Positions 1 through 64,000 of a DNA stretch of 64,000 nucleotides are shown here, one piece after another. The notes beneath the pieces are model-generated. The model saw nothing but the letters and a program-made list of their open reading frames with translations, had not been told where the DNA came from and made no database searches. Origin of the DNA: Methyloligella sp. GL2. Lineage in GTDB: Bacteria > Pseudomonadota > Alphaproteobacteria > Rhizobiales > Methyloligellaceae. Within the stretch, counting starts at the first letter, position 1. The number at the start of each line of letters is the position of its first letter. Location: NCBI RefSeq assembly GCF_013341275.1, contig NZ_CP054476.1, positions 186,001 through 250,000 on the forward strand. The letters run 5' to 3'. The translations under genes and the position numbers were made by a program.

Positions 1-618
1 TCGGTCAACGCCTATGCCAATTTGATTTCCCATGCCCGCGCCGGCCATGTCTGGTGGCGCTGCGCTATCGTCTTTGCCATCGTCGGCTCGCTCGGCGCCC
101 TGCTCGGCTCAAGCCTCGGCAAGGCGGTGGATGGGCAGCAGCTGCTGTTCCTGTTCGGCATTCTGATGGTGGTGGTGGGCGTGCTGATGCTTCGCCCGCG
201 CACCGCATGCGCCCCCGGCGAGCGGAATGCCAATCTCAAGACCTGCGTGACGACCGGTGCGCTGGCGCTGCTCGCCGGCGCCGGATCCGGCTTCTTCGGG
301 GTGGGCGGCGGCTTCCTGATCGTGCCCTGCCTGATCGCGGCAACGCGCATGCCGACCATCAACGCGGTCGGCTCCTCGCTGCTCGCCGTGGGCACGTTCG
401 GGCTGGTCACCGCCATCAACTATGCCCGCTCGGGACTTATCGACTGGCCGGTGACGGCGGAGTTCATCGCCGGCGGCATCCTTGGCGGGCTGGCCGGCAT
501 GATGCTGGCCAAGCGCCTCTCCGGCGAGAAGGATTACCTCAACAAGATCTTCTCCGTGGTGATCTTCGCGGTCGCCGCTTATATCCTCTATCGTTCACGA
601 GGCGCCTTTTTGGGCTAA
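1..618 (+). CDS. TSUP-family (TauE/SafE) membrane permease, 5' truncated by the window edge
   Basis: The reading frame is open from the first base, so the gene begins upstream and only about 205 C-terminal residues are visible. It shows repeated hydrophobic segments and the glycine-rich stretch GSGFFGVGGGFLIVP that begins the second repeat of TauE/SafE (TSUP) transporters. Such proteins sit in the inner membrane and move sulfite, sulfonates or other organic anions; the substrate cannot be read here. The gene ends 15 bases before the convergent DUF3617 gene. A TTG at 22 could be mistaken for a start, but the protein would lack its first transmembrane repeat. Confidence 0.85.
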   Translation, partial: SVNAYANLISHARAGHVWWRCAIVFAIVGSLGALLGSSLGKAVDGQQLLFLFGILMVVVGVLMLRPRTACAPGERNANLKTCVTTGALALLAGAGSGFFGVGGGFLIVPCLIAATRMPTINAVGSSLLAVGTFGLVTAINYARSGLIDWPVTAEFIAGGILGGLAGMMLAKRLSGEKDYLNKIFSVVIFAVAAYILYRSRGAFLG

Positions 619-633
619 AGCAACGAAGAGCGC

Positions 634-1095
634 CTAGCGCTCTTCCTCCACCTGGCCTTCGGTCTCCGGGCAGTCGGTGCTGACGAACTTGCCGTCGATG
701 GTCATGCCGAAATGATCCATGCCACCCATGGGCGGATCGAAGGTCATCTTCACCACGGCGTGGTAGCGCTTGTCGAAATCGCCGGACAGCGCCGTAGAGA
801 TTACCTGCTTGGCGCCGTTTTGCATGCAGGTGACGTTGACGATGGTCTCGCTGCCGGCATCCAGAACTTCCGGCTCACCGCATTCGCCGGCATTTTCCGG
901 AATCGCGATATTGTCCTTGTCGGTCACGCAGATATCGAAGACGCGCTTGCCGACGCCGGGCGTAACGGTGGTGAGTTCCCAATGGCCGAGCTTGCGCTTA
1001 GGGACTTCGGTGGCCGAGGCCGGGACGGTAGCGAGAGCAAAGCCGCAAAGCAGCATTGCAATGGCCATCTTGGTGGAGACGTGAACGCTGGACAT
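634..1095 (-). CDS. DUF3617-type exported protein
   Basis: A 153-residue protein with a Sec signal peptide (basic/polar start, hydrophobic core, cleavage after about PASA at residue 28) and a mature part that begins KRKLGHWELTT, the usual opening of DUF3617 proteins. Cysteines in the mature part may form disulfides in the periplasm. The ATG at 1095 was chosen because AGAGGA lies just upstream and the signal peptide starts there; an in-frame longer version adds charged residues before it. The function of the family is unknown. It converges on the TSUP gene. Confidence 0.82.
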   Translation of the reverse strand: MSSVHVSTKMAIAMLLCGFALATVPASATEVPKRKLGHWELTTVTPGVGKRVFDICVTDKDNIAIPENAGECGEPEVLDAGSETIVNVTCMQNGAKQVISTALSGDFDKRYHAVVKMTFDPPMGGMDHFGMTIDGKFVSTDCPETEGQVEEER

Positions 1096-1319
1096 GGGAT
1101 CCTCTTGGGTCGTTTCCGTATTGGATTTTTCTGGCTGGATTTTTTTTCTGGCTCGACCTTGTTTGCCGGTCGTGATCGAGGCGGACAATAGCGCAGATGG
1201 GCCTGGCACGAATGCCCGACTTCACAGGATAATTTTTCCTGCGCCCTGCCTGCGATTTCCGCCTGAGCCCGAAGCGATGCTAGACTTGCTTTCACTGGCA
1301 ATGCGAGGTCGGCGGTTTC

Positions 1320-2216
1320 ATGCGCGGACTGAAAGACACCGGATATGTCCTGAAAAAGCTCGCCTGGATGCGGGACGAGGCGATCTGGCCGAACGGCCTG
1401 CGCTACCTTTGGACGGATGCTTTCGGGCTGGTGCTGCTGGTGTCGCTGTATGAAGAGCTGAACGAGCCGCGCTATCTCGATGAGGCGAAGGCCTTAGTCG
1501 CCGAGGTCGACCGGGTGCTGGGGCGCAAGCGCGGCATCCGCATCGGCGAGGAAGCCGACCGCGACGGACAATATTTCCACTATCTGGCGATGTGGCTCTA
1601 CGCGCTCTCGGTGCTCGGCCGGCACGATCCGGCTTACCGCGAGAAGGGCGTGGCGCTGGCCAAGGATGTCCACCCCGCCTTCTACGTGCCCGGCCGCGGG
1701 GTGTGGTGGAAAATGGAAGAGGATCTTTCCGGCCCCTATCCCGGATACGGCTTCGGCGCGCTGGACGCCTTCGACGGCTATGTTTCCTACCGGATGCTGG
1801 ACGAGACGGCGCTGGCGCCGGAGATCGCGCAGATGCGGACGCTGATCGACCAGACCGCGCCGCAGCTGACCATCACTCAGGATCTCGGCATCGGCATGAT
1901 GCTGTGGATGAGCCATTTCTTCCCGCAAGAGCCCTGGGCACGCGAGCAGCACCGCCGCTGCCTCGCCGTGCTCGGCCATATGTGGATCGAGGAGGGCTAT
2001 TTCTGCCGCGAGCCGGGCCTACCGCAGATCCGCTTCGCCTTCACCAATTACGGCGTCTCGGTGGGCTTACAGGCGGTGGATGCCTGGCCGGAGCAGGTGG
2101 AGGCGCTGAACCGCTATTTCGAGAGCTACCGTTCAGGCGACGAATACGACCGGGCCGCGATCACCCATGTGATGGCCTGCAGCTCGCATTTTCCGGGGCT
2201 GCTGATCCCCAGCTAG
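1320..2216 (+). CDS. Hypothetical protein, aromatic-rich helical (298 aa)
   Basis: I do not recognise a characterised family. The protein is mostly helical, rich in Trp, Tyr and Phe, with no signal peptide or clear membrane segment. Helix pairs spaced along the chain, with motifs such as WPNGLRYLW, HYLAMWLYAL and GYGFGALDAFDGY, recall the alpha/alpha-toroid fold of six-hairpin glycosidases, so it may be a carbohydrate-active or carbohydrate-binding protein. That comparison rests on texture only. It stands alone between DUF3617 and the convergent luxR gene. Codon use matches the host genes. Confidence 0.7.
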   Translation: MRGLKDTGYVLKKLAWMRDEAIWPNGLRYLWTDAFGLVLLVSLYEELNEPRYLDEAKALVAEVDRVLGRKRGIRIGEEADRDGQYFHYLAMWLYALSVLGRHDPAYREKGVALAKDVHPAFYVPGRGVWWKMEEDLSGPYPGYGFGALDAFDGYVSYRMLDETALAPEIAQMRTLIDQTAPQLTITQDLGIGMMLWMSHFFPQEPWAREQHRRCLAVLGHMWIEEGYFCREPGLPQIRFAFTNYGVSVGLQAVDAWPEQVEALNRYFESYRSGDEYDRAAITHVMACSSHFPGLLIPS

Positions 2217-2239
2217 CGCGGAAACGGCCGCGCCGCCGT

Positions 2240-3022
2240 CTACACGTCGATCAGGCCGAGATAGATCGCCTTCACGACGCCATGGGTCTTGTTGCTTGCT
2301 CCCAGCTTGGCGATGGCATGGCGCAGATGGGTCTCGACGGTGGATTCGGAGATAAACAGAATGCCGGCGGTATCGGCGACGGTCTTGCCGCGCGCCGCCC
2401 AGGACAGCACATCCCGTTCGCGGTCGGTCAGGGTGATCGCAGTGCGCGGGTCCTGCTGCGCTTCGAGGATCCCCTGGCGATTGCGGTGCTGCTCGGCGAC
2501 GATGTCGATCGCCCGCTGCGCCCAATAGATCATGATCAGGTGCAGGTCGTAGCGTTTGCGCGAGAGCAGGAAGCGGTATTTCTTGACCGGATCGGTCCAA
2601 TAGAAAGCGCTGGAGCTGGAATAGACCCGCCCCAACGGGTCGGTGTAGTGGAAGGGCACCACGAAGCCTTCCCGGAAACCGTGGTCCTGGGCGGCCTCCA
2701 TGGTCTTCCAAGCGCCGGACTTGCGCCCGGTTCCCTCGTATTTCGGGACATCCACATCGCCCCAGGAGAAGGGCGTATTGCTGCGGCGCACACGGGCCAC
2801 GCAAGGATCCACATGAACGAAACCGTTGGAAATATAGGTCGAAACCCAATTTTCGGGCGTCGTTCCAATATAAAAAGGCACGTCTACATGGGGATTTCCA
2901 GCATCCAGCATGTTAAACGAGGAAAATCCATAGTCCTCAATAATACCTTGAAGCGTATTCTTTAACTCTTCGGTGGAGCTACACGTCTCTATAGCTCCAA
3001 CTGCCTCATCCACCTTCATCAT
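2240..3022 (-). CDS. LuxR-family quorum-sensing transcription regulator
   Basis: 260 residues with an N-terminal autoinducer-binding domain and a C-terminal LuxR helix-turn-helix. Ligand-pocket residues typical of acyl-homoserine-lactone receptors are present: W and Y in ENWVSTY, the DP pair in VHVDP, W in SWGD and the later G in REGF. The HTH begins LTDRERDVLSWAARGKT and carries the expected Glu and Gly. It is divergent from luxI, separated by 92 bases that hold a perfect dyad. The start uses tandem ATGs at 3022 and 3019, preceded by GGGAG that lies partly inside the dyad. It is probably activated by the luxI product. Its 5' part is lower in GC than its surroundings. Confidence 0.93.
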   Translation of the reverse strand: MMKVDEAVGAIETCSSTEELKNTLQGIIEDYGFSSFNMLDAGNPHVDVPFYIGTTPENWVSTYISNGFVHVDPCVARVRRSNTPFSWGDVDVPKYEGTGRKSGAWKTMEAAQDHGFREGFVVPFHYTDPLGRVYSSSSAFYWTDPVKKYRFLLSRKRYDLHLIMIYWAQRAIDIVAEQHRNRQGILEAQQDPRTAITLTDRERDVLSWAARGKTVADTAGILFISESTVETHLRHAIAKLGASNKTHGVVKAIYLGLIDV

Positions 3023-3031
3023 AATTCAATC

Positions 3032-3047
3032 TCCCGATTTTTCGGGA
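3032..3047. promoter_or_regulatory. Perfect inverted repeat in the luxR-luxI intergenic region (candidate lux box)
   Basis: TCCCGA-TTTT-TCGGGA is a perfect dyad with 6-base arms and a 4-base spacer, 10 bases upstream of the luxR start and about 68 bases upstream of the luxI ATG. Position and symmetry fit an operator for the divergent LuxR. One arm includes part of the luxR Shine-Dalgarno, so the dyad could also fold in mRNA and limit luxR translation. Binding by LuxR is inferred. Confidence 0.5.
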
Positions 3048-3114
3048 CTGGTTTGCCTGCCCTCTCCTGACGACAGTGGGACCGGTAACATATTCCTCAC
3101 GGCGATTATGGGTC

Positions 3115-3774
3115 ATGGCACCACAGGCGCAAATCTACAGAGCGGTTTTCTGCCGCGCAAAAACCGATCCGTACACTGTCTATGCACTACAGCGCTTCCG
3201 CAAGTCGCTGTTCGTCGACGAGCTCGGCTGGGATTTGACCACATTTGGCGACCGCGAGTCAGACCAATTCGACACCGATGCTGCAGTGCACTGCGCGCTC
3301 TTCAAGGACGACGCCATCATCGGCGGTTTCCGGGCGCTTCCGACAGATACTAACTACTTGGTCCGAGACGTTTTTCCCCAGCTCGCAACTCTGCGCGCTT
3401 ATCCCTCGCGGGCAGATGTGTGGGAGATAAGTCGCTTCGGTGTGGCTCCCTGCACCGAGCGGCTTTATCTCGCCCGCGTCCTTTATTCGCTCATGTTCCG
3501 GTTCGGCCACTCCCGTCAGGCAACGGCTCTCGTGGCGCTGGCCGACCTCACCTATGAGCGATTTTTGACACGGCTGGGCATCCGGACCCGGCGCTACGGG
3601 CCGCCTCAGGTGATCGGGACCGATCGCTCCGGGCGCAACCTCCGGGCCGTCGCGGGCGAAATTCCTCTTCAAGATCAGAACGGCGAGAAGTTCCAGCAGC
3701 TTTTGTCGCTGGCCAGCAAACTGGATATCCAAGATGAAGCACATGTTCGCAGATCTGAGCGCATTTCGGCGTGA
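3115..3774 (+). CDS. LuxI-family acyl-homoserine-lactone synthase
   Basis: 219 residues from the ATG at 3115. All conserved residues of LuxI synthases are present: R29, F33 and W39 (FRKSLF...GWDL), D50 and D53 (SDQFD), R73 (GFRALPT), and E104 and R107 (WEISRF). The enzyme should condense S-adenosylmethionine with an acyl-ACP or acyl-CoA to give a homoserine-lactone signal; the acyl chain cannot be predicted. A GTG at 3076 would add 13 residues without a better ribosome site. The 3' end overlaps the P450 gene by 41 bases, so the two are probably translationally coupled. Base composition is lower in GC than flanking genes, hinting at transfer. Confidence 0.93.
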   Translation: MAPQAQIYRAVFCRAKTDPYTVYALQRFRKSLFVDELGWDLTTFGDRESDQFDTDAAVHCALFKDDAIIGGFRALPTDTNYLVRDVFPQLATLRAYPSRADVWEISRFGVAPCTERLYLARVLYSLMFRFGHSRQATALVALADLTYERFLTRLGIRTRRYGPPQVIGTDRSGRNLRAVAGEIPLQDQNGEKFQQLLSLASKLDIQDEAHVRRSERISA

Positions 3775-5026
3775 TCCCCTCGGCTTCATGCGCGAGAAGG
3801 GCAACAATAGCGGCAACGAGCCGCTGGTGCGCCTCGCGCTCGGCCCCAATCCGATCTATCTGGTCGCCTCGCCCGAATGGGTGAAACCGATCCTGAACCG
3901 GTCGGAAGAGGAGATCTACAAGGGCGCGTTCATCCGCAAGCTGAGGCCGGCTTTCGGCGAGAGCTTTCTGCTGCTCACCGGGGATGAGCATAAGCGCCGC
4001 CGCGGCGTGGTGCATGCCAAGCTCGGGCGGTCCACGGTGCTGGAGCAGGTGCCGGCGATGGCGGCGTCGATCCGCCAGCTGGCCGGTTCGCTGGCCCGCG
4101 AGGAGAGCTTCGACGCTCACAAGATCACCGGGCCTTTGACCTTGCGGCTGATCTCGATTGCGCTTTTCGGCCATCAGGTGCTGTCCCCGGCCGACGAGAT
4201 GGCGCTGCTGCGCGCGGTCAATCTGATCGAGTACGAGCTCGACCAGGACATGTTCCGGGTGATCCCGCGCGGACCCCGCGCCTGGCTGCGGCGGCGGCGC
4301 AAATATGCAGAGGCCCATAAGATCATGGAGCTGGTGGTGCGGCGGGTGCGCGCCAATGCCGGCCAGGGCAGCGTGCTCGGTTCGCTGGAGGAGCTGGGTC
4401 TCAGCGATAGCGATATTCGCGACGAGATTCTGACCATGCTTCTGGCGGGCCATCACACCACGGCCTCGGCGGCGGTGTGGCTGCTTTACTATCTGACCAC
4501 GGAGCCCGGCCTTGCCGACCGGATCGCCCAGGAGTGCATGGCGATCACCGACGGCGGGGGCGATATCGTTGCGGCGGACCTGAAGAATGCCCCGCTCAGC
4601 ATGGCGCTGGCGCGGGAGGTGTTGCGGCTCTACCCCTCGGCCTGGTGGTTCTCGCGGGAAACCAAGAAGCCGGTGGAGATCGCCGGCCATAAGCTGAAGA
4701 AGGGCACCTCCTTGCTGTTCTGCCCCTGGCAGCTGCAGCGGCATCCGGACTATTGGGACGACCCGGACAATTTCCGCCTCGACCGGTCTTTCAACAACAA
4801 GTCCTACATCCCCTTCGGGGTCGGGCCGCGGACCTGCGTCGGCATGGGCGTGGCGCTGCTGGAGCTTCAGCTCCTGGCGCTGGAATTTGCCTCCGCCTAC
4901 AGCATGTCGCTGGTGAGCGAGATGCCGGCGCCGGCGCCGAAAGTCTCGGTGACGCTGATCCCGCCGCCGATCGAGCTGCGGCTGAGCATCCGCGAGAACT
5001 TCCAATTCGGCGAGGCCGCCGCCTAA
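3734..5026 (+). CDS. Cytochrome P450
   Basis: 430 residues with the full P450 signature: I-helix oxygen-binding motif AGHHTT (238-243), K-helix EVLR (E295, R298), and the heme-thiolate loop FGVGPRTCVG with Cys368 as heme ligand. It has no membrane anchor, so it is a soluble class I enzyme that needs a separate ferredoxin system, not encoded nearby. The start lies inside the 3' end of luxI, and a small ORF follows after 12 bases. This placement suggests quorum-controlled oxidation of a metabolite, or tailoring of the signal itself. The substrate is unknown. Start choice (3734 or the Met three codons later) is uncertain. Confidence 0.95.
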   Translation: MKHMFADLSAFRRDPLGFMREKGNNSGNEPLVRLALGPNPIYLVASPEWVKPILNRSEEEIYKGAFIRKLRPAFGESFLLLTGDEHKRRRGVVHAKLGRSTVLEQVPAMAASIRQLAGSLAREESFDAHKITGPLTLRLISIALFGHQVLSPADEMALLRAVNLIEYELDQDMFRVIPRGPRAWLRRRRKYAEAHKIMELVVRRVRANAGQGSVLGSLEELGLSDSDIRDEILTMLLAGHHTTASAAVWLLYYLTTEPGLADRIAQECMAITDGGGDIVAADLKNAPLSMALAREVLRLYPSAWWFSRETKKPVEIAGHKLKKGTSLLFCPWQLQRHPDYWDDPDNFRLDRSFNNKSYIPFGVGPRTCVGMGVALLELQLLALEFASAYSMSLVSEMPAPAPKVSVTLIPPPIELRLSIRENFQFGEAAA

Positions 5027-5038
5027 GGATCGACCGCC

Positions 5039-5281
5039 ATGGCGCAATCGGGGCCGTACAAAGGACGCAGGGGCGAGATCATCCCGCTTCCCCGGACGGC
5101 AGCCAGCGATCTGGGACATGGCCGCTCGATTTGGCCGGTCATCGCGGCGATGGACTATCTGCTGGAGAATCTGGAGGAGATGAGCCCGATGAGCGCCCAT
5201 CTCCTACGCATGTCGCGGCAGAACCTCCTCGACGAGTTCCTCCCCAGAGCGACCAAGATGGGGCCACGCGAAAGCTCCTAA
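5039..5281 (+). CDS. Small hypothetical protein in the luxI-P450 operon (80 aa)
   Basis: An 80-residue ORF beginning 12 bases after the P450 stop, with AAGGA upstream of its ATG. It has a basic N-terminus followed by an amphipathic helical part (MDYLLENLEEM, HLLRMSRQNLLDEFL). I know no family for it. Spacing and a plausible ribosome site support a real gene cotranscribed with the P450; it might be an accessory or regulatory peptide of that enzyme. Absence of known homologues leaves some doubt. Confidence 0.6.
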   Translation: MAQSGPYKGRRGEIIPLPRTAASDLGHGRSIWPVIAAMDYLLENLEEMSPMSAHLLRMSRQNLLDEFLPRATKMGPRESS

Positions 5282-5469
5282 GCGCCAGCTCGCGGGACGC
5301 TTCGCCGCTCCCATCTTGGCGTTGCCTCCGGCAAGTGATATTTGGCCCATCCCGCGCACCGCACTGGGCGGCGCGCGGCTTATCTGCTCGACAATCGGCT
5401 TTCACAAAAGGACCGCCGGTCTGTCCCGTCCCCTTGCCGGGTGCGCGGCGGCATCGGCGTCTTCAGCTC

Positions 5470-6714
5470 ATGGCCTCCAGCGTCAACGACCATAGCTCTG
5501 CCCGCGAAGCGGGCGAGAACACGGTGGTTGCGATCCTGATCGCAGTCAGCGTCTGTCACATGTTCAACGATGTGATCCAGTCGCTGATCCTTGCGACCTA
5601 CCCGCTGCTGAAGCAGAACTTCGCGCTGGATTTCGGCCAGATCGGGCTGATCACCTTCGCCTTCCTAGGCACCGCCTCGCTGCTGCAGCCGGTGGTCGGC
5701 TATGTCACCGACCGCTATCCGACGCCCTATTCGCTGGTGGTCGGAATGGGTTCCTCGCTGGCCGGACTGCTGCTGATGGCGGCGGCCTCCAGCTTCACCA
5801 TGGTGCTGATCGCCGCAAGCCTGATCGGAATGGGATCGTCGGTGTTCCATCCGGAGAGCTCGCGGGTAGCGCGGCTCGCCTCGGGCGGGCGGCACGGGCT
5901 GGCGCAATCGGTGTTCCAGGTGGGCGGCAATTTCGGCACCGCCATCGGGCCGCTGCTCGCCGCCTTCATCATCCTGCCGAACGGGCAGGGGGCCATCGCC
6001 TGGTTCGCGATCATGGCGCTCGTGGGAATGATGCTGCTCGGCGGCGTCGGCTCCTGGTACGGCAAGACGCTGAAGCTGAAACGCGTCTCGATGGAAGACG
6101 AACGCAAAGCCGTGGAGGCGGTGACGCGCAAAAGCGTGGCCAAGCCGATCGCGATCTTGCTGGCGCTGACCTTCTCCAAGCATTTCTACCTGGTCAGCCT
6201 CACCAGCTTCTACATCTTCTATCTGATCCAGAGCTTCGATATCTCGGTGCAGGGGGCGCAAGTCTATCTGTTCGTGTTTCTGGGCGCGGTGGTGGCCGGA
6301 ACCGTGATCGGCGGTCCCATCGGCGACCGGATCGGTTCGCGCCGGGTGATCTGGTGGTCGATTCTCGGCGTGCTGCCGTTCACCCTGGCGCTGCCTTACG
6401 CCAATCTGTTCTGGACGGTGGCGCTGACCATTCCGATCGGCGTGATCCTGGCCTCGGCCTTTCCGGCCATCGTGGTCTATGCCCAGACGCTGATTCCAGG
6501 ACAGGTGGGCATGGTGGCCGGGCTGTTTTTCGGATTCGCCTTCGGAATCGCCGGCATCGGCGCCGCTCTGTTGGGCTGGCTGGCCGACCGGACGAGCATC
6601 GATTTCGTCTATCACATCTGCGCATTTTTGCCGGCAATCGGGCTTTTGGCCGTGTTCCTGCCGGAAACTGGCGCGGCGATGCCGAAAATGGCCGAAAAAC
6701 CGTCCACAGTTTAA
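5470..6714 (+). CDS. MFS exporter, fosmidomycin-resistance (Fsr) type
   Basis: 414 residues, 12 predicted membrane helices. The N-terminal run VCHMFNDVIQSL, the GMGSSVFHPESSR stretch in the first half and the loop GDRIGSRRVIW fit the Fsr branch of the major facilitator superfamily, proton-driven inner-membrane exporters. The ATG at 5470 gives the normal length; the frame is open far upstream but that part is only a shadow of the P450 gene. It lies 188 bases after the small ORF, on the same strand as luxI-P450, so it may export the product of that locus. Substrate not determinable. Confidence 0.9.
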   Translation: MASSVNDHSSAREAGENTVVAILIAVSVCHMFNDVIQSLILATYPLLKQNFALDFGQIGLITFAFLGTASLLQPVVGYVTDRYPTPYSLVVGMGSSLAGLLLMAAASSFTMVLIAASLIGMGSSVFHPESSRVARLASGGRHGLAQSVFQVGGNFGTAIGPLLAAFIILPNGQGAIAWFAIMALVGMMLLGGVGSWYGKTLKLKRVSMEDERKAVEAVTRKSVAKPIAILLALTFSKHFYLVSLTSFYIFYLIQSFDISVQGAQVYLFVFLGAVVAGTVIGGPIGDRIGSRRVIWWSILGVLPFTLALPYANLFWTVALTIPIGVILASAFPAIVVYAQTLIPGQVGMVAGLFFGFAFGIAGIGAALLGWLADRTSIDFVYHICAFLPAIGLLAVFLPETGAAMPKMAEKPSTV

Positions 6715-6847
6715 CCACAGGCGGATTAACTCATGGTGCTAATTGCCTTTTTCCTGCCTGCAAGACGTGGCGAAATAGGAGTTTGAGTAACGGGCCAAGG
6801 CCTTTGGCCATAAGGGGGCGGCCCATTTTGAAAGGAAGCGGGGGACG

Positions 6848-7321
6848 ATGCGCGACATTCGTAAAGATTTGCAGGACCGAGCACAGATCCTTGAGGACGA
6901 GATCAATGCCGCCCAGGTTCAGTTCGACAAGAAGGTCGAGCAGCTAAAGGTCGAGCGGGATACGCGGATCGAGGAGATCCGCGACGAGATCGCCGCGCTG
7001 AACCGGCTGATCGAGGCGGAGAAGCGCCGCATCGATCAGGCAACGCCGCAGGCTCCGGCTGCGGTAGCGTTGAGCCCCGGACAGCAGGCTCTGGTGGATT
7101 TCGTGCTGCGGACGCTAAGCGAGCACGGCCCGATGTCGGTCGAGACCTTGCGCGACTGGTCGATGCGGGAAGGCTTCTTCACCGAGCCGGATTCGGCAAC
7201 GCGCGGCATGCAGGCCGTGCTGATGGCGACGGTGAAGAGCGGCCGCATCCGGCAGCTGCCGAACGGCACCTTCGCCTCTGCATTGCTGATGGATCAGCTG
7301 CGCCAGCGCCAGGCAATCTAG
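6848..7321 (+). CDS. Coiled-coil protein with C-terminal winged-helix-like region (157 aa)
   Basis: Residues 1-65 form a strong charged coiled coil (heptads rich in Asp, Glu, Lys, Arg and Ile/Leu). An Ala/Pro linker follows at about 66-78, then a compact domain of about 75 residues (GQQALVDFVLRTLSEHGPMSVETLRDW...) that looks like a winged helix with a final beta-wing (SGRIRQLPNGTF). I do not recognise a named family. It could be a dimeric DNA-binding or scaffold protein. GGGGG precedes the ATG. It is monocistronic, between the MFS exporter and the convergent acyltransferase. Confidence 0.75.
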   Translation: MRDIRKDLQDRAQILEDEINAAQVQFDKKVEQLKVERDTRIEEIRDEIAALNRLIEAEKRRIDQATPQAPAAVALSPGQQALVDFVLRTLSEHGPMSVETLRDWSMREGFFTEPDSATRGMQAVLMATVKSGRIRQLPNGTFASALLMDQLRQRQAI

Positions 7322-7394
7322 ACAGCAATTTCGTAGAGACTTGTTCGTAGAAACTTGCGCGCGGCAGGTTAGACCAATTTGCCAGGCCAATATG

Positions 7395-8210
7395 TCAGGC
7401 CGGCTCAGGCAACGGCCTGCCGCGCGATAGCTCGATCACATCGTGACGGACCTTGGTCTCCGCATAGCGGGCCAGGGCCTTGCGGTCCTCGAACTCGGCC
7501 AGCGGAACGGGCGGACCTAGGCGGATCGAGACATCGAGGGGGCCCAGCCCCAAGAGCCGCCAGCCGTGGCTTCCCATATCCATATCGCCATACCAGCCGA
7601 TGAGATGGCGCCGGCGGCAGCCGACCGGAAGCCCGTAGATCCTGCGATAGCTGACGGCGAGGGTTTGCGCGGTCAGATCCTTCTGGGCGGCCTCCTTGCC
7701 GCGCGGTTTCACCGAGGCGAAGAGCGAGGTCTTGAACGGCAGCACGTAGTTGCCGTCGCTGCTGGTACCCTCGGCGAACAGCACCACATTGTCCCCGGCC
7801 CGCAGGCGGTTCAGAATCTCGCTGGCCTTGGTGCCGACTTCTTTCGGCTTCTCGCGATCGACGAAGACCGAGCGCTGCAGCTTGGCCAGCCAGCTGACGA
7901 AGGGCCAGGTGGAGACTTCGCGCTTGGCGATGAAGGACACCGGCGCCACCGCCGAGAGCACCGGAATATCGAGCCAGGAGACGTGGTTGGAGATCAGCAG
8001 CACGCCGGGTTTGCCTGGCTGGTGCTCGGCAATCTCGCCTTCGACATGGACGCGGATGCCGAGGATCTTGCAGACCCAGCGGTGATACCAATGGGGAAAG
8101 GTGCGGGCGCGGTCCGAGCCGAACTTGAGAAAAAGCAGCTGCACCGGCATCAAGGGAAGGGTAAAAATCATGAACGTGGCGAGCACGAAAAAGCTGCGGA
8201 CATGCTTCAT
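7395..8210 (-). CDS. Lysophospholipid acyltransferase (PlsC/OlsA-like)
   Basis: 271 residues with an N-terminal membrane helix and the two key PlsC motifs: NHVSWLD (the HX4D catalytic pair) and FAEGTSSDG (substrate phosphate binding). It should acylate lysophosphatidic acid or, if it is an OlsA, lyso-ornithine lipid at the inner membrane. An OlsB homologue lies at 33.6 kb, which makes the OlsA option reasonable. The gene follows fur by 8 bases in the minus-strand run. Sequence alone does not separate PlsC from OlsA. Confidence 0.9.
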   Translation of the reverse strand: MKHVRSFFVLATFMIFTLPLMPVQLLFLKFGSDRARTFPHWYHRWVCKILGIRVHVEGEIAEHQPGKPGVLLISNHVSWLDIPVLSAVAPVSFIAKREVSTWPFVSWLAKLQRSVFVDREKPKEVGTKASEILNRLRAGDNVVLFAEGTSSDGNYVLPFKTSLFASVKPRGKEAAQKDLTAQTLAVSYRRIYGLPVGCRRRHLIGWYGDMDMGSHGWRLLGLGPLDVSIRLGPPVPLAEFEDRKALARYAETKVRHDVIELSRGRPLPEPA

Positions 8211-8218
8211 AGCTGGCG

Positions 8219-8662
8219 TTACCCCTCCTCGCCGCGTTTGATCGGCGTGCCGAACAGCTCCAGCCGGTGGCCGGTGAGCCGATAACCCAGCTCGCGGGCC
8301 ACCGCCTCCTGAAGACGCTCGATCTGCTCGTTGCGGAACTCGATCACCTTACCGGTTTTCACGTCGATCAGATGGTCGTGATGTTTGTGATGAGCGGATT
8401 CGTAGCGGGCGCGACCATCGCCGAATTCGTGGCGTTCCAAAATGCCTGCCTCCTCCATACGCCGCAACGTCCGGTACACGGTGGAAAGCGAGATGCGGTC
8501 GTCATGGGCGCTGGCGCGGCGGTGGACCTCCTCGACATCGGGATGGTCCTCAGACTCGGAGAGTACCCGCGCAATGACACGGCGCTGCCCGGTCATCCGC
8601 ATGCCGTGCTGGGCGCATTGGCGCTCGAGCCTGGTTTCCGCTGTCGCAGGTTTCGACATCAT
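8219..8662 (-). CDS. fur: Fur-family metalloregulator (Fur/Mur type)
   Basis: 147 residues, the usual Fur size: N-terminal winged helix (RMTGQRRVIARVL, then STVYRTLRRMEEAGI) and a C-terminal dimerisation and metal domain with HHKHHDHLIDVKTGKVIEF. In E. coli Fur the corresponding stretch has a CxxC zinc site; here it reads DVKTG and the protein has no CxxC, as in alphaproteobacterial Fur/Mur proteins that sense manganese or iron. The target metal is therefore uncertain. Two Met codons start the gene; either may be used. It sits between rimI and plsC, a common Rhizobiales arrangement. Confidence 0.92.
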   Translation of the reverse strand: MMSKPATAETRLERQCAQHGMRMTGQRRVIARVLSESEDHPDVEEVHRRASAHDDRISLSTVYRTLRRMEEAGILERHEFGDGRARYESAHHKHHDHLIDVKTGKVIEFRNEQIERLQEAVARELGYRLTGHRLELFGTPIKRGEEG

Positions 8663-8735
8663 CGCTTCCGGACCTTCCTCCCCGACTTGCTAGCCCCGCC
8701 GGTCCGTTTTCACCGGCATCATCGGCAACCCTCTT

Positions 8736-9197
8736 CTAAAGGGCAAGGCTGAAGATGGCAGCGTCGCCGCCGTCGGCATAGTAGCCTGGACGCTCGCCCA
8801 CCGGGGCCGCGCCGAGGCTCTCATATAGCGCAAGAGCGCCGGTGTTTTTCGTATCTACTTCAAGAAATAACGTGGCAACACCGCGCGCCTTCAGCCCTTC
8901 CATCGCGGCCTGCATCATCGCCTTCGCGATCCCTTCCCTTCGCTGCTCCGGGGCGACGGCGATGGTCAGAAGCTCGGCCTCGTCGGCCGCGATTCGGGTG
9001 AGCAGAAATCCGGCGCAGCGCCCCTCCGCGCGTTCGGCATTGAGGCAGAGACATTCGGGGCTGGCGAGGAAGACGGCGATGGATTGAGCGTCCCAGGCCG
9101 GATCGAAACAGCGCTTATGCAGCTTTGCGATGTCTTGAGTGTCGGCGAGATCGGCCCGGCGGATCGAAGCTGCCGGCGCGGGCGCGGGCGCGCTCAT
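8736..9197 (-). CDS. rimI: Ribosomal protein S18-alanine N-acetyltransferase (RimI)
   Basis: 153-residue GNAT protein. The acetyl-CoA loop is EQRREGIAKAMM (QRRxGxA), followed by FLEVDTKNTGALALYESLGA, the usual RimI C-terminal pattern. The ATG at 9197 overlaps the tsaB stop (ATGA), which fixes the start; the open frame continues upstream only as a tsaB shadow. RimI acetylates the N-terminal Ala of ribosomal protein S18, and the tsaB-rimI pair is widespread. Confidence 0.92.
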   Translation of the reverse strand: MSAPAPAPAASIRRADLADTQDIAKLHKRCFDPAWDAQSIAVFLASPECLCLNAERAEGRCAGFLLTRIAADEAELLTIAVAPEQRREGIAKAMMQAAMEGLKARGVATLFLEVDTKNTGALALYESLGAAPVGERPGYYADGGDAAIFSLAL

Positions 9198-9898
9198 TTC
9201 CGGGCCACCGATTTTCCGGTCTGCGGCTTGGCGTCGGGCGGGCGCAAATAGAGTGGGCGAAGATTGGGCATCGCATCGCCGCCCTGCAGGGCCAGAAGGC
9301 CGAGGCTCACGGCATCGGGCTGCAGATCGGGAGCGAGGGCGTCGAGCTGGCGGCCTTCCTTGCCGGCTTCGGCCCTTAGCATCTCCGCCCCACTGCCGAG
9401 CACGCGCGTGACGGAGGCGGGCAGCAGGCCAAGCGCATCGGCCGGGCTGACGATTTGCGGCCCGCTCTGCCGGGCGGCCTCGGCATCGAAGACCCCGAAA
9501 TACAGGCGCTCGCGCTTGGCATCGACGGCGATGGCGAAATCCGCATCGCCGTTCAGCGCTTCCTTCGCGGCGCGCTTGGCCATCACCGACAAGGCATCGG
9601 TGCCCCAAAGCTCGGCGCCCGTGGCCAGCGCCAGACCACGGGCGGCGGCAATGGCAATACGCACGCCGGTGAAGCTGCCCGGGCCGGTGGTGGCAGCGAT
9701 GCGGTCGAGATCGGCGAAGGCGAGCCCCGCCTCGTCCATCGCCTGCTCGATCATCGGCATCAGCGCCTCGGCATGGCCGCGGGCCATGGCCTCGGCCCGG
9801 GAGGCGAGCACGCGTGGTGCATTGCCGCCGCGCAAGACGGCAGCGGAACAGTTGCCCATGGCGGTGTCGAGCGCCAGGACCGTCGCGTCGTGCTGCAT
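9194..9898 (-). CDS. tsaB: tRNA threonylcarbamoyladenosine biosynthesis protein TsaB
   Basis: 234 residues of the ASKHA fold, starting VLALDTAMGNCSAAV as in TsaB (YeaZ), with ATTGPGSFTGVRIAIAAARG as the second signature. TsaB is the non-catalytic partner of TsaD in t6A37 synthesis on tRNAs that read ANN codons. It is coupled to rimI by a 4-base overlap and follows the nitroreductase gene by 12 bases. No TsaD is visible in this window; in relatives it often lies beyond hemC. Confidence 0.94.
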   Translation of the reverse strand: MQHDATVLALDTAMGNCSAAVLRGGNAPRVLASRAEAMARGHAEALMPMIEQAMDEAGLAFADLDRIAATTGPGSFTGVRIAIAAARGLALATGAELWGTDALSVMAKRAAKEALNGDADFAIAVDAKRERLYFGVFDAEAARQSGPQIVSPADALGLLPASVTRVLGSGAEMLRAEAGKEGRQLDALAPDLQPDAVSLGLLALQGGDAMPNLRPLYLRPPDAKPQTGKSVARK

Positions 9899-9910
9899 GG
9901 CGTTCCCCGG

Positions 9911-10519
9911 CTAAAGGATCTCGGCGGTCTCTTCGAAGGTCAGGCGCGGATGCCGCGGCATCAATGCGCTTTCGTCGCCATAGCCGAGATTGCAGAGGAT
10001 ATTGGACTTGATCGGCGTACCGGCGAAGAAGGCTTCGTCGACGCCGTCATTGTCGAAGCCGGACATCGGCCCGCAATCCAGCCCCAGCGCGCGGGCGGCG
10101 AGAATGAAATAAGCCGCCTGCAGGCTGCCATTGCGGAAGGCGCTCTGGAAGATCTTCTCGTCCTTGCCGACGAACCAGCTCTTGGCGTCGGTATGGGGGA
10201 AAAGCGTCGGCAGCTTTTCGTAGAACTCCAGGTCGTAGGCGATGATGGCGCAGACCGGCGCCTGCATGGTCTTGTCGCGATTGCCTTCGGAGAGGAACGG
10301 CTTCAGCTTCTCCTTCGCCTCGCTCGACTTCACGAAGACGAAGCGCGCCGGGCAGGAATTGGCCGCTGTCGGCCCCCATTTGGCAAGATCCACCAGCTCG
10401 CGCAGCAGGAAGTCGGGAATATCCTTGTCGAGCCACTTATTGTGGGTCCGCGCCTGACGGAATAGCTGATCCAGCGCGGGCGCCTCGAGCCGCGCCTCCC
10501 TGTCGCCCCCGTTTGCCAT
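9911..10519 (-). CDS. RutE-like nitroreductase family protein
   Basis: 202 residues of the FMN-dependent nitroreductase superfamily, RutE/HadB branch: early RTHNKW, then [15 protein letters not shown] and [15 protein letters not shown]. RutE reduces malonic semialdehyde to 3-hydroxypropionate in pyrimidine breakdown, but no other rut genes are near, so the physiological substrate is open. The start overlaps the stop of the NfuA-like gene by one base set (ATGA), showing cotranscription. Confidence 0.88.
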
Positions 10520-11085
10520 CAGACGACCGGCCGGACTTCTTCCACCTCGGGAATGAAGTGGCGGAGCAGGTTCTCGATGCCGTGGCGCAAGGTGGCCGTG
10601 GAAGACGGGCAGCCGGCGCAGGCACCGCGCATATGCAGATACACCACGCCGTCGCGGAAGCCATGGAAGGTGATATCGCCGCCATCCTGAGCTACGGCGG
10701 GGCGCACCCGCGTCTCCAGCAGCTCCTTGATGGTGTTGACGATCTCCTCGTCCTCCGGCTCGAAGAACTCGTCCGCCTCGCCGCTATTGTCGCCGAAATT
10801 GCCTTCGGTGACGGCGGCGCCGGACATGTAGTGCTCCATGATGGCACCGAGAATGGCGGGCTTCAGATGCTGCCATTCGGCGGCATCCTTGGTCACGGAG
10901 ATGAAATCGGAGCCGAAGAACACGCCCGAGACGCCGTCGATATCGAACAGGCGACTGGCAAGCGGCGACGAGGCGGTCTCCTCGCCCTTGCGGAATTCCA
11001 GCGTGCCGCCGCTTTCCAACACCGGACGGCCGGGCAGGAACTTCAACGTCGCCGGATTCGGCGTTGCTTCGGTCTGAATAAACAT
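10519..11085 (-). CDS. NifU-like scaffold protein (NFU1/NfuA type)
   Basis: 188 residues: N-terminal Nfu domain ([19 protein letters not shown], the mitochondrial NFU1-type opening) and C-terminal NifU domain with the cluster-binding CAGCPSS (CxxC). It should carry or transfer 4Fe-4S clusters to client enzymes in the cytosol. HemW, a radical-SAM protein encoded at about 22 kb, needs such a cluster, but no direct link is shown. It overlaps the downstream nitroreductase gene. Confidence 0.95.
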
Positions 11086-11256
11086 CGTCTTGGCCTTTTC
11101 AAACGGCTGCCGCCGGCGCCAGAAGCGGCATTCTTAGAATGGGTCTACACTTGGTGTCGTCAAATCGGAGTTTAAAGGGAAAGATAGGCGAAATCAGCCC
11201 TGTTCAGAAGGGGTTGCGGCGATTCCAGCATCGATTCCCGGGACCGGGCCGGCCCT

Positions 11257-11874
11257 TTAGGCCATTTCGAGGATTTCTTCGATGCCGAGACAACCGGGGA
11301 CGACGGTGATGGGGATGTGGAAGCTGCCGGCGCGGCCGGCAAGCGAGGAGACCAGCGGGCCCGGGCCGGAGGGATCGCGCGATGCGCCGAGCACCAGCAC
11401 GCCGATATCGGCATCCTCGTCGATCAGCTTGGTGATCTCCTCCGCCTTGTGGCCTTCGCGGATGATCTCCTCGGGCACGATCTTCTCGAAGCCCATGGTT
11501 TTCAGCTTGCGGCCGAACAGGCGAAACACGGCGCGGGCCTTGTTGATGCCCTCCTCGCGGGCGATTTCCTCGACCCCCAGCCAATGCTGGAAGTCGCCGG
11601 GCTCGATGACGAAGAGCAAGGCGAGCTGGCCGGCCGTGCGCTTGGCGCGGCTGGCGGCATAGGCGAGCGCGCTTTCGCATTCCGGCGTCTCGTCGACCAC
11701 GACCAGAAGCTTGCGCTTATGCCCCTCATGGAAGACTTGCCGTTTCCTGCGGGGCCGAGGCGTATCGCTGCCGGTTTTCGCGCCAGCCTTGGCGGCACTC
11801 TTGGCAGCAGTCTTCGCCGGCGCTTTGGCCGCCGCGCGCGACTTGGTCTGAGGTTTCGGGGCCATGGCGAGCAT
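11257..11874 (-). CDS. Universal stress protein (UspA fold) with Lys/Ala/Pro-rich N-terminal tail
   Basis: About 205 residues from the ATG at 11874 (alternatives: TTG 11901, ATG 11865). The C-terminal 145 residues are a UspA domain: KLLVVVDETPECESAL, LLFVIEP, then VLGASRDPSGPGPLVSSLAG as the nucleotide-binding loop. The first 55 residues are a low-complexity tail of repeated AAK/AKT/PAK units ending in PRPRRKRQ, like histone H1 or AlgP tails. It follows trpS on the same strand. The tail suggests binding to nucleic acid or another polyanion; that is inference. Confidence 0.88.
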   Translation of the reverse strand: MLAMAPKPQTKSRAAAKAPAKTAAKSAAKAGAKTGSDTPRPRRKRQVFHEGHKRKLLVVVDETPECESALAYAASRAKRTAGQLALLFVIEPGDFQHWLGVEEIAREEGINKARAVFRLFGRKLKTMGFEKIVPEEIIREGHKAEEITKLIDEDADIGVLVLGASRDPSGPGPLVSSLAGRAGSFHIPITVVPGCLGIEEILEMA

Positions 11875-11921
11875 GCTGCCACTAACCCCCCGGCCCAACA
11901 AGGATTTCCGTTAAGCCTGCG

Positions 11922-12959
11922 TCACCGGGTGATAAAGCCCACGATTTCCTTGGTTTTCGCCAGAATCGGATCGGCGATGGCCCGGGCCCGCTCGGCGCCG
12001 TCGGCCAAAATCGCGTCGATGTGAGTCGGATCTCCGAGCAGCGCCCGCATCTCCGTGGCGACGGGCTCCAACTTAGTGGTGGCAAGCTCGGCCAGGGCCG
12101 GCTTGAAGGTGGAGAAGCTGGAGCCGCCGAATTCGGACAGCACCGTGGCCGTATCGGTCTCCGCCAAAGCGGCGTAAATCCCGACCAGATTGCGCGCCTC
12201 GGGGCGTTCCTTCAGCCCGTCGATCTCGGAAGGAAGCGGCTCCGGATCGGTCTTCGCCTTCTTGATCTTCTTGGCGATGGTGTCGGCATCGTCGGTCAGG
12301 TTGATGCGCGACATGTCGGAGACTTCCGACTTCGACATCTTCTTGGTGCCGTCGCGGAAGCTCATCACCCGGGTGGCGGGGCCGGAGATCAGCGGCTCGG
12401 GCAGGGGGAAGAACTCTTCCAGTTCGCCGGCCTTGGCGATCATCTCGGCATAGTCGTTGTTGAACTTCTGGGCGATGTCGCGGGCCAGCTCCAGATGCTG
12501 CTTCTGGTCCTCGCCCACCGGCACATGGGTGGCGTGATAGATCAGGATGTCGGCGGCCATCAGCACCGGATAATCGTACAGCCCGACGGAGGCGTTCTCG
12601 CGGTCCTTGCCGGCCTTCTCCTTGAACTGGGTCATGCGGTTCAGCCAGCCGATGCGGGCGACGCAGTTCAAGATCCAGGTCAGCTCGGCATGGGCCGGAA
12701 CCTGGCTCTGGTTGAAGACGATATGGCTCTTGGGGTCGATGCCGGCGGCGATGAAGGCGGCGGTCACCTCGCGGGTGTTGTGACTGAGCTCGGCCGGATC
12801 CTGCCACATGGTGATGGCGTGCATATCCACCACGCAATACAGGCACTCATGGGTGTCCTGCATGGCGACGAATTTCTTGATCGCGCCGAGATAGTTGCCG
12901 AGATGCAGATTGCCGGTGGGCTGAACGCCCGAAAGAACCCGGTCTTTTGAGGCTGGCAT
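11922..12959 (-). CDS. trpS: Tryptophan-tRNA ligase
   Basis: 345 residues of class I aminoacyl-tRNA synthetase. The HIGH-like motif is in [17 protein letters not shown], and the KMSKS motif is [12 protein letters not shown]. The ATG at 12959 has GGAGGATACGGGGAC upstream; the frame is open for 25 more codons but those fall outside the conserved N-terminus. It charges tRNA-Trp. It lies between murJ and usp in the minus-strand run. Confidence 0.97.
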
Positions 12960-13053
12960 GTCCCCGTATCCTCCTAAGAAACGTTGGGCGTTATGGCGCG
13001 GCGGGCGAGGCGAGGCAAGACGCAAGCGCCTCATCCGGTAAATCGACGTGGTT

Positions 13054-14616
13054 TCAGGCCGCGTTGAGGTTCTTCAGCACCCGGCGCAAGGTCATCACGC
13101 CGAACAGCTCGGCGGCGCCGAAATAGACGCCGAGCCCGGCTCCGACCAGAACCAGCAGCGCCAGAACCTGGATCACGAGCCCGTTCTCCGGGCCGAACCA
13201 GGGCCAGAGCAGGCTGCTCGCCAGATAGAGCGCAACGCTCATCAACACGGTGGCGAGGCAAATACCCCGGAAGCGGCGGCGGAAGGTCATATCGAATTTC
13301 AGCCCGTCGCGCTTCTTGAGGTGATAGGCGAGGAGCCCGGCATTGATCCAGCCGGCGATGGTGGTGGCCAACGCGATGCCGACAGCGCCGAGCAGCACGA
13401 ACAGGACGATGCTCAGCACCGCATTGGCGGCCAGGGCATGGCCGGCGCAGAGCATCGGCGTCTTGGTGTCCTCGCGGGCGAAGAAGCTGGGGTGGAAGAT
13501 CTTCACCAGCACATAGGCCGGCAGGCCGAAGGCGAAGGCGGTGAGGATCGAGGCGGTGGCGCGGGAATCGGTGGCGGTGAAGGCGCCATGCTCGAACAGC
13601 ACGCGGATGATCGGCTCGGCGATGAGGATCAGCGCCAGGGCGGCGGGCAAGGTGAGCAGCAGGCCGAACTCCATGGAGCGGTTCTCCGCCTCGATCACCG
13701 CTTCATGATCCTCCTCGCGCAGGCGGTGGCTGAGCTCGGGCAGCAGCACCACGCCGATGGCAACGCCGATGACGCCCAGCGGCAATTGGAAGATGCGCTC
13801 GCCGTAATACAGCCAGGAGACGGCGCGGTCCTGGAGCGAAGCGATGATGGTGCCCAAGATGATGCTTGCCTGTGCGATGCCGCCGGCAAGGAGGCCCGGC
13901 GCGGCGAGAGTGGCCAGGCGGCGCATCTCGTCGTTCCAGACCGGCCTTGTGAACCTCAGCTGCAGGCCGGTCTTGGCGGCGGCGAACAAGATCACCACGA
14001 CCTGCAGCAGTCCGGAGGCGGCAACGCCCCAGGCCAGCGCATAGCCCACCGTGGTCTGATCCGCCCGGTAGCCGAAGGCGACGAGGCCGAGCAGCACGGC
14101 GATCAGCACCACATTGAGCAAGGTGGGCACGAAGGCGGCGATGGCGAAGCGGCCAAGCGAATTCAGCATGCCGCTATAGAGCGCCACCACCGACATGCAC
14201 AGGAGATAGGGAAGCGCGATGCGGGCGAGCCAGACGGCGAGCTCGAATTTCGGCGGATCGGCGGTGAAGCCCGGTGCCAGCAAAAGCATCAGCCAGGGCA
14301 TGGCGATCTCGCCGAGGATCGTGAATATCACCAGGATGCCGGTGAGCCCGGCCAGAGCCTGGGCGGCGAAAGCCTTGGCCGCCGCTTCTCCCTCTCCGTG
14401 ATAGCGCTTGGCGAAAAGCGGCACGAAGGCGGAATCGAAGGCGCCTTCGGCGAAGAGACGCCGGAACAGGTTCGGAATGCGGAAGGCAACGAAGAAAGCA
14501 TCGGCCGCAGCCGAGGTGCCGAGCAACGCCGCCATCAGCATATCGCGCAGGAAGCCGAGAACGCGGCTTACGACCGTCATGCCGCCGACAGTGGCGAAGG
14601 CGCGATAGAGGGCCAT
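13054..14616 (-). CDS. murJ: Lipid II flippase MurJ
   Basis: 520 residues with about 14 membrane helices and the MurJ/MviN opening: [21 protein letters not shown]. It belongs to the MOP exporter superfamily and moves lipid II across the inner membrane for peptidoglycan synthesis. The size is standard. It lies 46 bases after glnD and before trpS, the usual Rhizobiales order. Confidence 0.97.
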
Positions 14617-14662
14617 CGGCTCTAGCGCCTAGACCGGCTGCAATGCCGCGGCGCGGTGCCCA

Positions 14663-17440
14663 TCAGGCCGCGGACTCGGTATCTTGGCTGCGCTCGCGCA
14701 GCACGTGGCGAAGCCGCTCGCGGATCGCCGCCTCGCGCTTGGGCTCCTTGATCTTCTTGCCCGTCAGATCGGTGACGTAGAACACGTCGACCGCCTTCTC
14801 GCCGAAGGTGGCGATATGGGCGGTGGCGATATCCAGCTTCAGATCGGTGAAGGCGCAGGTGATCTCGTAGAGAAGGCCCGGCCGGTCGAGCCCGTTGACC
14901 TCGATCACCGTGTGATTGTCGGACAGGGTGTTGTCGATGATGACCTGGGGCTCGACGGTGAAGACGGCGACTTTCGGCACGGGCGGCTGACCGTCGGAGA
15001 CCACGTCCTCGAGCCTAAGCTCGCCGCGCAGCAGCTTCTCGATGGTCTGGCCGATGCGGCCGGCGCGGCGCTCCTCGTCCTCGCTGAAATCGAATTGCCG
15101 CTCCAGATGGATGGTGTCGAGCGCCATGTCGTCGAGCGTGGTGGAGATCTGCGCATCGGCGATATCGGCGCCGGCCCGGTGGCAGGCGCCGGCGATCATC
15201 GACAGAAGCCGCGGATGGTTGGGCGCCAGGATGCTGATCTGGGTGACGGCGCGGAAGGCGTCGGTGGAGATATGGGTGGCCAGCGATTTGCCGGCCTCTT
15301 CCGCCTCGCGCACCAGCTTGGCGTGCTCCACGACAAGATCCGGATCGGTGCGCAGCCAGTAATCGGGGCTGTGGCGGTCGATGAAGCGCTGCACCGTCTC
15401 GGCGGGCCAGTCGGAGAGGCGCGTCCGCAGATCGTCCTTGGCCTGGTCGATGCGCTGAGAGCGGCTCATGGCGGTATGGCCGCCACTCAGAAGCGGTTCG
15501 GTCTCGTGATAGAGGGTGCGCAGCAGCTGCCCCTTCCAGCCGGTCCAGACGCCGGGACCGACGGCGGAGATATCGCAGACGGTGAGCACCAGCAGCAGCT
15601 TCAGCCGCTCGCGGCTTTGCACCAGATCGGCGAAGTCGCGGATGGTCTTGGGGTCGTTGAGATCGCGGCTCTGGGCGTATTGGCTCATATCGAGATGATG
15701 CTCGACCAGCCAGGAGACGGTTTCGGTCTCGGCGGCGGAAAGCCCCAGCCGCGGGCAAAGCTCGCGGGCGACGCGGGCGCCGGCAATAGAGTGATCCTCG
15801 TCGCGGCCCTTGGCGACATCGTGCAGCAGCGCGGCGACATAAAGGGCGCGGCGATTGTCGATACTGCCGATGATCGAGCTGGAAAGCGGATGCTCCTCGG
15901 CATAGTCGCCCTTCTCGATCCCGGCGAGATAGCCGAGGGTGCGGATCAGATGCTCGTCCACGGTGAAGTGGTGATACATGTTGAACTGCATCATCGAGAC
16001 GACGCGGCCGAAATCGGGGATGAAGCGGCCTAGCACGCCCGCCTCGTTCAGCTTGCGCAGGATGCTCTCGGTATCGCGCGCCTCGGTGAGAAGCTGCAGG
16101 AACATGGCATTGGCCTGCTTATTCTCGCGGAAATCGTCGTCGATCATGCCGAGATTGGCGCGGAGCAGGCGCAAGATGGCCGGCGAGAACGAGACCTGGT
16201 GCTGATCGGCGATGACAAAGACGCGCAGGATGTTCAGCCGATCGCGCTTGAAGATGTCCTTGTCGGCGAAGATGCGGCCGTTCTCGATGCGGAAATCGGA
16301 GGTGTAGCGGACCTGCAGGCGGCGGCGCCAGCCGAAGGGCGAGAGCAGCGCATCCAGCGCGGGCAGGGATTTGAGCTGCTTCATCTCCAGCGCCGTGCAG
16401 ACGATGCCGGTGAGATCGCCCACCTCCTTGGCCACCAGGAAGTAGTGCTTCATGAAGCGCTCGACGGCGCGCAGCCCGTTATGGGAGCGGTAGTGCAGCC
16501 GCTCGGCCATACGCTGCTGCAGGTCGAAGGAGAGGCGCTCCTCGGCCCGGCCGGTCAGGAAATGCAGGTGACAGCGCACCGTCCATAGGAAGCTCTCGCA
16601 GCGGCAGAAGCTGCGATATTCGCCGGGGGTGAACACGCCGACCTCGACGAACTCCTCCTCCGCCTTGTCGGGATAAAGATGCTTGGCGAGCCAGTGCAGC
16701 GTGTGCAGGTCGCGCAGGCCGCCCTTGCCTTCCTTGACGTTGGGCTCGACCCGGTAGCGCGAGGCGCCGGAGCGGGCGTGGCGCTCGTTGCGCTCCTCCA
16801 GCTTGGCGTCGATGAAGGGGCGCGGATTGGCGGAGAGCACATCGTCGCGGAAGCGCTGCTGGAACTCGGCGAAAAGCGCTTCGTCGCCGAGAATGCGGCG
16901 GGCATCGAGCAGCGCGGTGCGGATGGTCATATCCTCGAAGGAGAGGCGCACGCATTGATCGACGCTGCGGGTGGCGTGGCCGACCTTCAAGCCGAGATCC
17001 CACAGCAGATAGAGCATGAATTCGGCGACGCTCTCGCCCCAGGCAGTCTGCTTATAAGGCAGCAGGAACATCAGATCGATGTCGGAGCCCGGCGCCAGGC
17101 GGCCGCGGCCGTAACCGCCGGTGGCCACCACCGCCATGCGCTCGGCGGCAGACGGGTTCTCAGCGCGGTAGACATGCTTGACGATCACGTCATAGGCGAG
17201 ACGGATCAGCGCATCCTGGAATTCGGAGATGCTCTCGCTACAGCGGATGCCGTCGCCATCGGCATTGAGCTGGCGCTCGGCCTGGGCATGGGCTTCGTCG
17301 ATCAGGCCGCGGAAGCGCTTGGCCATGGCGTCGCGCAGCGCCAGCTCCTTGCCGGCACAGCCTTCGGCAAGCGCCGACATTTCGGAGCGCAAGGCTTCGA
17401 AGTCGAAGAAGGGTGCGGGAATGAGCGTCGTTTGGTCCAT
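14663..17440 (-). CDS. glnD: Bifunctional [protein-PII] uridylyltransferase/uridylyl-removing enzyme
   Basis: 925 residues, the family's normal length. Domains in order: nucleotidyltransferase with ATGGYGRGRLAPGSDIDLMF (GG and DxD metal site), GlnD PII-UTase region, HD domain with LLHDVAKGRDEDHS (uridylyl removal), and two C-terminal ACT domains (ILAPNHPRLLSMIAG and VNGLDRPGLLYEI) that sense glutamine. It controls PII proteins and so nitrogen assimilation. It is followed by murJ and preceded by mutS on the same strand. Confidence 0.97.
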   Translation of the reverse strand: MDQTTLIPAPFFDFEALRSEMSALAEGCAGKELALRDAMAKRFRGLIDEAHAQAERQLNADGDGIRCSESISEFQDALIRLAYDVIVKHVYRAENPSAAERMAVVATGGYGRGRLAPGSDIDLMFLLPYKQTAWGESVAEFMLYLLWDLGLKVGHATRSVDQCVRLSFEDMTIRTALLDARRILGDEALFAEFQQRFRDDVLSANPRPFIDAKLEERNERHARSGASRYRVEPNVKEGKGGLRDLHTLHWLAKHLYPDKAEEEFVEVGVFTPGEYRSFCRCESFLWTVRCHLHFLTGRAEERLSFDLQQRMAERLHYRSHNGLRAVERFMKHYFLVAKEVGDLTGIVCTALEMKQLKSLPALDALLSPFGWRRRLQVRYTSDFRIENGRIFADKDIFKRDRLNILRVFVIADQHQVSFSPAILRLLRANLGMIDDDFRENKQANAMFLQLLTEARDTESILRKLNEAGVLGRFIPDFGRVVSMMQFNMYHHFTVDEHLIRTLGYLAGIEKGDYAEEHPLSSSIIGSIDNRRALYVAALLHDVAKGRDEDHSIAGARVARELCPRLGLSAAETETVSWLVEHHLDMSQYAQSRDLNDPKTIRDFADLVQSRERLKLLLVLTVCDISAVGPGVWTGWKGQLLRTLYHETEPLLSGGHTAMSRSQRIDQAKDDLRTRLSDWPAETVQRFIDRHSPDYWLRTDPDLVVEHAKLVREAEEAGKSLATHISTDAFRAVTQISILAPNHPRLLSMIAGACHRAGADIADAQISTTLDDMALDTIHLERQFDFSEDEERRAGRIGQTIEKLLRGELRLEDVVSDGQPPVPKVAVFTVEPQVIIDNTLSDNHTVIEVNGLDRPGLLYEITCAFTDLKLDIATAHIATFGEKAVDVFYVTDLTGKKIKEPKREAAIRERLRHVLRERSQDTESAA

Positions 17441-17505
17441 ATCCGGTCCATGGACGGGGCGGCCGGGCCACCAGACCGCGCAATCCTAACATAGGGTCCC
17501 CTAAG

Positions 17506-20283
17506 CTAGGGTTCACGACCGTCCAAGATCTGCTTGAGGCGATAGAGAGCTTCCAGGGCTTCTCTAGGCGTCATTGCGTCGGGCTGCAACTCTTGCAGGG
17601 CCGCATCCAGGGCCGAAGGGGCCTCGTCTTCCTCATGGGCGGCCGCGGCGGAGAACAACGGAAGGTCGGCGGCAAGGTCCGTCGGCTTGGGCCTGCCATC
17701 GGCACGCTCCAGCTGGTCCAGCACTTCGGAGGCCCGCGCCAGCACCGGTTTCGGCAGGCCGGCGAGCTTGGCGACATGCAGCCCGTAGGAGCGGTCGGCG
17801 GCGCCGGAGACGACGCGATAGAGGAAGACGATGCTGTCGCGCCATTCCTTCACCTCGACGGTGGCATTGGCGGCGCGGTCGAGCTTTTCGGCCAGGGCGG
17901 TGAGCTCGTGATAATGGGTGGCGAAGAGGACGCGCGAGCGGTTCACCTCGTGCAGGTATTCCAGCGTCGCCCAGGCGATGGAGAGCCCGTCGAAGGTCGC
18001 CGTGCCGCGGCCGATCTCGTCCAGCACCACGAAGGAGCGTTCGGTCGCCTGATTGAGGATCGAGGCGGTCTCGACCATCTCGACCATGAAGGTGGAGCGG
18101 CCGCGGGCGAGATCGTCGGCCGCGCCGACGCGGCTGAACAGCCGGTCCACCACGCCGATATGGGCTTTGTCCGCCGGCACGAAGGAGCCCATCTGGGCCA
18201 GCACCACGAGCAGCGCGTTCTGGCGCAGGAAGGTGGACTTGCCGGCCATGTTCGGGCCCGTGACCACCAGGATGCTGGCGGCATCGCGCGCCCCGTCGCC
18301 AGCAAGGCGGCAATCGTTGCCGATGAAGCTGCCCGAACCGCCCCCGGCCAGCGACTGCTCCACCATGGGATGGCGGGCGTTGGTCACCTCGAACATCAAG
18401 CCGTCATCGACCTTCGGCCTTGCGTAATTCTCTTCTTCCGCCAGCTCGGCGAGGGAGACGAAGCAATCGAGCTCGGCAAGCGCGGCACCGGCGGCGGAGA
18501 GCGGCGCCTGGGCCTCCAGGATCGCATCGGAGAGCCGGTTGAAGATCTCCATCTCGCAGGCCAGCGCCTTGTCGGCGGCCATGGTGATGCGCGCTTCCAG
18601 CTCGCCAAGCTCCTTGGTGGTGAAGCGCATGGCATTGGCCATGGTCTGGCGGTGGATGAAGGTCTCCGACAAGGGCGGCTCGGTCAGCGGACCGGCCTGG
18701 ACCTGGGTCACCTCGACGAAATAGCCGAGCACATTGTTGTGGCGGACCTTCAGGGATTTGACGCCGGTCTGAGACGCGTAAGTCGATTGCAGCCCGGCGA
18801 TGACCTGGCGGCTGCCGTCGCGAAGGACACGGTTCTCGTCCAGCGTGGCGTCGTAGCCCGCTTGCACGAAGCCGCCATCGCGCTTGTTCACCGGCAGATC
18901 GTCGGACAGCGCGGCGGAAAGCTCGTCGTGCAAGGGAAGCGGCGCGGCCTTGAGGCGTTCGGCGATATCCTGCAGCTCGTCCGGAAGCCCCAACCCATCG
19001 CCCTTCTCGATCAGCTTTGCGGCGAGATCCTGGGCGGCGCGGATGGCATCGCGCACCGCACCGAGATCGCGGGGGCTGGCGCGGCCCAGGGAAAGCCGGG
19101 CCAAGGCACGGGCGAGATCCGGCACGGCGCGGAGCGAATCGCGCAAGGCGCGGCGGGCGAGCGGGCGCTCGGCCAGATGGCCGACAGCCTCGAGCCGGGC
19201 ATTGATGGCCTTCACGTCCGCCAGCGGGCTTGCCAGACGGTTGGCCAGCTCGCGCGCTCCTGCTGGCGTCACGGTGCGATCGATAGCGGCGAGCAGGCTG
19301 CCTTTTCGGCCCCCTTGGCTGCCGCGAGAAATCTCCAGATTGGCGCGGGTCGCCGCATCGATCAGCAGCAAGCTGCCGGTGGCAATGCGCTTCGGCGCCC
19401 GGAGCAGCGGCGCTTTGCCGATCTGCGTGATCTGCACATAGGTGAGGAGGCCGGAGAGGGCGGCCAGCTCCAGCCGGTCGAAACTGCCGAATCCGTCGAG
19501 GGTGGCGACTTGCAGCGCCTCCTTCAGCAGCGTGTCGCCGCGGGTGGAATCGAAATGGGCCTTCGGTGCAGGGGTGACCGCCGCGTCCAGCCCCTCGACC
19601 TGACGGCGCAAGGCAGCATCGCCCGCCAGATCGTCGGCCATCAAGACCTCGCGGGGCGAGAAGCGCATCAGCTCGCCGGCAAGATCCGCCGGCCGCACAA
19701 GCGCGGTGAACAGCTCGCCGGTGGAGATATCCAGCGAAGCGAGCCCGAACTGCGCCCCGCCCTCGCCCGGCCCCTGAAACAGGGCGGTGAGGAAATTGTG
19801 GGTGCGGGCATCGAGCAGGCTGTCCTCGGTCAGGGTGCCGGGGGTGACCAGGCGGACCACGTCGCGGCGCACCACGGATTTGGCGCCGCGCTTCTTGGCC
19901 TCGGCCGGGTCTTCCAGCTGCTCGCAGACGGCGACGCGGTGGCCGCCGCGGATCAGGCGCTGCAGATAATCGTCGGCGGCATGGACCGGCACGCCGCACA
20001 TGGGGATATCTTCGCCCAGATGCTTGCCGCGCTTGGTCAGCGCGATGCCGAGGGTGCGCGAGGCGGTGACAGCGTCCTCGAAGAACAGCTCGTAGAAATC
20101 GCCCATGCGATAGAACAAGAGGCAATCGGCATTAGCCGCCTTGATCTCTAGATATTGGGCGATCATCGGCGTGGCGCCGGCCGGCACCGGCTTCACCGCG
20201 GGCGCTTTTTCGGCGCTTTCGCTGGGTGTTTGAGCGGATTTCGTCTCCGCATTCTCGTCGCTTGCCGGTTCTGCCATATCCAT
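17506..20283 (-). CDS. mutS: DNA mismatch repair protein MutS
   Basis: 925 residues from the ATG at 20283 (20277 is an alternative). The mismatch-recognition domain has [13 protein letters not shown] (Phe-x-Glu wedge), the C-terminal ATPase has [14 protein letters not shown] (Walker A), and DEIGRGT is the Walker B/signature region. A charged tail of about 35 residues precedes the first domain. The frame runs open another 200 codons upstream, but that part is antisense to rph and is not coding. MutS recognises base mismatches for repair with MutL. Confidence 0.97.
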
Positions 20284-20440
20284 CCCTGCCGTCGGCGCCC
20301 GCCCTTTGCCTAGCGGCTTGCGCGCTGCCCGGCAAGGTGGCCCATCTGCCCCGCGACGCCTAGACCGGGATAAGGACTTTTCCCCGTATCGCGGCTCCTC
20401 TACGGTGCGCTTCGAAATTTGCCCAAGGAGAATTTTATCT

Positions 20441-21154
20441 ATGCGCCCATCGAAACGCGCGCCCGACGCTTTGCGCCCCATCAGCTTTGAACGGGCGGTC
20501 TCCCGCCATGCGGAAGGCTCCTGCCTGGTGAAGTTCGGCGAGACCCATGTGCTGTGCATGGCGAGCGTCGCCGACGGGGTGCCGCCCTGGCTGAAGGGGA
20601 CGGGCCGCGGCTGGGTGACGGCGGAATACGGCATGCTGCCCCGCGCCACCAATGAGCGGACGCGGCGCGAGGCGACCGCCGGCAAGCAGACCGGGCGGAC
20701 CCAAGAGATCCAGCGGCTAATCGGGCGCTCGCTGCGGGCGGTCACCGATCTCAACGCGCTGGGCGAGCGGCAGATCACCATCGACTGCGACGTGATCCAG
20801 GCCGATGGCGGCACGCGCACCGCCTCGATCACCGGGGCGTGGATCGCGCTGCACGATGCACTGGCCTGGATGGCGGCGCGCAGCATGGTGCGGGACAATG
20901 TGCTGAAGGATCACGTCGCCGCGATCTCTTGCGGCATCTACAAGGGAACCTGCCTGCTGGATCTCGATTATGCCGAGGATTCCGAAGCCGAGGCGGATGC
21001 GAATTTTGTGCTCACCGGCGGCGACGGCATCGTCGAGGTGCAGGCGACGGCGGAGCAGGATCCGTTCAGCCAGGAACAGCTCGACGAGCTGACCGTGCTG
21101 GCGCGCAAGGGCGTCGCGGAGTTGGTGCAGCTGCAGAAGCTGACGGTGAGCTAG
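20441..21154 (+). CDS. rph: Ribonuclease PH
   Basis: 237 residues, full length for RNase [36 protein letters not shown], and [13 protein letters not shown]. It trims tRNA 3' ends using phosphate. The ATG at 20441 has an excellent AAGGAG ten bases upstream. It is divergent from mutS with 157 bases between, and heads an rph-rdgB-hemW operon (4-base gap, then an 8-base overlap). Confidence 0.97.
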
Positions 21155-21158
21155 CCGC

Positions 21159-21788
21159 ATGAACGAGAGCCCTCGGCCGAAGGCCCTGCATGCGGGCGAC
21201 CGCGTGGTGGTGGCGAGCCACAATATCGGAAAAGTCTGGGAGATGGCCGAGCTGCTGGCCCCTTACGGCATCGAGACCTTGGCAGCAGCGGAGCTGAACC
21301 TGCCGGAGCCGGAAGAGACCGGCACGAGCTTCATCGAGAATGCGGCGCTGAAGGCAGTCGCGGCGGCAGAAGGCGCCGGCCTCCCTGCGCTTGCCGACGA
21401 TTCCGGACTGGAAGTGGCGGCGATCGGCGGCGATCCGGGACTGTTCTCGGCGCGCTGGGGCGGGCCGAAGCGGGATTTCGGTCTCGCCATGGAGAAGGTG
21501 CATCAGGCGATGCTGGAAAGCGGCAGCGCGGACAAGACCTGCAACTTCACCTGCGCGCTAGCGTTGGCCTGGCCCGACGGCACCGTCCGCACGTTCGAGG
21601 GCAAGGTGTTCGGCACCTATGTTTGGCCGCCGCGGGGCGAGAACGGTTTCGGCTACGATCCGGTGTTCCTGCCCGACGGGCAGGCGGAGACCTTCGGCGA
21701 GATGGATCAGGACGAGAAGCACGCCATGTCCCACCGGGCGGTGGCGTTCGCAGCCATGATGAAAGCGCTCTATAACAGCGATGTCTGA
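21159..21788 (+). CDS. rdgB: RdgB/HAM1 non-canonical purine NTP pyrophosphatase
   Basis: 209 residues. Motifs: [13 protein letters not shown] near the start, [17 protein letters not shown] with the catalytic Asp, FSARW, and GFGYDPVF. It hydrolyses dITP, XTP and ITP to monophosphates, keeping modified purines out of DNA and RNA. It starts 4 bases after rph and overlaps hemW by 8 bases. Any enzyme in this cell that makes odd purine nucleotides (compare the PurZ-like gene at 55.5 kb) would meet this house-cleaner. Confidence 0.96.
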
Positions 21789-22962
21789 AGCGGCTTTGAT
21801 CGAGACGGAAACGACGGCGCCGTTCGGCGTCTATGTGCATTGGCCGTTCTGTCTCGCCAAATGCCCCTATTGCGACTTCAACTCCCATGTCCGCCATGGC
21901 GGGCTTTCGGGCGAAGATCAGGCGCGGTTCCGCGACGCTTATCTCACCGAGCTCGCCGGCTTCGCCGCACGCACCGGGCGGCGGCCGGTCACCAGCGTCT
22001 TCTTCGGCGGCGGCACGCCCTCTTTGATGGCGGCGGAGACGGTGGGCGCTATTCTCGACGAGATCGGCAGGCTTTGGGGTTATGGCGAGGATCCGGAAAT
22101 CACCCTGGAGGCAAACCCGACTTCGGTCGAGGCGGGGCGGTTTTCCGGCTATCGCGCCGCCGGGGTTAACCGGCTCTCCATCGGCATCCAGGCGCTGAAC
22201 GATCCCGATCTGAAGGCGCTCGGCCGCCAGCACACGGCGAAAGAAGCGCTGGCGGCGCTGGATATCGCCAAGCAGCGTTTCGACCGCATCTCCTTCGATC
22301 TGATCTACGGACGCCAGGGGCAATCGGAAGCGGAATGGGAGGCGGAGCTGAAAGAGGCACTCGGCTATGCCGCCGATCATCTGTCGCTCTATCAGCTCAC
22401 CATCGAGCCGGGCACCGCATTCCAGGCGCTCTATGAGGCCGGCAAGCTGAAGATGCCGAGCGGGGAGCGGGCGGAGCGGCTCTATGCCATCACGCAGGAG
22501 CTCTGCGAGCGGGCCGGCTTGCCGGCCTATGAAGTCTCCAATCATGCCCGTCCGGGATCGGAATCCCGCCACAACCTGATCTATTGGCGGGCACACGATT
22601 ATGCCGGGATCGGCCCCGGCGCCCATGCCCGCATCACAGAAGGCGGCACCCGCGCCGCGCTTTCGGCAATCCGGAACCCGGAAGCCTGGCTGGACGCGGT
22701 GGAAGCCAAAGGCAGCGGGCTGGAAGCGGAAGAAAAGCTCAGCCGCGCCGAGACGGCGGACGAGTATCTCTTGATGGGCTTGCGGCTTTCGGAAGGGATT
22801 TCGCGGCACCGCTTAGAAGCGCTGTCCGGCACGCCGCTCCCCGACCGGACTCTTGCCGCCTTGATGCGCGAAGGGCTGCTGTTCTGCGGCGAGGACAGCA
22901 TCAAAGCGACGGCTCAGGGCCGCATGGTGCTGGATCGGCTGATCCTGGAGCTTTCCGCGTAG
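21781..22962 (+). CDS. hemW: HemW, radical-SAM heme chaperone family
   Basis: 393 residues. The radical SAM cluster motif is CLAKCPYC (CxxxCxxC) near residue 24; further motifs are [10 protein letters not shown] and the C-terminal HemN_C domain. The family was long annotated as oxygen-independent coproporphyrinogen oxidase, but HemW binds and transfers heme. It is the last gene of the rph operon and converges on the PBP-activator gene 7 bases away. Confidence 0.93.
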
Positions 22963-22969
22963 GCGGCGC

Positions 22970-24181
22970 CTAATTCCCGGCGTTGTAGCTCTGATTCTGG
23001 CTGAAGCTGCGCGGCGCACCCTGGATCACTCGCGCACCGGACGGCTGCACCTGCAAAATCGCCAGACCGCGTTCCGCGGTGCCGTCGGGGCGGAGACGGA
23101 ACAGCCCGTCAACGCCGGAAAAGCCGGTGGAGCGGGTGAGCTGGGCGTAGGTATAGCGCTGGCCGGGCGGGTTCTTGGATAGCGAGATGGCAAGGCTCAC
23201 CGCATCGTAGGCCAGGCTGGCGATGCGCGGCGGCGTGCTGCCATAGGTGCGCTGGTAGCGGCCGGCGAAACGGCTCCAGCCCTTCGGATCGGGGGCGGCA
23301 TACCAGCCGCCGATCAGGGCCTGTTGCGAGCCGACGCCGGGATAATCCCACTGGCCGGTGCCGAGAAACTGGACCTTGTCTGAGGCGATGCCGTTGGAGG
23401 CAAGCAGCGGGGCGAGCTGAGGCAGCTCGTCGCTGCCGGCAGGCAGGAACAACGCATCGATCTGCTGGCCGCCGCGGATCGCGTTTGTAATCTGCTGCAC
23501 GGGAGACACCATGCCGGAGCGGCCGCCTGAATAGGTGGCGCGGACCACGGTGCGCCCGCCGCCGCGCGCCACGGTCTTGGCGAAGGCGCTCTCCGCCACC
23601 TGGCCGTACGCGCTCTGCGGGATCAACACGGCGAAGTTCTTCTTGCCCCGGCTCATGGCGTAGCTGGCGACGCGGCCGACATCGGCATCGGCCAGGAAGC
23701 TCAGGAGATAGACGCCGTTGCCGGCGACGTTGCGGTCGGTGGAGAAGGCGATGACGGGGATGCCGTTCTGCTGGGCGATGGGCGCCACGGCGCGCACCTC
23801 GGCGGCGAAGAGCGGGCCGATGATCAGCTCCGCCCCCTCATTGACCGCTTCTTGCGCCGCGGCACGGGCGCCGCCCGCCGAGCCGCCGGTATCCTTCGGG
23901 ATCAGCGCGATATTGGGCTTGTTGAAATCGAACAAAGCTAGCTCGCCCGCCTGGCGCAAAGCTTGCGCCACCTGGGAGGCGTTGCCCGGTCCGCTGGAGG
24001 GCAAGAGCAGCGCGACCTTGACCGCGTTGGGGTCCTGATTGAGGGCGCCGGTCTCATCGCCAAGACCGCTGGTGCCGCCGCCCGGCGTGGTGCAGGAAGC
24101 GAGCGCGACGGAGACGGCGCATAGAAAGACCGGGGTGCAAAAAGCGCGCGTCAGGCGGAAAATCCGTTGTGAAAGCCGCAT
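22970..24181 (-). CDS. Penicillin-binding protein activator (LpoA-like lipoprotein)
   Basis: 403 residues with a lipoprotein signal (hydrophobic core, lipobox LASC at about 27-30) and a periplasmic type I binding fold of the Leu/Ile/Val-binding family: VALLLPSSGPG, ELIIGPLFAAEVRAVAPIA, and a second lobe from about 190. It would be anchored to a membrane and may stimulate a class A penicillin-binding protein, as LpoA does; orthologues are commonly labelled this way in Rhizobiales. It is divergent from rsmI across 288 bases. Confidence 0.88.
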   Translation of the reverse strand: MRLSQRIFRLTRAFCTPVFLCAVSVALASCTTPGGGTSGLGDETGALNQDPNAVKVALLLPSSGPGNASQVAQALRQAGELALFDFNKPNIALIPKDTGGSAGGARAAAQEAVNEGAELIIGPLFAAEVRAVAPIAQQNGIPVIAFSTDRNVAGNGVYLLSFLADADVGRVASYAMSRGKKNFAVLIPQSAYGQVAESAFAKTVARGGGRTVVRATYSGGRSGMVSPVQQITNAIRGGQQIDALFLPAGSDELPQLAPLLASNGIASDKVQFLGTGQWDYPGVGSQQALIGGWYAAPDPKGWSRFAGRYQRTYGSTPPRIASLAYDAVSLAISLSKNPPGQRYTYAQLTRSTGFSGVDGLFRLRPDGTAERGLAILQVQPSGARVIQGAPRSFSQNQSYNAGN

Positions 24182-24469
24182 CGGCTTGGTTCTCGCTCCA
24201 CCCCCGTGGAGGCCTCACTTCTTGCGCAGCGCTTTCGCGCTTAGGCTTCAATAGCGGTGCAAAGATGGCGTTGCTTTGCACGTTGGCGGCAAAGCGGCGG
24301 GCGAGAGCGAAACATTTGCCCGGCATCGTTAAACGCGGCCGCCTGCGTCCGAACATGTGGACTTCGCCCAGAACCGCCAATGGCATTATAACGGGCCGGG
24401 CAATGCGGCGTAGCGGTCCTCCATGTCGCAGTGATGCGCAACGGCCACAAACGATAGCGGAAAGAATAG

Positions 24470-25411
24470 GTGCCCTTGGTGGAGCAGAAGACCGACGAGA
24501 GCGAGGTGCAGGACCGGCTTGCGGGGCTCGGCGCGGCCGTGGCGCGGACGCTCAATGACGAGGCGGAGAAGCCGCTTCTGCCCGGGCTCTATCTGGTGGC
24601 GACGCCGATCGGCAATCTGGCCGATATCTCGCTGCGCGCGCTTGCCGTGCTGGCCAAGGCGGATCTGGTGGCGTGCGAGGATACGCGCCATTCCGGGCGG
24701 CTGCTTTCGCATTTCGGCATCGCCGCGCAGCTCACCCCCTATCACGAGCACAATGCCTCGAAGGCCCGGCCCGCGCTGCTGGCCAAGCTGGAGAAAGGCG
24801 CGCGCATCGCGGTGATTTCGGACGCCGGAACGCCGCTGATCTCAGATCCCGGCTATAAGCTGGTGCGCGAGGCGCTGGATGCCGGGATCTCGGTCACCGC
24901 AATTCCCGGCGCCTCGGCGACGCTTGCCGCCTTGAGCAGCGCCGGGCTTCCCACCGACAGCTTCTTCTTCGCCGGTTTTCTGCCGCCGAAATCGGCCGCC
25001 CGAAAGGCGCGGCTCGGAGAGCTGAAGAGCGTGCCCGGTACGCTTCTCTTCTACGAGACCGCTTCGCGGCTCCCCGCCATGGTCGCCGATCTCGCCAGCG
25101 TATTGGGCGACCGGGAGGCGGCGCTCGCCAAGGAGCTGACCAAGCTGCATGAGACCGTTTCGCGGGGGCGGCTCAATGCGCTTGCCGTGGAGCTGAGCGA
25201 AACATCCTCGCTCAAAGGCGAATATGTGGTGCTCGCCGGCCCGCCAGGGGAAGAAGCGGAGATCGGCGATGCCGACATCGCCGAGGCCCTAAAGCGGGAG
25301 CTCGCAACCAGCAGCTTGCGCGATGCGGCGCGGAGCGTTGCCGCCGCGCTGAAGGTGAAGCGAAGCCGGGTCTATCAGCTCGGACTTTCGCTCACGGGCG
25401 AAGAGCGGTGA
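24470..25411 (+). CDS. rsmI: 16S rRNA (cytidine1402-2'-O)-methyltransferase
   Basis: 313 residues of the tetrapyrrole-methylase fold: LYLVATPIGNLADISLRAL, ACEDTRHSGRLL, ISDAGTPLISDPGYKLV, and FAGFLPPK. It methylates the ribose of C1402 in 16S rRNA. The likely start is GTG at 24470, with a weak site upstream; a second GTG three codons on is possible. The 3' end overlaps yraN (GTGA). Confidence 0.95.
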   Translation: MPLVEQKTDESEVQDRLAGLGAAVARTLNDEAEKPLLPGLYLVATPIGNLADISLRALAVLAKADLVACEDTRHSGRLLSHFGIAAQLTPYHEHNASKARPALLAKLEKGARIAVISDAGTPLISDPGYKLVREALDAGISVTAIPGASATLAALSSAGLPTDSFFFAGFLPPKSAARKARLGELKSVPGTLLFYETASRLPAMVADLASVLGDREAALAKELTKLHETVSRGRLNALAVELSETSSLKGEYVVLAGPPGEEAEIGDADIAEALKRELATSSLRDAARSVAAALKVKRSRVYQLGLSLTGEER

Positions 25412-25767
25412 GCGAAAAGCGGCGCAAGGCTTACGCCCGCGGGGTTCTCGCCGAGAGCCTGATCGCGCTGCTGCTGCGCTTCAAGGGCCACCGCATTGTT
25501 GCGCGCCGCTACCGCACGCCTGTCGGGGAGATCGATTTGATCGCCACGCGCGGCAGAAGGCTCGCCTTTATCGAGGTGAAGCGGCGCAGCACATACGAGG
25601 CCGCCGCGTGGAGCGTGCCGACCCGGCAGCGGCGGCGCATCGTGCGGGCAGCGCAATATTGGCTCGCCGGGCATCCGGGCTTCCAGGGCTATGAGATGTC
25701 CTTCGACGTGGTGCTTTCCGCGCCGTGGTCTTTCCCGACGCTGATCGAGAACGCGTTCGAGGTGTAA
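25408..25767 (+). CDS. YraN/UPF0102 family nuclease-fold protein
   Basis: 119 residues starting with GTG that overlaps the rsmI stop. It has the YraN core: GVLAESLIALLLRFKGHRIVARRYRTPVGEIDLIA and FIEVKRR, the E...D...ExK pattern of restriction-endonuclease-like folds. The cellular role of the family is not settled, though it is almost always next to rsmI, as here. Confidence 0.93.
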   Translation: MSEKRRKAYARGVLAESLIALLLRFKGHRIVARRYRTPVGEIDLIATRGRRLAFIEVKRRSTYEAAAWSVPTRQRRRIVRAAQYWLAGHPGFQGYEMSFDVVLSAPWSFPTLIENAFEV

Positions 25768-25848
25768 GCCAACGCGCCGATTTGTACTTTGGCGCGCGCC
25801 GCTCTACGCCCTATATGGGTCGAAACGACAAGCCACAGAAAGATTCCC

Positions 25849-26793
25849 ATGGCCCTCAAGACCGCCTTCCAGATGGACCCGATCGATAAAATCGATATCA
25901 AGGGAGATTCCAGCTTCGCGCTGCTGTTGGAAGCGCAGGAGCGCGGCCATGAGATCTTCTATTACACGCCGGATCAGCTCTCCTTGCGGGAGGGGACGAT
26001 CATCGCCAGCGGCCATAGCCTGGCGGTGGAGGACAAGCCGGGCGATCACTATCGGCTCTCGAACCCACGCACCGTGGACCTCAGCGATTTCGATGTGGTG
26101 CTGCTGCGGCAGGATCCGCCCTTCGACATGGCCTATCTCACCACCACGCATCTTTTGGAGCGGCTGAAGGGCAAAAGCCTGGTGGTCAACGATCCGGCCT
26201 GGATCCGCAATTCGCCGGAGAAGATCTTCGTCCTGGATTTCCTCGACCTGATGCCGCCGACGCTGATCACCCGCTCGCTCGACGAGGTGAAGGCGTTCCG
26301 CGAAAAGCACAAGGACATCGTGGTGAAGCCGCTATTCGGCAATGGCGGGGCGGCGGTGTTCCGCATCGCGCCGGGCGATACCAATCTCAACGCGCTGGTG
26401 GAGCTGTTCGGCATCGTGTTCCGCGAGCCGATGATGGTGCAGCGCTACCTGCCCGAGGTACGCCAGGGCGATAAGCGCATCATCCTGGTGGATGGCGAGT
26501 TCGCCGGGGCGATCAACCGGGTTCCGGCTGCGGACGAGACCCGCTCCAACATGCATGTCGGCGGCACGCCGCATCTCTCCGATCTCACCGAGCGGGAGAA
26601 GGAGATCTGCGCCCGGCTCGGGCCGGAGCTGAAGCGGCGCGGGCTGATCTTCGTCGGCATCGACGTGATCGGCGATTACCTCACCGAGATCAACGTCACC
26701 TCGCCGACCGGCATCCGCGAGGTGAAGCGGTTCGGCGGCGGCGATATCGCGGTCATGGTTTGGGACGCGATCGAGAGGAATTGCGCGAAGTAG
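25849..26793 (+). CDS. gshB: Glutathione synthase
   Basis: 314-residue ATP-grasp enzyme. Visible signatures: [45 protein letters not shown] (ATP-binding loop) and [21 protein letters not shown] near the C-terminus. It joins gamma-glutamylcysteine and glycine. The ATG at 25849 matches the conserved N-terminus; the frame is open upstream. The last 41 bases overlap the convergent 2TM gene. Confidence 0.96.
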
Positions 26794-27085
26794 ACGCGCG
26801 CCTCCGTTTGGCGGCCGGCTTGCGGGTCTGGCTGCGGGCCGGTTTCGAGGCCGTCTTGGTCTGCCCGATCTTCTTGACGGCGATCGCAGCATCCGCCTCG
26901 CGCTTGGTGCGCCGGTAGGCGAGGAAGCCATGGCCGGCAACGCCGAGGCCCCAGAGAACCAGCACCCATAGGAACCAGGGATGCTCCGGATCGCGGGCGA
27001 TATTGAGCACCGCCAGGCCGAGCATGACCACGGCGAAGATCGTCAGATGAATGAGAAAGCCTTTCGGCGGGAAGCCTGGCGGCAT
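26753..27085 (-). CDS. 2TM-domain small membrane protein
   Basis: 110 residues: two membrane helices (about 9-27 and 36-54) joined by the short loop [11 protein letters not shown], then a cytoplasmic Lys/Arg/Ser-rich tail. The helix-loop-helix matches the 2TM domain found in small bacterial membrane proteins and in some histidine kinases. The 3' end overlaps gshB by 41 bases on the other strand, which is unusual here, and the basic tail is encoded in that overlap. Function unknown. Confidence 0.72.
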
Positions 27086-27203
27086 TTTCGTCCCCTTCCA
27101 CTAAGCGTTTGAAACGCTAGCAGCTTTGCGGCGCGGATAAAGCACTGCCGGCGCGCGATGGGGCGAATTTACCCTGCCGAAAATTGATGTTCTCATATTG
27201 TTC

Positions 27204-27231
27204 TTGACAGGGGTCCGGTTGCGGTTAGGCT
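27204..27231 (+). promoter_or_regulatory. Possible sigma-70 promoter upstream of yifB
   Basis: TTGACA at 27204-27209 is followed after 16 bases by TAGGCT, about 40 bases before the yifB ATG. The -35 box is perfect; the -10 box is weak, as often in GC-rich alphaproteobacteria. Confidence 0.4.
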
Positions 27232-27269
27232 CCTCCTACACGTGAATTGCACGTTTTCCGGGGGGTTCG

Positions 27270-28832
27270 ATGTTCGCGCGGGTCACGACAGTCGCATTCG
27301 AGGGGATCGAGGCGCGGAGCGTCGACGTCCAGGTGCAGATCGGGCCGGGCATGCCGGCCTTCTCCATCGTCGGCCTGCCTGACAAGGCGGTGGCCGAGAG
27401 CCGCGACCGGGTGCGCGGGGCGCTGAACGCCATCGGCCTGGCGCTGCCGCCGAAACGCGTCACCATCAATCTGGCGCCGGCCGACCTGCCGAAAGAAGGC
27501 AGCCATTACGATCTTCCCATCGCGCTCGGGCTGATGGCGGCGGTGGGAGCTGTCGCCCCCGATGCGATCGAGGGCTATGTCGTCCTCGGCGAGCTTTCGC
27601 TGGACGGCTCAATCGCCCGCGTCGACGGCACGCTGCCGGCGGCGATCGGCGCCAACACGTTGGATAAGGGGCTGATCTGCCCGAAGCCTTGCGGAGCGGA
27701 GGCGGCCTGGGCGGCGGCGGATATGCCGATCCTGGCGCCAGCCAATCTCCTTGCCCTGGTCAATCACTTCAAAGGGCTGCAGAGCCTCTCCCGGCCCGAA
27801 CCGGAGCCCGAGCCGGAACCTGAGGCGATGCCCGATCTGAAAGACGTGAAGGGCCAGGAGAGCGCCAAGCGGGCGCTGGAGGTGGCGGCGGCGGGCGGCC
27901 ATAACCTTCTGATGATCGGGCCGCCGGGCTCCGGCAAGTCCATGCTGGCGCAGCGGTTGCCGTCGATCCTGCCGCCGCTGGAGCCGTCGGAGATGCTGGA
28001 GATCAGCATGATCCGCAGCCTGGCCGGCAATTTGAGCGGCGGGCGGATCGGCCGGGCGCGGCCTTTCCGCTCCCCGCATCATTCGGCCAGCATGGCGGCG
28101 ATGGTCGGCGGCGGCACGCGGGCGCGGCCGGGCGAGGCGGCGCTGGCCCATCACGGCGTTCTGTTCCTCGACGAGCTGCCGGAGTTTCAACCACAGGTTC
28201 TGGACGCGCTGCGCCAGCCGCTGGAGACCGGCGAGACGGTGATCGCGCGGGCCAATCACCGCATTTCTTACCCTTCCCGCATCCAGCTGGTGGCGGCGAT
28301 GAATCCGTGCCGCTGCGGCCGGGCCGGCGAGCCCGGCTATAGCTGCCGCCAGGGCCAGGGGTGCGCCGACCGCTATCAGGCGCGCATCTCCGGCCCCTTG
28401 CTCGACCGTATCGACATCCAGATCGAGGTGCCGGCGGTGAGCGCCGCCGATCTCTCCCTGCCGCCGGCCAGCGAAGGCAGCGCCGAGGTACGCCGCCGGG
28501 TGGTCGCGGCGCGGCAGATCCAGGCGGCCCGGCTGGAGGAGCTCGGGGAGAAAAGAGCTCGCACCAACAGCGAATGCGACGGGTCGCTTCTGGAGGCCAT
28601 CGCCGAACCTGATCCGTCCGGCCTCACCTTGCTGCGCGAGGCGGCGGAGACGCTGGGTCTCAGCGCCCGCGGCTATCACCGCTCTTTGCGGCTGGCCCGT
28701 ACCCTTGCCGATCTCGACGGCGAAAGCCGTATCTCGCGGCTGCATATTGCCGAAGCCTTGAGCTATCGCGGCGAGACCTTGCGGGGAGCGTCCGGGCAAG
28801 GGGCGCGGCTGAACCAGACGGTTGCCGCCTGA
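27270..28832 (+). CDS. YifB/ComM-type Mg-chelatase-like AAA+ ATPase
   Basis: 520 residues: N-terminal ChlI/Lon-like domain (FSIVGLPDKAVAESRDRVRGA), central AAA+ module with GPPGSGKSM (Walker A) and LFLDELPEF (Walker B), a zinc-like Cys cluster (PCRCGRAGEPGYSC), and a C-terminal Mg_chelatase_C domain (LGLSARGYHRSLRLART). ComM in Vibrio is a hexameric helicase that widens branch migration in natural transformation; the role in this organism is not known. A glutamate/proline repeat (PEPEPEPEP) links the domains. Confidence 0.94.
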   Translation: MFARVTTVAFEGIEARSVDVQVQIGPGMPAFSIVGLPDKAVAESRDRVRGALNAIGLALPPKRVTINLAPADLPKEGSHYDLPIALGLMAAVGAVAPDAIEGYVVLGELSLDGSIARVDGTLPAAIGANTLDKGLICPKPCGAEAAWAAADMPILAPANLLALVNHFKGLQSLSRPEPEPEPEPEAMPDLKDVKGQESAKRALEVAAAGGHNLLMIGPPGSGKSMLAQRLPSILPPLEPSEMLEISMIRSLAGNLSGGRIGRARPFRSPHHSASMAAMVGGGTRARPGEAALAHHGVLFLDELPEFQPQVLDALRQPLETGETVIARANHRISYPSRIQLVAAMNPCRCGRAGEPGYSCRQGQGCADRYQARISGPLLDRIDIQIEVPAVSAADLSLPPASEGSAEVRRRVVAARQIQAARLEELGEKRARTNSECDGSLLEAIAEPDPSGLTLLREAAETLGLSARGYHRSLRLARTLADLDGESRISRLHIAEALSYRGETLRGASGQGARLNQTVAA

Positions 28833-28973
28833 TCTTGTGTGCAGCCTCGATCGGCGGGCTGGCGTCCCGGCGATAAGACGCTAGTATCCCCCTCTTGTGA
28901 CGAGCAAATTCAGCCGGCTCTGCGCCGCCGGCTGGGCCACCAGTGTAGAGTAACGGGGGACGTGTCGGAGGGA

Positions 28974-30074
28974 ATGCGCGGGCCGAATGCTATCGATTTT
29001 TGGCGCGGTTACGCCCTTCTTTGCATCTTCGTCGACCATATTCCCGGCAATCCGCTCGAACACATCACGCTTCGGAATTTCGCAATTGCCGATGCGGCGG
29101 AGCTGTTCGTGTTCCTGGCCGGATGGTCGATCTCGCTTGCGACGGGGGGCCCGGAAAAGCCGAATAGCTGGGACCGGGTGATCCTTCGCACCCTATTGCG
29201 CACCATCGAGGTCTATCGCGCCCAGCTCACCATCACCTTGATCGCCCTCGGCATCCTGGCCGGCGCCGCGATCTGGCTGGAAAACGACCTGTTTCTGGAG
29301 TGGCACAATGCCGAGCCGGTGTTCACCGCGCCGGTCTGGACCACGCCGGCGCTGGTGCTGATGACCCACCAGCTGGGCTATTTCAACATTCTGCCGCTCT
29401 ATGTGGTGCTGCTGATCTTTGCCGGGCCGCTGGTGCTGCTGGGGCGGCGCTCCTTGATCCTGATGCTGGCGGTTTCGTTTGCGGTTTATGCGGTGGCTCT
29501 GGTCTTCAAGATCAACCTCCCCTCCTGGCCTTATGCCGGGGTGTGGTTCCTCAACCCCTTCACCTGGCAATTCCTGTTCTGCCTCGGCTTCGCCTTCGCC
29601 GAGCTCGCGGCGAAAGGTCACTTGGAGCCGATCCGGCGCAAGCTGTTCTGGCCGGCTATGGCGATTTTCGCCGCCGGCATCGCGATCCGCTTCACCGGCT
29701 ATTATCCGGACCCCTTGCAGGTGCCGAGCCCACGCCTCATTTTCCTATTCGATAAGACGTATCTTTCGCCGGCGCGGCTGATCAGCCTGCTGGCGCTGGT
29801 GATTTGTTTTAGCCATGCCTACCGGCCCATTGCGGAGGCTTTCCCGCGGGTCGTGACGGTGGTTTCCGGGCTCGGTCGAAACTCGCTCGCGGTGTTTTCG
29901 ATTGGCTCTTTGTTAAGTCTGATCGGTCAAATCGTACGATTCCAGGCGGGGGGGCTTGTTATCGTCGACTTGGGCTATTCGGCGGTGGGGATCGCGATTT
30001 TGATCTTTACCGCGTGGTTTGTGGAATGGCGCATACGTTCAAAAAGGCCCTCCTCCCCGCCCTCATCGGCATAG
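28974..30074 (+). CDS. OpgC-type membrane acyltransferase/succinyltransferase
   Basis: About 366 residues from the ATG at 28974, with roughly ten membrane helices. The opening GPNAIDFWRGYALLCIFVDHIPGN, with its conserved His, is that of OpgC proteins, which substitute periplasmic glucans or other glycans with succinyl groups. The frame is open from 28839, and a GTG at 28962 is also possible; the GGAGGG just before 28974 is closer than ideal. The 3' end overlaps the SGNH-like gene by 49 bases, pointing to a functional pair. Confidence 0.88.
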   Translation: MRGPNAIDFWRGYALLCIFVDHIPGNPLEHITLRNFAIADAAELFVFLAGWSISLATGGPEKPNSWDRVILRTLLRTIEVYRAQLTITLIALGILAGAAIWLENDLFLEWHNAEPVFTAPVWTTPALVLMTHQLGYFNILPLYVVLLIFAGPLVLLGRRSLILMLAVSFAVYAVALVFKINLPSWPYAGVWFLNPFTWQFLFCLGFAFAELAAKGHLEPIRRKLFWPAMAIFAAGIAIRFTGYYPDPLQVPSPRLIFLFDKTYLSPARLISLLALVICFSHAYRPIAEAFPRVVTVVSGLGRNSLAVFSIGSLLSLIGQIVRFQAGGLVIVDLGYSAVGIAILIFTAWFVEWRIRSKRPSSPPSSA

Positions 30075-30856
30075 CCGCTGCGGTGTTCGTCTATTATTCG
30101 GCGGACGATCCGCTTATCACCCAGCCGCCCAAGGTTGTTCTTTCAGAAGACCAGCTGTTCCAGTCCACCGGCTGCGTCTCAGACCGCACCGTCAAGCCGA
30201 AGCCGGCGCCGCTGCAAACCATCGCCACCGCGCTCGACGACGATCAGCCGCTGACCATCCTGGTGGTCGGGCCGGCATCCTACGAGGAAGGCCCGTTCGA
30301 GGAGAGCGAGAGCTATCCCGACCTCCTCGCCTCTTATTTGCGCAAGGTGTTCAAGGGGCATGAGATCACCCTTATCTCGCGCAATATCGCCGGCGAGATC
30401 GCCGACGATGCGGATGCCCGCATGCGGCTCGCCGTGGCCGAGACCGAGCCGGACCTGGTGGTCTGGCAGCTCGGCGCCACCGATCTTCTGGCGCGGGTCG
30501 ATGTGAGCGCGTTCGAAGACTCGCTGGCCTCCACGCTGGATTGGCTCGCAAGCCACGATATCGATGCGGTTCTGGTCGATCCGCAATATGTGCCCGAGCT
30601 CGCCGACGATGCCGATTACCGGCAGATGGTGGAGGGCGTGGCGGCGATCGCCGAGACCGCCGATATCCCGCTGGTGAAGCGCAACACCATGATGCGGGTG
30701 CTCGCCGCGCAGGAGCGCCCGCTTGCCCCGATTCCGGCGAAGGCGGCCGATCTCGACAAGCGCTGCATGGCTGAGAAAGTCGCCGAGGCCATCGTCACCG
30801 GTCACCGCATCGCCATGGCCCAGCGCAAGAAGGCGCGCCGGCCCGGCGAGCGCTAA
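30026..30856 (+). CDS. SGNH/GDSL-hydrolase-fold protein, catalytic residues apparently lost
   Basis: 276 residues: N-terminal membrane anchor (ALLPALIGIAAAVFVYY) and a periplasmic SGNH fold. Block I, usually GSSST or GDS, reads GPASYEEG; block III, usually GTND, reads LGATD; the C-terminal Asp-x-x-His region reads AADLDKRCM with no His. So the Ser, Asn and His expected of the family are missing or displaced. The remaining landmarks (VVWQLGATD, VLVDPQYVPE, YRQMVEGVAAIA) keep the family recognisable. It overlaps opgC, so it may serve as a non-catalytic partner in glycan modification. Confidence 0.82.
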   Translation: MAHTFKKALLPALIGIAAAVFVYYSADDPLITQPPKVVLSEDQLFQSTGCVSDRTVKPKPAPLQTIATALDDDQPLTILVVGPASYEEGPFEESESYPDLLASYLRKVFKGHEITLISRNIAGEIADDADARMRLAVAETEPDLVVWQLGATDLLARVDVSAFEDSLASTLDWLASHDIDAVLVDPQYVPELADDADYRQMVEGVAAIAETADIPLVKRNTMMRVLAAQERPLAPIPAKAADLDKRCMAEKVAEAIVTGHRIAMAQRKKARRPGER

Positions 30857-30943
30857 AGCCTTTTTCAAGTTTTTTCTGGTTGTTTCTCAGTCTTTTCCGC
30901 CCGGCGTGCGTTTGCGCCTCTAGGGGTTGGAGGCGTCACGTCT

Positions 30944-33319
30944 ATGCGCGAGGAGCAGGAATTGGCCGAAGCCGCCGAGACCAAGCCGAACCCCATCGAA
31001 ACATCCGCGCCGGGGTCCGACGGCTCCGCCCGGCGCCGCATCTTTTCCCGCCAGAGCCTTTTCCAGCTGCTTCCGGGCGCGGCGCTGCTGATCGTCGCCG
31101 CAGGCGCCATCGCCGGCGGTACGCTGGGGGTCCTGTTCTTCTTCGTCACCCTGCTTGGCATGGGGATCGGCGCGGCGCTCCTCATCGTGCTGCAGCGGCG
31201 CGGCCTGGTGCAGGGCGGCGCCAGCGACAGCCCCCATCGTCTCGATGCCGATCTGGAAGTGCTGCACGATCTGCAATGGGAGATGCGCGAGCGCGATTCC
31301 CGCTACCGCGACCTGCTCGACCATCAGGGCGAGGTGATCTTGCGCCGCGATGTCGCCGGACGGCTCACCTTCGTGAACGATGCCTATTGCCGGACCTTCG
31401 GGGTGAGCGCCGATCGAGCCCTCGGCCATCCCTTCAGCCTGCCGCTTGCCGCCGACGGCAGGCAGGCGATGCGCGCTTTGGCGCCGGACGAGACCGCCGC
31501 GCCGCGCCGCAACACCATCGAGCTGAAGACCGCCAAGGGGCCGCGCTGGTTCATCTGGGAGGATTTCCCGATCCTGACGGCCGACGGCACGCTGGAGGAA
31601 ATCCAGAGCGTCGGCCGCGATATCACCGAGCAGCGCGAGGCCGAGCGGGCGCTGGCGCAAGCGCGCGACCAGGCCGAAAGCGCCAATAAGGCGAAGTCGC
31701 AATTCCTCGCCTCGATGAGCCACGAGATCCGCACACCGATGAACGGCATTCTCGGCATGACCGGGCTTTTGCTCGATACCGAGCTTTCGCCGGAGCAGAA
31801 CACTTATGCCCGCGCCATCGGCACCTCGGCCAAGACGTTGCTGGCGCTGATCGACGAGGTGCTGGATTTCTCCAAGATCGAGGCGGGACGGGTGGAACTG
31901 CATTTCGCGCCGTTCGATCTCGGCGAGGCGGCGCAAGGGGTGATCGAGCTGCTCGGCCCGCGCGCCCTCGACAAGGGGCTGGAGATCGGCTGGCTGGCCG
32001 AGCCGTCGCTGCCGCGGACGGTGATCGGCGATGAGATGCGCATCCGCCAGATCCTGATGAATCTGGTGGGCAACGCCATCAAGTTCACCGAGCGGGGCGG
32101 CGTCGCCCTCAAGCTCGGGCTGACGCCGGGGGTGGAGACCGACCCGAGCGAGGGCGATGCCTATTCGCTGCGCTTTTCGGTGCAAGATACCGGGCCGGGC
32201 GTCGCCTCGGAGACCATCCAGCGGCTGTTCCTGGAGTTCGAGCAGGGCGATTCCGGCCCCAGCCGACGCTATGGCGGTACCGGGCTCGGACTCGCCATCT
32301 CCCGCCGCCTGGTGGAGGCGATGGGCGGAGAGATCACCGTGGAGAGCAAGCCGGGCCACGGGGCGAGCTTCATCGTCGACCTGCCGCTCGCCGCCCCGCC
32401 GAAGACGCGGCTGATCGAGGCCGACTGGCCAAAGCCGAAGCCGGGCGAAAAAATCCTAATTGCCGCAAAAGCCTCGGTCGAGGCGGCGCTGGTGGAAGAG
32501 CTGCTGCGGGCGCTGGGCGCGGAAACGTGCCGTGCCGCGCCGGCGACCGTCGACCATCTCCTCGCCGAGGCGGCGGAACGCGGCGCGCCCTATAGCGCGC
32601 TTCTCACCGACCGGGCGGCGCTCGCGGCCATGCCGGAGAGCTTCGGCCGCGCGCTTGCCGCCGGCACCTACCGCAACTTGCGGGCCGTCGCAATCATCGA
32701 CCCTTCGGCGCGGAGCGAAATCCCCAAGCTGCGGGCGCAGGGCTTCGGCGGCTATCTGGTGCGCCCGATCCGACCGCGCTCGCTGCTGGTCCAACTTTTC
32801 GGCGAACCCAATGCCGACGACGTCCGGCCGCTCAATCCGCCGGCCGACGCGCCGGTCTTCTTCGGCGCGGCGCGCGGGGCCCCCTACTCGGTGCTGCTGG
32901 CGGAGGATAACGACATCAACGCGCTGCTCGCCCGCACGGTGCTGGAGAAATCCGGGGCCCATGTGGTGCGCGCGGTCAACGGCGCCGAGGCCATCGAAAA
33001 AGCCAAGCACGCGCTGGACCGGCCGGAGGGCGGGTTCGACCTCATCCTGATGGATATTCACATGCCGGATATGGATGGGGTTGAGGCGGCCGGTCATATC
33101 CGCGATCTCTATCCGGACGGCGCCCGGCCAGGGCTGACGCGCCCGCCGATCGCCGCGCTCACCGCCAATGCCTTCGCCGAGGACCGCAAGGCGTATCTCG
33201 CCGCCGGGCTCGACGACTACCTCGCCAAACCGTTCGACAAGGCCGATCTCGTATCGCTGCTGGGGCGCTGGCAGTGCCATTCGGCGCGGCCCGGCAGAGG
33301 CGCCGAACAGGCAGGCTGA
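30944..33319 (+). CDS. Hybrid sensor histidine kinase with pseudo-receiver and receiver
   Basis: 791 residues. Order: two membrane helices (about 42-85), PAS domain (about 118-235), HisKA with phospho-acceptor H260 in [12 protein letters not shown], HATPase_c ([26 protein letters not shown]), a degenerate receiver (about 505-630) in which the acidic pair is gone and the Lys-Pro site is RP, and a true receiver with D704 ([13 protein letters not shown]). It should autophosphorylate and pass phosphate to D704, then to an unlinked phosphotransferase. Signal unknown. It stands alone, with no regulator next to it. Confidence 0.94.
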
Positions 33320-33587
33320 GGCCGGCGCAGCACCGGTTTTCCATATTTTCCAGGCCGTTCAGGGGACTTGCCCCGCAAAATTGCCTCCACAGCGGTTTCG
33401 AAAGTTGTCATACAGCCTTCGAAGAGGATTGCTATCGGAGCCTGAATGTGGCCGAATCATAGCTCCTCAGGCCTAGTTGCCTCGTTCGCCTGAGTGGCCG
33501 CGATTCCGGCCCATCGGATTGGTCCCGGCGGCCCGTGCGGCCGTCAGTTTGGGTTCTCGCGGCGCAGAGAAATTGCGCGGAGGCATG

Positions 33588-34526
33588 ATGTTTCCAGGAC
33601 TGACTTTTCGGCCGGCCTATAGCGGCGGCCTGGCATTCGATGCCCGCCGGCTGTTTACTCCACCCGCCTTCATCTTGCGCGAGCCGCCCAAGACCTATGG
33701 GCGAATCGGCTCGCTGGAGGTGCGGCTGGGCCGGAAGAAGAGCGATATCCGGCGCGCCCAGCGCTTGCGCTACAAGGTTTTCTACGAGGAGATGTCGGCC
33801 ACGCCCAACGCGCTGACCATGCTATCGCGGCGGGATGAGGATCCGTACGATCCGATCTTCGATCATCTTCTGGTGCTGGATCATCAAAACGCCGAGGCCA
33901 GCCGCGGCTGGCGGCGCCCGCAAGTGGTGGGCACCTACCGGGTGCTGCGCCAGGAAGTGGCGGACCGGCATGACGGGTTCTACACCCAGCGCGAATACGA
34001 CGTGGCGCCACTGATCGAAGCGCGGCCCGACCATTCCTTCATGGAGCTCGGCCGGTCCTGCGTGCTGAAGCCCTATCGCAGCCGCCGCACGGTGGAGCTT
34101 CTGTGGCAGGGCATCTGGTCTTATGTGCGCGAGCACCGTGTGGATGTGATGCTGGGCTGCGCCAGCTTCGAAGGCATCGACCCGAAAGCCCACGCCACGG
34201 CTTTAAGCTTTCTTCACCATAACGCCCTGGCGCCGGAGGAATGGCGCGTCAGGGCGCATGACGATCAGCATGTCGACATGAACATGATGCCGGCCGATCA
34301 GGTGGATTTGCGTGCTGCGATGAAGGCGCTGCCGCCGCTGATCAAGGGCTATCTCCGGCTCGGCGCCTTCGTCGGCGACGGGGCGGTGATCGACCACCAG
34401 TTCGGCACCACCGATGTGCTGGTGATCTTGCCGGTCGAGGCGATCCGCTCGCGCTATTTCAGCCATTTCGGCGCCCCGGACGGGCTGGATCCGGCCATCA
34501 TGCCGGCGGCGGGCGCGCTGAACTAG
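33588..34526 (+). CDS. OlsB-like L-ornithine N-alpha-acyltransferase (GNAT)
   Basis: 312 residues. The core RLGRKKSDIRRAQRLRYKVFYEEM, then DHLLVLD, VVGTYRVLR and MELGRSCVLKPYR, match OlsB/PlsB-like hemolysin-family acyltransferases that move a 3-hydroxyacyl group from ACP to ornithine, the first step of ornithine-lipid synthesis. Tandem ATGs at 33585 and 33588 follow GGAGG; 33588 has the better spacing. The second step (OlsA) could be done by the PlsC-like protein at 7.4-8.2 kb. Confidence 0.85.
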   Translation: MFPGLTFRPAYSGGLAFDARRLFTPPAFILREPPKTYGRIGSLEVRLGRKKSDIRRAQRLRYKVFYEEMSATPNALTMLSRRDEDPYDPIFDHLLVLDHQNAEASRGWRRPQVVGTYRVLRQEVADRHDGFYTQREYDVAPLIEARPDHSFMELGRSCVLKPYRSRRTVELLWQGIWSYVREHRVDVMLGCASFEGIDPKAHATALSFLHHNALAPEEWRVRAHDDQHVDMNMMPADQVDLRAAMKALPPLIKGYLRLGAFVGDGAVIDHQFGTTDVLVILPVEAIRSRYFSHFGAPDGLDPAIMPAAGALN

Positions 34527-34628
34527 CGCGGCGTTTTCGCTCCGGCGCGCACTAAAACGGCGCTTCAATCGCATGTGATGCGGTTTTGCGGGTTTGACGC
34601 CCCTCAAGCCTGTGCCTAAATTCCAGCC

Positions 34629-35726
34629 ATGCGTTACGACGATATCAGCGGCGCGCTGAGCGCCGCCCAAGGCTCGGATGGAAAGCTAGGCCAGCTCAAC
34701 GAGCGGTCGCGCGCGATTTTCAAGCGGATCGTCGAGACTTATCTGGCCACCGGCGAGCCGGTTGGCTCGCGCAATGTCAGCCGCGCGCTCCCCATCACCC
34801 TCTCCCCCGCCTCGGTGCGCAATGTGATGAGCGACCTCGAGGCGCTGGGGCTGATCTATGCGCCGCATACCTCCGCCGGGCGCCTGCCGACCCAGTCGGG
34901 CTTGCGTCTGTTCGTCGACGGTCTCTTGGAGATCGGCGATATCAGCGAGGAGGAGCGGCGGCAGATCGAAGGGCGCATCTCAAATAGCAGCGGCCATCAG
35001 GCGGTGCAGGACTTCCTCACCGAGGCCGGCGCCATGCTCTCGGGCCTGTCGCGCTGTGCCGGCGTAGTGCTGGTGGACAAGCAGAGCAAGGCGCTGAAGC
35101 AGATCGAGTTCGTCAATCTCGGCGGCGGCCGGGCGCTGGTGGTGCTGGTCGACGAGGACGGCGACGTGGAGAATCGCATCATCGCGGTGCCGGAAGGCCT
35201 CCCCGTCAGCTCGCTGCAGGAAGCGGCCAATTACGTGAATGCGCGCATCGGCGGCGCCACCTTGGCCGAGGCCCGCACCCGCATCGAAAAAGAGATCGAA
35301 GAGAAGCAGGCCCAGCTCGATGCCCTGACCGCCCAGGTGGTGAAGGACGGGCTGGCGACCTGGTCGGGCGAGGAGGCGAGCGAGAAGTCGCTGATCGTCT
35401 GCGGCCGGTCCCATCTCCTGGAAGACGTCCGGGCGATGGAGGATCTGGAGCGGGTGCGCCAGCTGTTCGAGGATCTGGACGCCAAGGAGGATCTGATCCG
35501 CCTGCTCGGCCTCGCCGAGCGCGCCGACGGGGTGCGCATCTTCATCGGCTCGGAGAACCAGCTGTTCTCGATGTCCGGATCGGCGCTGGTGGTCTCGCCG
35601 TTCAAGGATTCGGAGCAAAAGATTGTGGGCGTTCTCGGCGTTATCGGCCCGACCCGCTTGAACTATGGCCGGATCATCCCGATGGTCGACTATACGGCTA
35701 GGCTGCTGGGCAAGCTGGTCCCTTGA
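34629..35726 (+). CDS. hrcA: Heat-inducible transcription repressor HrcA
   Basis: 365 residues: N-terminal winged helix (RSRAIFKRIVETYLATGEPVGSR, ASVRNVMSDLE) and the HrcA effector domain ending LNYGRIIPMVDYTA. HrcA represses groESL through the CIRCE element and is kept active by GroEL. I see no CIRCE element in front of hrcA or dnaK, so its targets (probably groES-groEL) lie elsewhere. grpE follows after 73 bases. Confidence 0.96.
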   Translation: MRYDDISGALSAAQGSDGKLGQLNERSRAIFKRIVETYLATGEPVGSRNVSRALPITLSPASVRNVMSDLEALGLIYAPHTSAGRLPTQSGLRLFVDGLLEIGDISEEERRQIEGRISNSSGHQAVQDFLTEAGAMLSGLSRCAGVVLVDKQSKALKQIEFVNLGGGRALVVLVDEDGDVENRIIAVPEGLPVSSLQEAANYVNARIGGATLAEARTRIEKEIEEKQAQLDALTAQVVKDGLATWSGEEASEKSLIVCGRSHLLEDVRAMEDLERVRQLFEDLDAKEDLIRLLGLAERADGVRIFIGSENQLFSMSGSALVVSPFKDSEQKIVGVLGVIGPTRLNYGRIIPMVDYTARLLGKLVP

Positions 35727-35799
35727 TTTTAAGCCCGCCGCGGTCGATATCCCGCGGTGATTCTCGAAGATTTAATCAGAAGACATTACCGGTGCGGCT

Positions 35800-36465
35800 A
35801 TGAGTGAGAACACGACCGATCCACGCGATCAGCGCGAAGAGGGCGAAGAAGACGCCGGCGCGCAAGACAAGGGCGCGGCACAAGAGACCGAGGCGGCTTC
35901 GCCTGCGGACGATCTGCAGGCCCTGGCCGACGAGAACGCGGAATTGCGCGACCGGCTGTTGCGCGAGATGGCGGAGATGGAGAATGTCCGCCGCCGTGCC
36001 GAGCGCGAGAAGGCCGATACGGCGAAATACGCGATCTCGAATTTCGCCCGCGACGTTTTGACGGTCGGCGACAATATCCGCCGGACCATCGAGCATGTGC
36101 CGGCTGAGGCGGCGGCGAAGGATCCGGCGCTGAAGAGCTTCCTGGAAGGCATCGAGCTGACCGAACGGGAGCTGCTCAACATGCTGGAGCGCCACGGCGT
36201 CACCCGCATCGATCCGCTGGGCGAGCGCTTCGACCCCAATAATCACCAGGCGATGTACGAGGTGCCGAACCCGGAAGTGCCGGAAGGCACGGTGGTCGAC
36301 GTGATGCAGGCCGGCTACGTGATCGGCGACCGCTGCCTGCGGCCGGCGCTGGTCGCGGTGGCCAAGGGCGGCGCCAAGCAATCGGCGGAAGCCGGGCGCG
36401 CCAAGCCGGCGAATGACGACTTCCCCGAAACCATGCAGAATGGCGGCGGCAAGGGGGACAGCTAG
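35800..36465 (+). CDS. grpE: Nucleotide exchange factor GrpE
   Basis: 221 residues: acidic disordered start (about 1-45), long coiled coil (LADENAELRDRLLREMAEMENVRRRAEREK), and beta domain with the family signature FDPNNHQAM and GYVIGDRCLRPALVAV. It releases ADP from DnaK. It is cotranscribed with hrcA; dnaK and dnaJ are 3 kb downstream on the same strand. Confidence 0.97.
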   Translation: MSENTTDPRDQREEGEEDAGAQDKGAAQETEAASPADDLQALADENAELRDRLLREMAEMENVRRRAEREKADTAKYAISNFARDVLTVGDNIRRTIEHVPAEAAAKDPALKSFLEGIELTERELLNMLERHGVTRIDPLGERFDPNNHQAMYEVPNPEVPEGTVVDVMQAGYVIGDRCLRPALVAVAKGGAKQSAEAGRAKPANDDFPETMQNGGGKGDS

Positions 36466-36522
36466 ATCCGCGCCCCTTACGCCAAGGGATGAGGGCAAGA
36501 GCAAGAAGAAGGGGCAGCGAAG

Positions 36523-37107
36523 TTGGGATCGAGCGTGATTGAGCGAGACGCCGCTAAAGAGCGTCAGCGTCTGATGGACATCATCCGCGAACGTTCTTAC
36601 GCCTTCGGGGTCAGCGTCACGCTGGCCTCGGGCAAGGAGAGCAGCACCTATTTCAACATGAAGCCGACGCTGCTGCATCCGGAAGGCGCCTTCCTGGTGG
36701 CGGCGCTGCTGCTCGACGAGATCGCCAAGCTGGATGCCGATTATGTCGGCGGGCTGGAGCTCGGCGCGGTGCCCATCGCCGCGGCGGTGACGGCGCGGAG
36801 CTTCGCTCTCGGCCATCCGATCCCGGCGCTGATCATGCGCAAGAAGGTCAAGGATCACGGCACCAAGCAACGGCTGGAAGGGCTGACCGCGGAGGAAAGC
36901 CTGGACGGCAAGCGCATCGCCGTGGTGGAGGACGTCACCACCAGCGGGCGCTCGGCGCTGATTGCGGTGGAGGCAGTGCGCGAGCTCGGCGGTATCGTCG
37001 ATACGATCGTCACCGTGCTGGACCGCGAAGAGGGGGCGAGCGAGGCCCTCGCCAAACAGGGCATCACCCTGGTCTCGCTGTTCAAGGCCTCGGATTTCAC
37101 GGGGTAG
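36523..37107 (+). CDS. pyrE: Orotate phosphoribosyltransferase
   Basis: 194 residues of the short, bacterial OPRT type. The PRPP loop is VAVVEDVTTSGRS, preceded by LELGAVPIA and by LIMRKKVKDHGTK with active-site lysines. It makes OMP from orotate and PRPP; pyrF for the next step is at 44.3 kb. The first start codon is a TTG at 36523 (AAGGGG upstream); a GTG at 36535 is an alternative. Confidence 0.95.
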   Translation: MGSSVIERDAAKERQRLMDIIRERSYAFGVSVTLASGKESSTYFNMKPTLLHPEGAFLVAALLLDEIAKLDADYVGGLELGAVPIAAAVTARSFALGHPIPALIMRKKVKDHGTKQRLEGLTAEESLDGKRIAVVEDVTTSGRSALIAVEAVRELGGIVDTIVTVLDREEGASEALAKQGITLVSLFKASDFTG

Positions 37108-37147
37108 GCGAGCCGCACTCGCTCCTATCCGTCGTCATGCGGCGGAA

Positions 37148-37275
37148 TCCTCCCCCCTGAAAGGGGGGAGTTAGAGGGGGGTCGTATTTCGGCGTCGGCG
37201 GGTTGGGATTCACGGCGGTTTGGGATTCACGCTGCTGACCCCCACCCCGGCCCTCCCCCTTCTAGGGGGAGGGAG
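37148..37275. repeat. Pair of inverted palindromic intergenic repeats (family A)
   Basis: Two C-run/G-run hairpin elements lie downstream of pyrE: 37148-37183 (CCCCCCTGAAAGGGGGG core) and about 37238-37275 (CCTCCCCCTTCTAGGGGGAGG core). They are roughly reverse complements of each other. The same two element types recur at 44996-45084 in the opposite order. Such hairpins are common between Rhizobiales genes and may act as bidirectional terminators or RNA stabilisers. Confidence 0.8.
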
Positions 37276-37362
37276 AAGGCTGTACCGACGCTCTACGGCA
37301 TTGCCGCGACTGTCATCCTCTCGCTTGCGGCGAGACGGTGTCGGCCATGCAATCCCTCACCC

Positions 37363-37437
37363 GTCATGCCGACAACAGTCGGCATCCAGCCAAATGCACT
37401 GGACTCGCCGCTGGATTCCGGCTTCCGCCGGAATGAC
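37363..37437. repeat. REP-like palindromic element (family B)
   Basis: The unit opens GTCATGCCGAC, has GTCGGCATCCAG and CTGGATTCCGG inside, and closes CCGGAATGAC, so both ends are hairpins and the whole is near-symmetric. A related element lies at 45133-45254. Together with the family A hairpins this fills the 357-base gap between pyrE and alkB, in which I see no gene. Confidence 0.75.
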
Positions 37438-37464
37438 CCCGTGCTTGGGACTCCGATCCGCACC

Positions 37465-38064
37465 TCAAGCCGGCGTCACGCGGCGCAAGGTGAGATTGAT
37501 GCGGCCGCCTTTGGGCAGGAGGCTGGACGAGCCCGGCACGATGCGGTCGATGCCGTGATAGGTCAGCCGGTCCTCGCCCCCCATCAGGAACACATCGCCG
37601 GATTTCAGCTCAATGCGTCGGGTGGGATCGCGCCGTTTCAACCCGCCGATGCGAAACAGCGCGGTATCTCCCAGCGATACCGAGAGCACCGGCGCATCGA
37701 AGGTCTGCTCGTCCTCATCGCGGTGCAGGCCGAGCTTGGTGCCCTTGGCGTAGTAATTGACCAGACAGGCCTCTGGCGGGGCCGGATAGCCGGAAAGCTC
37801 GTCCCATAATCTGAGGAGCAGCGCGGGGATCGGCGGCCAGGGCTTGCCGGTCACGGGGTGGACGGGCTCGTAGCGGTAGCCCTTCTCCTTGTCGGTCAGC
37901 CAGCCGAGCGACCCGCAATTGGTCATCTTCACCGACATCGGCTTGCCGGTCCGTGGCATGGTGGGGGTGTAGAAGGGGGCTTGCGCGACCGCGTCCCGCA
38001 GCTCGGCGAGCAGCGTCCTTTGCGCGTTGTCATCAAGCCTTTGTGCGAAATGGTCTAGGGACAA
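37465..38064 (-). CDS. alkB: AlkB-type alpha-ketoglutarate-dependent DNA repair dioxygenase
   Basis: 199 residues from a TTG at 38064. Iron ligands are the HRD of GLHRDEDE and the later His of TYHGIDRI; the 2-oxoglutarate-binding Arg pair is in GGRINLTLRRV. The fold also shows MSVKMTNCGSLGW and VNYYAKGTKLG as in AlkB. It reverses alkyl lesions on N1-adenine and N3-cytosine. The TTG was preferred because GGAGG lies exactly 7 bases upstream; a TTG 11 codons earlier has no ribosome site. Confidence 0.93.
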   Translation of the reverse strand: MSLDHFAQRLDDNAQRTLLAELRDAVAQAPFYTPTMPRTGKPMSVKMTNCGSLGWLTDKEKGYRYEPVHPVTGKPWPPIPALLLRLWDELSGYPAPPEACLVNYYAKGTKLGLHRDEDEQTFDAPVLSVSLGDTALFRIGGLKRRDPTRRIELKSGDVFLMGGEDRLTYHGIDRIVPGSSSLLPKGGRINLTLRRVTPA

Positions 38065-38154
38065 GGTTTCGCCTCCGTCTGTCCCCCGCAATCCCAATCC
38101 TTATTTAGAGCGACAATCGCCATATAGAGCGACAACCGCCTTGGAGAGCCGCCG

Positions 38155-38997
38155 ATGACGCCAGCCCCGACGCGCCACGATGACACCGAACCGGACGGCT
38201 ACGTCCATGCCCGCGACATGGCAGAGTACGAGCGCTTGCGCAAGCAGGCGCGGGTCTGGGAGGCGGCGACGCGCCAGGTGCTGGGCCAGGCGGGGCTGAT
38301 GCCCGGCATGCGCTGCCTGGATGTCGGCGCGGGGCCGGGCGCGGTGATGCAGATCATGGCCGAGGGCGCCGGCCCGAAAGGCACCGTGACCGGACTTGAG
38401 ATCGACGGCGCGCTGGCTGGGCAGGCGCTGGAGCGGCTGCAACGCTCGAATGGCAGCCAGTACCGGATGATCACCGGCGACATCAACGCGCTCTCCGATC
38501 TCGACGGTGCACCGTTCGACCTCAGCTTCTGCCGTCTGTTCCTGATGCATATGGCCGACCCGGTGGCGGTCCTGAAGAAGATGGCGGGCTGGACCAAGCC
38601 CGGCGGCGTGGTCGTGGCTCAGGAGTTCGATTTCATCTCCTTGAGCGTGACGCCCGCCTGCCCGGCGATGGACGAGTTCCTGCGCGTTTTCGAAGGCGTC
38701 TTCGAAGCCCATGGGCGCAGCAGGACGGCGGGACGCGATCTTCCGGCGCAATTCGAGGCCGCCGGAATCGGCACGCCGGAGGGGACCGATGCGGCGGTGA
38801 AATTTCTGCCTCTTTCGGAGATGGCGCCGATGCTGATCGCAGTTTATCAAAGCCTTTACGATCACGCCGCCAAATTGGGCCTTCTCGACGAGGCGCGGGC
38901 CCGCCGCTTCGTGGAGGAGATGACGGAAGCGGCAAGGGATCGAAGCGTTTATTGCCTGACCCCGACCTTGATCGCCGCCTGGAAGCGTTGCGACTGA
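38155..38997 (+). CDS. Class I SAM-dependent methyltransferase
   Basis: 280 residues with a Rossmann-fold SAM site: LDVGAGPGAVMQIMA (motif I), VTGLEIDGAL, GDINAL, and FDLSFCRLFLMHM (motif IV region). Substrate unknown; the texture is that of UbiE/ubiquinone-type small-molecule methyltransferases. It lies alone between the convergent/divergent alkB and dnaK and has host-like codon use. Confidence 0.88.
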   Translation: MTPAPTRHDDTEPDGYVHARDMAEYERLRKQARVWEAATRQVLGQAGLMPGMRCLDVGAGPGAVMQIMAEGAGPKGTVTGLEIDGALAGQALERLQRSNGSQYRMITGDINALSDLDGAPFDLSFCRLFLMHMADPVAVLKKMAGWTKPGGVVVAQEFDFISLSVTPACPAMDEFLRVFEGVFEAHGRSRTAGRDLPAQFEAAGIGTPEGTDAAVKFLPLSEMAPMLIAVYQSLYDHAAKLGLLDEARARRFVEEMTEAARDRSVYCLTPTLIAAWKRCD

Positions 38998-39057
38998 GGT
39001 TGCATCCAAGATTTCGTCGGAAAACACCTGCAAGACGGCCAGTTTGGCGCAGGCCCT

Positions 39058-39090
39058 CGACTTGCGGGCGAAAATCCCGGCCCCTATATA
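39058..39090 (+). promoter_or_regulatory. RpoH (sigma-32)-type promoter upstream of dnaK
   Basis: CTTG at 39061-39064 and CCCCTATAT at 39081-39089, 16 bases apart, match the alphaproteobacterial heat-shock promoter (CTTG, spacer, CCCCATnT). It lies about 140 bases before the dnaK ATG, with no CIRCE element near. Confidence 0.6.
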
Positions 39091-39231
39091 TCCGCGGAAA
39101 CCCTGCCGCATAATTCGGCGGGATCGCCGGCATTCATTTAAGGGGACCGGCGCCACGCTTCCGACGATGCGGGCGCATCAGCCGGGTGCCAGATTGGGCC
39201 CGGACGGTCTGCCAGAAAGAGAGGTTTGAAT

Positions 39232-41151
<1,920 letters not shown>

Positions 41152-41168
41152 GTCCAAAACCGAGATCA

Positions 41169-41197
41169 CCGGCCGGGGGGTATCGCTTCCCGGCCGG
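41169..41197 (+). other. Strong hairpin between dnaK and dnaJ
   Basis: CCGGCCGGG (41169-41177) pairs perfectly with CCCGGCCGG (41189-41197) across an 11-base loop. No T tract follows, so it is not a classic terminator; it may attenuate transcription or protect the 3' end of dnaK mRNA and set the DnaK:DnaJ ratio. Confidence 0.6.
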
Positions 41198-41270
41198 AAT
41201 CCAATAGAAGAGACTGCGCCAGGCAATCCAGCCTGAGGCTAAGCAGCATGGCGCAAAGTCCGGAGGGGCA

Positions 41271-42422
41271 ATGGCAAAGCGTTGCTATTATGAAACTTTA
41301 GGCATTACCCGAAGTGCCGCCGACGGCGAAATCAAGAGCGCCTTCCGGCGCCTCGCCAAGGAATATCATCCCGACCGCAATAACGGCGATCCCGAATCGG
41401 AGCATCGCTTCAAGGAGGTCAACGAGGCCTATGAGGCGCTGAAAGATCCGCAGCGCCGGGCGGCCTATGACCGTTTCGGCCATGCGGCGTTCGAAAATGG
41501 CGGCATGGGCGGCGCGCGCGGCTTCAGCTCCGATTTCTCCGCCTCGATGTCTTCCATCTTCGAAGAGATGTTCGGCGACTTCATGGGCTCGCCCCGCGGG
41601 CGCACCCGGCCGGCGCGCGAGCGCGGCGCCGATCTCCGCTACAACATGGAGATCACGCTGGAAGAGGCCTATGAGGGCAAGACGGCGCAGATCCGGGTGC
41701 CGACCTCGGTTGTCTGCGAGACCTGCGAGGGAAGCGGCGCACGCGAGGGCTCATCCCCCGTCACCTGCTCCACCTGCGGCGGTATCGGCAAGGTGCGGGC
41801 CTCACAGGGCTTCTTCACCGTGGAACGGCTCTGCCCTGCCTGCGAAGGGCGCGGCGAGGTGATCGAGGATCCCTGCCCCGACTGCAACGGCGCGGGCCGG
41901 GTGATGCGCGAGCGCACCTTGTCGGTCGATATCCCGATCGGCGTCGAGGACGGCACGCGGATTCGCCTTGGCGGCGAGGGCGAGGCCGGGCTTCGCGGCG
42001 GACCGCCCGGCGATCTCTATATCTTCCTGTCCATCAAGCCGCATGAGTTCTTCCAGCGCGACGGGGCGGATCTGTTCTGCCGCGTGCCGATCGCCATGAC
42101 GACGGCAGCGCTCGGCGGCGAGGTGGAGGTGCCGACCATCGACGGCGCCACCATGCGGGTGAAGGTGCCGGACGGCTCCCAGAGCGGCCGGCAGTTCCGC
42201 CTGAAGAACAAAGGCATGCCGATCTTGCGCTCGCGGCAGCAGGGCGACCTTTACATTCAGGTCGAGGTGGAAACGCCGAAAAACCTGTCGCGCAAGCAGA
42301 AGGATCTGCTGAAAGCCTTCCAAGAGGCGTCAAACGAGAAGACCAGCCCCGAATCCGCTGGCTTTTTTGCGCGGATGAAGGAATTCTTCGATAGCATCGG
42401 CGAGGGCTCGAAGGAGAGCTAG
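41271..42422 (+). CDS. dnaJ: Chaperone protein DnaJ (Hsp40)
   Basis: 383 residues: J domain with HPD (EYHPDRN), Gly/Phe-rich linker, four CxxCxGxG zinc repeats ([36 protein letters not shown]), and C-terminal substrate-binding domains. It stimulates DnaK ATPase. GGAGGGGC precedes the ATG. The reading frame and zinc sites are intact. Confidence 0.97.
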
Positions 42423-42506
42423 GCTTCTCGCCACTCATCTTCGGCGTCCTTGTGCTATCCGGCGCATCGCCGTAAGGGTTTTCGCGCTGGAATATCGAAG
42501 GGCTCG

Positions 42507-43589
42507 ATGGCGACTTCCGCTTCGAAAGACAATACGCAGCTCGAGGAGGAACTCCGCGAGCGGCCGGTGATGCGCAGTGCCATGCTGGCGACGCTCGGCG
42601 TGTGCATCGTGCTAGCGCTGGCTTCCGTCGCCTGGTTCGCGCGGATTCCGATCCTGCTCGCCTTCGCCGGCATTCTGCTGGCCATCGTGCTGCATGGCGG
42701 CAGCCGGGCGATCTACGACCTGACCGGCGTCCCGCAGCTGGTTGCGCTGGCGGGGCTGATCATCGTGCTGTTCTTGTTTCTCGTCGCGGTGATCGTCGGT
42801 GCCGGGCCGACGCTGGTCACCCAGGCGACGGAGCTGGTGCGCGGGCTTGGATCCGGCCTCACCAATCTCTCCAGCCAGGTGTTCGACCTGCAAGAGGGTG
42901 AGACGCTCTTCAAGAACTTCAATCTGGTCGACTTCCTGTCCAACATGCAGCCTTGGGGCATCGCCTCGGGCGCCACCGTCTTCGCCAGCAACGTGATCGG
43001 CGTGCTGGCCAGCGGGATGATCGTGCTGTTCTTCGGCATCTATATCGCCGCCGATCCGGACACCCATATCAAGCTTGCCGTCAAGCTGGCGCCGCCCAAG
43101 GACCAGCCGGCGATGAAGAAGCTTCTGAAGGAGACCGGCAGCGTGCTGCGGCGCTGGCTGATCGGCCAGGGCATCTCGATGACGGTGATCGGCGTGCTCA
43201 CCTATATCGGGCTGATGATCCTCGGCGTGCCGATCGCCTTCACCTTGGCGCTGTTCGCAGCGCTGGCCGGGTTCCTGCCGTATCTGGGTCCGATCATCGG
43301 CGCGGTGCCGATGGTTCTGGTGGCCGGCGGCACCAGCCTGGAACTCGCCTCCTACGTGCTCATCCTCTACGTGGTGGTGCAGAGCATCGAGAGCTATCTG
43401 CTGACGCCGCTGATCCAATCCAAGGCGGTCTACCTGCCGCCGGCGGTGGTGATCCTCAGCCAGCTGGTGATGGGCGCTGTGTTCGGCATTCTCGGCATTG
43501 CGCTGGCAACGCCGCTCGCCGCGGCGGTCTCGATCCCCTTGCGCCACTGGTTCGGGGGAGACGAGCCGGAAACGATTTCCGACAAATAG
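42507..43589 (+). CDS. AI-2E family (PerM/YdiK-type) membrane permease
   Basis: 360 residues with about eight membrane helices in the AI-2E (UPF0118) arrangement; the VPIAFTLALFAALAGFLPYLGPIIGAVP stretch and the PLIQSKAVYLPPAVVI loop near the end are diagnostic. The family includes exporters of autoinducer-2 and Na+/H+ antiporters; the substrate here is unknown. The ATG at 42507 follows GAAGGG. Confidence 0.9.
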   Translation: MATSASKDNTQLEEELRERPVMRSAMLATLGVCIVLALASVAWFARIPILLAFAGILLAIVLHGGSRAIYDLTGVPQLVALAGLIIVLFLFLVAVIVGAGPTLVTQATELVRGLGSGLTNLSSQVFDLQEGETLFKNFNLVDFLSNMQPWGIASGATVFASNVIGVLASGMIVLFFGIYIAADPDTHIKLAVKLAPPKDQPAMKKLLKETGSVLRRWLIGQGISMTVIGVLTYIGLMILGVPIAFTLALFAALAGFLPYLGPIIGAVPMVLVAGGTSLELASYVLILYVVVQSIESYLLTPLIQSKAVYLPPAVVILSQLVMGAVFGILGIALATPLAAAVSIPLRHWFGGDEPETISDK

Positions 43590-43683
43590 ACTCCGCGTTG
43601 CGGCGCTCTGCTCCGCTTGCTACCACTCTGCCGCAAGGTTTTCGGCTCACCTTGCATCGCTCTCCAGGCAAAGGATTTATGGC

Positions 43684-44253
43684 ATGCGGCTACTGTTTTT
43701 CGCCGGCTCGACCCGCGAGGGATCGTTCAACAAGAGAATGGCGCGGCTGGCTCAGCACATCGCCACGGCGAACGGGATCGAAGGGGTGTTCGTCGATCTC
43801 GCCGAGTACGAGATGCCGCTCTATAATGGCGATTTGGAGAAGCACGAGGGGCCGCCCAAGGCGGCGCTCGAATTCCGGGCGCTGATGGCGGAGTATGACG
43901 GTGTCTTTATCGCCTCCCCGGAATACAACTCCTCGATTACGCCGCTTCTGAAGAACACGCTGGACTGGGTCTCGCGGGTGCCGAAGGAACACGGCCCCGA
44001 TGTCTACAAGACCCGGGTCTTCGCCATCGGCGCCGCCTCGCCCGGCTATTTCGGCGGCATGCGCAGCCTCCTCGCCTTGCGCCAAGTGCTGGAGGTTGGG
44101 CTCGGGGCCAATATGATCCCGCAGCAGGCCATCGTGCCGGGCGCAGCTTCCGCGTTCGAGGAGGATGGCAGCCTGAAGGACGAGATGCGGCAGAAATTCG
44201 TGGCCGATACGGTCGAGGCTCTGGCAGTCGCCGCACGGCGGTTCAAAGCCTGA
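43684..44253 (+). CDS. NADPH-dependent FMN reductase
   Basis: 189 residues of the flavodoxin-like FMN-reductase family: FFAGSTREGSFNKRMARL (FMN phosphate loop), DGVFIASPEYNSSITPLLKNTLDW, and a final helix. It would reduce FMN or small quinones with NADPH in the cytosol. Its TGA stop overlaps the pyrF ATG by one base, so the two are coupled. Confidence 0.92.
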   Translation: MRLLFFAGSTREGSFNKRMARLAQHIATANGIEGVFVDLAEYEMPLYNGDLEKHEGPPKAALEFRALMAEYDGVFIASPEYNSSITPLLKNTLDWVSRVPKEHGPDVYKTRVFAIGAASPGYFGGMRSLLALRQVLEVGLGANMIPQQAIVPGAASAFEEDGSLKDEMRQKFVADTVEALAVAARRFKA

Positions 44254-44969
44254 TGGGCGCCGCTCCGCAAATCCCGCAGGACCGGCTGATGGTCGCCCTC
44301 GACGTGCCGGATGTGGCCGCGGCCGAGGCGCTGATTTCCAAGATCGGCGATGCGGCCGGGGTGTATAAGATCGGGCTGGAGCTTCTGTTCTCCGGCGGCT
44401 TTGCCTTGGTGGAGCGGCTCGCCGGAGACGGCACCAAGATTTTCGTCGACGCCAAGCTCTTGGATATCGGCGCGACGGTGGAACGGGCGACGGCAGCGAT
44501 TGCGCGGAGCGGAGCGGCCTTCCTCACCGTGCATGCCATCGACCGCAAGACCTTGGATGCGGCGGTGCGCGGCAAGGGGAAAAGCGAATTGCAGCTGCTC
44601 GGTGTCACTGTGCTGACCAATCTCGATCACACCGATCTGCAGGAGCAGGGAATCGACGCGCCGCCGCGCTCTGTCGTGCAGCAGCGCGCCGATATGGCGC
44701 TGGCCGCCGGGTTCGACGGGGTGGTCGCCTCGGGGCTGGAGGCCGCTGCGCTGCGCGAGCGCCTGCGCGAGCCATTCAAGATCGTTACGCCGGGGATCCG
44801 GCCGGCAGGAGCTAGCGCCGACGATCAGAGCCGTATCGTGACGCCGACGCGGGCTATCGAGGCGGGGGCGGATTATCTGGTGGTCGGCCGGCCGATCACC
44901 AGGGCCGAAGACCCGCGTGCCGCGGCGGAGGCAATCTGCGCCGAGATCGCCGAGGCGCTCGGGGCTTAA
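44253..44969 (+). CDS. pyrF: Orotidine 5'-phosphate decarboxylase
   Basis: 238-residue TIM barrel: LMVALDVPDVAAAEALI, IFVDAKLLDIGATV with the catalytic Asp-x-Lys-x-x-Asp-Ile pattern, and TPGIRPAGASADDQSRIVTP near the end. It makes UMP from OMP, the last step of pyrimidine synthesis, following PyrE. It is coupled to the FMN reductase gene. Confidence 0.96.
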   Translation: MGAAPQIPQDRLMVALDVPDVAAAEALISKIGDAAGVYKIGLELLFSGGFALVERLAGDGTKIFVDAKLLDIGATVERATAAIARSGAAFLTVHAIDRKTLDAAVRGKGKSELQLLGVTVLTNLDHTDLQEQGIDAPPRSVVQQRADMALAAGFDGVVASGLEAAALRERLREPFKIVTPGIRPAGASADDQSRIVTPTRAIEAGADYLVVGRPITRAEDPRAAAEAICAEIAEALGA

Positions 44970-44995
44970 GCCGCTCGTTCCAGTTTCGCCGTTTG

Positions 44996-45084
44996 ACCCC
45001 CACCCCAACCCTCCCCCTTGCAGGGGGAGGGAGCCAGGCATGTCGTATCTCCCCCCCTAAAAGGGGGGAGATTGAGGGGGGCTC
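44996..45084. repeat. Second pair of family A palindromic repeats
   Basis: 44996-45033 (CCTCCCCCTTGCAGGGGGAGG core) and 45048-45084 (CTCCCCCCCTAAAAGGGGGGAG core) match the two hairpins after pyrE but come in the opposite order. They lie after pyrF, so both pyrimidine genes are followed by the same repeat family. This may be chance. Confidence 0.8.
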
Positions 45085-45132
45085 TTAGCGGCGTTGCCGA
45101 ACTTGAGATTTGGCCTTGCGAAGAACACTGCC

Positions 45133-45254
45133 GTCATGGCCGGGCTTGACCCGGCCATCCAGGGCAGCTCGCGCCTTGCCTTGCCGCCCTGGATCACCGG
45201 GTCTCGCGGCGTCAGCCGGCGCGCAACGCCGGGACGCCACGGCCCGGTGATGAC
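45133..45254. repeat. REP-like palindromic element (family B, long form)
   Basis: Opens GTCATGGCCGGG...CCCGGCCATCCAGGG and closes CCCTGGATCACCGGG...CCCGGTGATGAC, so it is symmetric end to end, like the shorter element at 37363-37437. With the family A pair it accounts for the whole 315-base gap between pyrF and the DUF167 gene; I see no gene there. Confidence 0.75.
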
Positions 45255-45284
45255 GCATGTTTTATGATCAGCTTCAGTGAATCA

Positions 45285-45608
45285 TTACGATGCGAGCAAG
45301 GCTTCGATCTTCGACGCGAGCTCTTCCGGATCGCCGTCGATCTTCACCTGTTTCAGGCGCGACTTGCCGCCTTGCGCGACGGAGACGCTGGAGCCGGGCA
45401 CGCGCAGCCATTTGGCGATCAGCTTCTCCAGTGCCTTGTTGGCGGCACCCTCGGAGGGAAGCGCGCGGACCCGCGCCTTCAGATAGGTCTCCTCGCCATG
45501 CAACTCCGCCCCGTCGACGCCGTCACGCGAGGATTTCGGCGTGAGGCGGACGGCAAGCATCAGCCCATCGGATAGGACGCGATAGGGAGGCTTGGCTTCG
45601 GCAGGCAA
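45285..45608 (-). CDS. DUF167 (YggU) family protein
   Basis: 107 residues. The core RLTPKSSRDGVDG, LKARVRALPSEGAANKALEKLIAKWL and SKIEALLAS is the DUF167 pattern. Members are small cytoplasmic proteins of unknown function, usually next to yggT, as here (13-base gap). Confidence 0.94.
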   Translation of the reverse strand: MPAEAKPPYRVLSDGLMLAVRLTPKSSRDGVDGAELHGEETYLKARVRALPSEGAANKALEKLIAKWLRVPGSSVSVAQGGKSRLKQVKIDGDPEELASKIEALLAS

Positions 45609-45621
45609 AGCGCCGAACCGG

Positions 45622-45918
45622 CTACATCAGCAGCGCCGGCACGATCCAACCCAAGATCACCACATCGCGGATGAACAGAAGCAGCAGGATCAGGATCACC
45701 GGCGAGATATCGATGCCGCCGAGATTGGGAAGAATGGAGCGTATCGGCCTCAATGCCGGCTCTGTGAGCCGGTAGAGCGTCTCGGCAATGGCGAGAACGA
45801 TCCGGTTGGACGTATTCACCACATTGAAGGCGATCAGCCAGCTCAAAATCGCGCTGGCGATAATGACCCAAATGTAGAGATCGATCAGAAGAACAATAAA
45901 ATTGATCAATGGAACCAT
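45622..45918 (-). CDS. YggT family membrane protein
   Basis: 98 residues, two hydrophobic segments (about 5-27 and 67-90) around the conserved LTEPALRPIRSILPNLGGIDISPVI region of YggT. The ATG at 45918 has GGAGG 7 bases upstream; the longer frame lacks a site. Linked to osmotic or ion homeostasis in some bacteria; exact role unknown. It is upstream of and probably cotranscribed with the DUF167 gene. Confidence 0.93.
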   Translation of the reverse strand: MVPLINFIVLLIDLYIWVIIASAILSWLIAFNVVNTSNRIVLAIAETLYRLTEPALRPIRSILPNLGGIDISPVILILLLLFIRDVVILGWIVPALLM

Positions 45919-46114
45919 AGAGGCCTCCTCATGGCCGTTCATGTAACGGAGAGGAAAGGCCGAGGGCAAGAGCCTCTATGGGGTTCGCGCCATTAAGCCT
46001 CGGCAGCGTTGCTTCTCGGCTCGCTTGACATCGCGCCGGGCCGCTCCCTATATGGCCTCGATCTCGACAACGGATCGGCCCCGCGAATCGTGGGGCCATG
46101 CCGGATGTTCCTGT

Positions 46115-46190
46115 GGGGCCGTAGCTCAGTTGGGAGAGCGCAGCAATCGCACTGCTGAGGTCAGGGGTTCGACTCCCCTCGGCTCCACCA
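46115..46190 (+). tRNA. tRNA-Ala (anticodon CGC)
   Basis: A 76-base cloverleaf with encoded CCA. The acceptor stem GGGGCCG pairs with CGGCTCC including the G3-U70 wobble that identifies alanine tRNAs. Anticodon stem CAGCA/TGCTG encloses ATCGCAC with CGC, reading GCG. A T5 run follows directly and may terminate transcription. Confidence 0.97.
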
Positions 46191-46202
46191 TTTTTCTCTC
46201 TA

Positions 46203-46500
46203 TTTGTCTCACGCCAATGCGCTTCGCGCATGGCTCCGACGGGCGCGCTGACCGCGCGACGGGCCGTCGCCCTTGCGAGCGCCAAAAGCGCTCGGATAGT
46301 CTTCCCGCTCGTGCCTCCGATGGGGCGGCCTTTCGGCCGGCGCCCGGTCGGGCGCTGAGACGCTCGATTTTTTGTCTCACGCCAGCGCGCTACGCGCGGG
46401 CGGGCGGTCGCCCTTGCGAGCGCCAAGAGGACGCTCGGATGGCCTTCCCGCTCGCGCCTCCGATGGGCGCTGCAAGCGCCAAGGCGCTCGACTCATTTCC
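46203..46500. repeat. Imperfect tandem duplication downstream of tRNA-Ala
   Basis: Two copies of a GC-rich unit of about 140-170 bases. TTTGTCTCACGCCA starts both (46203 and 46371); GTCGCCCTTGCGAGCGCCAA recurs exactly (46266 and 46407); CTTCCCGCTCGYGCCTCCGATGGG recurs (46301 and 46444). Between them are hairpins such as GCGCTTCGCGC. This fills the 371-base gap before the HAD gene. Both strands are open in places, but the repetitive peptides show no family. Confidence 0.75.
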
Positions 46501-46561
46501 CTCTCTTCGCCCGATGCCTTAGGTTCGGCCCAGGTTTTGGTGCTTTCTGGAACAACACTTC

Positions 46562-47164
46562 ATGCAGCGCTGTCTGATGCTGGATGTCGACGGGGTCGTG
46601 GTCAACGGGCGCCCGGAGGACGGCAAGTCTTGGGCCACCGATATCGAGCGTGATCTCGGCATCGCGCCGGATCGGCTGCGTGAGATCTTCTTCGAGCCCC
46701 ATTGGCCGGACATCGTGATCGGCCGGACGCCGCTGCTCGAGGCGCTTGAGGCCTGCCTGCCGGCGCTTTCCGCTTCGGTCACCGCGCAAGATTTCATCGC
46801 CTATTGGTTTGCGAAGGATTCCGCTCTGGATGACGCCGTTCTGGCGGACTGCGCCGAACTGCGAGCGCGCGGCATGCGCATCTTCCTCGCCACCAACCAG
46901 GAGCATCTGCGAGCGCGCCATCTTATGGAGCAGCTCGGCCTCCGCGATCATGTCGACGGCATGATCTATTCGGCGGCGGTCGCGGCGCGGAAGCCTAGCC
47001 GCGCGTTTTTCGACGCCGCCGCAGCACATAGCGGCGCGGCGCCGGAAAACATTGTTCTCATCGACGATACCAAGGCCAATGTCGATGCCGCCCGCGAAAC
47101 GGGCTGGCAGGCGGCACATTGGTCGCCAGGCGCCAGCCTGCTGGCGCTTCTTGAGACGCGCTAA
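46562..47164 (+). CDS. HAD-superfamily hydrolase
   Basis: 200 residues: motif I LDVDGVVVNG (DxDG), motif II FLATNQ, motif III with Lys in VAARKPS, motif IV VLIDDTKAN. It should be a magnesium-dependent phosphatase acting on a small phosphorylated metabolite. The nucleophile-proximal region and total length fit the epoxide-hydrolase/YihX-like branch. Neighbour context gives no substrate. Confidence 0.9.
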   Translation: MQRCLMLDVDGVVVNGRPEDGKSWATDIERDLGIAPDRLREIFFEPHWPDIVIGRTPLLEALEACLPALSASVTAQDFIAYWFAKDSALDDAVLADCAELRARGMRIFLATNQEHLRARHLMEQLGLRDHVDGMIYSAAVAARKPSRAFFDAAAAHSGAAPENIVLIDDTKANVDAARETGWQAAHWSPGASLLALLETR

Positions 47165-47170
47165 CGCCGC

Positions 47171-47515
47171 TTAGTGCACCGAGGATTTGGAGAAGGCGTG
47201 GACCAGGATCACGCCGGCGATGATCAGGGTGATGCCGAGGATCGCCGGCAGGTCCAGCTTCTGGCCGAAGACCACGAAGCCGATGAGCGAGATCAGGATG
47301 ATGCCGGCGCCGCCCCAAGTGGCATAGGCGATGCCGACGGGAATGGCGCTCAGGGCGATGGAGAGGAAATACAGGCCGGTGATATAGCTCGCGACCATCA
47401 GCACGGTCGGATAGAGGCGGGTGAATTGCTCTGAAGCCTGCAGGGCGGAGGTGCCGACGACCTCCAGGATGATGGCAAGAGCGAGCGAGCCATAGATGAC
47501 CAGGTTGGAAGACAT
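47171..47515 (-). CDS. SMR-family small multidrug efflux protein (EmrE-like)
   Basis: 114 residues, four membrane helices. The key Glu is in LALAIILEVVGTSAL (E14 of EmrE), and the core IPVGIAYATWGGAGI and GITLIIAGVILV are conserved. It works as an antiparallel dimer exchanging cationic drugs for protons; a SugE-like guanidinium role is possible. It converges on the HAD gene with 6 bases between. Confidence 0.95.
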   Translation of the reverse strand: MSSNLVIYGSLALAIILEVVGTSALQASEQFTRLYPTVLMVASYITGLYFLSIALSAIPVGIAYATWGGAGIILISLIGFVVFGQKLDLPAILGITLIIAGVILVHAFSKSSVH

Positions 47516-47586
47516 TGATAATTCTTTCGGGCGGGTGCCTGGGGTGAAATAGGTTTCGGGCGGGTTTCGTTCTTAGACCCTGGTTC

Positions 47587-48477
47587 CTATTTTGGCTTGG
47601 AAACCGTTTCTTTCTCAAGCTCTTCGCGCGTCGGCAGGGGCCCGGGGGGCAGCGCAGCGCCGCTCTCGTCGAGAATCCGAAACAGCAGCCCCATCACCGG
47701 CAGCAGCAGCACGGTGGGGGTGAGCTTGGAAAGAAGGATCAGGATCCGGTTGACCAGGCCGGGGATGATCACGCTGGAACGCTTCATAAAGCGGCGATAT
47801 CCGATCGCAGCCACCTGCTCCGGCGTCATCGACGGTATCACGTAAAGATAGCGCGAAGTGGTGGCGCCGGCCTTCTCGTGAATATCGGTGGTGACGACGC
47901 CCGGCGCCAGCAGCGACACATTGACCCCGGTCCACATGGTCTCGTAGTTCAGCGCGCGGCTGAACTGGATCAGGAAGCCCTTGCTGGCTGCGTAGGTGGC
48001 CTCGTAGGGCGTCGGCATGAAGCCAGTCATGGAGCTGACATTCAAAATGCCGCCCTTGCCGCGCGCCAGCATGCCGATAAGCAGGCGGCGGGTCAGGTCC
48101 ACCGTGGCGCGGATATTGAGATCGAGAAGGGTGCGGAGCCGGTCCGGGTCCGCATCCTGAAAGAAGCCGCCATAGGCGAGGCCGGCATTGTTGACCAGAT
48201 ACTCGGCATAGAGCCCTTCCCGTGCCAGCGCCTGCTCCACGCCCTCGCAGCCGCCTTCGGTGGCGAGGTCCTGGGCGGTATAGGCGCAGCGCACGCCGAA
48301 CTCGGCTTCGATCTTGCGCGCCGCCTCCGCCAGCTTTTCCGCATTGCGGGCGACCAGCAGCAGATTGTGACCGCCCTTGGCGAATTCGCGGGCCAGCGCC
48401 AGGCCGATACCGTCATTGCCACCGGTCACGACAGCCGCCGGAATGCGGGCCGGGGCTTTGTTGCTGTCATCGGTCAT
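47587..48477 (-). CDS. SDR-family short-chain dehydrogenase
   Basis: 296 residues. NADP(H) loop VVTGGNDGIGLALAREF (TGxxxGIG), NNAG, catalytic Ser in NVSSMTG, and YAASK (YxxxK). A C-terminal extension of about 60 residues with a hydrophobic stretch (ILILLSKLTPTVLLLPVMGLLF) may attach it to the membrane. Substrate unknown. Start at 48477 chosen for GAGGA six bases upstream. Confidence 0.9.
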   Translation of the reverse strand: MTDDSNKAPARIPAAVVTGGNDGIGLALAREFAKGGHNLLLVARNAEKLAEAARKIEAEFGVRCAYTAQDLATEGGCEGVEQALAREGLYAEYLVNNAGLAYGGFFQDADPDRLRTLLDLNIRATVDLTRRLLIGMLARGKGGILNVSSMTGFMPTPYEATYAASKGFLIQFSRALNYETMWTGVNVSLLAPGVVTTDIHEKAGATTSRYLYVIPSMTPEQVAAIGYRRFMKRSSVIIPGLVNRILILLSKLTPTVLLLPVMGLLFRILDESGAALPPGPLPTREELEKETVSKPK

Positions 48478-48599
48478 GGCGGTTCCTCGGTCTTCTGGCC
48501 AATTCTTCATAAGATGCGGAGTTGATTTAGAGCTTCGGAACGGAATGGGCTAGGCTTGTCAGATTGCTGTGAAAGATATTCTGCGCTGGGAGGTCATTT

Positions 48600-49607
48600 A
48601 TGAGGTCCGTTGGTGCTCGTCGCGGCCGGTTTTCCCGATTTTCGTATGTTTTTCTCGCTCTTGGCATCGTTCCGGCCCCGTTCTTAGTGCCCCAAGCGGC
48701 TTTGGCCAAGCCGAGCCTGGTTCAGGCGGTGCAAAAACTCGACAAACGCTATCTCAAGGCGCCGGAGGTCGACGGGGTCGACCGCAGCGCGCAGATGGAG
48801 GCTGGCGGCCAGGACGTCAGCGCCAAGACGAAGCCGCAGGATCTCGCCAAGGGCGATGTCAGCGTGCGGGTGAGCTATGCCGATACGAACGATGCGGACG
48901 GTCCGGCCACCTCGTCGGTGGTGACGGTGTTCGATAGCGGCCAGCAAACCGCGCAGCTCACGGTCGATCCTTACGAGACCCATTTCCCGTTCACGGTGCA
49001 GATCGCCGATGTCGATCCGGTCAACGATACACCGGAGGTGGTGGTCTCGTCTTATTCCGGCGGCGCGCATTGCTGCGGCGTGATCAAGGTGATCACCAAG
49101 CTCAAGGACAGCGCCGATTGGACGATCGTGGATGTGGGGAGCTTCGACGGCGGACCGGTGCCGGCGAAAGACTATAACGGCGACGGGCTGTACGAATTCA
49201 TCGCCCGCGATCCCGCCTTCCTCTACGCCTTCGGCTGCTACGCCTGCTCCACCGCGCCGCTGATGGTGCTGACGGTGAAAGATGCCAAGACGGAGACTGT
49301 CAGCGCCGATCCGGCCTTCCGCAAATTGCAGGCCGGCTATCTCGGCGGCCTCGTGCGCGCCGCCAATAGCGACAATCCGAATGCCTATCTGGCCGGCTAT
49401 GTGGCGCAGAAGAGCCTGCTCGGCGAAGGGCAGGCGGCCTGGAAGCTGATGCTGAACTATTACGACAAGTCCGACGATTGGGGCCTGCAGATTTGCCCCG
49501 AGCCGGTGAAGCCGGGCGGAGACTGCCCGGTGAAGGAGATCACCGTCACCTACCCCAAGGCACTCAAACGGGTTCTTAGGGAAAACGGCTATAAACTGGG
49601 CAAATAG
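48600..49607 (+). CDS. Secreted protein of unknown function with Ca-loop-like segment
   Basis: 335 residues with a clear signal peptide (RRGRF...hydrophobic...ALAKPS, cut near residue 36). The mature part has an Asp-rich loop DYNGDGLYEF (EF-hand or FG-GAP-like), and Cys pairs HCCG and CYAC. I know no family. FG-GAP-like texture suggests a repeat or adhesion/binding role, but this is weak. GGGAGG precedes the ATG. Confidence 0.75.
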   Translation: MRSVGARRGRFSRFSYVFLALGIVPAPFLVPQAALAKPSLVQAVQKLDKRYLKAPEVDGVDRSAQMEAGGQDVSAKTKPQDLAKGDVSVRVSYADTNDADGPATSSVVTVFDSGQQTAQLTVDPYETHFPFTVQIADVDPVNDTPEVVVSSYSGGAHCCGVIKVITKLKDSADWTIVDVGSFDGGPVPAKDYNGDGLYEFIARDPAFLYAFGCYACSTAPLMVLTVKDAKTETVSADPAFRKLQAGYLGGLVRAANSDNPNAYLAGYVAQKSLLGEGQAAWKLMLNYYDKSDDWGLQICPEPVKPGGDCPVKEITVTYPKALKRVLRENGYKLGK

Positions 49608-49727
49608 GCGCGCGCCAAGGGGCTTCACCCCGGTCTGGCGCGGGAACCCCCGGTTTCGCGCGTTCGTTGGTCCTTTTTGCCCGGCACATGCGCGCAAACG
49701 GCGATCACAGTCTTAGGAGTCCGCGTC

Positions 49728-50621
49728 ATGGCGCTGCCCCGCCCCTATTGGACCGGCCGGCTTCGGCTTTCCCTGGTGACCATCCCCGTGCGGCTTTTTC
49801 CGGCGACCACCACGGAGCGGAAGATCGCCCTGCATCAGATCTACGAGCCGACCGGCGAGCGCATCCGCTATCAGAAAGTGGCGCCGAGCGTCGGCCCGGT
49901 CGACACCGACGAGATCATCAAGGGCTACGAATATGAGAAGGGCAAATATGTGCTGCTCGATCCAGAGGAGATCGACGCGCTGAAGCTGGAGAGCAAGCAG
50001 ACCATCGAGCTGATCCGCTTCGTCGATCAATCGGAGATCGATGCCCGCTACTACGAACGGCCCTATTACCTGCTGCCCGACGGCGAGGACGCAGACGAGG
50101 GCTATGCGGTGCTGCAGCAGGCGCTGGAAAAATCCGGCAAGGTCGGGATCGGCCAATTCGTGATGCGCGGCCACAGCTCGATTGCGGCGATCAAGGCCTG
50201 CGGGCGCGGGCTGATCCTGGAGATCTTGCGCCATGCCGACGAGGTGCGTTCGGCGGACAAGTTCTTCGACGAGATTCCCGACGTGAAGGTGGACAAGGAG
50301 GCGCTGGAACTCGGCCAGGAGCTGATCGCGCGCAAATCAGGCCCGTTCGAGCCGGAAAAGCTGAAGGACGATTACGAACAGGCGGTGTGGGAGCTGATCA
50401 ACGCCAAGATCGAGAAGCGCGAGCCGGAGGCGATCTCCGAGGCACCGCAGACGGCCAAGGTGATCAACATCATGGACGCGCTGAAGAAAAGCGTCGCCAG
50501 CCAGGACAATAAGAAGAGCGCGGGCAAGACGCGGACCGGCGGAAGCGCCAAATCCCGGAGCGCCAAGTCTCGGACCGCAAAGACTCAACCGACCAAGACG
50601 GCACGGCGGAAATCCGCTTAG
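49728..50621 (+). CDS. ku: Ku protein for non-homologous end joining
   Basis: 297 residues: Ku core (PRPYWTGRLRLSLVTIPVRL, then YEKGKYVLLDPEE, and FEPEKLKDDYEQAVWELI) with a Lys/Ser/Thr-rich C-terminal tail of about 45 residues. Bacterial Ku forms a homodimer ring on DNA ends and recruits LigD, encoded 3 bases downstream. AGGAG precedes the ATG at 49728. Confidence 0.97.
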   Translation: MALPRPYWTGRLRLSLVTIPVRLFPATTTERKIALHQIYEPTGERIRYQKVAPSVGPVDTDEIIKGYEYEKGKYVLLDPEEIDALKLESKQTIELIRFVDQSEIDARYYERPYYLLPDGEDADEGYAVLQQALEKSGKVGIGQFVMRGHSSIAAIKACGRGLILEILRHADEVRSADKFFDEIPDVKVDKEALELGQELIARKSGPFEPEKLKDDYEQAVWELINAKIEKREPEAISEAPQTAKVINIMDALKKSVASQDNKKSAGKTRTGGSAKSRSAKSRTAKTQPTKTARRKSA

Positions 50622-50624
50622 GCC

Positions 50625-53183
50625 ATGACCGAGGCGAGCGGTAAGGCAAGCGATCTTCTCGCCGAATACCGGGCCAAGCGCGATTTCGGCAAGACGCCGG
50701 AGCCCGGACCGGAACGCAAAGCCGACTCCGGCAATAGCTACGTCATCCAGAAACACGCCGCGACCCGCACCCATTTCGATTTCCGCCTGGAGCATGACGG
50801 GGTGCTGAAGAGCTGGGCGGTGACCCGCGGACCCAGCACCGATCCTTCGCAGAAGCGCCTGGCGGTCCGCACCGAAGACCACCCGCTCGCCTATGGCGGC
50901 TTCGAAGGGGTGATCCCTAAGGGCGAATATGGCGGCGGCCCTGTGATGCTTTGGGATCGCGGCAGCTGGGAGCCGATCGGCGATGTCGATAAGGGGCTGA
51001 AGAAGGGCCATCTCGACTTCGTGCTGCATGGCAAGCGCCTGAAGGGCGAGTGGCATCTGGTGCGGATGAAGCCGGATAAGCGCGGGCAGAAGCGCGAGAA
51101 CTGGCTGCTGATCAAGGGCTCCGACGATGCGGCGGAGACAGGCGGCGAGCCGACGGAGCGCTTTGACACGAGCGTCGCCAGCGGCCGCACGATGGACGAG
51201 ATCAAGAACGGCGAGAGCGCGGTGTGGAGCTCCGATCCGTCGAAAACGCCGGGCAAGACTAAGAATAGCGGCGGGAAGAGCGGCGCGAAGAATGGCGGCG
51301 AAAAAGCGCCCAGCCAACGCGCGAGCGCTCCGGATTTCGTCGAACCTCAGCTCGCCACGCTGGTGGACAAGGTGCCCCCCGGCAAAGGCTGGATCCATGA
51401 GGTGAAGTTCGACGGCTACCGCATCGAGGCACGCAAAGACGGCGATCGGGTCACCCTCTATAGCCGCAGCGGCCTGGACTGGACGGCGCGCTTCCCGGCC
51501 ATCGCCAAGGCGTTTTCCAAGCTTTCCTGCAAATCGGCGCTGATCGATGGCGAGGCGGCTTTCGTGCTGCCTTCAGGGCTGACCAGCTTCAAGGCGCTGC
51601 AGGAGCATATCGACACCGACAATCCGGCGATCCGCTATTACGCCTTCGACCTTCTGGCGCTGGACGGCAAGGATCTCCGCAACGAGCCGCTTTCGAAACG
51701 CAAGGCGGCGCTGAAGCAGCTGTTCGCCAAGAAACTGCCGGAGCGGCTGGTCTATTCCGACGATATCGAAGGCGAGGGCGATGTGTTCTTCGCCAAGGCC
51801 TGCGCGGTGGGGCTGGAAGGCATCATGTGCAAGCGGGCCAGTGCGCCGTACCGCTCCGGCCGCTCCAAGAGCTGGCTGAAGGTGAAGTGCAGCCATGAGG
51901 AAGAGTTCGTCATCGGCGGCTATGCCAAATCCAGCGCGCGGGGGCGGCCCTTCGCTTCGCTGCTGCTCGGCACCTATGACGGCGATAGGCTGATCTTCGC
52001 CGGCAAGGTGGGCACCGGATTCGATACCAAGACGCTGAAAGCGCTGGCGGCGAAGTTCAAGCCGCTGGAGCGCAAGACCGCGCCTTTCGAAGAGGTGCCG
52101 ACCGCCGACAGGCGCGATGCGGTGTGGCTCTCCCCGAAGCTGGTCGGCGCGGTTCGCTTCACCGAATGGACACCGGAGGGGCGCCTGCGCCATCCGAGCT
52201 TTCAGGGCTTGCGCGAGGACAAGCCGGCGAAAGAGGTGTTCCGCGACATGGCGGCCAAGGCGTCAGAGGAGAGCGGCAAGATGGCGAAGGATCCGCGTTT
52301 CGACGGGATCGAACTCTCAAGCCCCGACCGGGTGCTCTATCCGGAGATCGGTCTCACCAAGCTGGGCCTCGCCGAATATTACGACAAGGTTCGGGACGCG
52401 ATGCTGCCCTATCTGGTCGACCGGCCGATCAGCCTGGTGCGCTGCCCAGAGGGGCACACGGAAGAGTGCTTCTTCCAGCGCCACGCCATGAAGGGGATGA
52501 GCGCTGCGATAAAGCAAATCGCCATTCCCGGCGGCGAGACGAAGGAGAAGTATCTCTATATCGAGAACGCCGAAGGCCTGTTCGCCCTGGTGCAGATCGG
52601 GGTGCTGGAGATCCACGATTGGGGCGTCTCGACAAAGGCGCTGGATAAGCCGGACCGGCTGGTCTTCGATCTCGATCCGGATGAAGGTCTCTCGCTCGAG
52701 ACGCTGAAAGCGGCCACCATCGAGGTGCGGGATTTCCTCGCCGATCTGGGGCTGAAAAGCTTCCTGAAATCCACCGGCGGCAAGGGTTTTCACGTGGTGG
52801 CGCCGCTCACCCCGAAGGCCGGATGGGACGAGGTGAAGGCATTCTGCAAGGCTGTGGCCGATGCGCTGGTGACCGCGCGCGGCGACCGCTACACCGCCAC
52901 GCTTTCCAAGAGCGCCCGCGAGGGCAAGATCTTCGTCGATTACCTGCGCAATCAGCGCGGCAGCTCGGCCATCGTCAATTTCTCCACCCGGGCGCGGGCG
53001 GGCGCGCCGGTCGCTACGCCGCTGCGCTGGGACGAGCTCAGCGGCCTCAGCCAAGCGGCCGCCTATACGGTTTCGACCCTGCCGCGGCGGCTGGCCAGCC
53101 TGAAAAGCGACCCTTGGGAGGGATTTTTCCAGACGCGGCAGTCGATTAGCAAAAAGGCGCGATCCACGCTCGGCCTCGAATAG
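50625..53183 (+). CDS. ligD: ATP-dependent DNA ligase LigD, PE-ligase-polymerase order
   Basis: 852 residues. Order: 3'-phosphoesterase domain (about 35-165; HAATRTHFDFRLEHDG with metal-binding His and Asp, then EDHPLAYGGFEG), linker rich in Lys/Ser, ATP ligase with adenylated K261 in EVKFDGYR, and C-terminal primase-polymerase with D682 and D684 in DLDPDEG. This is the Pseudomonas-type domain order. With the adjacent Ku it rejoins double-strand breaks. Confidence 0.97.
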   Translation: MTEASGKASDLLAEYRAKRDFGKTPEPGPERKADSGNSYVIQKHAATRTHFDFRLEHDGVLKSWAVTRGPSTDPSQKRLAVRTEDHPLAYGGFEGVIPKGEYGGGPVMLWDRGSWEPIGDVDKGLKKGHLDFVLHGKRLKGEWHLVRMKPDKRGQKRENWLLIKGSDDAAETGGEPTERFDTSVASGRTMDEIKNGESAVWSSDPSKTPGKTKNSGGKSGAKNGGEKAPSQRASAPDFVEPQLATLVDKVPPGKGWIHEVKFDGYRIEARKDGDRVTLYSRSGLDWTARFPAIAKAFSKLSCKSALIDGEAAFVLPSGLTSFKALQEHIDTDNPAIRYYAFDLLALDGKDLRNEPLSKRKAALKQLFAKKLPERLVYSDDIEGEGDVFFAKACAVGLEGIMCKRASAPYRSGRSKSWLKVKCSHEEEFVIGGYAKSSARGRPFASLLLGTYDGDRLIFAGKVGTGFDTKTLKALAAKFKPLERKTAPFEEVPTADRRDAVWLSPKLVGAVRFTEWTPEGRLRHPSFQGLREDKPAKEVFRDMAAKASEESGKMAKDPRFDGIELSSPDRVLYPEIGLTKLGLAEYYDKVRDAMLPYLVDRPISLVRCPEGHTEECFFQRHAMKGMSAAIKQIAIPGGETKEKYLYIENAEGLFALVQIGVLEIHDWGVSTKALDKPDRLVFDLDPDEGLSLETLKAATIEVRDFLADLGLKSFLKSTGGKGFHVVAPLTPKAGWDEVKAFCKAVADALVTARGDRYTATLSKSAREGKIFVDYLRNQRGSSAIVNFSTRARAGAPVATPLRWDELSGLSQAAAYTVSTLPRRLASLKSDPWEGFFQTRQSISKKARSTLGLE

Positions 53184-53244
53184 CCTCGTTTCGCCCACAT
53201 TTGATTGAAAATTTATTCATCAGTTCCGCCCCATTTTAGCGGGC

Positions 53245-54030
53245 ATGACAGGGTGTTCTGCGTACCGGGCCGCTTGGGCGGCATTTGCCTTGCTGGCCTT
53301 CGGCGTTGCGGCAACGATTGCCGGCTGCTCGATGAGTCCGTTCGGCGCCAGCCGCGGCGAGTGGCGCAGCAAGGGCGAAGCCCAATGCATGGCGAGCGGC
53401 CTGGCCAAGCAAGCCCCCTATATCGTCGAAACCAAAAGCCCCAAGGGCGGCGGCGCCTGCGGCATGGATCATGCGCTGCGCGTCTCGGCGCTGATGGGCG
53501 GACGCGTCAAGGTCAGCCCGGCGGCGACCGTCAACTGCCCGATCACCGCGGCGGTGAACAACTGGGTGCAGAAGTCGGTGCAGCCGGCGGCGATGCGGCG
53601 CTTCGGCCAGCCGGTGGTCGAGATCAAGCAGATGGCCGCCTATTCCTGCCGCACGCGGAACAGCGCCGGCGGCAAGGCCTCCGAGCACGCTTTCGGCAAT
53701 GCCCTCGATATCGGCGGCTTCCGCCTCGCCGACGGCCACGAGATCGTGGTCAAGAAGCATTGGTCGCGGGGAACGGCCTCGGAGCAGGCCTTCCTGCGCG
53801 AGGTCTATAACGGCGCTTGCCAGACCTTCTATACGGTGCTGGGGCCAGGCGGCGACCGCCATCACGGCGATCACATCCATGTCGACCTGCTGGTCTCCAA
53901 TACCGGCAAGAGCGGCAATTACTGCCGCCCGCGCATGCAGCGCATCCCCAACGCGCCGGTCGCCCGCCGGCAGCCGATGGTGATGCAGGCGCCGCGAAGC
54001 GCGGCGAGCTATTCCTTCTCCGGAAATTAG
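53245..54030 (+). CDS. Extensin-like lipoprotein
   Basis: 261 residues. A lipoprotein signal ends in TIAGC (Cys near 28). The rest is the extensin-like C-terminal domain, with SEHAFGNALDIGGF and GDRHHGDHIHVDL, whose His and Asp resemble the zinc sites of D,D-carboxypeptidases (MepA/VanY-like). A role in trimming peptidoglycan is plausible. It is the last host-like gene before the foreign islet. Confidence 0.9.
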   Translation: MTGCSAYRAAWAAFALLAFGVAATIAGCSMSPFGASRGEWRSKGEAQCMASGLAKQAPYIVETKSPKGGGACGMDHALRVSALMGGRVKVSPAATVNCPITAAVNNWVQKSVQPAAMRRFGQPVVEIKQMAAYSCRTRNSAGGKASEHAFGNALDIGGFRLADGHEIVVKKHWSRGTASEQAFLREVYNGACQTFYTVLGPGGDRHHGDHIHVDLLVSNTGKSGNYCRPRMQRIPNAPVARRQPMVMQAPRSAASYSFSGN

Positions 54031-54198
54031 CTAAGAAGACGCTTGCGGCGTCGAATGAATGGGAAAGTGGCCACCGGTCTTTCCGGCACTTGCTGCTCGC
54101 CGAGCTGTCGACCTTCCGCAATGGAACGCAATTCGGTGGCTAGTTGTAACTCGTGATCGGTCCTATAGTTGTCCCTTACGTGTGTCGCTCGAAGACTT

Positions 54199-55536
54199 AT
54201 GCAGAACGCTCCGGCAATCAACTGGACAAATGAATCAGTGAAGGCGTTCGCAAAGAACGCAGACCCGCTTGAAGCAATTGAACGGGCCGCCCGTGCGCTT
54301 GTTCTGAAGGCGAGGGAGAGCGGGTGGGAAGGACCTCCCTTCAATCCGCTCCGCATCGCCGAAATGTTAGACGTGCAAATTGAGGCGAACTCTAGCATCG
54401 CTGACGCTCGCCTAGTCGCAACTGAGAGCGGACCGAAGATCGAGTTCAATCCCCAACAACCACGCGAGCGTGTCCGATTTTCGATCGCTCACGAAGTAGC
54501 GCACATGCTCTTTCCAGATTGGCACGACCAAATTCGGAATCGCGGCGGGCAGAAAGAGATTGCGGACGACTGGCAGCTCGAAATGCTCTGCAATCTGGCA
54601 GCGTCCGAGTTCGTCCTGCCCATCGGTAGCTTGTCATCGGCATCAACGGTACCCTCGATTGAAGACCTGATGCGCCAGCGTCGCGAATACGATGTTTCGG
54701 CGGAGGCATTTCTTATTCGACTTGCCAAGATCTCCACACAGCCTATCGGCGTGTTCTTCGCGTCACCGCATCAATCAGGCAAGGCCGAGCGCCGCTATAC
54801 GGTTAACTATTTTGTTGGTTCTCCCACTGCCCCAAAGGCTCAGATATCTGGGACGGATGTTCCAGCCAGCAGTGTCATTCATAGCTGTACGGCTATTGGA
54901 TACACGGATCGTTCGGTAGAGAGCTGGGTAATCGGTTCACCGACGCAGATCGAATGCGTTGGAATTCCCGCCTACCCCGGTAACGTCTATCCGCGCGTCG
55001 CCGGACTAGTCAGGTTTGACCGAGCGCAAGTAGACCTGAAGCCAATAAGAATTCTCCACGGCAATATCCTTGAGCCTCGAAACGGCGGGCAGAAAATCAT
55101 CTGTCAACTGGTGAACGACAAGGCTGGTACGTGGGGGGGCGGTGTGGCGCGGAAGATGGCCGGCCGCTTCCCAGATGCTGAGGTCCAATTTAGGGAACAA
55201 ATTGTTCATCTTCCCCGCAGCGAACGGCTTGGCCGAGCGATATTCTCGCAGGCGAGTGACGAAATCACTATTGCGAGCTTAATCGCGCAGGAAGGACATG
55301 GGCCGTCCCTCTTTCCACGAATCCGTTACTCTGCCCTGAAGAACTGTCTTGAAGCAGTAACACAGCGAGCCAAGGAAACCGGGGCGACTGTCCATATGCC
55401 ACGAATAGGTACGGGATCTGCCGGTGGTGATTGGGGGACAGTTGAAGAGATGCTTGACGACATAATGGTGCGAGCAGGAGTGTTCGTTACGGTCTACGAT
55501 CCACCGCCCAGACGACCTCAACTAGAGTTATTTTGA
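54199..55536 (+). CDS. ImmA/IrrE-type zinc peptidase fused to a macro domain
   Basis: 445 residues. An N-terminal ImmA/IrrE-like domain (about 48-190) has HEVAH at 98-102 and third ligand E128 in a LEMLCNLAASEFVLP helix. Between about 195 and 280 is a beta-rich part common to such proteins. From about 283 to 435 there is a macro domain of TARG1/DarG appearance: HGNIL, QLVNDKAGTWGGGVARKM, and MPRIGTGSAGGDWGTVEE. The first should cleave a repressor or partner; the second should bind or remove ADP-ribose. The stop TGA abuts the next start (TGATTG). A TTG at 54169 could add ten residues. First gene of the islet operon. Confidence 0.88.
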   Translation: MQNAPAINWTNESVKAFAKNADPLEAIERAARALVLKARESGWEGPPFNPLRIAEMLDVQIEANSSIADARLVATESGPKIEFNPQQPRERVRFSIAHEVAHMLFPDWHDQIRNRGGQKEIADDWQLEMLCNLAASEFVLPIGSLSSASTVPSIEDLMRQRREYDVSAEAFLIRLAKISTQPIGVFFASPHQSGKAERRYTVNYFVGSPTAPKAQISGTDVPASSVIHSCTAIGYTDRSVESWVIGSPTQIECVGIPAYPGNVYPRVAGLVRFDRAQVDLKPIRILHGNILEPRNGGQKIICQLVNDKAGTWGGGVARKMAGRFPDAEVQFREQIVHLPRSERLGRAIFSQASDEITIASLIAQEGHGPSLFPRIRYSALKNCLEAVTQRAKETGATVHMPRIGTGSAGGDWGTVEEMLDDIMVRAGVFVTVYDPPPRRPQLELF

Positions 55537-57168
55537 TTGGCGAACCGACACGCTGCTCTCCGGATTGTTTTAGTGTCTGGCCCGATTTGCTCTGGCAAAT
55601 CGGCGCTTGTCCGACAATTGACCGAAAAGCACCATGCCGAAATCATCAAAACAAAAGAATTGATACTGAAGAAAGCTCCGAAAACGAAACCCGCGCGCCG
55701 GGCATTGCAGTTGGCAGGGCAGCGACTCGACAATGCCGACGGCGGTGCTTGGGTGGGAGAAGCACTTCAGAGGGTCGTGGACATTTCTTCAAAGGGACAG
55801 ACGCCCAAAGGCTTGTACGTTGTAGATTCAGTCCGCATTCCCGGCCAGATAGCGGCAATTCGGAAGGCATATGGCGCGGAAGTCCATCACATCCATCTCA
55901 CGGCGACTCCCAAGGAACTTCGCAGGCGTTATGGGTGCCGCCAGCGAGAAGAAGACGAGACCGTCGGTTACGATGCATTAAAGCGGAACCGCACTGAGCG
56001 AGAGATAGAAAAGCTCGCGGATATTGCGGATGTCGTCGTTGCTACGGACAAGTGCAGTGAAGAAGCGGTTCTTGTTCGCGCTACCGCGCTTCTGAACCTT
56101 TATCCGCGTTCGAATGACGCACTCGTCGATGTGCTGATTGGCGGTCAGTACGGCAGTGAAGGGAAGGGAAATATCGTTGGGCACATTGCACCCGAGTACG
56201 ATCTGTTAATCCGGGTGGGCGGACCAAACGCGGGCCACCAAGTCTATGCCGAACCGGATCCAGAAAAATACTATCATCTTCCTTCTGGCACGCGACGCGC
56301 CCCCAACGCGCAACTGTTGTTGGGTCCAGGTGCGGTCATCTTTCCTCCGAAGCTCCTGGAAGAGATTGCGGCTCATAAGATTTCTACGGATCGCCTAACC
56401 ATCGACGCTCAAGCCATGATCATTACCGATGATGACCAGAAAGAGGAGGAGAAACGCTTCAAGAGCATAAGTTCGACCGCCCAAGGCGTTGGCATCGCAT
56501 CGGCCCGAAAGATGACTGGTCGGTCTGCGTATAAAGAGAAGAAAGCACAGTTCCTAGCCAAGGATTGTCCCGACCTGAAACCGTATATCGGAAACGCCCG
56601 GAAGGTGATTGCTGATGCAATTGTGGAGGGGAAACGGATACTGCTTGAGGGTACTCAGGGTACGTCGCTGAGCCTGCACCATGGACAGTACCCCCATGTG
56701 ACGACCCGCGATACTACGGTTTCTGGATGTCTTGCTGATGCAGGGATCGCTCCCTCGAACGTGCGTAAAGTTATCATGGTCTGTCGCACGTACCCAATCA
56801 GAGTCGGGGGGCCATCAGGGGAGATGGCGTACGAATTGACGATGGAAGACATTCATAAGCGAAGCGGTATCCCCTTGGACCAGCTTAAGCGAACGGAAAC
56901 GACGACCACAACCAACCGCGAGCGCCGAATTGCCGAGTTTGATTGGGTTCAATTCAAAGATTCAGTACAGCTAAATGGGCCGACGGATATCGCTCTCACC
57001 TTCGTCGACTATTTTGATTTTAAGAATCGGGAAGCGTACCGATTCGAGCAGTTGACCCCTGAAACGATCAGCTTCGTCGAAGAAATCGAACGGGTCTCCG
57101 GGAGGCCGGTTTCGCTACTGTCGACCGATTTCAACTGGCGGAACATTATCGACCGGAGAGCGTGGTGA
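55537..57168 (+). CDS. P-loop nucleotide-kinase-like domain fused to PurZ/PurA-like adenylosuccinate synthetase
   Basis: 543 residues. Residues 1-190 are a P-loop NTPase like dNMP or cytidylate kinases: Walker A GPICSGKS (15-22), then LYVVDSVRIPGQIAAIR and a Arg-rich lid (RRRYGCRQREED). Residues 195-543 are an adenylosuccinate synthetase. The catalytic loop, normally GDEGKG, reads GSEGKG (S207 for Asp), and GGHNAGH reads GGPNAGH (P230 for His). Other PurA landmarks remain: EGTQGTSLSLHHGQYPHVT and YPIRVGGPSGE. These two changes are those I recall for phage PurZ, which uses dGMP. Start TTG directly follows the previous stop. Confidence 0.9.
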   Translation: MANRHAALRIVLVSGPICSGKSALVRQLTEKHHAEIIKTKELILKKAPKTKPARRALQLAGQRLDNADGGAWVGEALQRVVDISSKGQTPKGLYVVDSVRIPGQIAAIRKAYGAEVHHIHLTATPKELRRRYGCRQREEDETVGYDALKRNRTEREIEKLADIADVVVATDKCSEEAVLVRATALLNLYPRSNDALVDVLIGGQYGSEGKGNIVGHIAPEYDLLIRVGGPNAGHQVYAEPDPEKYYHLPSGTRRAPNAQLLLGPGAVIFPPKLLEEIAAHKISTDRLTIDAQAMIITDDDQKEEEKRFKSISSTAQGVGIASARKMTGRSAYKEKKAQFLAKDCPDLKPYIGNARKVIADAIVEGKRILLEGTQGTSLSLHHGQYPHVTTRDTTVSGCLADAGIAPSNVRKVIMVCRTYPIRVGGPSGEMAYELTMEDIHKRSGIPLDQLKRTETTTTTNRERRIAEFDWVQFKDSVQLNGPTDIALTFVDYFDFKNREAYRFEQLTPETISFVEEIERVSGRPVSLLSTDFNWRNIIDRRAW

Positions 57169-57833
57169 CCGAAGAGGAACTTGAAGAGCTGATCGCCGAT
57201 TGTCCAACGCTCTATCACATGGCCGAGCGAGGATCATGGGCATCCATTAAGGAGCGAGGCTTACTTAGCACGTCGGCACTTTTGGACCTTTACGCTGTTC
57301 AAGAACCTCTACGAAGCGGGATCGAGAGGCAGCACCGCCCATGTGGCGTTGGACTTCAGGCGAGTGGGTTGCCGCGTGCTGTTGTGCGCGATCAGATTCC
57401 GATGAGCGATGCGGGGCTCAAGCGGTGCCTGCCAGGGCATCTAACCCCGGCGGACTGGTACGGGTTGTTGAACGCAAAAGCCTTCTTTTGGTTGACGGAA
57501 GGCCGATTGCACAAGTTAACCGGCGCCAAGGCGTACCGGGACCGAGAGCACGACGTACTTGAGGTAGACACGCGTTCGCTGATCGAAGCTCACCGGGACG
57601 CCATATGGCTTTGTCCGATGAACAGTGGCTGCACAAAACCTATGCCGCATCCCAGAGATGAGTCGACCTTCGCTCGGATTTCGGACTATCCGTACGAATA
57701 CTGGCGCGGGAAGCGATCCAAGGGCGAACGTACGGTCGAGCTTGCTGTAGATTACTCTGTGCCGGATATCCGCGATCACGTCAGGCGAGTGGTCGTCAAA
57801 CAGGGCGACGTTGTCGTTAGTGTCATCGAGTAG
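57165..57833 (+). CDS. DUF7002-like protein, possible DarT-type ADP-ribosyltransferase
   Basis: 222 residues (GTG at 57165; GTG at 57162 also possible), overlapping the previous stop. It opens with LYHMAERGSWASIKERGLLST, the His-then-GLL pattern seen at the start of DarT and related ADP-ribosyltransferase folds. Later blocks are LLNAKAFFWLTEGRLHKL and REHDVLEVDTRSL. I believe the family is catalogued as DUF7002, function unknown. Ribosome site GGAGAG. With the macro-domain gene two upstream it could form a toxin/antitoxin-like pair; this is inferred, and the catalytic residues cannot be confirmed by eye. Confidence 0.82.
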   Translation: MTEEELEELIADCPTLYHMAERGSWASIKERGLLSTSALLDLYAVQEPLRSGIERQHRPCGVGLQASGLPRAVVRDQIPMSDAGLKRCLPGHLTPADWYGLLNAKAFFWLTEGRLHKLTGAKAYRDREHDVLEVDTRSLIEAHRDAIWLCPMNSGCTKPMPHPRDESTFARISDYPYEYWRGKRSKGERTVELAVDYSVPDIRDHVRRVVVKQGDVVVSVIE

Positions 57834-57929
57834 CAGACGCCACTAACATATTATGAGGTTGGCGACGGCTCTCGGATCGTATGGACCACCGGTCATCTGC
57901 GCACTTTGACTTCCTCGGGCTGGGAAAAG

Positions 57930-58005
57930 TGGTGCCGCTTGCGTGACTCGAACACGCGACCCCATCATTACGAATGATGTGCTCTACCAACTGAGCTAAA
58001 GCGGC
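57930..58005 (-). tRNA. tRNA-Thr (anticodon CGT)
   Basis: 76-base cloverleaf on the minus strand with encoded CCA. Acceptor stem GCCGCTT/AAGCGGC; anticodon stem CATCA/TGATG around TTCGTAA gives CGT, reading ACG. The 3' end points at the islet, which begins at once on the other side. Confidence 0.97.
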
Positions 58006-58135
58006 TTTGAGACCTAAGGTCTTCCGGGCAATCCCTCGGGGAGGCCTCGGTGCGCTCGTGATTACTGCCAATGGCGGGCGGATGCAAGCGGGCCGAACAG
58101 GCCGGAACGCGACTTATAAACGAACGAGTCTATTC

Positions 58136-58876
58136 ATGGATGCGATTTACCAGGGCTACGCGCCGCTCAATGTGCCCAAGCCGGTGGCCGACGACATCTG
58201 GATCGTCGACGGGCCGGAGATCAAATTCAACTATCTCGGCCTGCATATGCCGTTTCCGACGCGGATGACGGCGATCCGGCTGAAGGACGGCTCGCTCTGG
58301 CTGCATTCGCCGATCGCGCTGGACGAGGATCTGATCGCGGCGCTGGAGGCGCTCGGGCCGATTCGCTTCCTGATCGCGCCCAACACGCTGCATTATTGGT
58401 ATGTGCCGGAGTGGAAGGCACGGTTTCCGGAGGCTGCCGTCTATGGCGCGCCAGGGCTGGCACGCGCGGCGAAGCGGCCCTTGGCGCTGGACCATATCCT
58501 CGGCGGCGAGGCGCCGGAGGCTTGGGCCGGCGAGATCGACCAAGTGCTGGTGCCGGGCAATCTTCTGACCGAGGTGGATTTCTTTCATCGCGCCTCGTCC
58601 ACGCTGATTCTCACCGACCTGATCGAGAATTTCGAGCTCGACCGCATGCATTCGCGTTTCTACAAGCTGGCGATGCGCTGGGCCGGGACCGCCGACCCGG
58701 ACGGCAGGACGCCGATCGACATGCAGTTCAGCTTTCTGGGCTATCGCGACAAGGTGCGCAAAGCGGTGCAGCAGATGATCGCCTGGGCGCCGGAGCGAAT
58801 CATCCTCGCCCATGGCCGCTGGTACGAAAAAGACGGGGTCGCGGAGCTGAAGCGGGCGTTCCGCTGGGTGCTCTAG
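58136..58876 (+). CDS. DUF4336 family protein
   Basis: 246 residues from the ATG at 58136. The texture is that of a metallo-beta-lactamase-like fold without the usual HxHxDH motif: IWIVDGPEIKFNYLG, LWLHSPIALDEDLIAALEALGPIRFLIAPN, and FHRASSTLILTDLIENFE. DUF4336 proteins are of unknown function. It has host-like composition, showing the islet ends at the tRNA. It converges on hemY. Confidence 0.85.
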   Translation: MDAIYQGYAPLNVPKPVADDIWIVDGPEIKFNYLGLHMPFPTRMTAIRLKDGSLWLHSPIALDEDLIAALEALGPIRFLIAPNTLHYWYVPEWKARFPEAAVYGAPGLARAAKRPLALDHILGGEAPEAWAGEIDQVLVPGNLLTEVDFFHRASSTLILTDLIENFELDRMHSRFYKLAMRWAGTADPDGRTPIDMQFSFLGYRDKVRKAVQQMIAWAPERIILAHGRWYEKDGVAELKRAFRWVL

Positions 58877-58903
58877 CGCTCAGCGCACAAATCTAACGCA
58901 CGC

Positions 58904-60769
58904 CTAGCGGACATGGGCGCTGCGCAGGCGCTCCAGATCGGATTCGCTTTCCTCATAATCCTCCGAGCCGACGCCCGGATCGTCCGGCGGGCGGGAGGGG
59001 ATATAGGATTGCTCGGCCGATGCTTCGGTGCGGGGCGCCGGCGCGGGCTCTGTAGGGGGCTCGGCATCGAGCTTAGCACCCGGTTTGGGCTCTTCGGCGG
59101 CAGGCGCCGCCGCCTCTTCCCGGATGGGCTCGTAGCGGGGCGGCTTCTGCGCTTTCGCCGTCTCCTCAGAGACGGGCTTATCGAGCGGCGGCATTTCCCG
59201 CGGCAGCTCGTCCTTCGCGCCCTGCTCTTCCTCCGTCTCGCCGGCCCAGCTGGCGGTGATGGCGGGCGGCTCTTCGGAGGTTTCTTGCGATGTCTCTTGC
59301 GGCTTTTGTTCCGATGTCTCTTGCGCCGGCATCACCTCGACCGGCGTGGCGCTGGCCTCGATCTCGCGCGGCGGCGAGACGTCTTCGGCGGCCGGTTGAT
59401 GCTCCACATCGCTGGGGAGCACTTTGGGCTCCTCCGCCTCCTCGCCGGCCGGCTCCTCGATGATCAGGCTGTCGTCGCCGCGGCCAATGGCATCGACCGG
59501 TGCTTTCCATTCGAAGGCATCGAGCTTGCCGGTGACGGGCGAGGCCGGCAGCCAGCGGTCGGAGATATAGCCGTCGGCAATCCAGGCCCGGTCGCGCGGG
59601 GCGCGTACGGCGCGGGCCAGCCATTCGCGCTCGCGGCCGCGATCGCCGAACTCGCCCGCCTCGATACGGGCCATCAAGGCGCAGATGCGAGCCGAGGGGC
59701 GATCGGCGATATAGGGGGCGAGCGCCAAGCGCGCCTCCTCCCATTCATGGGCCTCGATGGCGGCATTGGCGACGGCGATATGCCCTTCGATCTCATCCGG
59801 CGTGGTGCCGGCGAGATATTTCACCCGCTTCAGCCGCTCCTTGGGGGATTCGCCGGGCTTGGCGTGGCCGTAGACCAGGGCAAGATCGGGATGGGGCGCC
59901 TTTTTCCAGGTCTTGGCGAGGAGACGGGAGGCGCGGCGGGTGTCGCCCTTGGAGGCGAGAATGCGGCCGGCGATCTCCGCCGCCGGGATCAGCTCCGGTG
60001 CGATGCGGTGGGCTTCGCTGGCAAGCTCCAGCGCCTTGTCGGGATTGAGCCGCTCCAGCTCGGTCGCCTCGGCGGTCAGCAGCACGGCGCGGTCGCGCAG
60101 CGCAGTCTTGCCGTCGATATGATCGTATTGGCGGGCGGTGCTGAGGGTCTTCAGCGCATCTTCCCAATCGTTGGCGCGGGCCTGCAGGTCGAGCAGCGCA
60201 TTGACGCTCCAGCCGAGATTGGGATTCTTCTCCACCGTCTGCTCGGCGAATTGGCGGGCCGCTTCCGCGTCGCCCCGGCGCTTGGCCTCCAGGAAGAGAC
60301 CGCGCAGGCCCAAGAGCTCCGTCTTCGGATTGTCGAGCATCGCCTCGAAGGCGCGGCGGGCGCCTTCGCGGTCGTCCTTGAGCTGGAAGGCTTGCGCCTT
60401 GAGCAGCGCGGTGAGCGGCTCGTGGGGCAACATGCGGCGCGCGGCGGAGGCGCTCTGCTGGGCCTGGGCGCGGTCGCCGACCCCGATGGCGAGGAAGCCG
60501 CGGGTCAGCGCCTCGAAGCCATGGCGGCGGCGGCGCTCCTTCACGCTGGAGGCGATGGCGCCGGGCCGGGTAAGCAGGAAGCGGAAGAAGGACCACAGAA
60601 ACAGCACGGCGGCGGCCAGCAGGGCGACCGCCACGGCGCCGACGAAGGCCGAGGTCTCGATCTGATAGCCGAACCACTCAACCTGGATCGAGCCGGGCTG
60701 ATCGGCGAGCCAGGCAAAGCCGAACGCGATGAGCCCGATCGCGACGATGAAGGTGAGGATACGGATCAT
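58904..60769 (-). CDS. hemY: HemY N-terminal-domain membrane protein (TPR type)
   Basis: 621 residues: two membrane helices near the start (FIVAIGLIAFGFAWLA and FVGAVAVALLAAAVLFLW), HemY_N region, TPR-like helices (about 100-400), and a long acidic Glu/Pro-rich tail. This is the proteobacterial HemY of the hemCDXY type, not protoporphyrinogen oxidase. Its exact role in heme synthesis is unclear. It is the last gene of the hemC-hemD operon, 4 bases after the mitofilin-like gene. Confidence 0.9.
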   Translation of the reverse strand: MIRILTFIVAIGLIAFGFAWLADQPGSIQVEWFGYQIETSAFVGAVAVALLAAAVLFLWSFFRFLLTRPGAIASSVKERRRRHGFEALTRGFLAIGVGDRAQAQQSASAARRMLPHEPLTALLKAQAFQLKDDREGARRAFEAMLDNPKTELLGLRGLFLEAKRRGDAEAARQFAEQTVEKNPNLGWSVNALLDLQARANDWEDALKTLSTARQYDHIDGKTALRDRAVLLTAEATELERLNPDKALELASEAHRIAPELIPAAEIAGRILASKGDTRRASRLLAKTWKKAPHPDLALVYGHAKPGESPKERLKRVKYLAGTTPDEIEGHIAVANAAIEAHEWEEARLALAPYIADRPSARICALMARIEAGEFGDRGREREWLARAVRAPRDRAWIADGYISDRWLPASPVTGKLDAFEWKAPVDAIGRGDDSLIIEEPAGEEAEEPKVLPSDVEHQPAAEDVSPPREIEASATPVEVMPAQETSEQKPQETSQETSEEPPAITASWAGETEEEQGAKDELPREMPPLDKPVSEETAKAQKPPRYEPIREEAAAPAAEEPKPGAKLDAEPPTEPAPAPRTEASAEQSYIPSRPPDDPGVGSEDYEESESDLERLRSAHVR

Positions 60770-60773
60770 CGGA

Positions 60774-62210
60774 TTACAATCCCGGTTGGGCGGGGCTTTC
60801 TGCAGTGGAGGGTTGCGCGGCAGGCTCAGACGAAACGTCCTGGCCGGCGAGGCGTTTCAGGGCGGTCTCGGCGGCAAGGCGCGATTTGGCGAGGCTGAGC
60901 CAATCGGCCATGGCCTTGGCGGGCGGGCCAGTCAGGGTCTCGACCTCGCTGACGGCGCCGCTGACATTGCCGGCATCCAGCGCGTTGCGGGCCCGGACCA
61001 GGACCGCATCGGCGCTATCGCCTTCGCCTTTGCTGTCGAGGCGGCGGATCTTCACCATGGAGCTGGCGCTGGACATCAGCGTGCCGAGCAGCGTGTCGTC
61101 GGCGGGCGTTACCTCCGCGGCGAGGGCCTTGGTCTCCGCCGCGTCGAAGCGGGCCTGAAGCTGGGTCAGCGTCGGCAGGCCCTGGCGCGCACTGGCGACA
61201 AGCGCACCGGTCTCCTCGCTCTTGCCGAGGGCGGTGAAGGCGGAAAGCTCCGTCGCGTAAGGTGCGCCGCTCAAAATCGTAGCGCGAAGATCGGCGAGGG
61301 CCGCGGCGCGGGCGGCGGATTGCGCCTCGGTGCGGGTTTGCGCGACGCTGGAGGAGAGGTCCGGGATCTCGCCCTCCAGCTTGGCGATGCGCGCGCGCAT
61401 ATCGCTCAAGGCCTGCTGATCGGAGGCGCTTAAGCCCGTCTCGGTCGATTGGGTCCGGCCGAGTTCGGCGATTTGCGATTTCAGCGCGGCAATCTCGGCG
61501 ACTTGCGATTTCAACCCATCCACCTCGCCGGTGAGGGTATCGAGCGCTTGCGAGCCGGCTCCGGTCTGTGCGGCGGCGAGCTTCTTGTCGATCTCGGCCT
61601 CGAGACGCTTCTCGGCCTCGGCGATCTGCTGGCTGGTGGCGGCGGCATCGGCGACCGAGCCGCCCTTCTCGGCCTGGGCGGCCAGGGATTTCATGGTGTC
61701 CTCGAGCCGGGTCACGCGATCCTTCAACGCGGCGACCTCGGTCTCAGAGACGGCGGGTTTGGGCGCGGGCTTGGCCTCGAGCGCGGCAATGCGGGTCTCC
61801 AGATCGGTCTTGAATGGCGCCACGCCGGCGGGGAGAAACGGCAACGCGAAGGCAAAGGCGCCGGCGCCGATCAGCCCGCCAAGCAGGGCGGCGAAGAGAT
61901 AGCCGAAAAAGCCGCCGCCGGACTTTGTCGAGGGCGGGGCGGCCGCAGCCGGCTGCTCGGAAACGGGCTCTTCCTCGGCAGGCTTATCTGCCGCCTCGTC
62001 TTCGGCAGATTCCTGCTCGGCTGTCTCTTCGGACGGCGTCTCTGCGGTATCGCTCTGCGCAGCCTGTTCGGGTTCGGATACGGAGCTGCCGGAAGACTCT
62101 TCGGCGGAACGATCGGCGCCCTCGACAGAGACCTCCTCAGCAGTGCCTTCGATAGTGCGACCGGGCCGCTTATCCGCGTTGTCGTTGCTGTCGCCGAACG
62201 ATCCGGCCAT
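60774..62210 (-). CDS. Mitofilin (Mic60)-like membrane protein of the hem operon
   Basis: 478 residues: acidic low-complexity N-terminus (about 1-95), one membrane helix (about 101-125, GYLFAALLGGLIGAGAFAFALPFL), a long coiled coil, and a C-terminal helical domain (ALDAGNVSGAVSEVETL). This matches the alphaproteobacterial Mic60/COG4223 family, ancestors of mitochondrial mitofilin, which shape intracytoplasmic membranes and are encoded with hem genes. It lies between hemD and hemY. Confidence 0.9.
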   Translation of the reverse strand: MAGSFGDSNDNADKRPGRTIEGTAEEVSVEGADRSAEESSGSSVSEPEQAAQSDTAETPSEETAEQESAEDEAADKPAEEEPVSEQPAAAAPPSTKSGGGFFGYLFAALLGGLIGAGAFAFALPFLPAGVAPFKTDLETRIAALEAKPAPKPAVSETEVAALKDRVTRLEDTMKSLAAQAEKGGSVADAAATSQQIAEAEKRLEAEIDKKLAAAQTGAGSQALDTLTGEVDGLKSQVAEIAALKSQIAELGRTQSTETGLSASDQQALSDMRARIAKLEGEIPDLSSSVAQTRTEAQSAARAAALADLRATILSGAPYATELSAFTALGKSEETGALVASARQGLPTLTQLQARFDAAETKALAAEVTPADDTLLGTLMSSASSMVKIRRLDSKGEGDSADAVLVRARNALDAGNVSGAVSEVETLTGPPAKAMADWLSLAKSRLAAETALKRLAGQDVSSEPAAQPSTAESPAQPGL

Positions 62211-62249
62211 GGCACCTCGCTCTTTCGTCTCTAGGCGATTTCGTCTGTC

Positions 62250-62966
62250 TCAGGAGGATGGCGCGCCCGGCGGGAGGAGCGCAAGGAGTTCTTCCTCATC
62301 GGGCTTGGCTGCGACGGCGATCTTGCAGCCTAAATCTTCCAGATTCCTTGCCACGTTCACAGAAATGCAGAAGGCCTGCAGCCGATCCGTCGCGATCCCC
62401 GCATTCTTCGCAAGACGGGCGAAAGTCTCCGCACCGCGCGGCGACATCAGCAGCACGCCATCGATATCCTGGGCGGAGAAATGTGCCAGTGCCGCATCGC
62501 TAAAGCGCGCGATCGGTTCGGCGCGATAAACCACCGGAACTTCCACGGTGAAGCCATCTCCTTCCAGGGCATATTGCAGATTATGGGCGAGATCTGCGCC
62601 AGCAAGATGAATGAGGCTGCCGCGGCGCGGATCGAGCCGTTCGCGGATCAGCGCGGCCAGCTGCTTTCCGGTTCCCGGACCTTGGATCACCTCCGTGAAG
62701 CCGAGTTGGCGGGCCATGGAGGCCGTGGCCGGTCCCACGGCGAAGAGCGGGAATTTCCGCAATGCCTCGGCTTGCGGCATCGTTTCGATGGCACGGAGCG
62801 CGTTGCGGCTGGTGACGGCGAGCGCCTGGGCCCGGTGCAGGGCGAGGGGCGGGCCGAGGAAGACGATCTTGGACAGCGGCGAGAGAACCGGCACGTGACC
62901 GAGGCGGCGCAGCTTTTCGGCTTGCGCCTCGGCGTCGGGCTCCGGTCTCGTCACCAGCAGCCGCAT
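62250..62966 (-). CDS. hemD: Uroporphyrinogen-III synthase
   Basis: 238 residues. The family is variable, but RLLVTRPEPDAEAQAEKLRRLGH, the middle LALHRAQALAVTSRNALRA, FAVGPATASMARQLGF and LLMSPRGAETFARL are recognisable. It closes the linear tetrapyrrole into uroporphyrinogen III. The start overlaps the hemC stop, giving coupling. Confidence 0.93.
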   Translation of the reverse strand: MRLLVTRPEPDAEAQAEKLRRLGHVPVLSPLSKIVFLGPPLALHRAQALAVTSRNALRAIETMPQAEALRKFPLFAVGPATASMARQLGFTEVIQGPGTGKQLAALIRERLDPRRGSLIHLAGADLAHNLQYALEGDGFTVEVPVVYRAEPIARFSDAALAHFSAQDIDGVLLMSPRGAETFARLAKNAGIATDRLQAFCISVNVARNLEDLGCKIAVAAKPDEEELLALLPPGAPSS

Positions 62967-63889
62967 CAGACGATATTGGCCAGAAAGTCTGGGCCGGCGC
63001 GGGCGAGGAGATCTTTGGCGGCCGCATCGCCAATCTCGGCGGCCTCGGTGGCGGCGCCGAAACGCTCGGTCTCGAAATAGCGGCTGCCGTCGGTCGCCAG
63101 GATCATGCCGCGGAAGCGAAGCGTCTCCCCGTCCAGTTCGGCCAGGCCGGCGATGGGCGTGCGGCAGGAGCCGTCGAGCCGAGCGAGATAGGCGCGTTCG
63201 CAGGCAATCGCAGTGGCGGTCTCCTCGTCGTGCAGACGCCCGAGCGCTTGGCGCAATTCCATATCCTCCTCGCGGCAGGCGATGCCAAGGGCACCCTGGC
63301 CGACGGCGGGCAACATCTCCTCAACGGAAATGACCGAGGCGGCGTGCCGGGTCAGCTTCAGCCGCTCCAGCCCGGCATAGGCAAGCAGTGTAGCATCGGC
63401 GAGGCCGTCTTCCAGCTTGCGCAGCCTGGTCTGCACATTGCCGCGGAAGGTTTCGACCTTCAGATCGGGGCGGAGGCGCAGCACTTGCGCCTGACGGCGC
63501 AGGGAGGCGGTGCCGACCACGGCGCCTTCCGGCAGATCCATCAGCGCGTAAGATTTGCGGCTGATGAAGGCATCGCGCACATCGCCCCGCTTGGGGATGG
63601 CGGCGAGATGGGTGCCGGCGGGAAGCTCGGTCGGCAGATCCTTCATGGAATGGACGGCGAGATCGATGAGGCCGTCGAGCAGCGCCTGGTCGATTTCCTT
63701 GGTGAACAGCCCCTTGCCGCCGAATTCCCGCAAAGGGCGGTCCTGGATACGGTCGCCGGCGGTGGAGAACACCTCCACCTCGATTTCCTCCGGAAAGCCG
63801 CTGTCCTTGAGGAGGTCCCGCACATGCTCGGCCTGCCAAAGCGCCAGCGGGCTGCCGCGGGTGCCGATGCGTAGCTTGCGATCTTGCAC
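62966..63889 (-). CDS. hemC: Hydroxymethylbilane synthase (porphobilinogen deaminase)
   Basis: 307 residues: RIGTRGSPLALWQAEHV, GLFTKEIDQALLDG, DLAVHSMKDLPTELP, and LDGSCRTPI with the Cys that carries the dipyrromethane cofactor. It makes the linear tetrapyrrole. First gene of the hemC-hemD-mitofilin-like-hemY operon. The 111 bases upstream to the window end hold no gene I can support. Confidence 0.97.
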   Translation of the reverse strand: MQDRKLRIGTRGSPLALWQAEHVRDLLKDSGFPEEIEVEVFSTAGDRIQDRPLREFGGKGLFTKEIDQALLDGLIDLAVHSMKDLPTELPAGTHLAAIPKRGDVRDAFISRKSYALMDLPEGAVVGTASLRRQAQVLRLRPDLKVETFRGNVQTRLRKLEDGLADATLLAYAGLERLKLTRHAASVISVEEMLPAVGQGALGIACREEDMELRQALGRLHDEETATAIACERAYLARLDGSCRTPIAGLAELDGETLRFRGMILATDGSRYFETERFGAATEAAEIGDAAAKDLLARAGPDFLANIV

Positions 63890-64000
63890 TGAAAACCCTT
63901 GCCTTCTCTGCCTTTGCCCCGATATCCGGCTTTTGCACGGCGGGGGCGCGAATTGTCCCTCCCCTTCAATCCGACCCGATGGCCGGTGTAAAGAGGCGCA

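Follow-up and report, generated by a model that had tools for sequence, protein, structure and literature searches.

A conserved, mobile operon of a peptidase-macrodomain protein, a kinase-PurZ-like fusion, and a DUF7002 protein points to a possible anti-phage system of an undescribed type

A conserved and mobile unit of three genes lies at positions 54199 to 57833 of the window, by which we mean the whole stretch of 64,000 nucleotides of Methyloligella sp. GL2 DNA that was analyzed. The predicted functions of its products suggest an anti-phage system of a type not described before. Gene A (54199 to 55536, plus strand) encodes an IrrE/CapP-like M78 zinc peptidase fused to a C-terminal SCO6735/ALC1-type macrodomain. 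Gene B (55537 to 57168, plus strand) encodes an NMP-kinase-like P-loop domain fused to a PurZ-like synthetase, and gene C (57162 to 57833, plus strand) encodes a DUF7002 protein with a predicted ADP-ribosyltransferase (ART) fold. An earlier sequence-only reading had described the three genes as one operon in a low-GC islet beside a tRNA-Thr gene, and both features were confirmed. Within 3.6 kb the genes are tightly coupled: gene B starts with TTG immediately 3' of the gene A stop codon, and gene C starts with GTG and overlaps gene B by 7 nt. The only sigma-70-like site returned by a promoter search lies within gene B, fewer than were found in shuffled sequences.

The low-GC acquired islet (54031 to 57929) is located between an extensin-like gene, which ends at 54030, and the tRNA-Thr(CGT) gene (57930 to 58005, minus strand). 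Its GC content is 0.54 to 0.56 (54 to 58 kb), compared to 0.60 to 0.70 elsewhere in the window. No integrase was found inside the islet, nor did a search for insertion scars return repeats of the tRNA-Thr sequence of at least 12 bp there. At the equivalent site, a congener (G289) carries two genes, one resembling a diacylglycerol kinase and the other an autotransporter. This site is thus occupied by other genes rather than empty, which leaves the exact ends of the islet undefined.

Homologues of the triplet occur in other Alphaproteobacteria, in one Binatota metagenome-assembled genome, and in phage contigs, and the unit is present in at least two phyla. Distance matrices for the pairs B-C, A-B, and A-C correlate with Mantel r values of 0.95 to 0.98. 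Each gene is under purifying selection, with dN/dS of 0.04 to 0.09 in comparisons with unsaturated dS; together with the homologous triplets elsewhere, this indicates that the three-gene arrangement goes beyond chance. In the class sample, full-length gene A was confined to genomes that bear gene C (3/3). Copies are carried on phage contigs and on plasmids, three of the four plasmids read being typed as conjugative. Near matches were absent from E. coli genomes, and the annotated phage collection held no full-length fusion B or C. Co-occurrence of the genes elsewhere, on which the sequence-only reading depended, was thus found along with their coevolution, and copies lie near restriction-modification, RADAR, and candidate defense genes; several of them adjoin type I restriction genes. 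The operon is flanked on either side by hsdS/hsdR at one locus (L005) and neighbors hsdM/S/R at another (L043), hsdR and PDC-S06 at a third (L027), and PDC-M30 pairs at two more (L033 and L029), while RdrA/RdrB stand upstream of a RADAR-linked sister form (L007); all of these neighbors are hand-picked proteins, listed without a matched background.

A sister form, subtype II, keeps B and C and has no macrodomain gene A, which makes B-C the core of the system and shows that A is not a universal antitoxin. Subtype II also carries a dNMP-phosphatase-like HD protein (phrog_318, E value of 7e-63). Its partner of about 455 amino acids matched nothing in Pfam or NCBIfam, and no PDB structure was a convincing hit. 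The closest relatives of gene C always adjoin B, but not always A. Some distant DUF7002 genes stand alone, with neither A nor B adjacent, and two of these share one locus in one genus.

The fusion in gene A that had been read from the sequence was recovered by Pfam as Peptidase_M78 (5e-6) and Macro (7e-6). Residues 98 to 102 form the zinc-peptidase motif HEVAH (HExxH), and residues 40 to 232 match the PADLOC CapP model (E value of 3e-16), a likeness to the CapH/CapP regulators of CBASS. Unlike those regulators, gene A is fused to a macrodomain, and the islet holds no CapH-like repressor or CBASS cyclase. The macrodomain spans residues 281 to 436, approximately, and its nearest solved structure is SCO6735 (PDB 5e3b, E value of 4e-21), an enzyme that hydrolyzes thymidine-linked ADP-ribose on DNA and uses Gln85 for catalysis (PMC9411070). 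When the SCO6735 numbering is anchored by the Gln85-Lys89-Lys93 spacing (QHGMKTGSK), Gln364 of gene A aligns with Gln85, the position of Lys84 in TARG1, and is invariant in 6/6 A proteins. Lys89 is not conserved, and gene A further differs from SCO6735 in being fused to a peptidase and encoded in a three-gene operon. By its nearest characterized relative, the macrodomain is supported as a predicted ADP-ribose eraser. This agrees with one part of the earlier proposal that gene A protects or senses; a role as obligatory antitoxin is ruled out by subtype II, which lacks A.

Gene B likewise proved to be the kinase-PurZ-like fusion that had been claimed, with Pfam matches to AAA_33 (5e-7) and Adenylsucc_synt (4e-54) and an NCBIfam PurZ match with an E value of 3e-58, under the curated cut-off. 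The NMP-kinase-like domain covers residues 1 to 190 and the synthetase residues 195 to 543, both approximately. The synthetase contains the motifs GGPNAGH and GGQYGSEGKG; in the latter, serine replaces Asp13 of PurA, the change that serves as the criterion for PurZ (PMC12884076), and GSEGKG was found in all B proteins aligned. The AlphaFold2 model (pLDDT of 89) matched the AdkA-like kinase 3lw7 in Foldseek with a TM score of 0.71. The kinase domain also matches the model of the anti-phage dCTP deaminase (DcdV; E value of 4e-7), which likewise combines a P-loop kinase-like domain with a nucleotide-altering enzyme; this may be a parallel in design, although the enzyme half of gene B is a PurZ-like synthetase and not a deaminase. 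In a tree with an unresolved root, the B fusions formed a clade of their own (100/99), separate from PurA and from the PurZ of phiVC8 and Pumancara, and among the sampled sequences they did not group with either PurZ or PurZ0 of phages. The serine change and the tree rule out an ordinary PurA, and the genome encodes a separate PurA of its own. The PurZ-type serine supports the suggestion that gene B would make an altered purine nucleotide, and we regard it as a predicted purine-altering enzyme.

The sole Pfam match of gene C is DUF7002 (PF22531, 2e-70), for which a paper search returned nothing. The sequence-only reading had called the protein DarT-like, and this holds for the fold but not for the sequence. 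Gene C did not match the Pfam DarT family (PF14487); hhalign against four DarT proteins gave a probability of 1.4% (E value of 0.036), and a PDB profile search reached a DarT structure (8baq) only at an E value of 0.29. On these hhalign and PDB profile scores, kinship at the sequence level is not supported, so the likeness is claimed for the fold only. With the AlphaFold2 model (pLDDT of 86.5), the top six matches in a Foldseek search of the PDB were all DarT structures, DarT1 and DarT2 being the nearest (probability of 0.97 to 1.00, E value of only about 1e-3, TM score of only about 0.43). His19, Ile29, Gly33, Leu34, Pro80, Asn154, Gly156, Arg165, and Glu193 are invariant in 21 relatives. Compared to the catalytic set of DarT1 (R52, M71, the base-binding N104, and E152), Glu193 and Asn154 are invariant, Arg51 is present in 90%, and Met81 is kept in the core group; these residues are no more than candidate counterparts. 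The model thus supports an ADP-ribosyltransferase fold for gene C, nearest to DarT, and the earlier proposal that it attacks with ADP-ribose gains support from the fold as regards a predicted ART identity.

Taken together, our best explanation, tentative and somewhat short of an even chance, is a horizontally moving defense-type operon in which C would be the ART effector, A would restrain it or erase its mark, and B would produce or sense a 2-aminopurine nucleotide. C would use NAD+ to place ADP-ribose on a nucleic acid or nucleotide in the manner of DarT, halting replication in infected cells. The SCO6735-type macrodomain of A would strip ADP-ribose and so restrain C, and its IrrE/CapP-like peptidase may switch the system on a phage or DNA damage cue. 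As a phage breaks down host DNA, dGMP should rise; B would turn it into a 2-aminoadenine-type nucleotide, also depleting the dG pool, and phosphorylate a nucleotide. What triggers C, or what C targets, would most likely be the product of B, a link suggested by adjacency and coevolution alone. The explanation is favored by the conserved adjacent triplet, coevolution, purifying selection, mobility, and defense neighbors, as well as by the DarT-like fold of C, the SCO6735 glutamine in A, and the PurZ serine and phage homologues of B. Against it stand subtype II, which shows that not every C requires A, the lone DUF7002 genes, which are ill suited to a dangerous toxin, and the modest Foldseek scores with no DarT sequence link. 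A more specific version, which we consider doubtful, is that bacteria and temperate phages have domesticated a 2-aminoadenine-type enzyme whose modified purine nucleotide is an immune trigger, poison, or target, read by DUF7002 as a new DarT-like ART family and restrained by the peptidase-macrodomain eraser. Such immunity would be founded on modified-base nucleotides. If true, a PurZ-like enzyme would join the nucleotide weapons of bacterial immunity, the chemistry of Z-genome phages would be tied to ADP-ribosylation defense, and DUF7002 would gain a fold and a testable role. In agreement with the earlier reading, which knew of no system with this set of domains, no published description of it was found.

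The unit resembles DarTG1 and DarTG2, in which DarT is paired with NADAR or the DarG macrodomain: an ART-fold protein is encoded with a macrodomain nearest to a DNA-ADP-ribose hydrolase, near defense genes. A plain toxin-antitoxin pair of this type, with C as toxin, A as antitoxin, and B as passenger, would account for the two domains sharing one operon, but it is improbable: C's nearest relatives all adjoin B but do not all adjoin A, and B-C coevolution is as tight as that of A-C. The unit also departs from DarTG in that gene A bears a peptidase and does not stand as DarG, the kinase-PurZ gene lies in between, and the macrodomain, fused in subtype I, is missing in subtype II. Still less probable is a module for RNA or nucleotide repair under stress, with C as an RNA 2'-phosphotransferase-like or other nontoxic ART-fold enzyme. 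Tpt1/KptA structures are among the fold matches of C and solo DUF7002 genes exist, yet DarT structures rank far above Tpt1, and the operon was not seen to be accompanied by a gene for an RNA ligase or a nuclease.

A more serious rival, though also unlikely, makes B the effector. It would deplete dGMP/dGTP or poison DNA synthesis with Z-type nucleotides, like the defenses in which a dCTP deaminase or dGTPase drains the pool, while C regulates or ADP-ribosylates B and A or the HD protein tunes the response. The invariant B-C core, the HD protein of subtype II, and the deaminase-model match of the kinase domain are consistent with it, as is the toxicity in E. coli of coexpressed Z genes of phage S-2L (PMC8342488). 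It leaves the SCO6735-type macrodomain unexplained, however, and phage contigs hold the same fusion next to genes for DNA polymerase A or NDT-MazG, a setting known from 2-aminoadenine phages; in these contigs it apparently aids replication rather than poisoning it. These phage neighbors and the PurA fold with its Asp-to-Ser change recall the Z-genome cassettes of phiVC8 and S-2L, from which gene B differs by its fused kinase-like domain, its separate clade, and, in bacteria, its pairing with DUF7002. Along with the copies on phages and plasmids, the same neighbors would suit a counter-restriction device that modifies or protects the carrier's own DNA with 2-aminoadenine or a derivative, rather than a host defense. 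This has only a small chance of being right, since no polymerase, MazZ, or NDT gene was seen to adjoin B at the loci read on chromosomes, plasmids, and prophages; C occupies that place, and copies of the operon are located within restriction loci.

The islet was filled by three plus-strand genes, bounded by an extensin-like gene and tRNA-Thr, with a GC content of 0.54 to 0.56 compared with 0.60 to 0.70 in the rest of the window. Gene A (54199-55536) encodes a macrodomain together with an M78/IrrE peptidase domain that contains HEVAH; gene B (55537-57168), an NMP-kinase-like P-loop domain joined to a PurA/PurZ-like domain; and gene C (57162-57833), a DUF7002 protein (PF22531, E = 2e-70). The TTG start codon of B lies immediately 3' of the A stop codon, and B and C share a 7-nt overlap. 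In close relatives too, A and B meet in a tight junction, and the start codon there is weak (TTG or GTG; CTG in phage contig L042). No other defence genes adjoining the islet were identified inside the window, and in the congener genome G289 its site is occupied by other genes. Just upstream, at 50625-53183, a gene for DNA ligase D (NHEJ) is present in full.

The triplet is a conserved mobile unit. Co-occurrence of the three genes elsewhere, as expected from the sequence-only reading, was borne out in Sphingomonas sp. Leaf20 (L004), a Binatota MAG (L005), two same-class genomes (L027 and L028), one same-order genome (L033), and two phage contigs (L042 and L043), with protein identities to the window proteins of about 53 to 80%. 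Values of dN/dS were 0.04 to 0.09 for A, B, and C alike in comparisons with unsaturated dS, and inter-locus distances were strongly correlated for A-B (r = 0.98), A-C (0.96), and B-C (0.95). Full-length or near-full-length A was present in 3 of 289 genomes of the class sample, all three of which also carried C; a fourth contained a broken A remnant. Across three surveys, DUF7002 exceeded the cut-off in 12 genomes. B adjoined C in all seven with strong matches (E < 1e-60) and in none of the remaining five.

Eight plasmid records from Rhizobium, Agrobacterium, Sinorhizobium, and Methylobacterium also contained C together with full-length B. In the four plasmid loci that were read completely, and in three genomes, B-C occurred without A (subtype II), adjoining a conserved uncharacterised protein of about 455 aa. 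An HD protein matching phage dNMP phosphatases (phrog_318, E = 7e-63) accompanied B-C in all but one of these seven loci. Since subtype II lacks A and each type forms one group in the tree (100/99), B-C is the core of the operon and A the partner of one subtype.

An AlphaFold model of C, built from seven sequences (pLDDT 86.5), points to an ADP-ribosyltransferase fold. Its six best PDB matches were all DarT structures (DarT1, 8baq, E = 1.3e-3, probability 1.00); proteins of this fold made up almost all of the top fifty. However, TM scores against DarT structures were only about 0.4, and no significant sequence-profile link between C and DarT was found. The initial assignment of C as DarT-like thus held for the predicted fold but not for family membership, and we conclude that C is, by its predicted ADP-ribosyltransferase fold, a DarT-like protein outside the DarT family. 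His19, Asn154, Gly156, and Glu193 were invariant among 21 relatives, solo DUF7002 proteins included. DarT1 modifies guanine via Arg52, Met71, Asn104, and Glu152 (PMC11543638); a possible correspondence of these to the conserved C residues provides a lead. Solo DUF7002 genes, with neither A nor B, lie beside a Fur-like regulator gene in two species of one genus (L036:7258-7899 and L037 near 7523), which suggests that some DUF7002 proteins are not toxins.

The first half of A matched CapP, the CBASS peptidase (E = 3e-16), and catalytic residues were kept in both the peptidase and the macrodomain. The nearest relative of the latter was SCO6735 (5e3b, E = 4e-21), which strips thymidine-linked ADP-ribose from DNA and requires Gln85 (PMC9411070). 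This residue corresponds to Gln364 in A and was invariant in six of six A proteins. In two triplet loci, a fourth gene directly 3' of DUF7002 (L042:8273-9430 and L033:8692-9816) encodes a peptidase-like product of about 380 aa with weak M48/M78 matches, which may be accessory.

B keeps its P-loop, and in its PurA-fold half the catalytic Asp13 of PurA is replaced by Ser. A 2026 study found the same change in all phage PurZ sequences examined (PMC12884076). Our viral B sequences were fetched by patterns mostly containing GSE, so that Ser in this set arises partly by selection. In the tree, whose root is not fixed, B was separate from PurA (100/99), in its own kinase-fusion clade outside the sampled phage PurZ and PurZ0 groups. 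Because the closest solved sequence is an archaeal PurA, "PurZ-like" is the safe name. The kinase half gave a good model (pLDDT 89) and was nearest to an adenylate-kinase-related protein (3lw7, TM 0.71). The same fusion without C occurred in four phage contigs, next to either a gene for DNA polymerase A (L045 and L046) or an NDT-MazG fusion (L044 and L048; one base 3' of B in L048). Both gene types are known from 2-aminoadenine phages, and we infer that these four phages have Z genomes. Another PurZ-like cluster in bacteria, this one lacking DUF7002, was seen on a Sinorhizobium medicae plasmid (L012:5296-8057), where genes for HD dNMP-phosphatase-like, PurZ-like (Ser type, no kinase domain), and dCTP-deaminase-like proteins adjoin. 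On a Rhizobium leguminosarum plasmid (L013:5447-11701), a group of genes for FolE, a PurA-like enzyme, PurB, QueE, IMP dehydrogenase, a nitrile hydratase subunit, and QueC resembles a pathway to a 7-deazapurine nucleoside.

In the mechanism that we propose, C would attach ADP-ribose, A would erase it and regulate, and B would make or sense a 2-aminopurine nucleotide tied to the action of C. Speculatively, a guanine-type target would fit the 2-amino group common to dGMP and 2-aminoadenine. The main doubts come from subtype II, which has no macrodomain, and from DUF7002 genes that occur solo. Each component is of a known kind, from ART/macrodomain conflict systems or nucleotide-pool defence. PADLOC contains no model for the B synthetase or for C. 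In literature searches, with most subscription papers outside their reach, no mention of DUF7002 and no paper combining adenylosuccinate synthetase, anti-phage, and macro domain were found, nor did titles or abstracts on PurZ and defence describe the A-B-C set. There is a real chance that the system is categorically new.

Defence genes neighboured several copies, among scanned neighbours that were picked by eye and set against no matched background. In L005 the triplet has hsdS on one side and hsdR on the other; nearby genes are hsdR and the candidate defence gene PDC-S06 in L027, hsdM, hsdS, and hsdR in L043, and gene pairs of the candidate PDC-M30 at the loci L033 and L029. Upstream of the L007 copy lie RdrA and RdrB of RADAR. 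The L006, L007, and L008 copies are on plasmids typed as conjugative, those of L041, L042, and L047 are in temperate-phage or prophage contigs, and, by our reading of flanking proteins, the L033 copy is near type IV secretion genes. In L047, which carries tail genes, a separate kinase-domain gene lies directly 5' of the kinase-PurZ and DUF7002 genes (5989-8884) and a DUF3644 gene lies 3' of them; the corresponding position in L004 is taken by a gene with weak similarity to DUF3644.

What the first reader, a model, noticed from the sequence alone, without database searches (positions are those of the whole stretch)
55537..56106. N-terminal P-loop kinase-like domain fused to the PurZ-like enzyme
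Residues 1-190 have Walker A GPICSGKS and a lid rich in Arg, like NMP/dNMP kinases. Fusing such a domain to a purine aminating enzyme would channel the product towards di- and triphosphate. In phage Z-genome pathways separate kinases do this. A fused version looks like a dedicated nucleotide-making machine; alternatively the P-loop domain may sense nucleotides.
Basis: partly seen in the sequence, partly recalled or inferred. Interest (0 to 1): 0.78.

Follow-up and report, generated by a model that had tools for sequence, protein, structure and literature searches.

The report
Kinase–PurZ fusion in defence-like operon
A nucleotide kinase-like domain is truly fused to an enzyme of the type phages use to make the unusual DNA letter Z, and in the bacteria examined this fusion travels with a protein shaped like a DNA-modifying toxin, which hints at an undescribed bacterial defence or toxin system.

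Summary
The fusion is real: one open frame of 543 aa (55537-57168). Residues 9-187 model as an NMP-kinase-like P-loop kinase (AdkA-like 3lw7, Z 19.1); residues 195-543 as a PurA/PurZ enzyme (PurA Z 46.5, phage PurZ Z 41.9). PurA's catalytic Asp is Ser, as in PurZ. It misses NCBI's PurZ cut-off, so I call it PurZ-like. The same fusion occurs in other bacteria, plasmids and IMG/VR contigs; 22 form one clade (100/100), so it is no frame error. In 16 of 16 bacterial or plasmid loci and 3 of 8 viral contigs the next gene is DUF7002, which models as a DarT-like ADP-ribosyltransferase. The window's operon also has a metallopeptidase-macrodomain protein, and is a low-GC insert beside tRNA-Thr, missing at that place in the one same-genus genome compared. 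Some relatives lie beside defence genes. Best reading: a Z-nucleotide enzyme shared with Z-phages, recruited into a defence or toxin operon, its kinase probably active. No activity was tested.

The parts
55537..56106 (+). N-terminal P-loop (NMP-kinase-like) domain of the fusion, residues 1-190
   Evidence: Pfam AAA_33 5.3e-7; AF2 model, block pLDDT 82-98 over residues 11-190; AdkA-like 3lw7 Z 19.1, 166 aligned, 20% id; phmmer 3lw7 2.2e-6
55579..55602 (+). Walker A, GPICSGKS (residues 15-22)
   Evidence: G15, G20, K21 invariant; position read
56125..57159 (+). PurA/PurZ-like domain, residues 197-541
   Evidence: Pfam 3.7e-54; PRK04293 1.7e-78, PurZ NF038379 2.8e-58, both under their curated cut-offs; 5k7x Z 46.5, 6fm1 Z 41.9
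56155..56157 (+). Ser207 codon at the place of PurA's catalytic Asp (E. coli Asp13, number recalled)
   Evidence: Ser in the 21 fusions readable there, in all 30 phage PurZ rows and L014; Asp in the genome's own PurA and in L015
57162..57833 (+). DUF7002 protein, DarT-like ADP-ribosyltransferase fold; Glu193 (57738-57740) invariant
   Evidence: PF22531 2.4e-70; model pLDDT 83.5; DarT1 8baq Z 9.8; invariant residues in 17 homologues
54169..55536 (+). Metallopeptidase M78 (HEVAH; CapP-like) + macrodomain protein, first gene of the operon
   Evidence: Pfam Peptidase_M78 5.4e-6, Macro 7.1e-6; PADLOC capP 3.1e-16; macrodomain 5e3b 3.8e-21
57930..58005 (-). tRNA-Thr (CGT) at the downstream edge of the insert
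   Evidence: same tRNA in same-genus genome G752

Best explanation
The protein is a two-domain enzyme. Its C-terminal half joins aspartate to the C6 position of (d)GMP, giving N6-succino-2-amino-(d)AMP, the precursor of 2-aminoadenine (Z) nucleotides. Its N-terminal half is an active P-loop kinase acting on a purine (d)NMP of the same pathway. The same fusion serves in phages that probably make Z-DNA. In bacteria it was recruited into a mobile operon whose effector is a DarT-like ADP-ribosyltransferase (DUF7002), held in check in the window's subtype by a macrodomain on a CapP-like metallopeptidase. On infection or DNA stress the Z-type nucleotide, or the purine imbalance it causes, would license or supply that effector. 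Shown: the anatomy, the PurZ-type pocket, the kinase fold, the linkage, the low-GC insert. Inferred: both catalytic activities, substrate, trigger, defence role, and how the ART depends on the nucleotide.
For: Fold of both halves; Walker A K21, D97, R131 and R135 invariant in 14 fusions. Ser207 in 21 of 21 readable fusions and 'PIRV...SG' in 22 of 22. One clade of 22 fusions, 100/100, on the PurZ side of the tree. Of the 5 viral contigs with the fusion and no DUF7002, one carries a DNA polymerase 28% identical over 629 aa to phiVC8's and two a nucleoside-deoxyribosyltransferase + MazG-like protein (L053, L057). DUF7002 follows the fusion in 16 of 16 loci of bacterial genomes and plasmids and in 3 of 8 IMG/VR contigs. 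DarT fold for DUF7002. Macrodomain and M78. GC 54-56% against 63-69% in the flanks; place filled by other DNA in G752. Defence genes beside relatives.
Against: No enzymatic or infection data. The PurZ and PurA curated cut-offs are not met. DUF7002 is not matched to DarT by sequence (0 of 17 at E<=10; hhalign probability 1.6%, 32 columns at the N-terminal His motif), and Foldseek's TM-scores to DarT are only about 0.4. The second bacterial subtype has no recognised macrodomain, so the antitoxin idea does not cover it. DUF7002 also occurs without the fusion, so it does not need it. Defence neighbours were picked, not surveyed, and the window's own flanks were not tested for them. The phage contigs show no DatZ (0 of 8). 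The direction phage to bacterium is not established.
Confidence: 0.48

Rival explanations
1. The P-loop domain is a regulator, not a kinase: it senses nucleotides and switches on the PurZ-like half, which drains (d)GMP/(d)GTP during phage attack, like the anti-phage dCTP deaminases that carry a P-loop domain.
For: The P-loop domain matches the P-loop stretch of PADLOC's anti-phage dCTP deaminase model (residues 11-172 to 157-320, E 4.1e-7) and weakly NF041025 (E 0.013). Defence-gene neighbours. L128 seems to lack much of the lid (read by eye).
Against: Main kinase residues are kept; the same fusion is in viral contigs without DUF7002, where a defence sensor makes little sense.
Confidence: 0.25
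2. A Z-base or succino-nucleotide product is itself the substrate of the DUF7002 enzyme: a short pathway that makes an ADP-ribosylated purine used as a toxin, a signal, or a mark on the element's own DNA.
For: Constant gene order, fusion then DUF7002 (16 of 16 bacterial and plasmid loci); subtype ii adds an HD dNMP-phosphatase-like gene and a 455-aa protein in place of the macrodomain.
Against: DUF7002 genes without the fusion exist; no Z-specific polymerase was noticed beside the bacterial loci, though none was searched for there; no chemistry tested.
Confidence: 0.12
3. It is an ordinary adenylosuccinate synthetase paralogue (IMP to AMP) with a decorative P-loop domain.
For: Best fold and profile matches are archaeal-type PurA (5k7x Z 46.5; PRK04293).
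Against: Catalytic Asp replaced by Ser and the PurA 'GPFPTE' loop absent in the fusions; the genome has its own PurA; the fusion sits in a low-GC insert.
Confidence: 0.06

Closest known systems
Phage PurZ (N6-succino-2-amino-2'-deoxyadenylate synthase; phiVC8, S-2L)
   Same: Fold, Ser for Asp, 'PIRV...SG' loop, side of the tree
   Different: P-loop domain added; below NCBI's PurZ cut-off; found in bacteria with a DarT-like gene
AdkA-like / NMP-kinase-like P-loop kinases (3lw7)
   Same: Fold over 166 residues, Walker A, 'D..R' and lid arginines
   Different: 20% identity; fused to a PurZ-like enzyme; substrate unknown
Anti-phage dCTP deaminase with P-loop domain (PADLOC dCTPase)
   Same: A related P-loop domain on a nucleotide-converting enzyme
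   Different: No deaminase here; a PurZ-like enzyme instead
DarTG / DarT1-NADAR toxin-antitoxin
   Same: Protein of DarT ART fold plus a macrodomain protein in one operon
   Different: DUF7002 not related to DarT by sequence at our sensitivity; macrodomain of another type, joined to M78; an extra kinase-PurZ enzyme between them

Membership tests
PurZ | NCBIfam NF038379 curated score (300 bits) | tested here: not met
   197.5 bits; hence 'PurZ-like'
PurZ | Ser at the PurA catalytic Asp and PurZ-type 'PIRV...SG' loop | tested here: met
   S-2L S23 beside the 2-amino group of dGMP, from passages of PMC8342488, which also call a direct hydrogen bond unlikely
PurZ | Groups with phage PurZ rather than PurA in a tree | tested here: met
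   100/99 branch between 53 rows and the 2 PurA rows; only two PurA rows, no archaeal one
PurZ | Converts dGMP + Asp + ATP to dSMP | not testable with these tools
   needs enzyme assay
PurA (TIGR00184) | Catalytic Asp and curated score 395.55 | tested here: not met
   199.6 bits; Ser207
P-loop NMP-kinase-like fold | Fold, Walker A and lid Arg | tested here: met
P-loop NMP-kinase-like fold | Phosphorylates a nucleotide monophosphate | not testable with these tools
   needs assay
Anti-phage dCTP deaminase | Deaminase domain beside the P-loop | tested here: not met
   no deaminase domain family among the Pfam matches; PADLOC's model covers only the P-loop
DarT (PF14487) | Sequence match to the DarT family | tested here: not met
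   0 of 17 DUF7002 proteins at E<=10 (whose filters drop most matches above 0.1); hhalign probability 1.6%
DarT (PF14487) | DarT ART fold | tested here: met
   Z 8.3-9.8 for seven DarT entries, next family 7.4; Foldseek E 4.9e-4, TM about 0.4
DarT (PF14487) | Catalytic Glu and DNA-base target | tested here: inconclusive
   Glu193 invariant but not superposed on DarT1 E152 (known from passages of PMC11543638); target not testable here
DarG antitoxin | NF048014 curated score (250 bits) | tested here: not met
   13.7 bits; nearest solved macrodomain is 5e3b

The most novel reading that the evidence does not exclude
Bacteria have turned the phage Z-DNA pathway against phages: a kinase-PurZ enzyme makes a 2-aminoadenine-type nucleotide that serves as signal, substrate or poison for a DarT-like ADP-ribosyltransferase, forming a kind of immune or addiction system not described before. 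In phages the same fusion supplies the phosphorylation step so far left to the host.
Probability: 0.3. Interest if true: 0.9.

Novelty: new variant of a known kind. Interest (0 to 1): 0.72.

Why it matters
The accounts of Z-DNA phages seen here leave the steps from dSMP to dZTP to host enzymes (passages of PMC12884076, and PMC8342488); a kinase fused to PurZ in viral contigs is a direct candidate for a phage-encoded step. In bacteria, a PurZ-like enzyme tied to a DarT-fold protein would link unusual-base chemistry to ADP-ribosylation, and both can be tested with a few point mutants.

Tried and rejected
Sequencing frame error: rejected, 22 in-frame fusions in the tree set. Decayed P-loop: rejected by conserved catalytic residues and purifying selection. 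Ordinary PurA: disfavoured. DarT relation by profile: not found; only the fold supports it. DatZ (phrog_7076) in the eight viral records: 0 of 8. phrog_2 (terminase, name recalled): 2 of 8 records, G746 and G747; it also rings in 11 of 14 control genomes. phrog_9 (a phage family picked from memory; no name shown): 0 of 8. The records may be fragments. Phage origin before bacterial capture: suggested by the branching order, but the AU tests reject neither the 17 DUF7002-linked rows as one clade (p 0.34) nor the 5 viral rows without DUF7002 as one clade (p 0.19). L128 as a second, independent fusion: not supported, AU p 0.459 for grouping it with the 22, and its P-loop shares their motifs. A separate P-loop gene beside an unfused PurZ was found in one locus only (L079, E 5e-5).

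Rows left out: the fusions of L037 (run of unknown bases) and L137 (G464) are in neither A1 nor the tree; the tree holds 26 of the 71 unfused viral loci (L128, with its short P-loop, counted here), and 4 named phages. A2 (17 DUF7002 proteins) leaves out the broken copies, L043, L137 and the viral ones. The label 'viral contigs without DUF7002' follows from the search itself; whether L051, L052 and L056 are proviruses was not tested apart.

Literature searched for the fusion or operon in print: DUF7002: 0 papers; 0; 0; listings only, except passages of PMC8342488, PMC12884076 and PMC11543638. The library is open-access PubMed Central only; the original 2021 Science papers on PurZ (recalled) were not seen.

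Not done: no unbiased count of defence genes around the loci (nine proteins chosen because annotation or look suggested defence); no archaeal PurA in the tree; no superposition of DUF7002's Glu193 on DarT; no structure of the M78-macrodomain protein.

Full report
WHAT IS THERE. The open frame 55537-57168 (+) encodes 543 aa starting at a TTG directly after the stop of the gene before it. Pfam finds an AAA_33-type P-loop at residues 11-148 and adenylosuccinate synthetase in the C-terminal part. The AlphaFold2 model, built from 38 sequences of the window and of fetched loci, has mean pLDDT 91.3 and pTM 0.84. Against solved structures, residues 195-543 match P. horikoshii PurA (Z 46.5), phiVC8 PurZ (Z 41.9) and PurZ0 (Z 41.6). 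Residues 9-187 match an AdkA-like protein (3lw7, Z 19.1, 166 aligned, 20% identity), phosphomevalonate kinases (Z 17.2, 15.9) and adenylate kinases (about 15) (Foldseek). phmmer with residues 1-190 alone gives the same AdkA-like protein at E 2.2e-6. So the fold is that of NMP-kinase-like P-loop kinases. In 14 aligned fusions Walker A (G15, G20, K21), D97, R131 and R135 are invariant and R100 nearly so; in 22 P-loop sequences G15, G20, K21 and D97 stay invariant, R135 does not. The domain is under purifying selection.

PURZ-TYPE POCKET. In S-2L PurZ a conserved Ser (S23) lies beside the 2-amino group of dGMP; the authors think its polarity, rather than a hydrogen bond, may help choose guanine (passages of PMC8342488). 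The window reads 'YGSEGKGN'. In the 55-row set, the 21 fusions readable at that place (L058 starts later), the 30 phage PurZ rows and L014 have Ser, while the genome's own PurA and the Rhizobium protein L015 have Asp. The next loop is 'PIRV...SG' in 22 of 22 fusions and in most phage rows (L061 and L102 depart from it); the two PurA rows read 'RVG..GPFPTE' instead. The genome has a separate PurA-family gene at C1:1033359 (E 6.6e-180). The NCBI PurZ model scores 197.5 bits under its cut-off of 300 and PurA models are under theirs too, so I call the domain PurZ-like.

DISTRIBUTION OF THE FUSION. Found in 5 of 385 genomes of the window's class, the own one included (E <= 1e-60); in 2 loci of genome contigs (Sphingomonas sp. 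Leaf20, 74%; a Candidatus Binatia MAG, 65%); over at least 80% of its length in 8 plasmid records (Rhizobium, Agrobacterium, Sinorhizobium, Methylobacterium, about 45%); and in G464. None of 218 phage records with a match covers 80% of it. Among 80 loci kept of 253 in IMG/VR (79 contigs, as L058 and L092 are ends of one), 8 contigs carry a fusion of this kind; L128 has a shorter related P-loop before a divergent PurZ. In a maximum-likelihood tree of the PurZ-like domain, the 22 fusions form one clade (100/100) on the PurZ side; viral fusions L055 and L057 branch first. AU tests do not settle the direction of transfer.

THE OPERON. In the window the gene before (54169-55536) joins an M78 metallopeptidase (HEVAH; PADLOC capP 3.1e-16) to a macrodomain (best solved match 5e3b, 3.8e-21). 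The gene after (57162-57833, overlapping the fusion) is DUF7002. Its model (pLDDT 83.5) matches seven DarT entries at Z 8.3-9.8, next family at 7.4; Foldseek puts DarT1 first at 4.9e-4 with TM about 0.4. H19, the FFW stretch, N154 and E193 are invariant in 17 homologues. Sequence methods do not connect it to DarT, so the claim is 'DarT-like fold', with an ART activity inferred.

LINKAGE. DUF7002 follows the fusion in 16 of 16 loci of bacterial genomes and plasmids: window, L001, L002, L006-L013, L036-L039, L137. Of the 8 IMG/VR contigs with the fusion, 3 have it (L051, L052, L056) and 5 do not, over the whole records held. Two bacterial forms exist. Form i (7 loci: window, L001, L002, L036, L037, L051, L052) has the M78-macrodomain gene. 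Form ii (11 loci: L006-L013, L038, L039, L137) has an HD protein (phrog_318, dNMP phosphatase, 3.2e-62 for L012) and a protein of about 455 aa without family (in L137 the HD gene was read by eye). L056 shows neither, but an extra lone P-loop gene. DUF7002 also occurs without the fusion: of 11 of 372 class genomes with it (own included), 5 have the fusion and 6 gave no fusion match; in at least G314 and G349 it is broken by stops.

A LOW-GC INSERT. GC is 54-56% from about 54.0 to 57.9 kb against 63-69% in the windows fully outside it. In a genome of the same genus (G752) both flanks align (74-76% upstream, 69-76% downstream, same tRNA-Thr), but the 4.0 kb with the three genes does not; 4.9 kb with other frames stands there. 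Beside relatives of the operon in other hosts stand genes that match PADLOC defence models: GajB (L010), SIR2-HerA and AbiEii (L012), type I restriction (L036), type I methyltransferase (L052), candidate PDC-S32 (L013), and more weakly GajB-type UvrD (L006). These nine proteins were chosen by me and are single-gene matches, so the count is 'at least 5 of 18 loci with longer flanks', without control. The window's own flanks were not scanned for defence genes.

PHAGE SIDE. Of the five viral contigs with the fusion and no DUF7002, one has a DNA polymerase 28% identical over 629 aa to that of phiVC8, two more have family-A polymerase matches, one below Pfam's cut-off, and two have a nucleoside-deoxyribosyltransferase + MazG-like protein near the fusion, which recalls the DmtZ-type enzymes of PurZ0 phages (passages of PMC12884076). 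None of the 8 records has a DatZ match and 2 of 8 gave a phrog_2 match. That paper says host enzymes turn dSMP into dZTP. A kinase tied to PurZ would therefore be a new phage part, but it could not act on dZMP without PurB in between.

VERDICT. 'Kinase-like domain' holds as fold; 'channelling machine' is unproven. The best reading is a Z-nucleotide enzyme shared with phages and used in a horizontally moved, defence- or toxin-like operon with a DarT-fold protein. I found no paper describing it in the searches named under Tried and rejected.

Noticed in passing
L039:8557-9927 and homologues in L006-L013, L038, L137: A conserved protein of about 455 aa accompanies form ii of the operon; the L039 copy matches no Pfam, PHROGs or NCBIfam family. 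By eye it resembles an ATP-grasp domain (recalled, untested).
   Followed up: partly
L014:6296-9057: Sinorhizobium medicae plasmid: a PurZ-like gene without P-loop, beside an HD phosphatase related to that of form ii and a weakly dCTP-deaminase-like protein: another bacterial PurZ cassette.
   Followed up: partly
L015:6447-14795: Rhizobium plasmid cluster with folE, PurA-like, purB, QueE, QueC and IMP dehydrogenase genes, as for a 7-deazapurine compound (annotation; the compound is my guess).
   Followed up: no
L079:5929-7586: Viral contig in which an unfused PurZ frame overlaps a separate P-loop kinase-like gene.
   Followed up: partly
L056:5989-8884: Viral-collection contig with a lone P-loop gene of the same family directly before the fusion and DUF7002.
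   Followed up: partly
L040, L042, L045, L046: Broken or partial DUF7002 copies without the fusion, several in one genome (G349), suggesting loss.
   Followed up: no
L160:6112-11045: At the same tRNA-Thr place a same-genus genome carries other frames, including one of 1,226 aa, so the site may be an insertion hotspot.
   Followed up: no
window 49677-53183: Upstream flank: frames that look like Ku and a multidomain ATP-dependent DNA ligase (by eye, untested).
   Followed up: no
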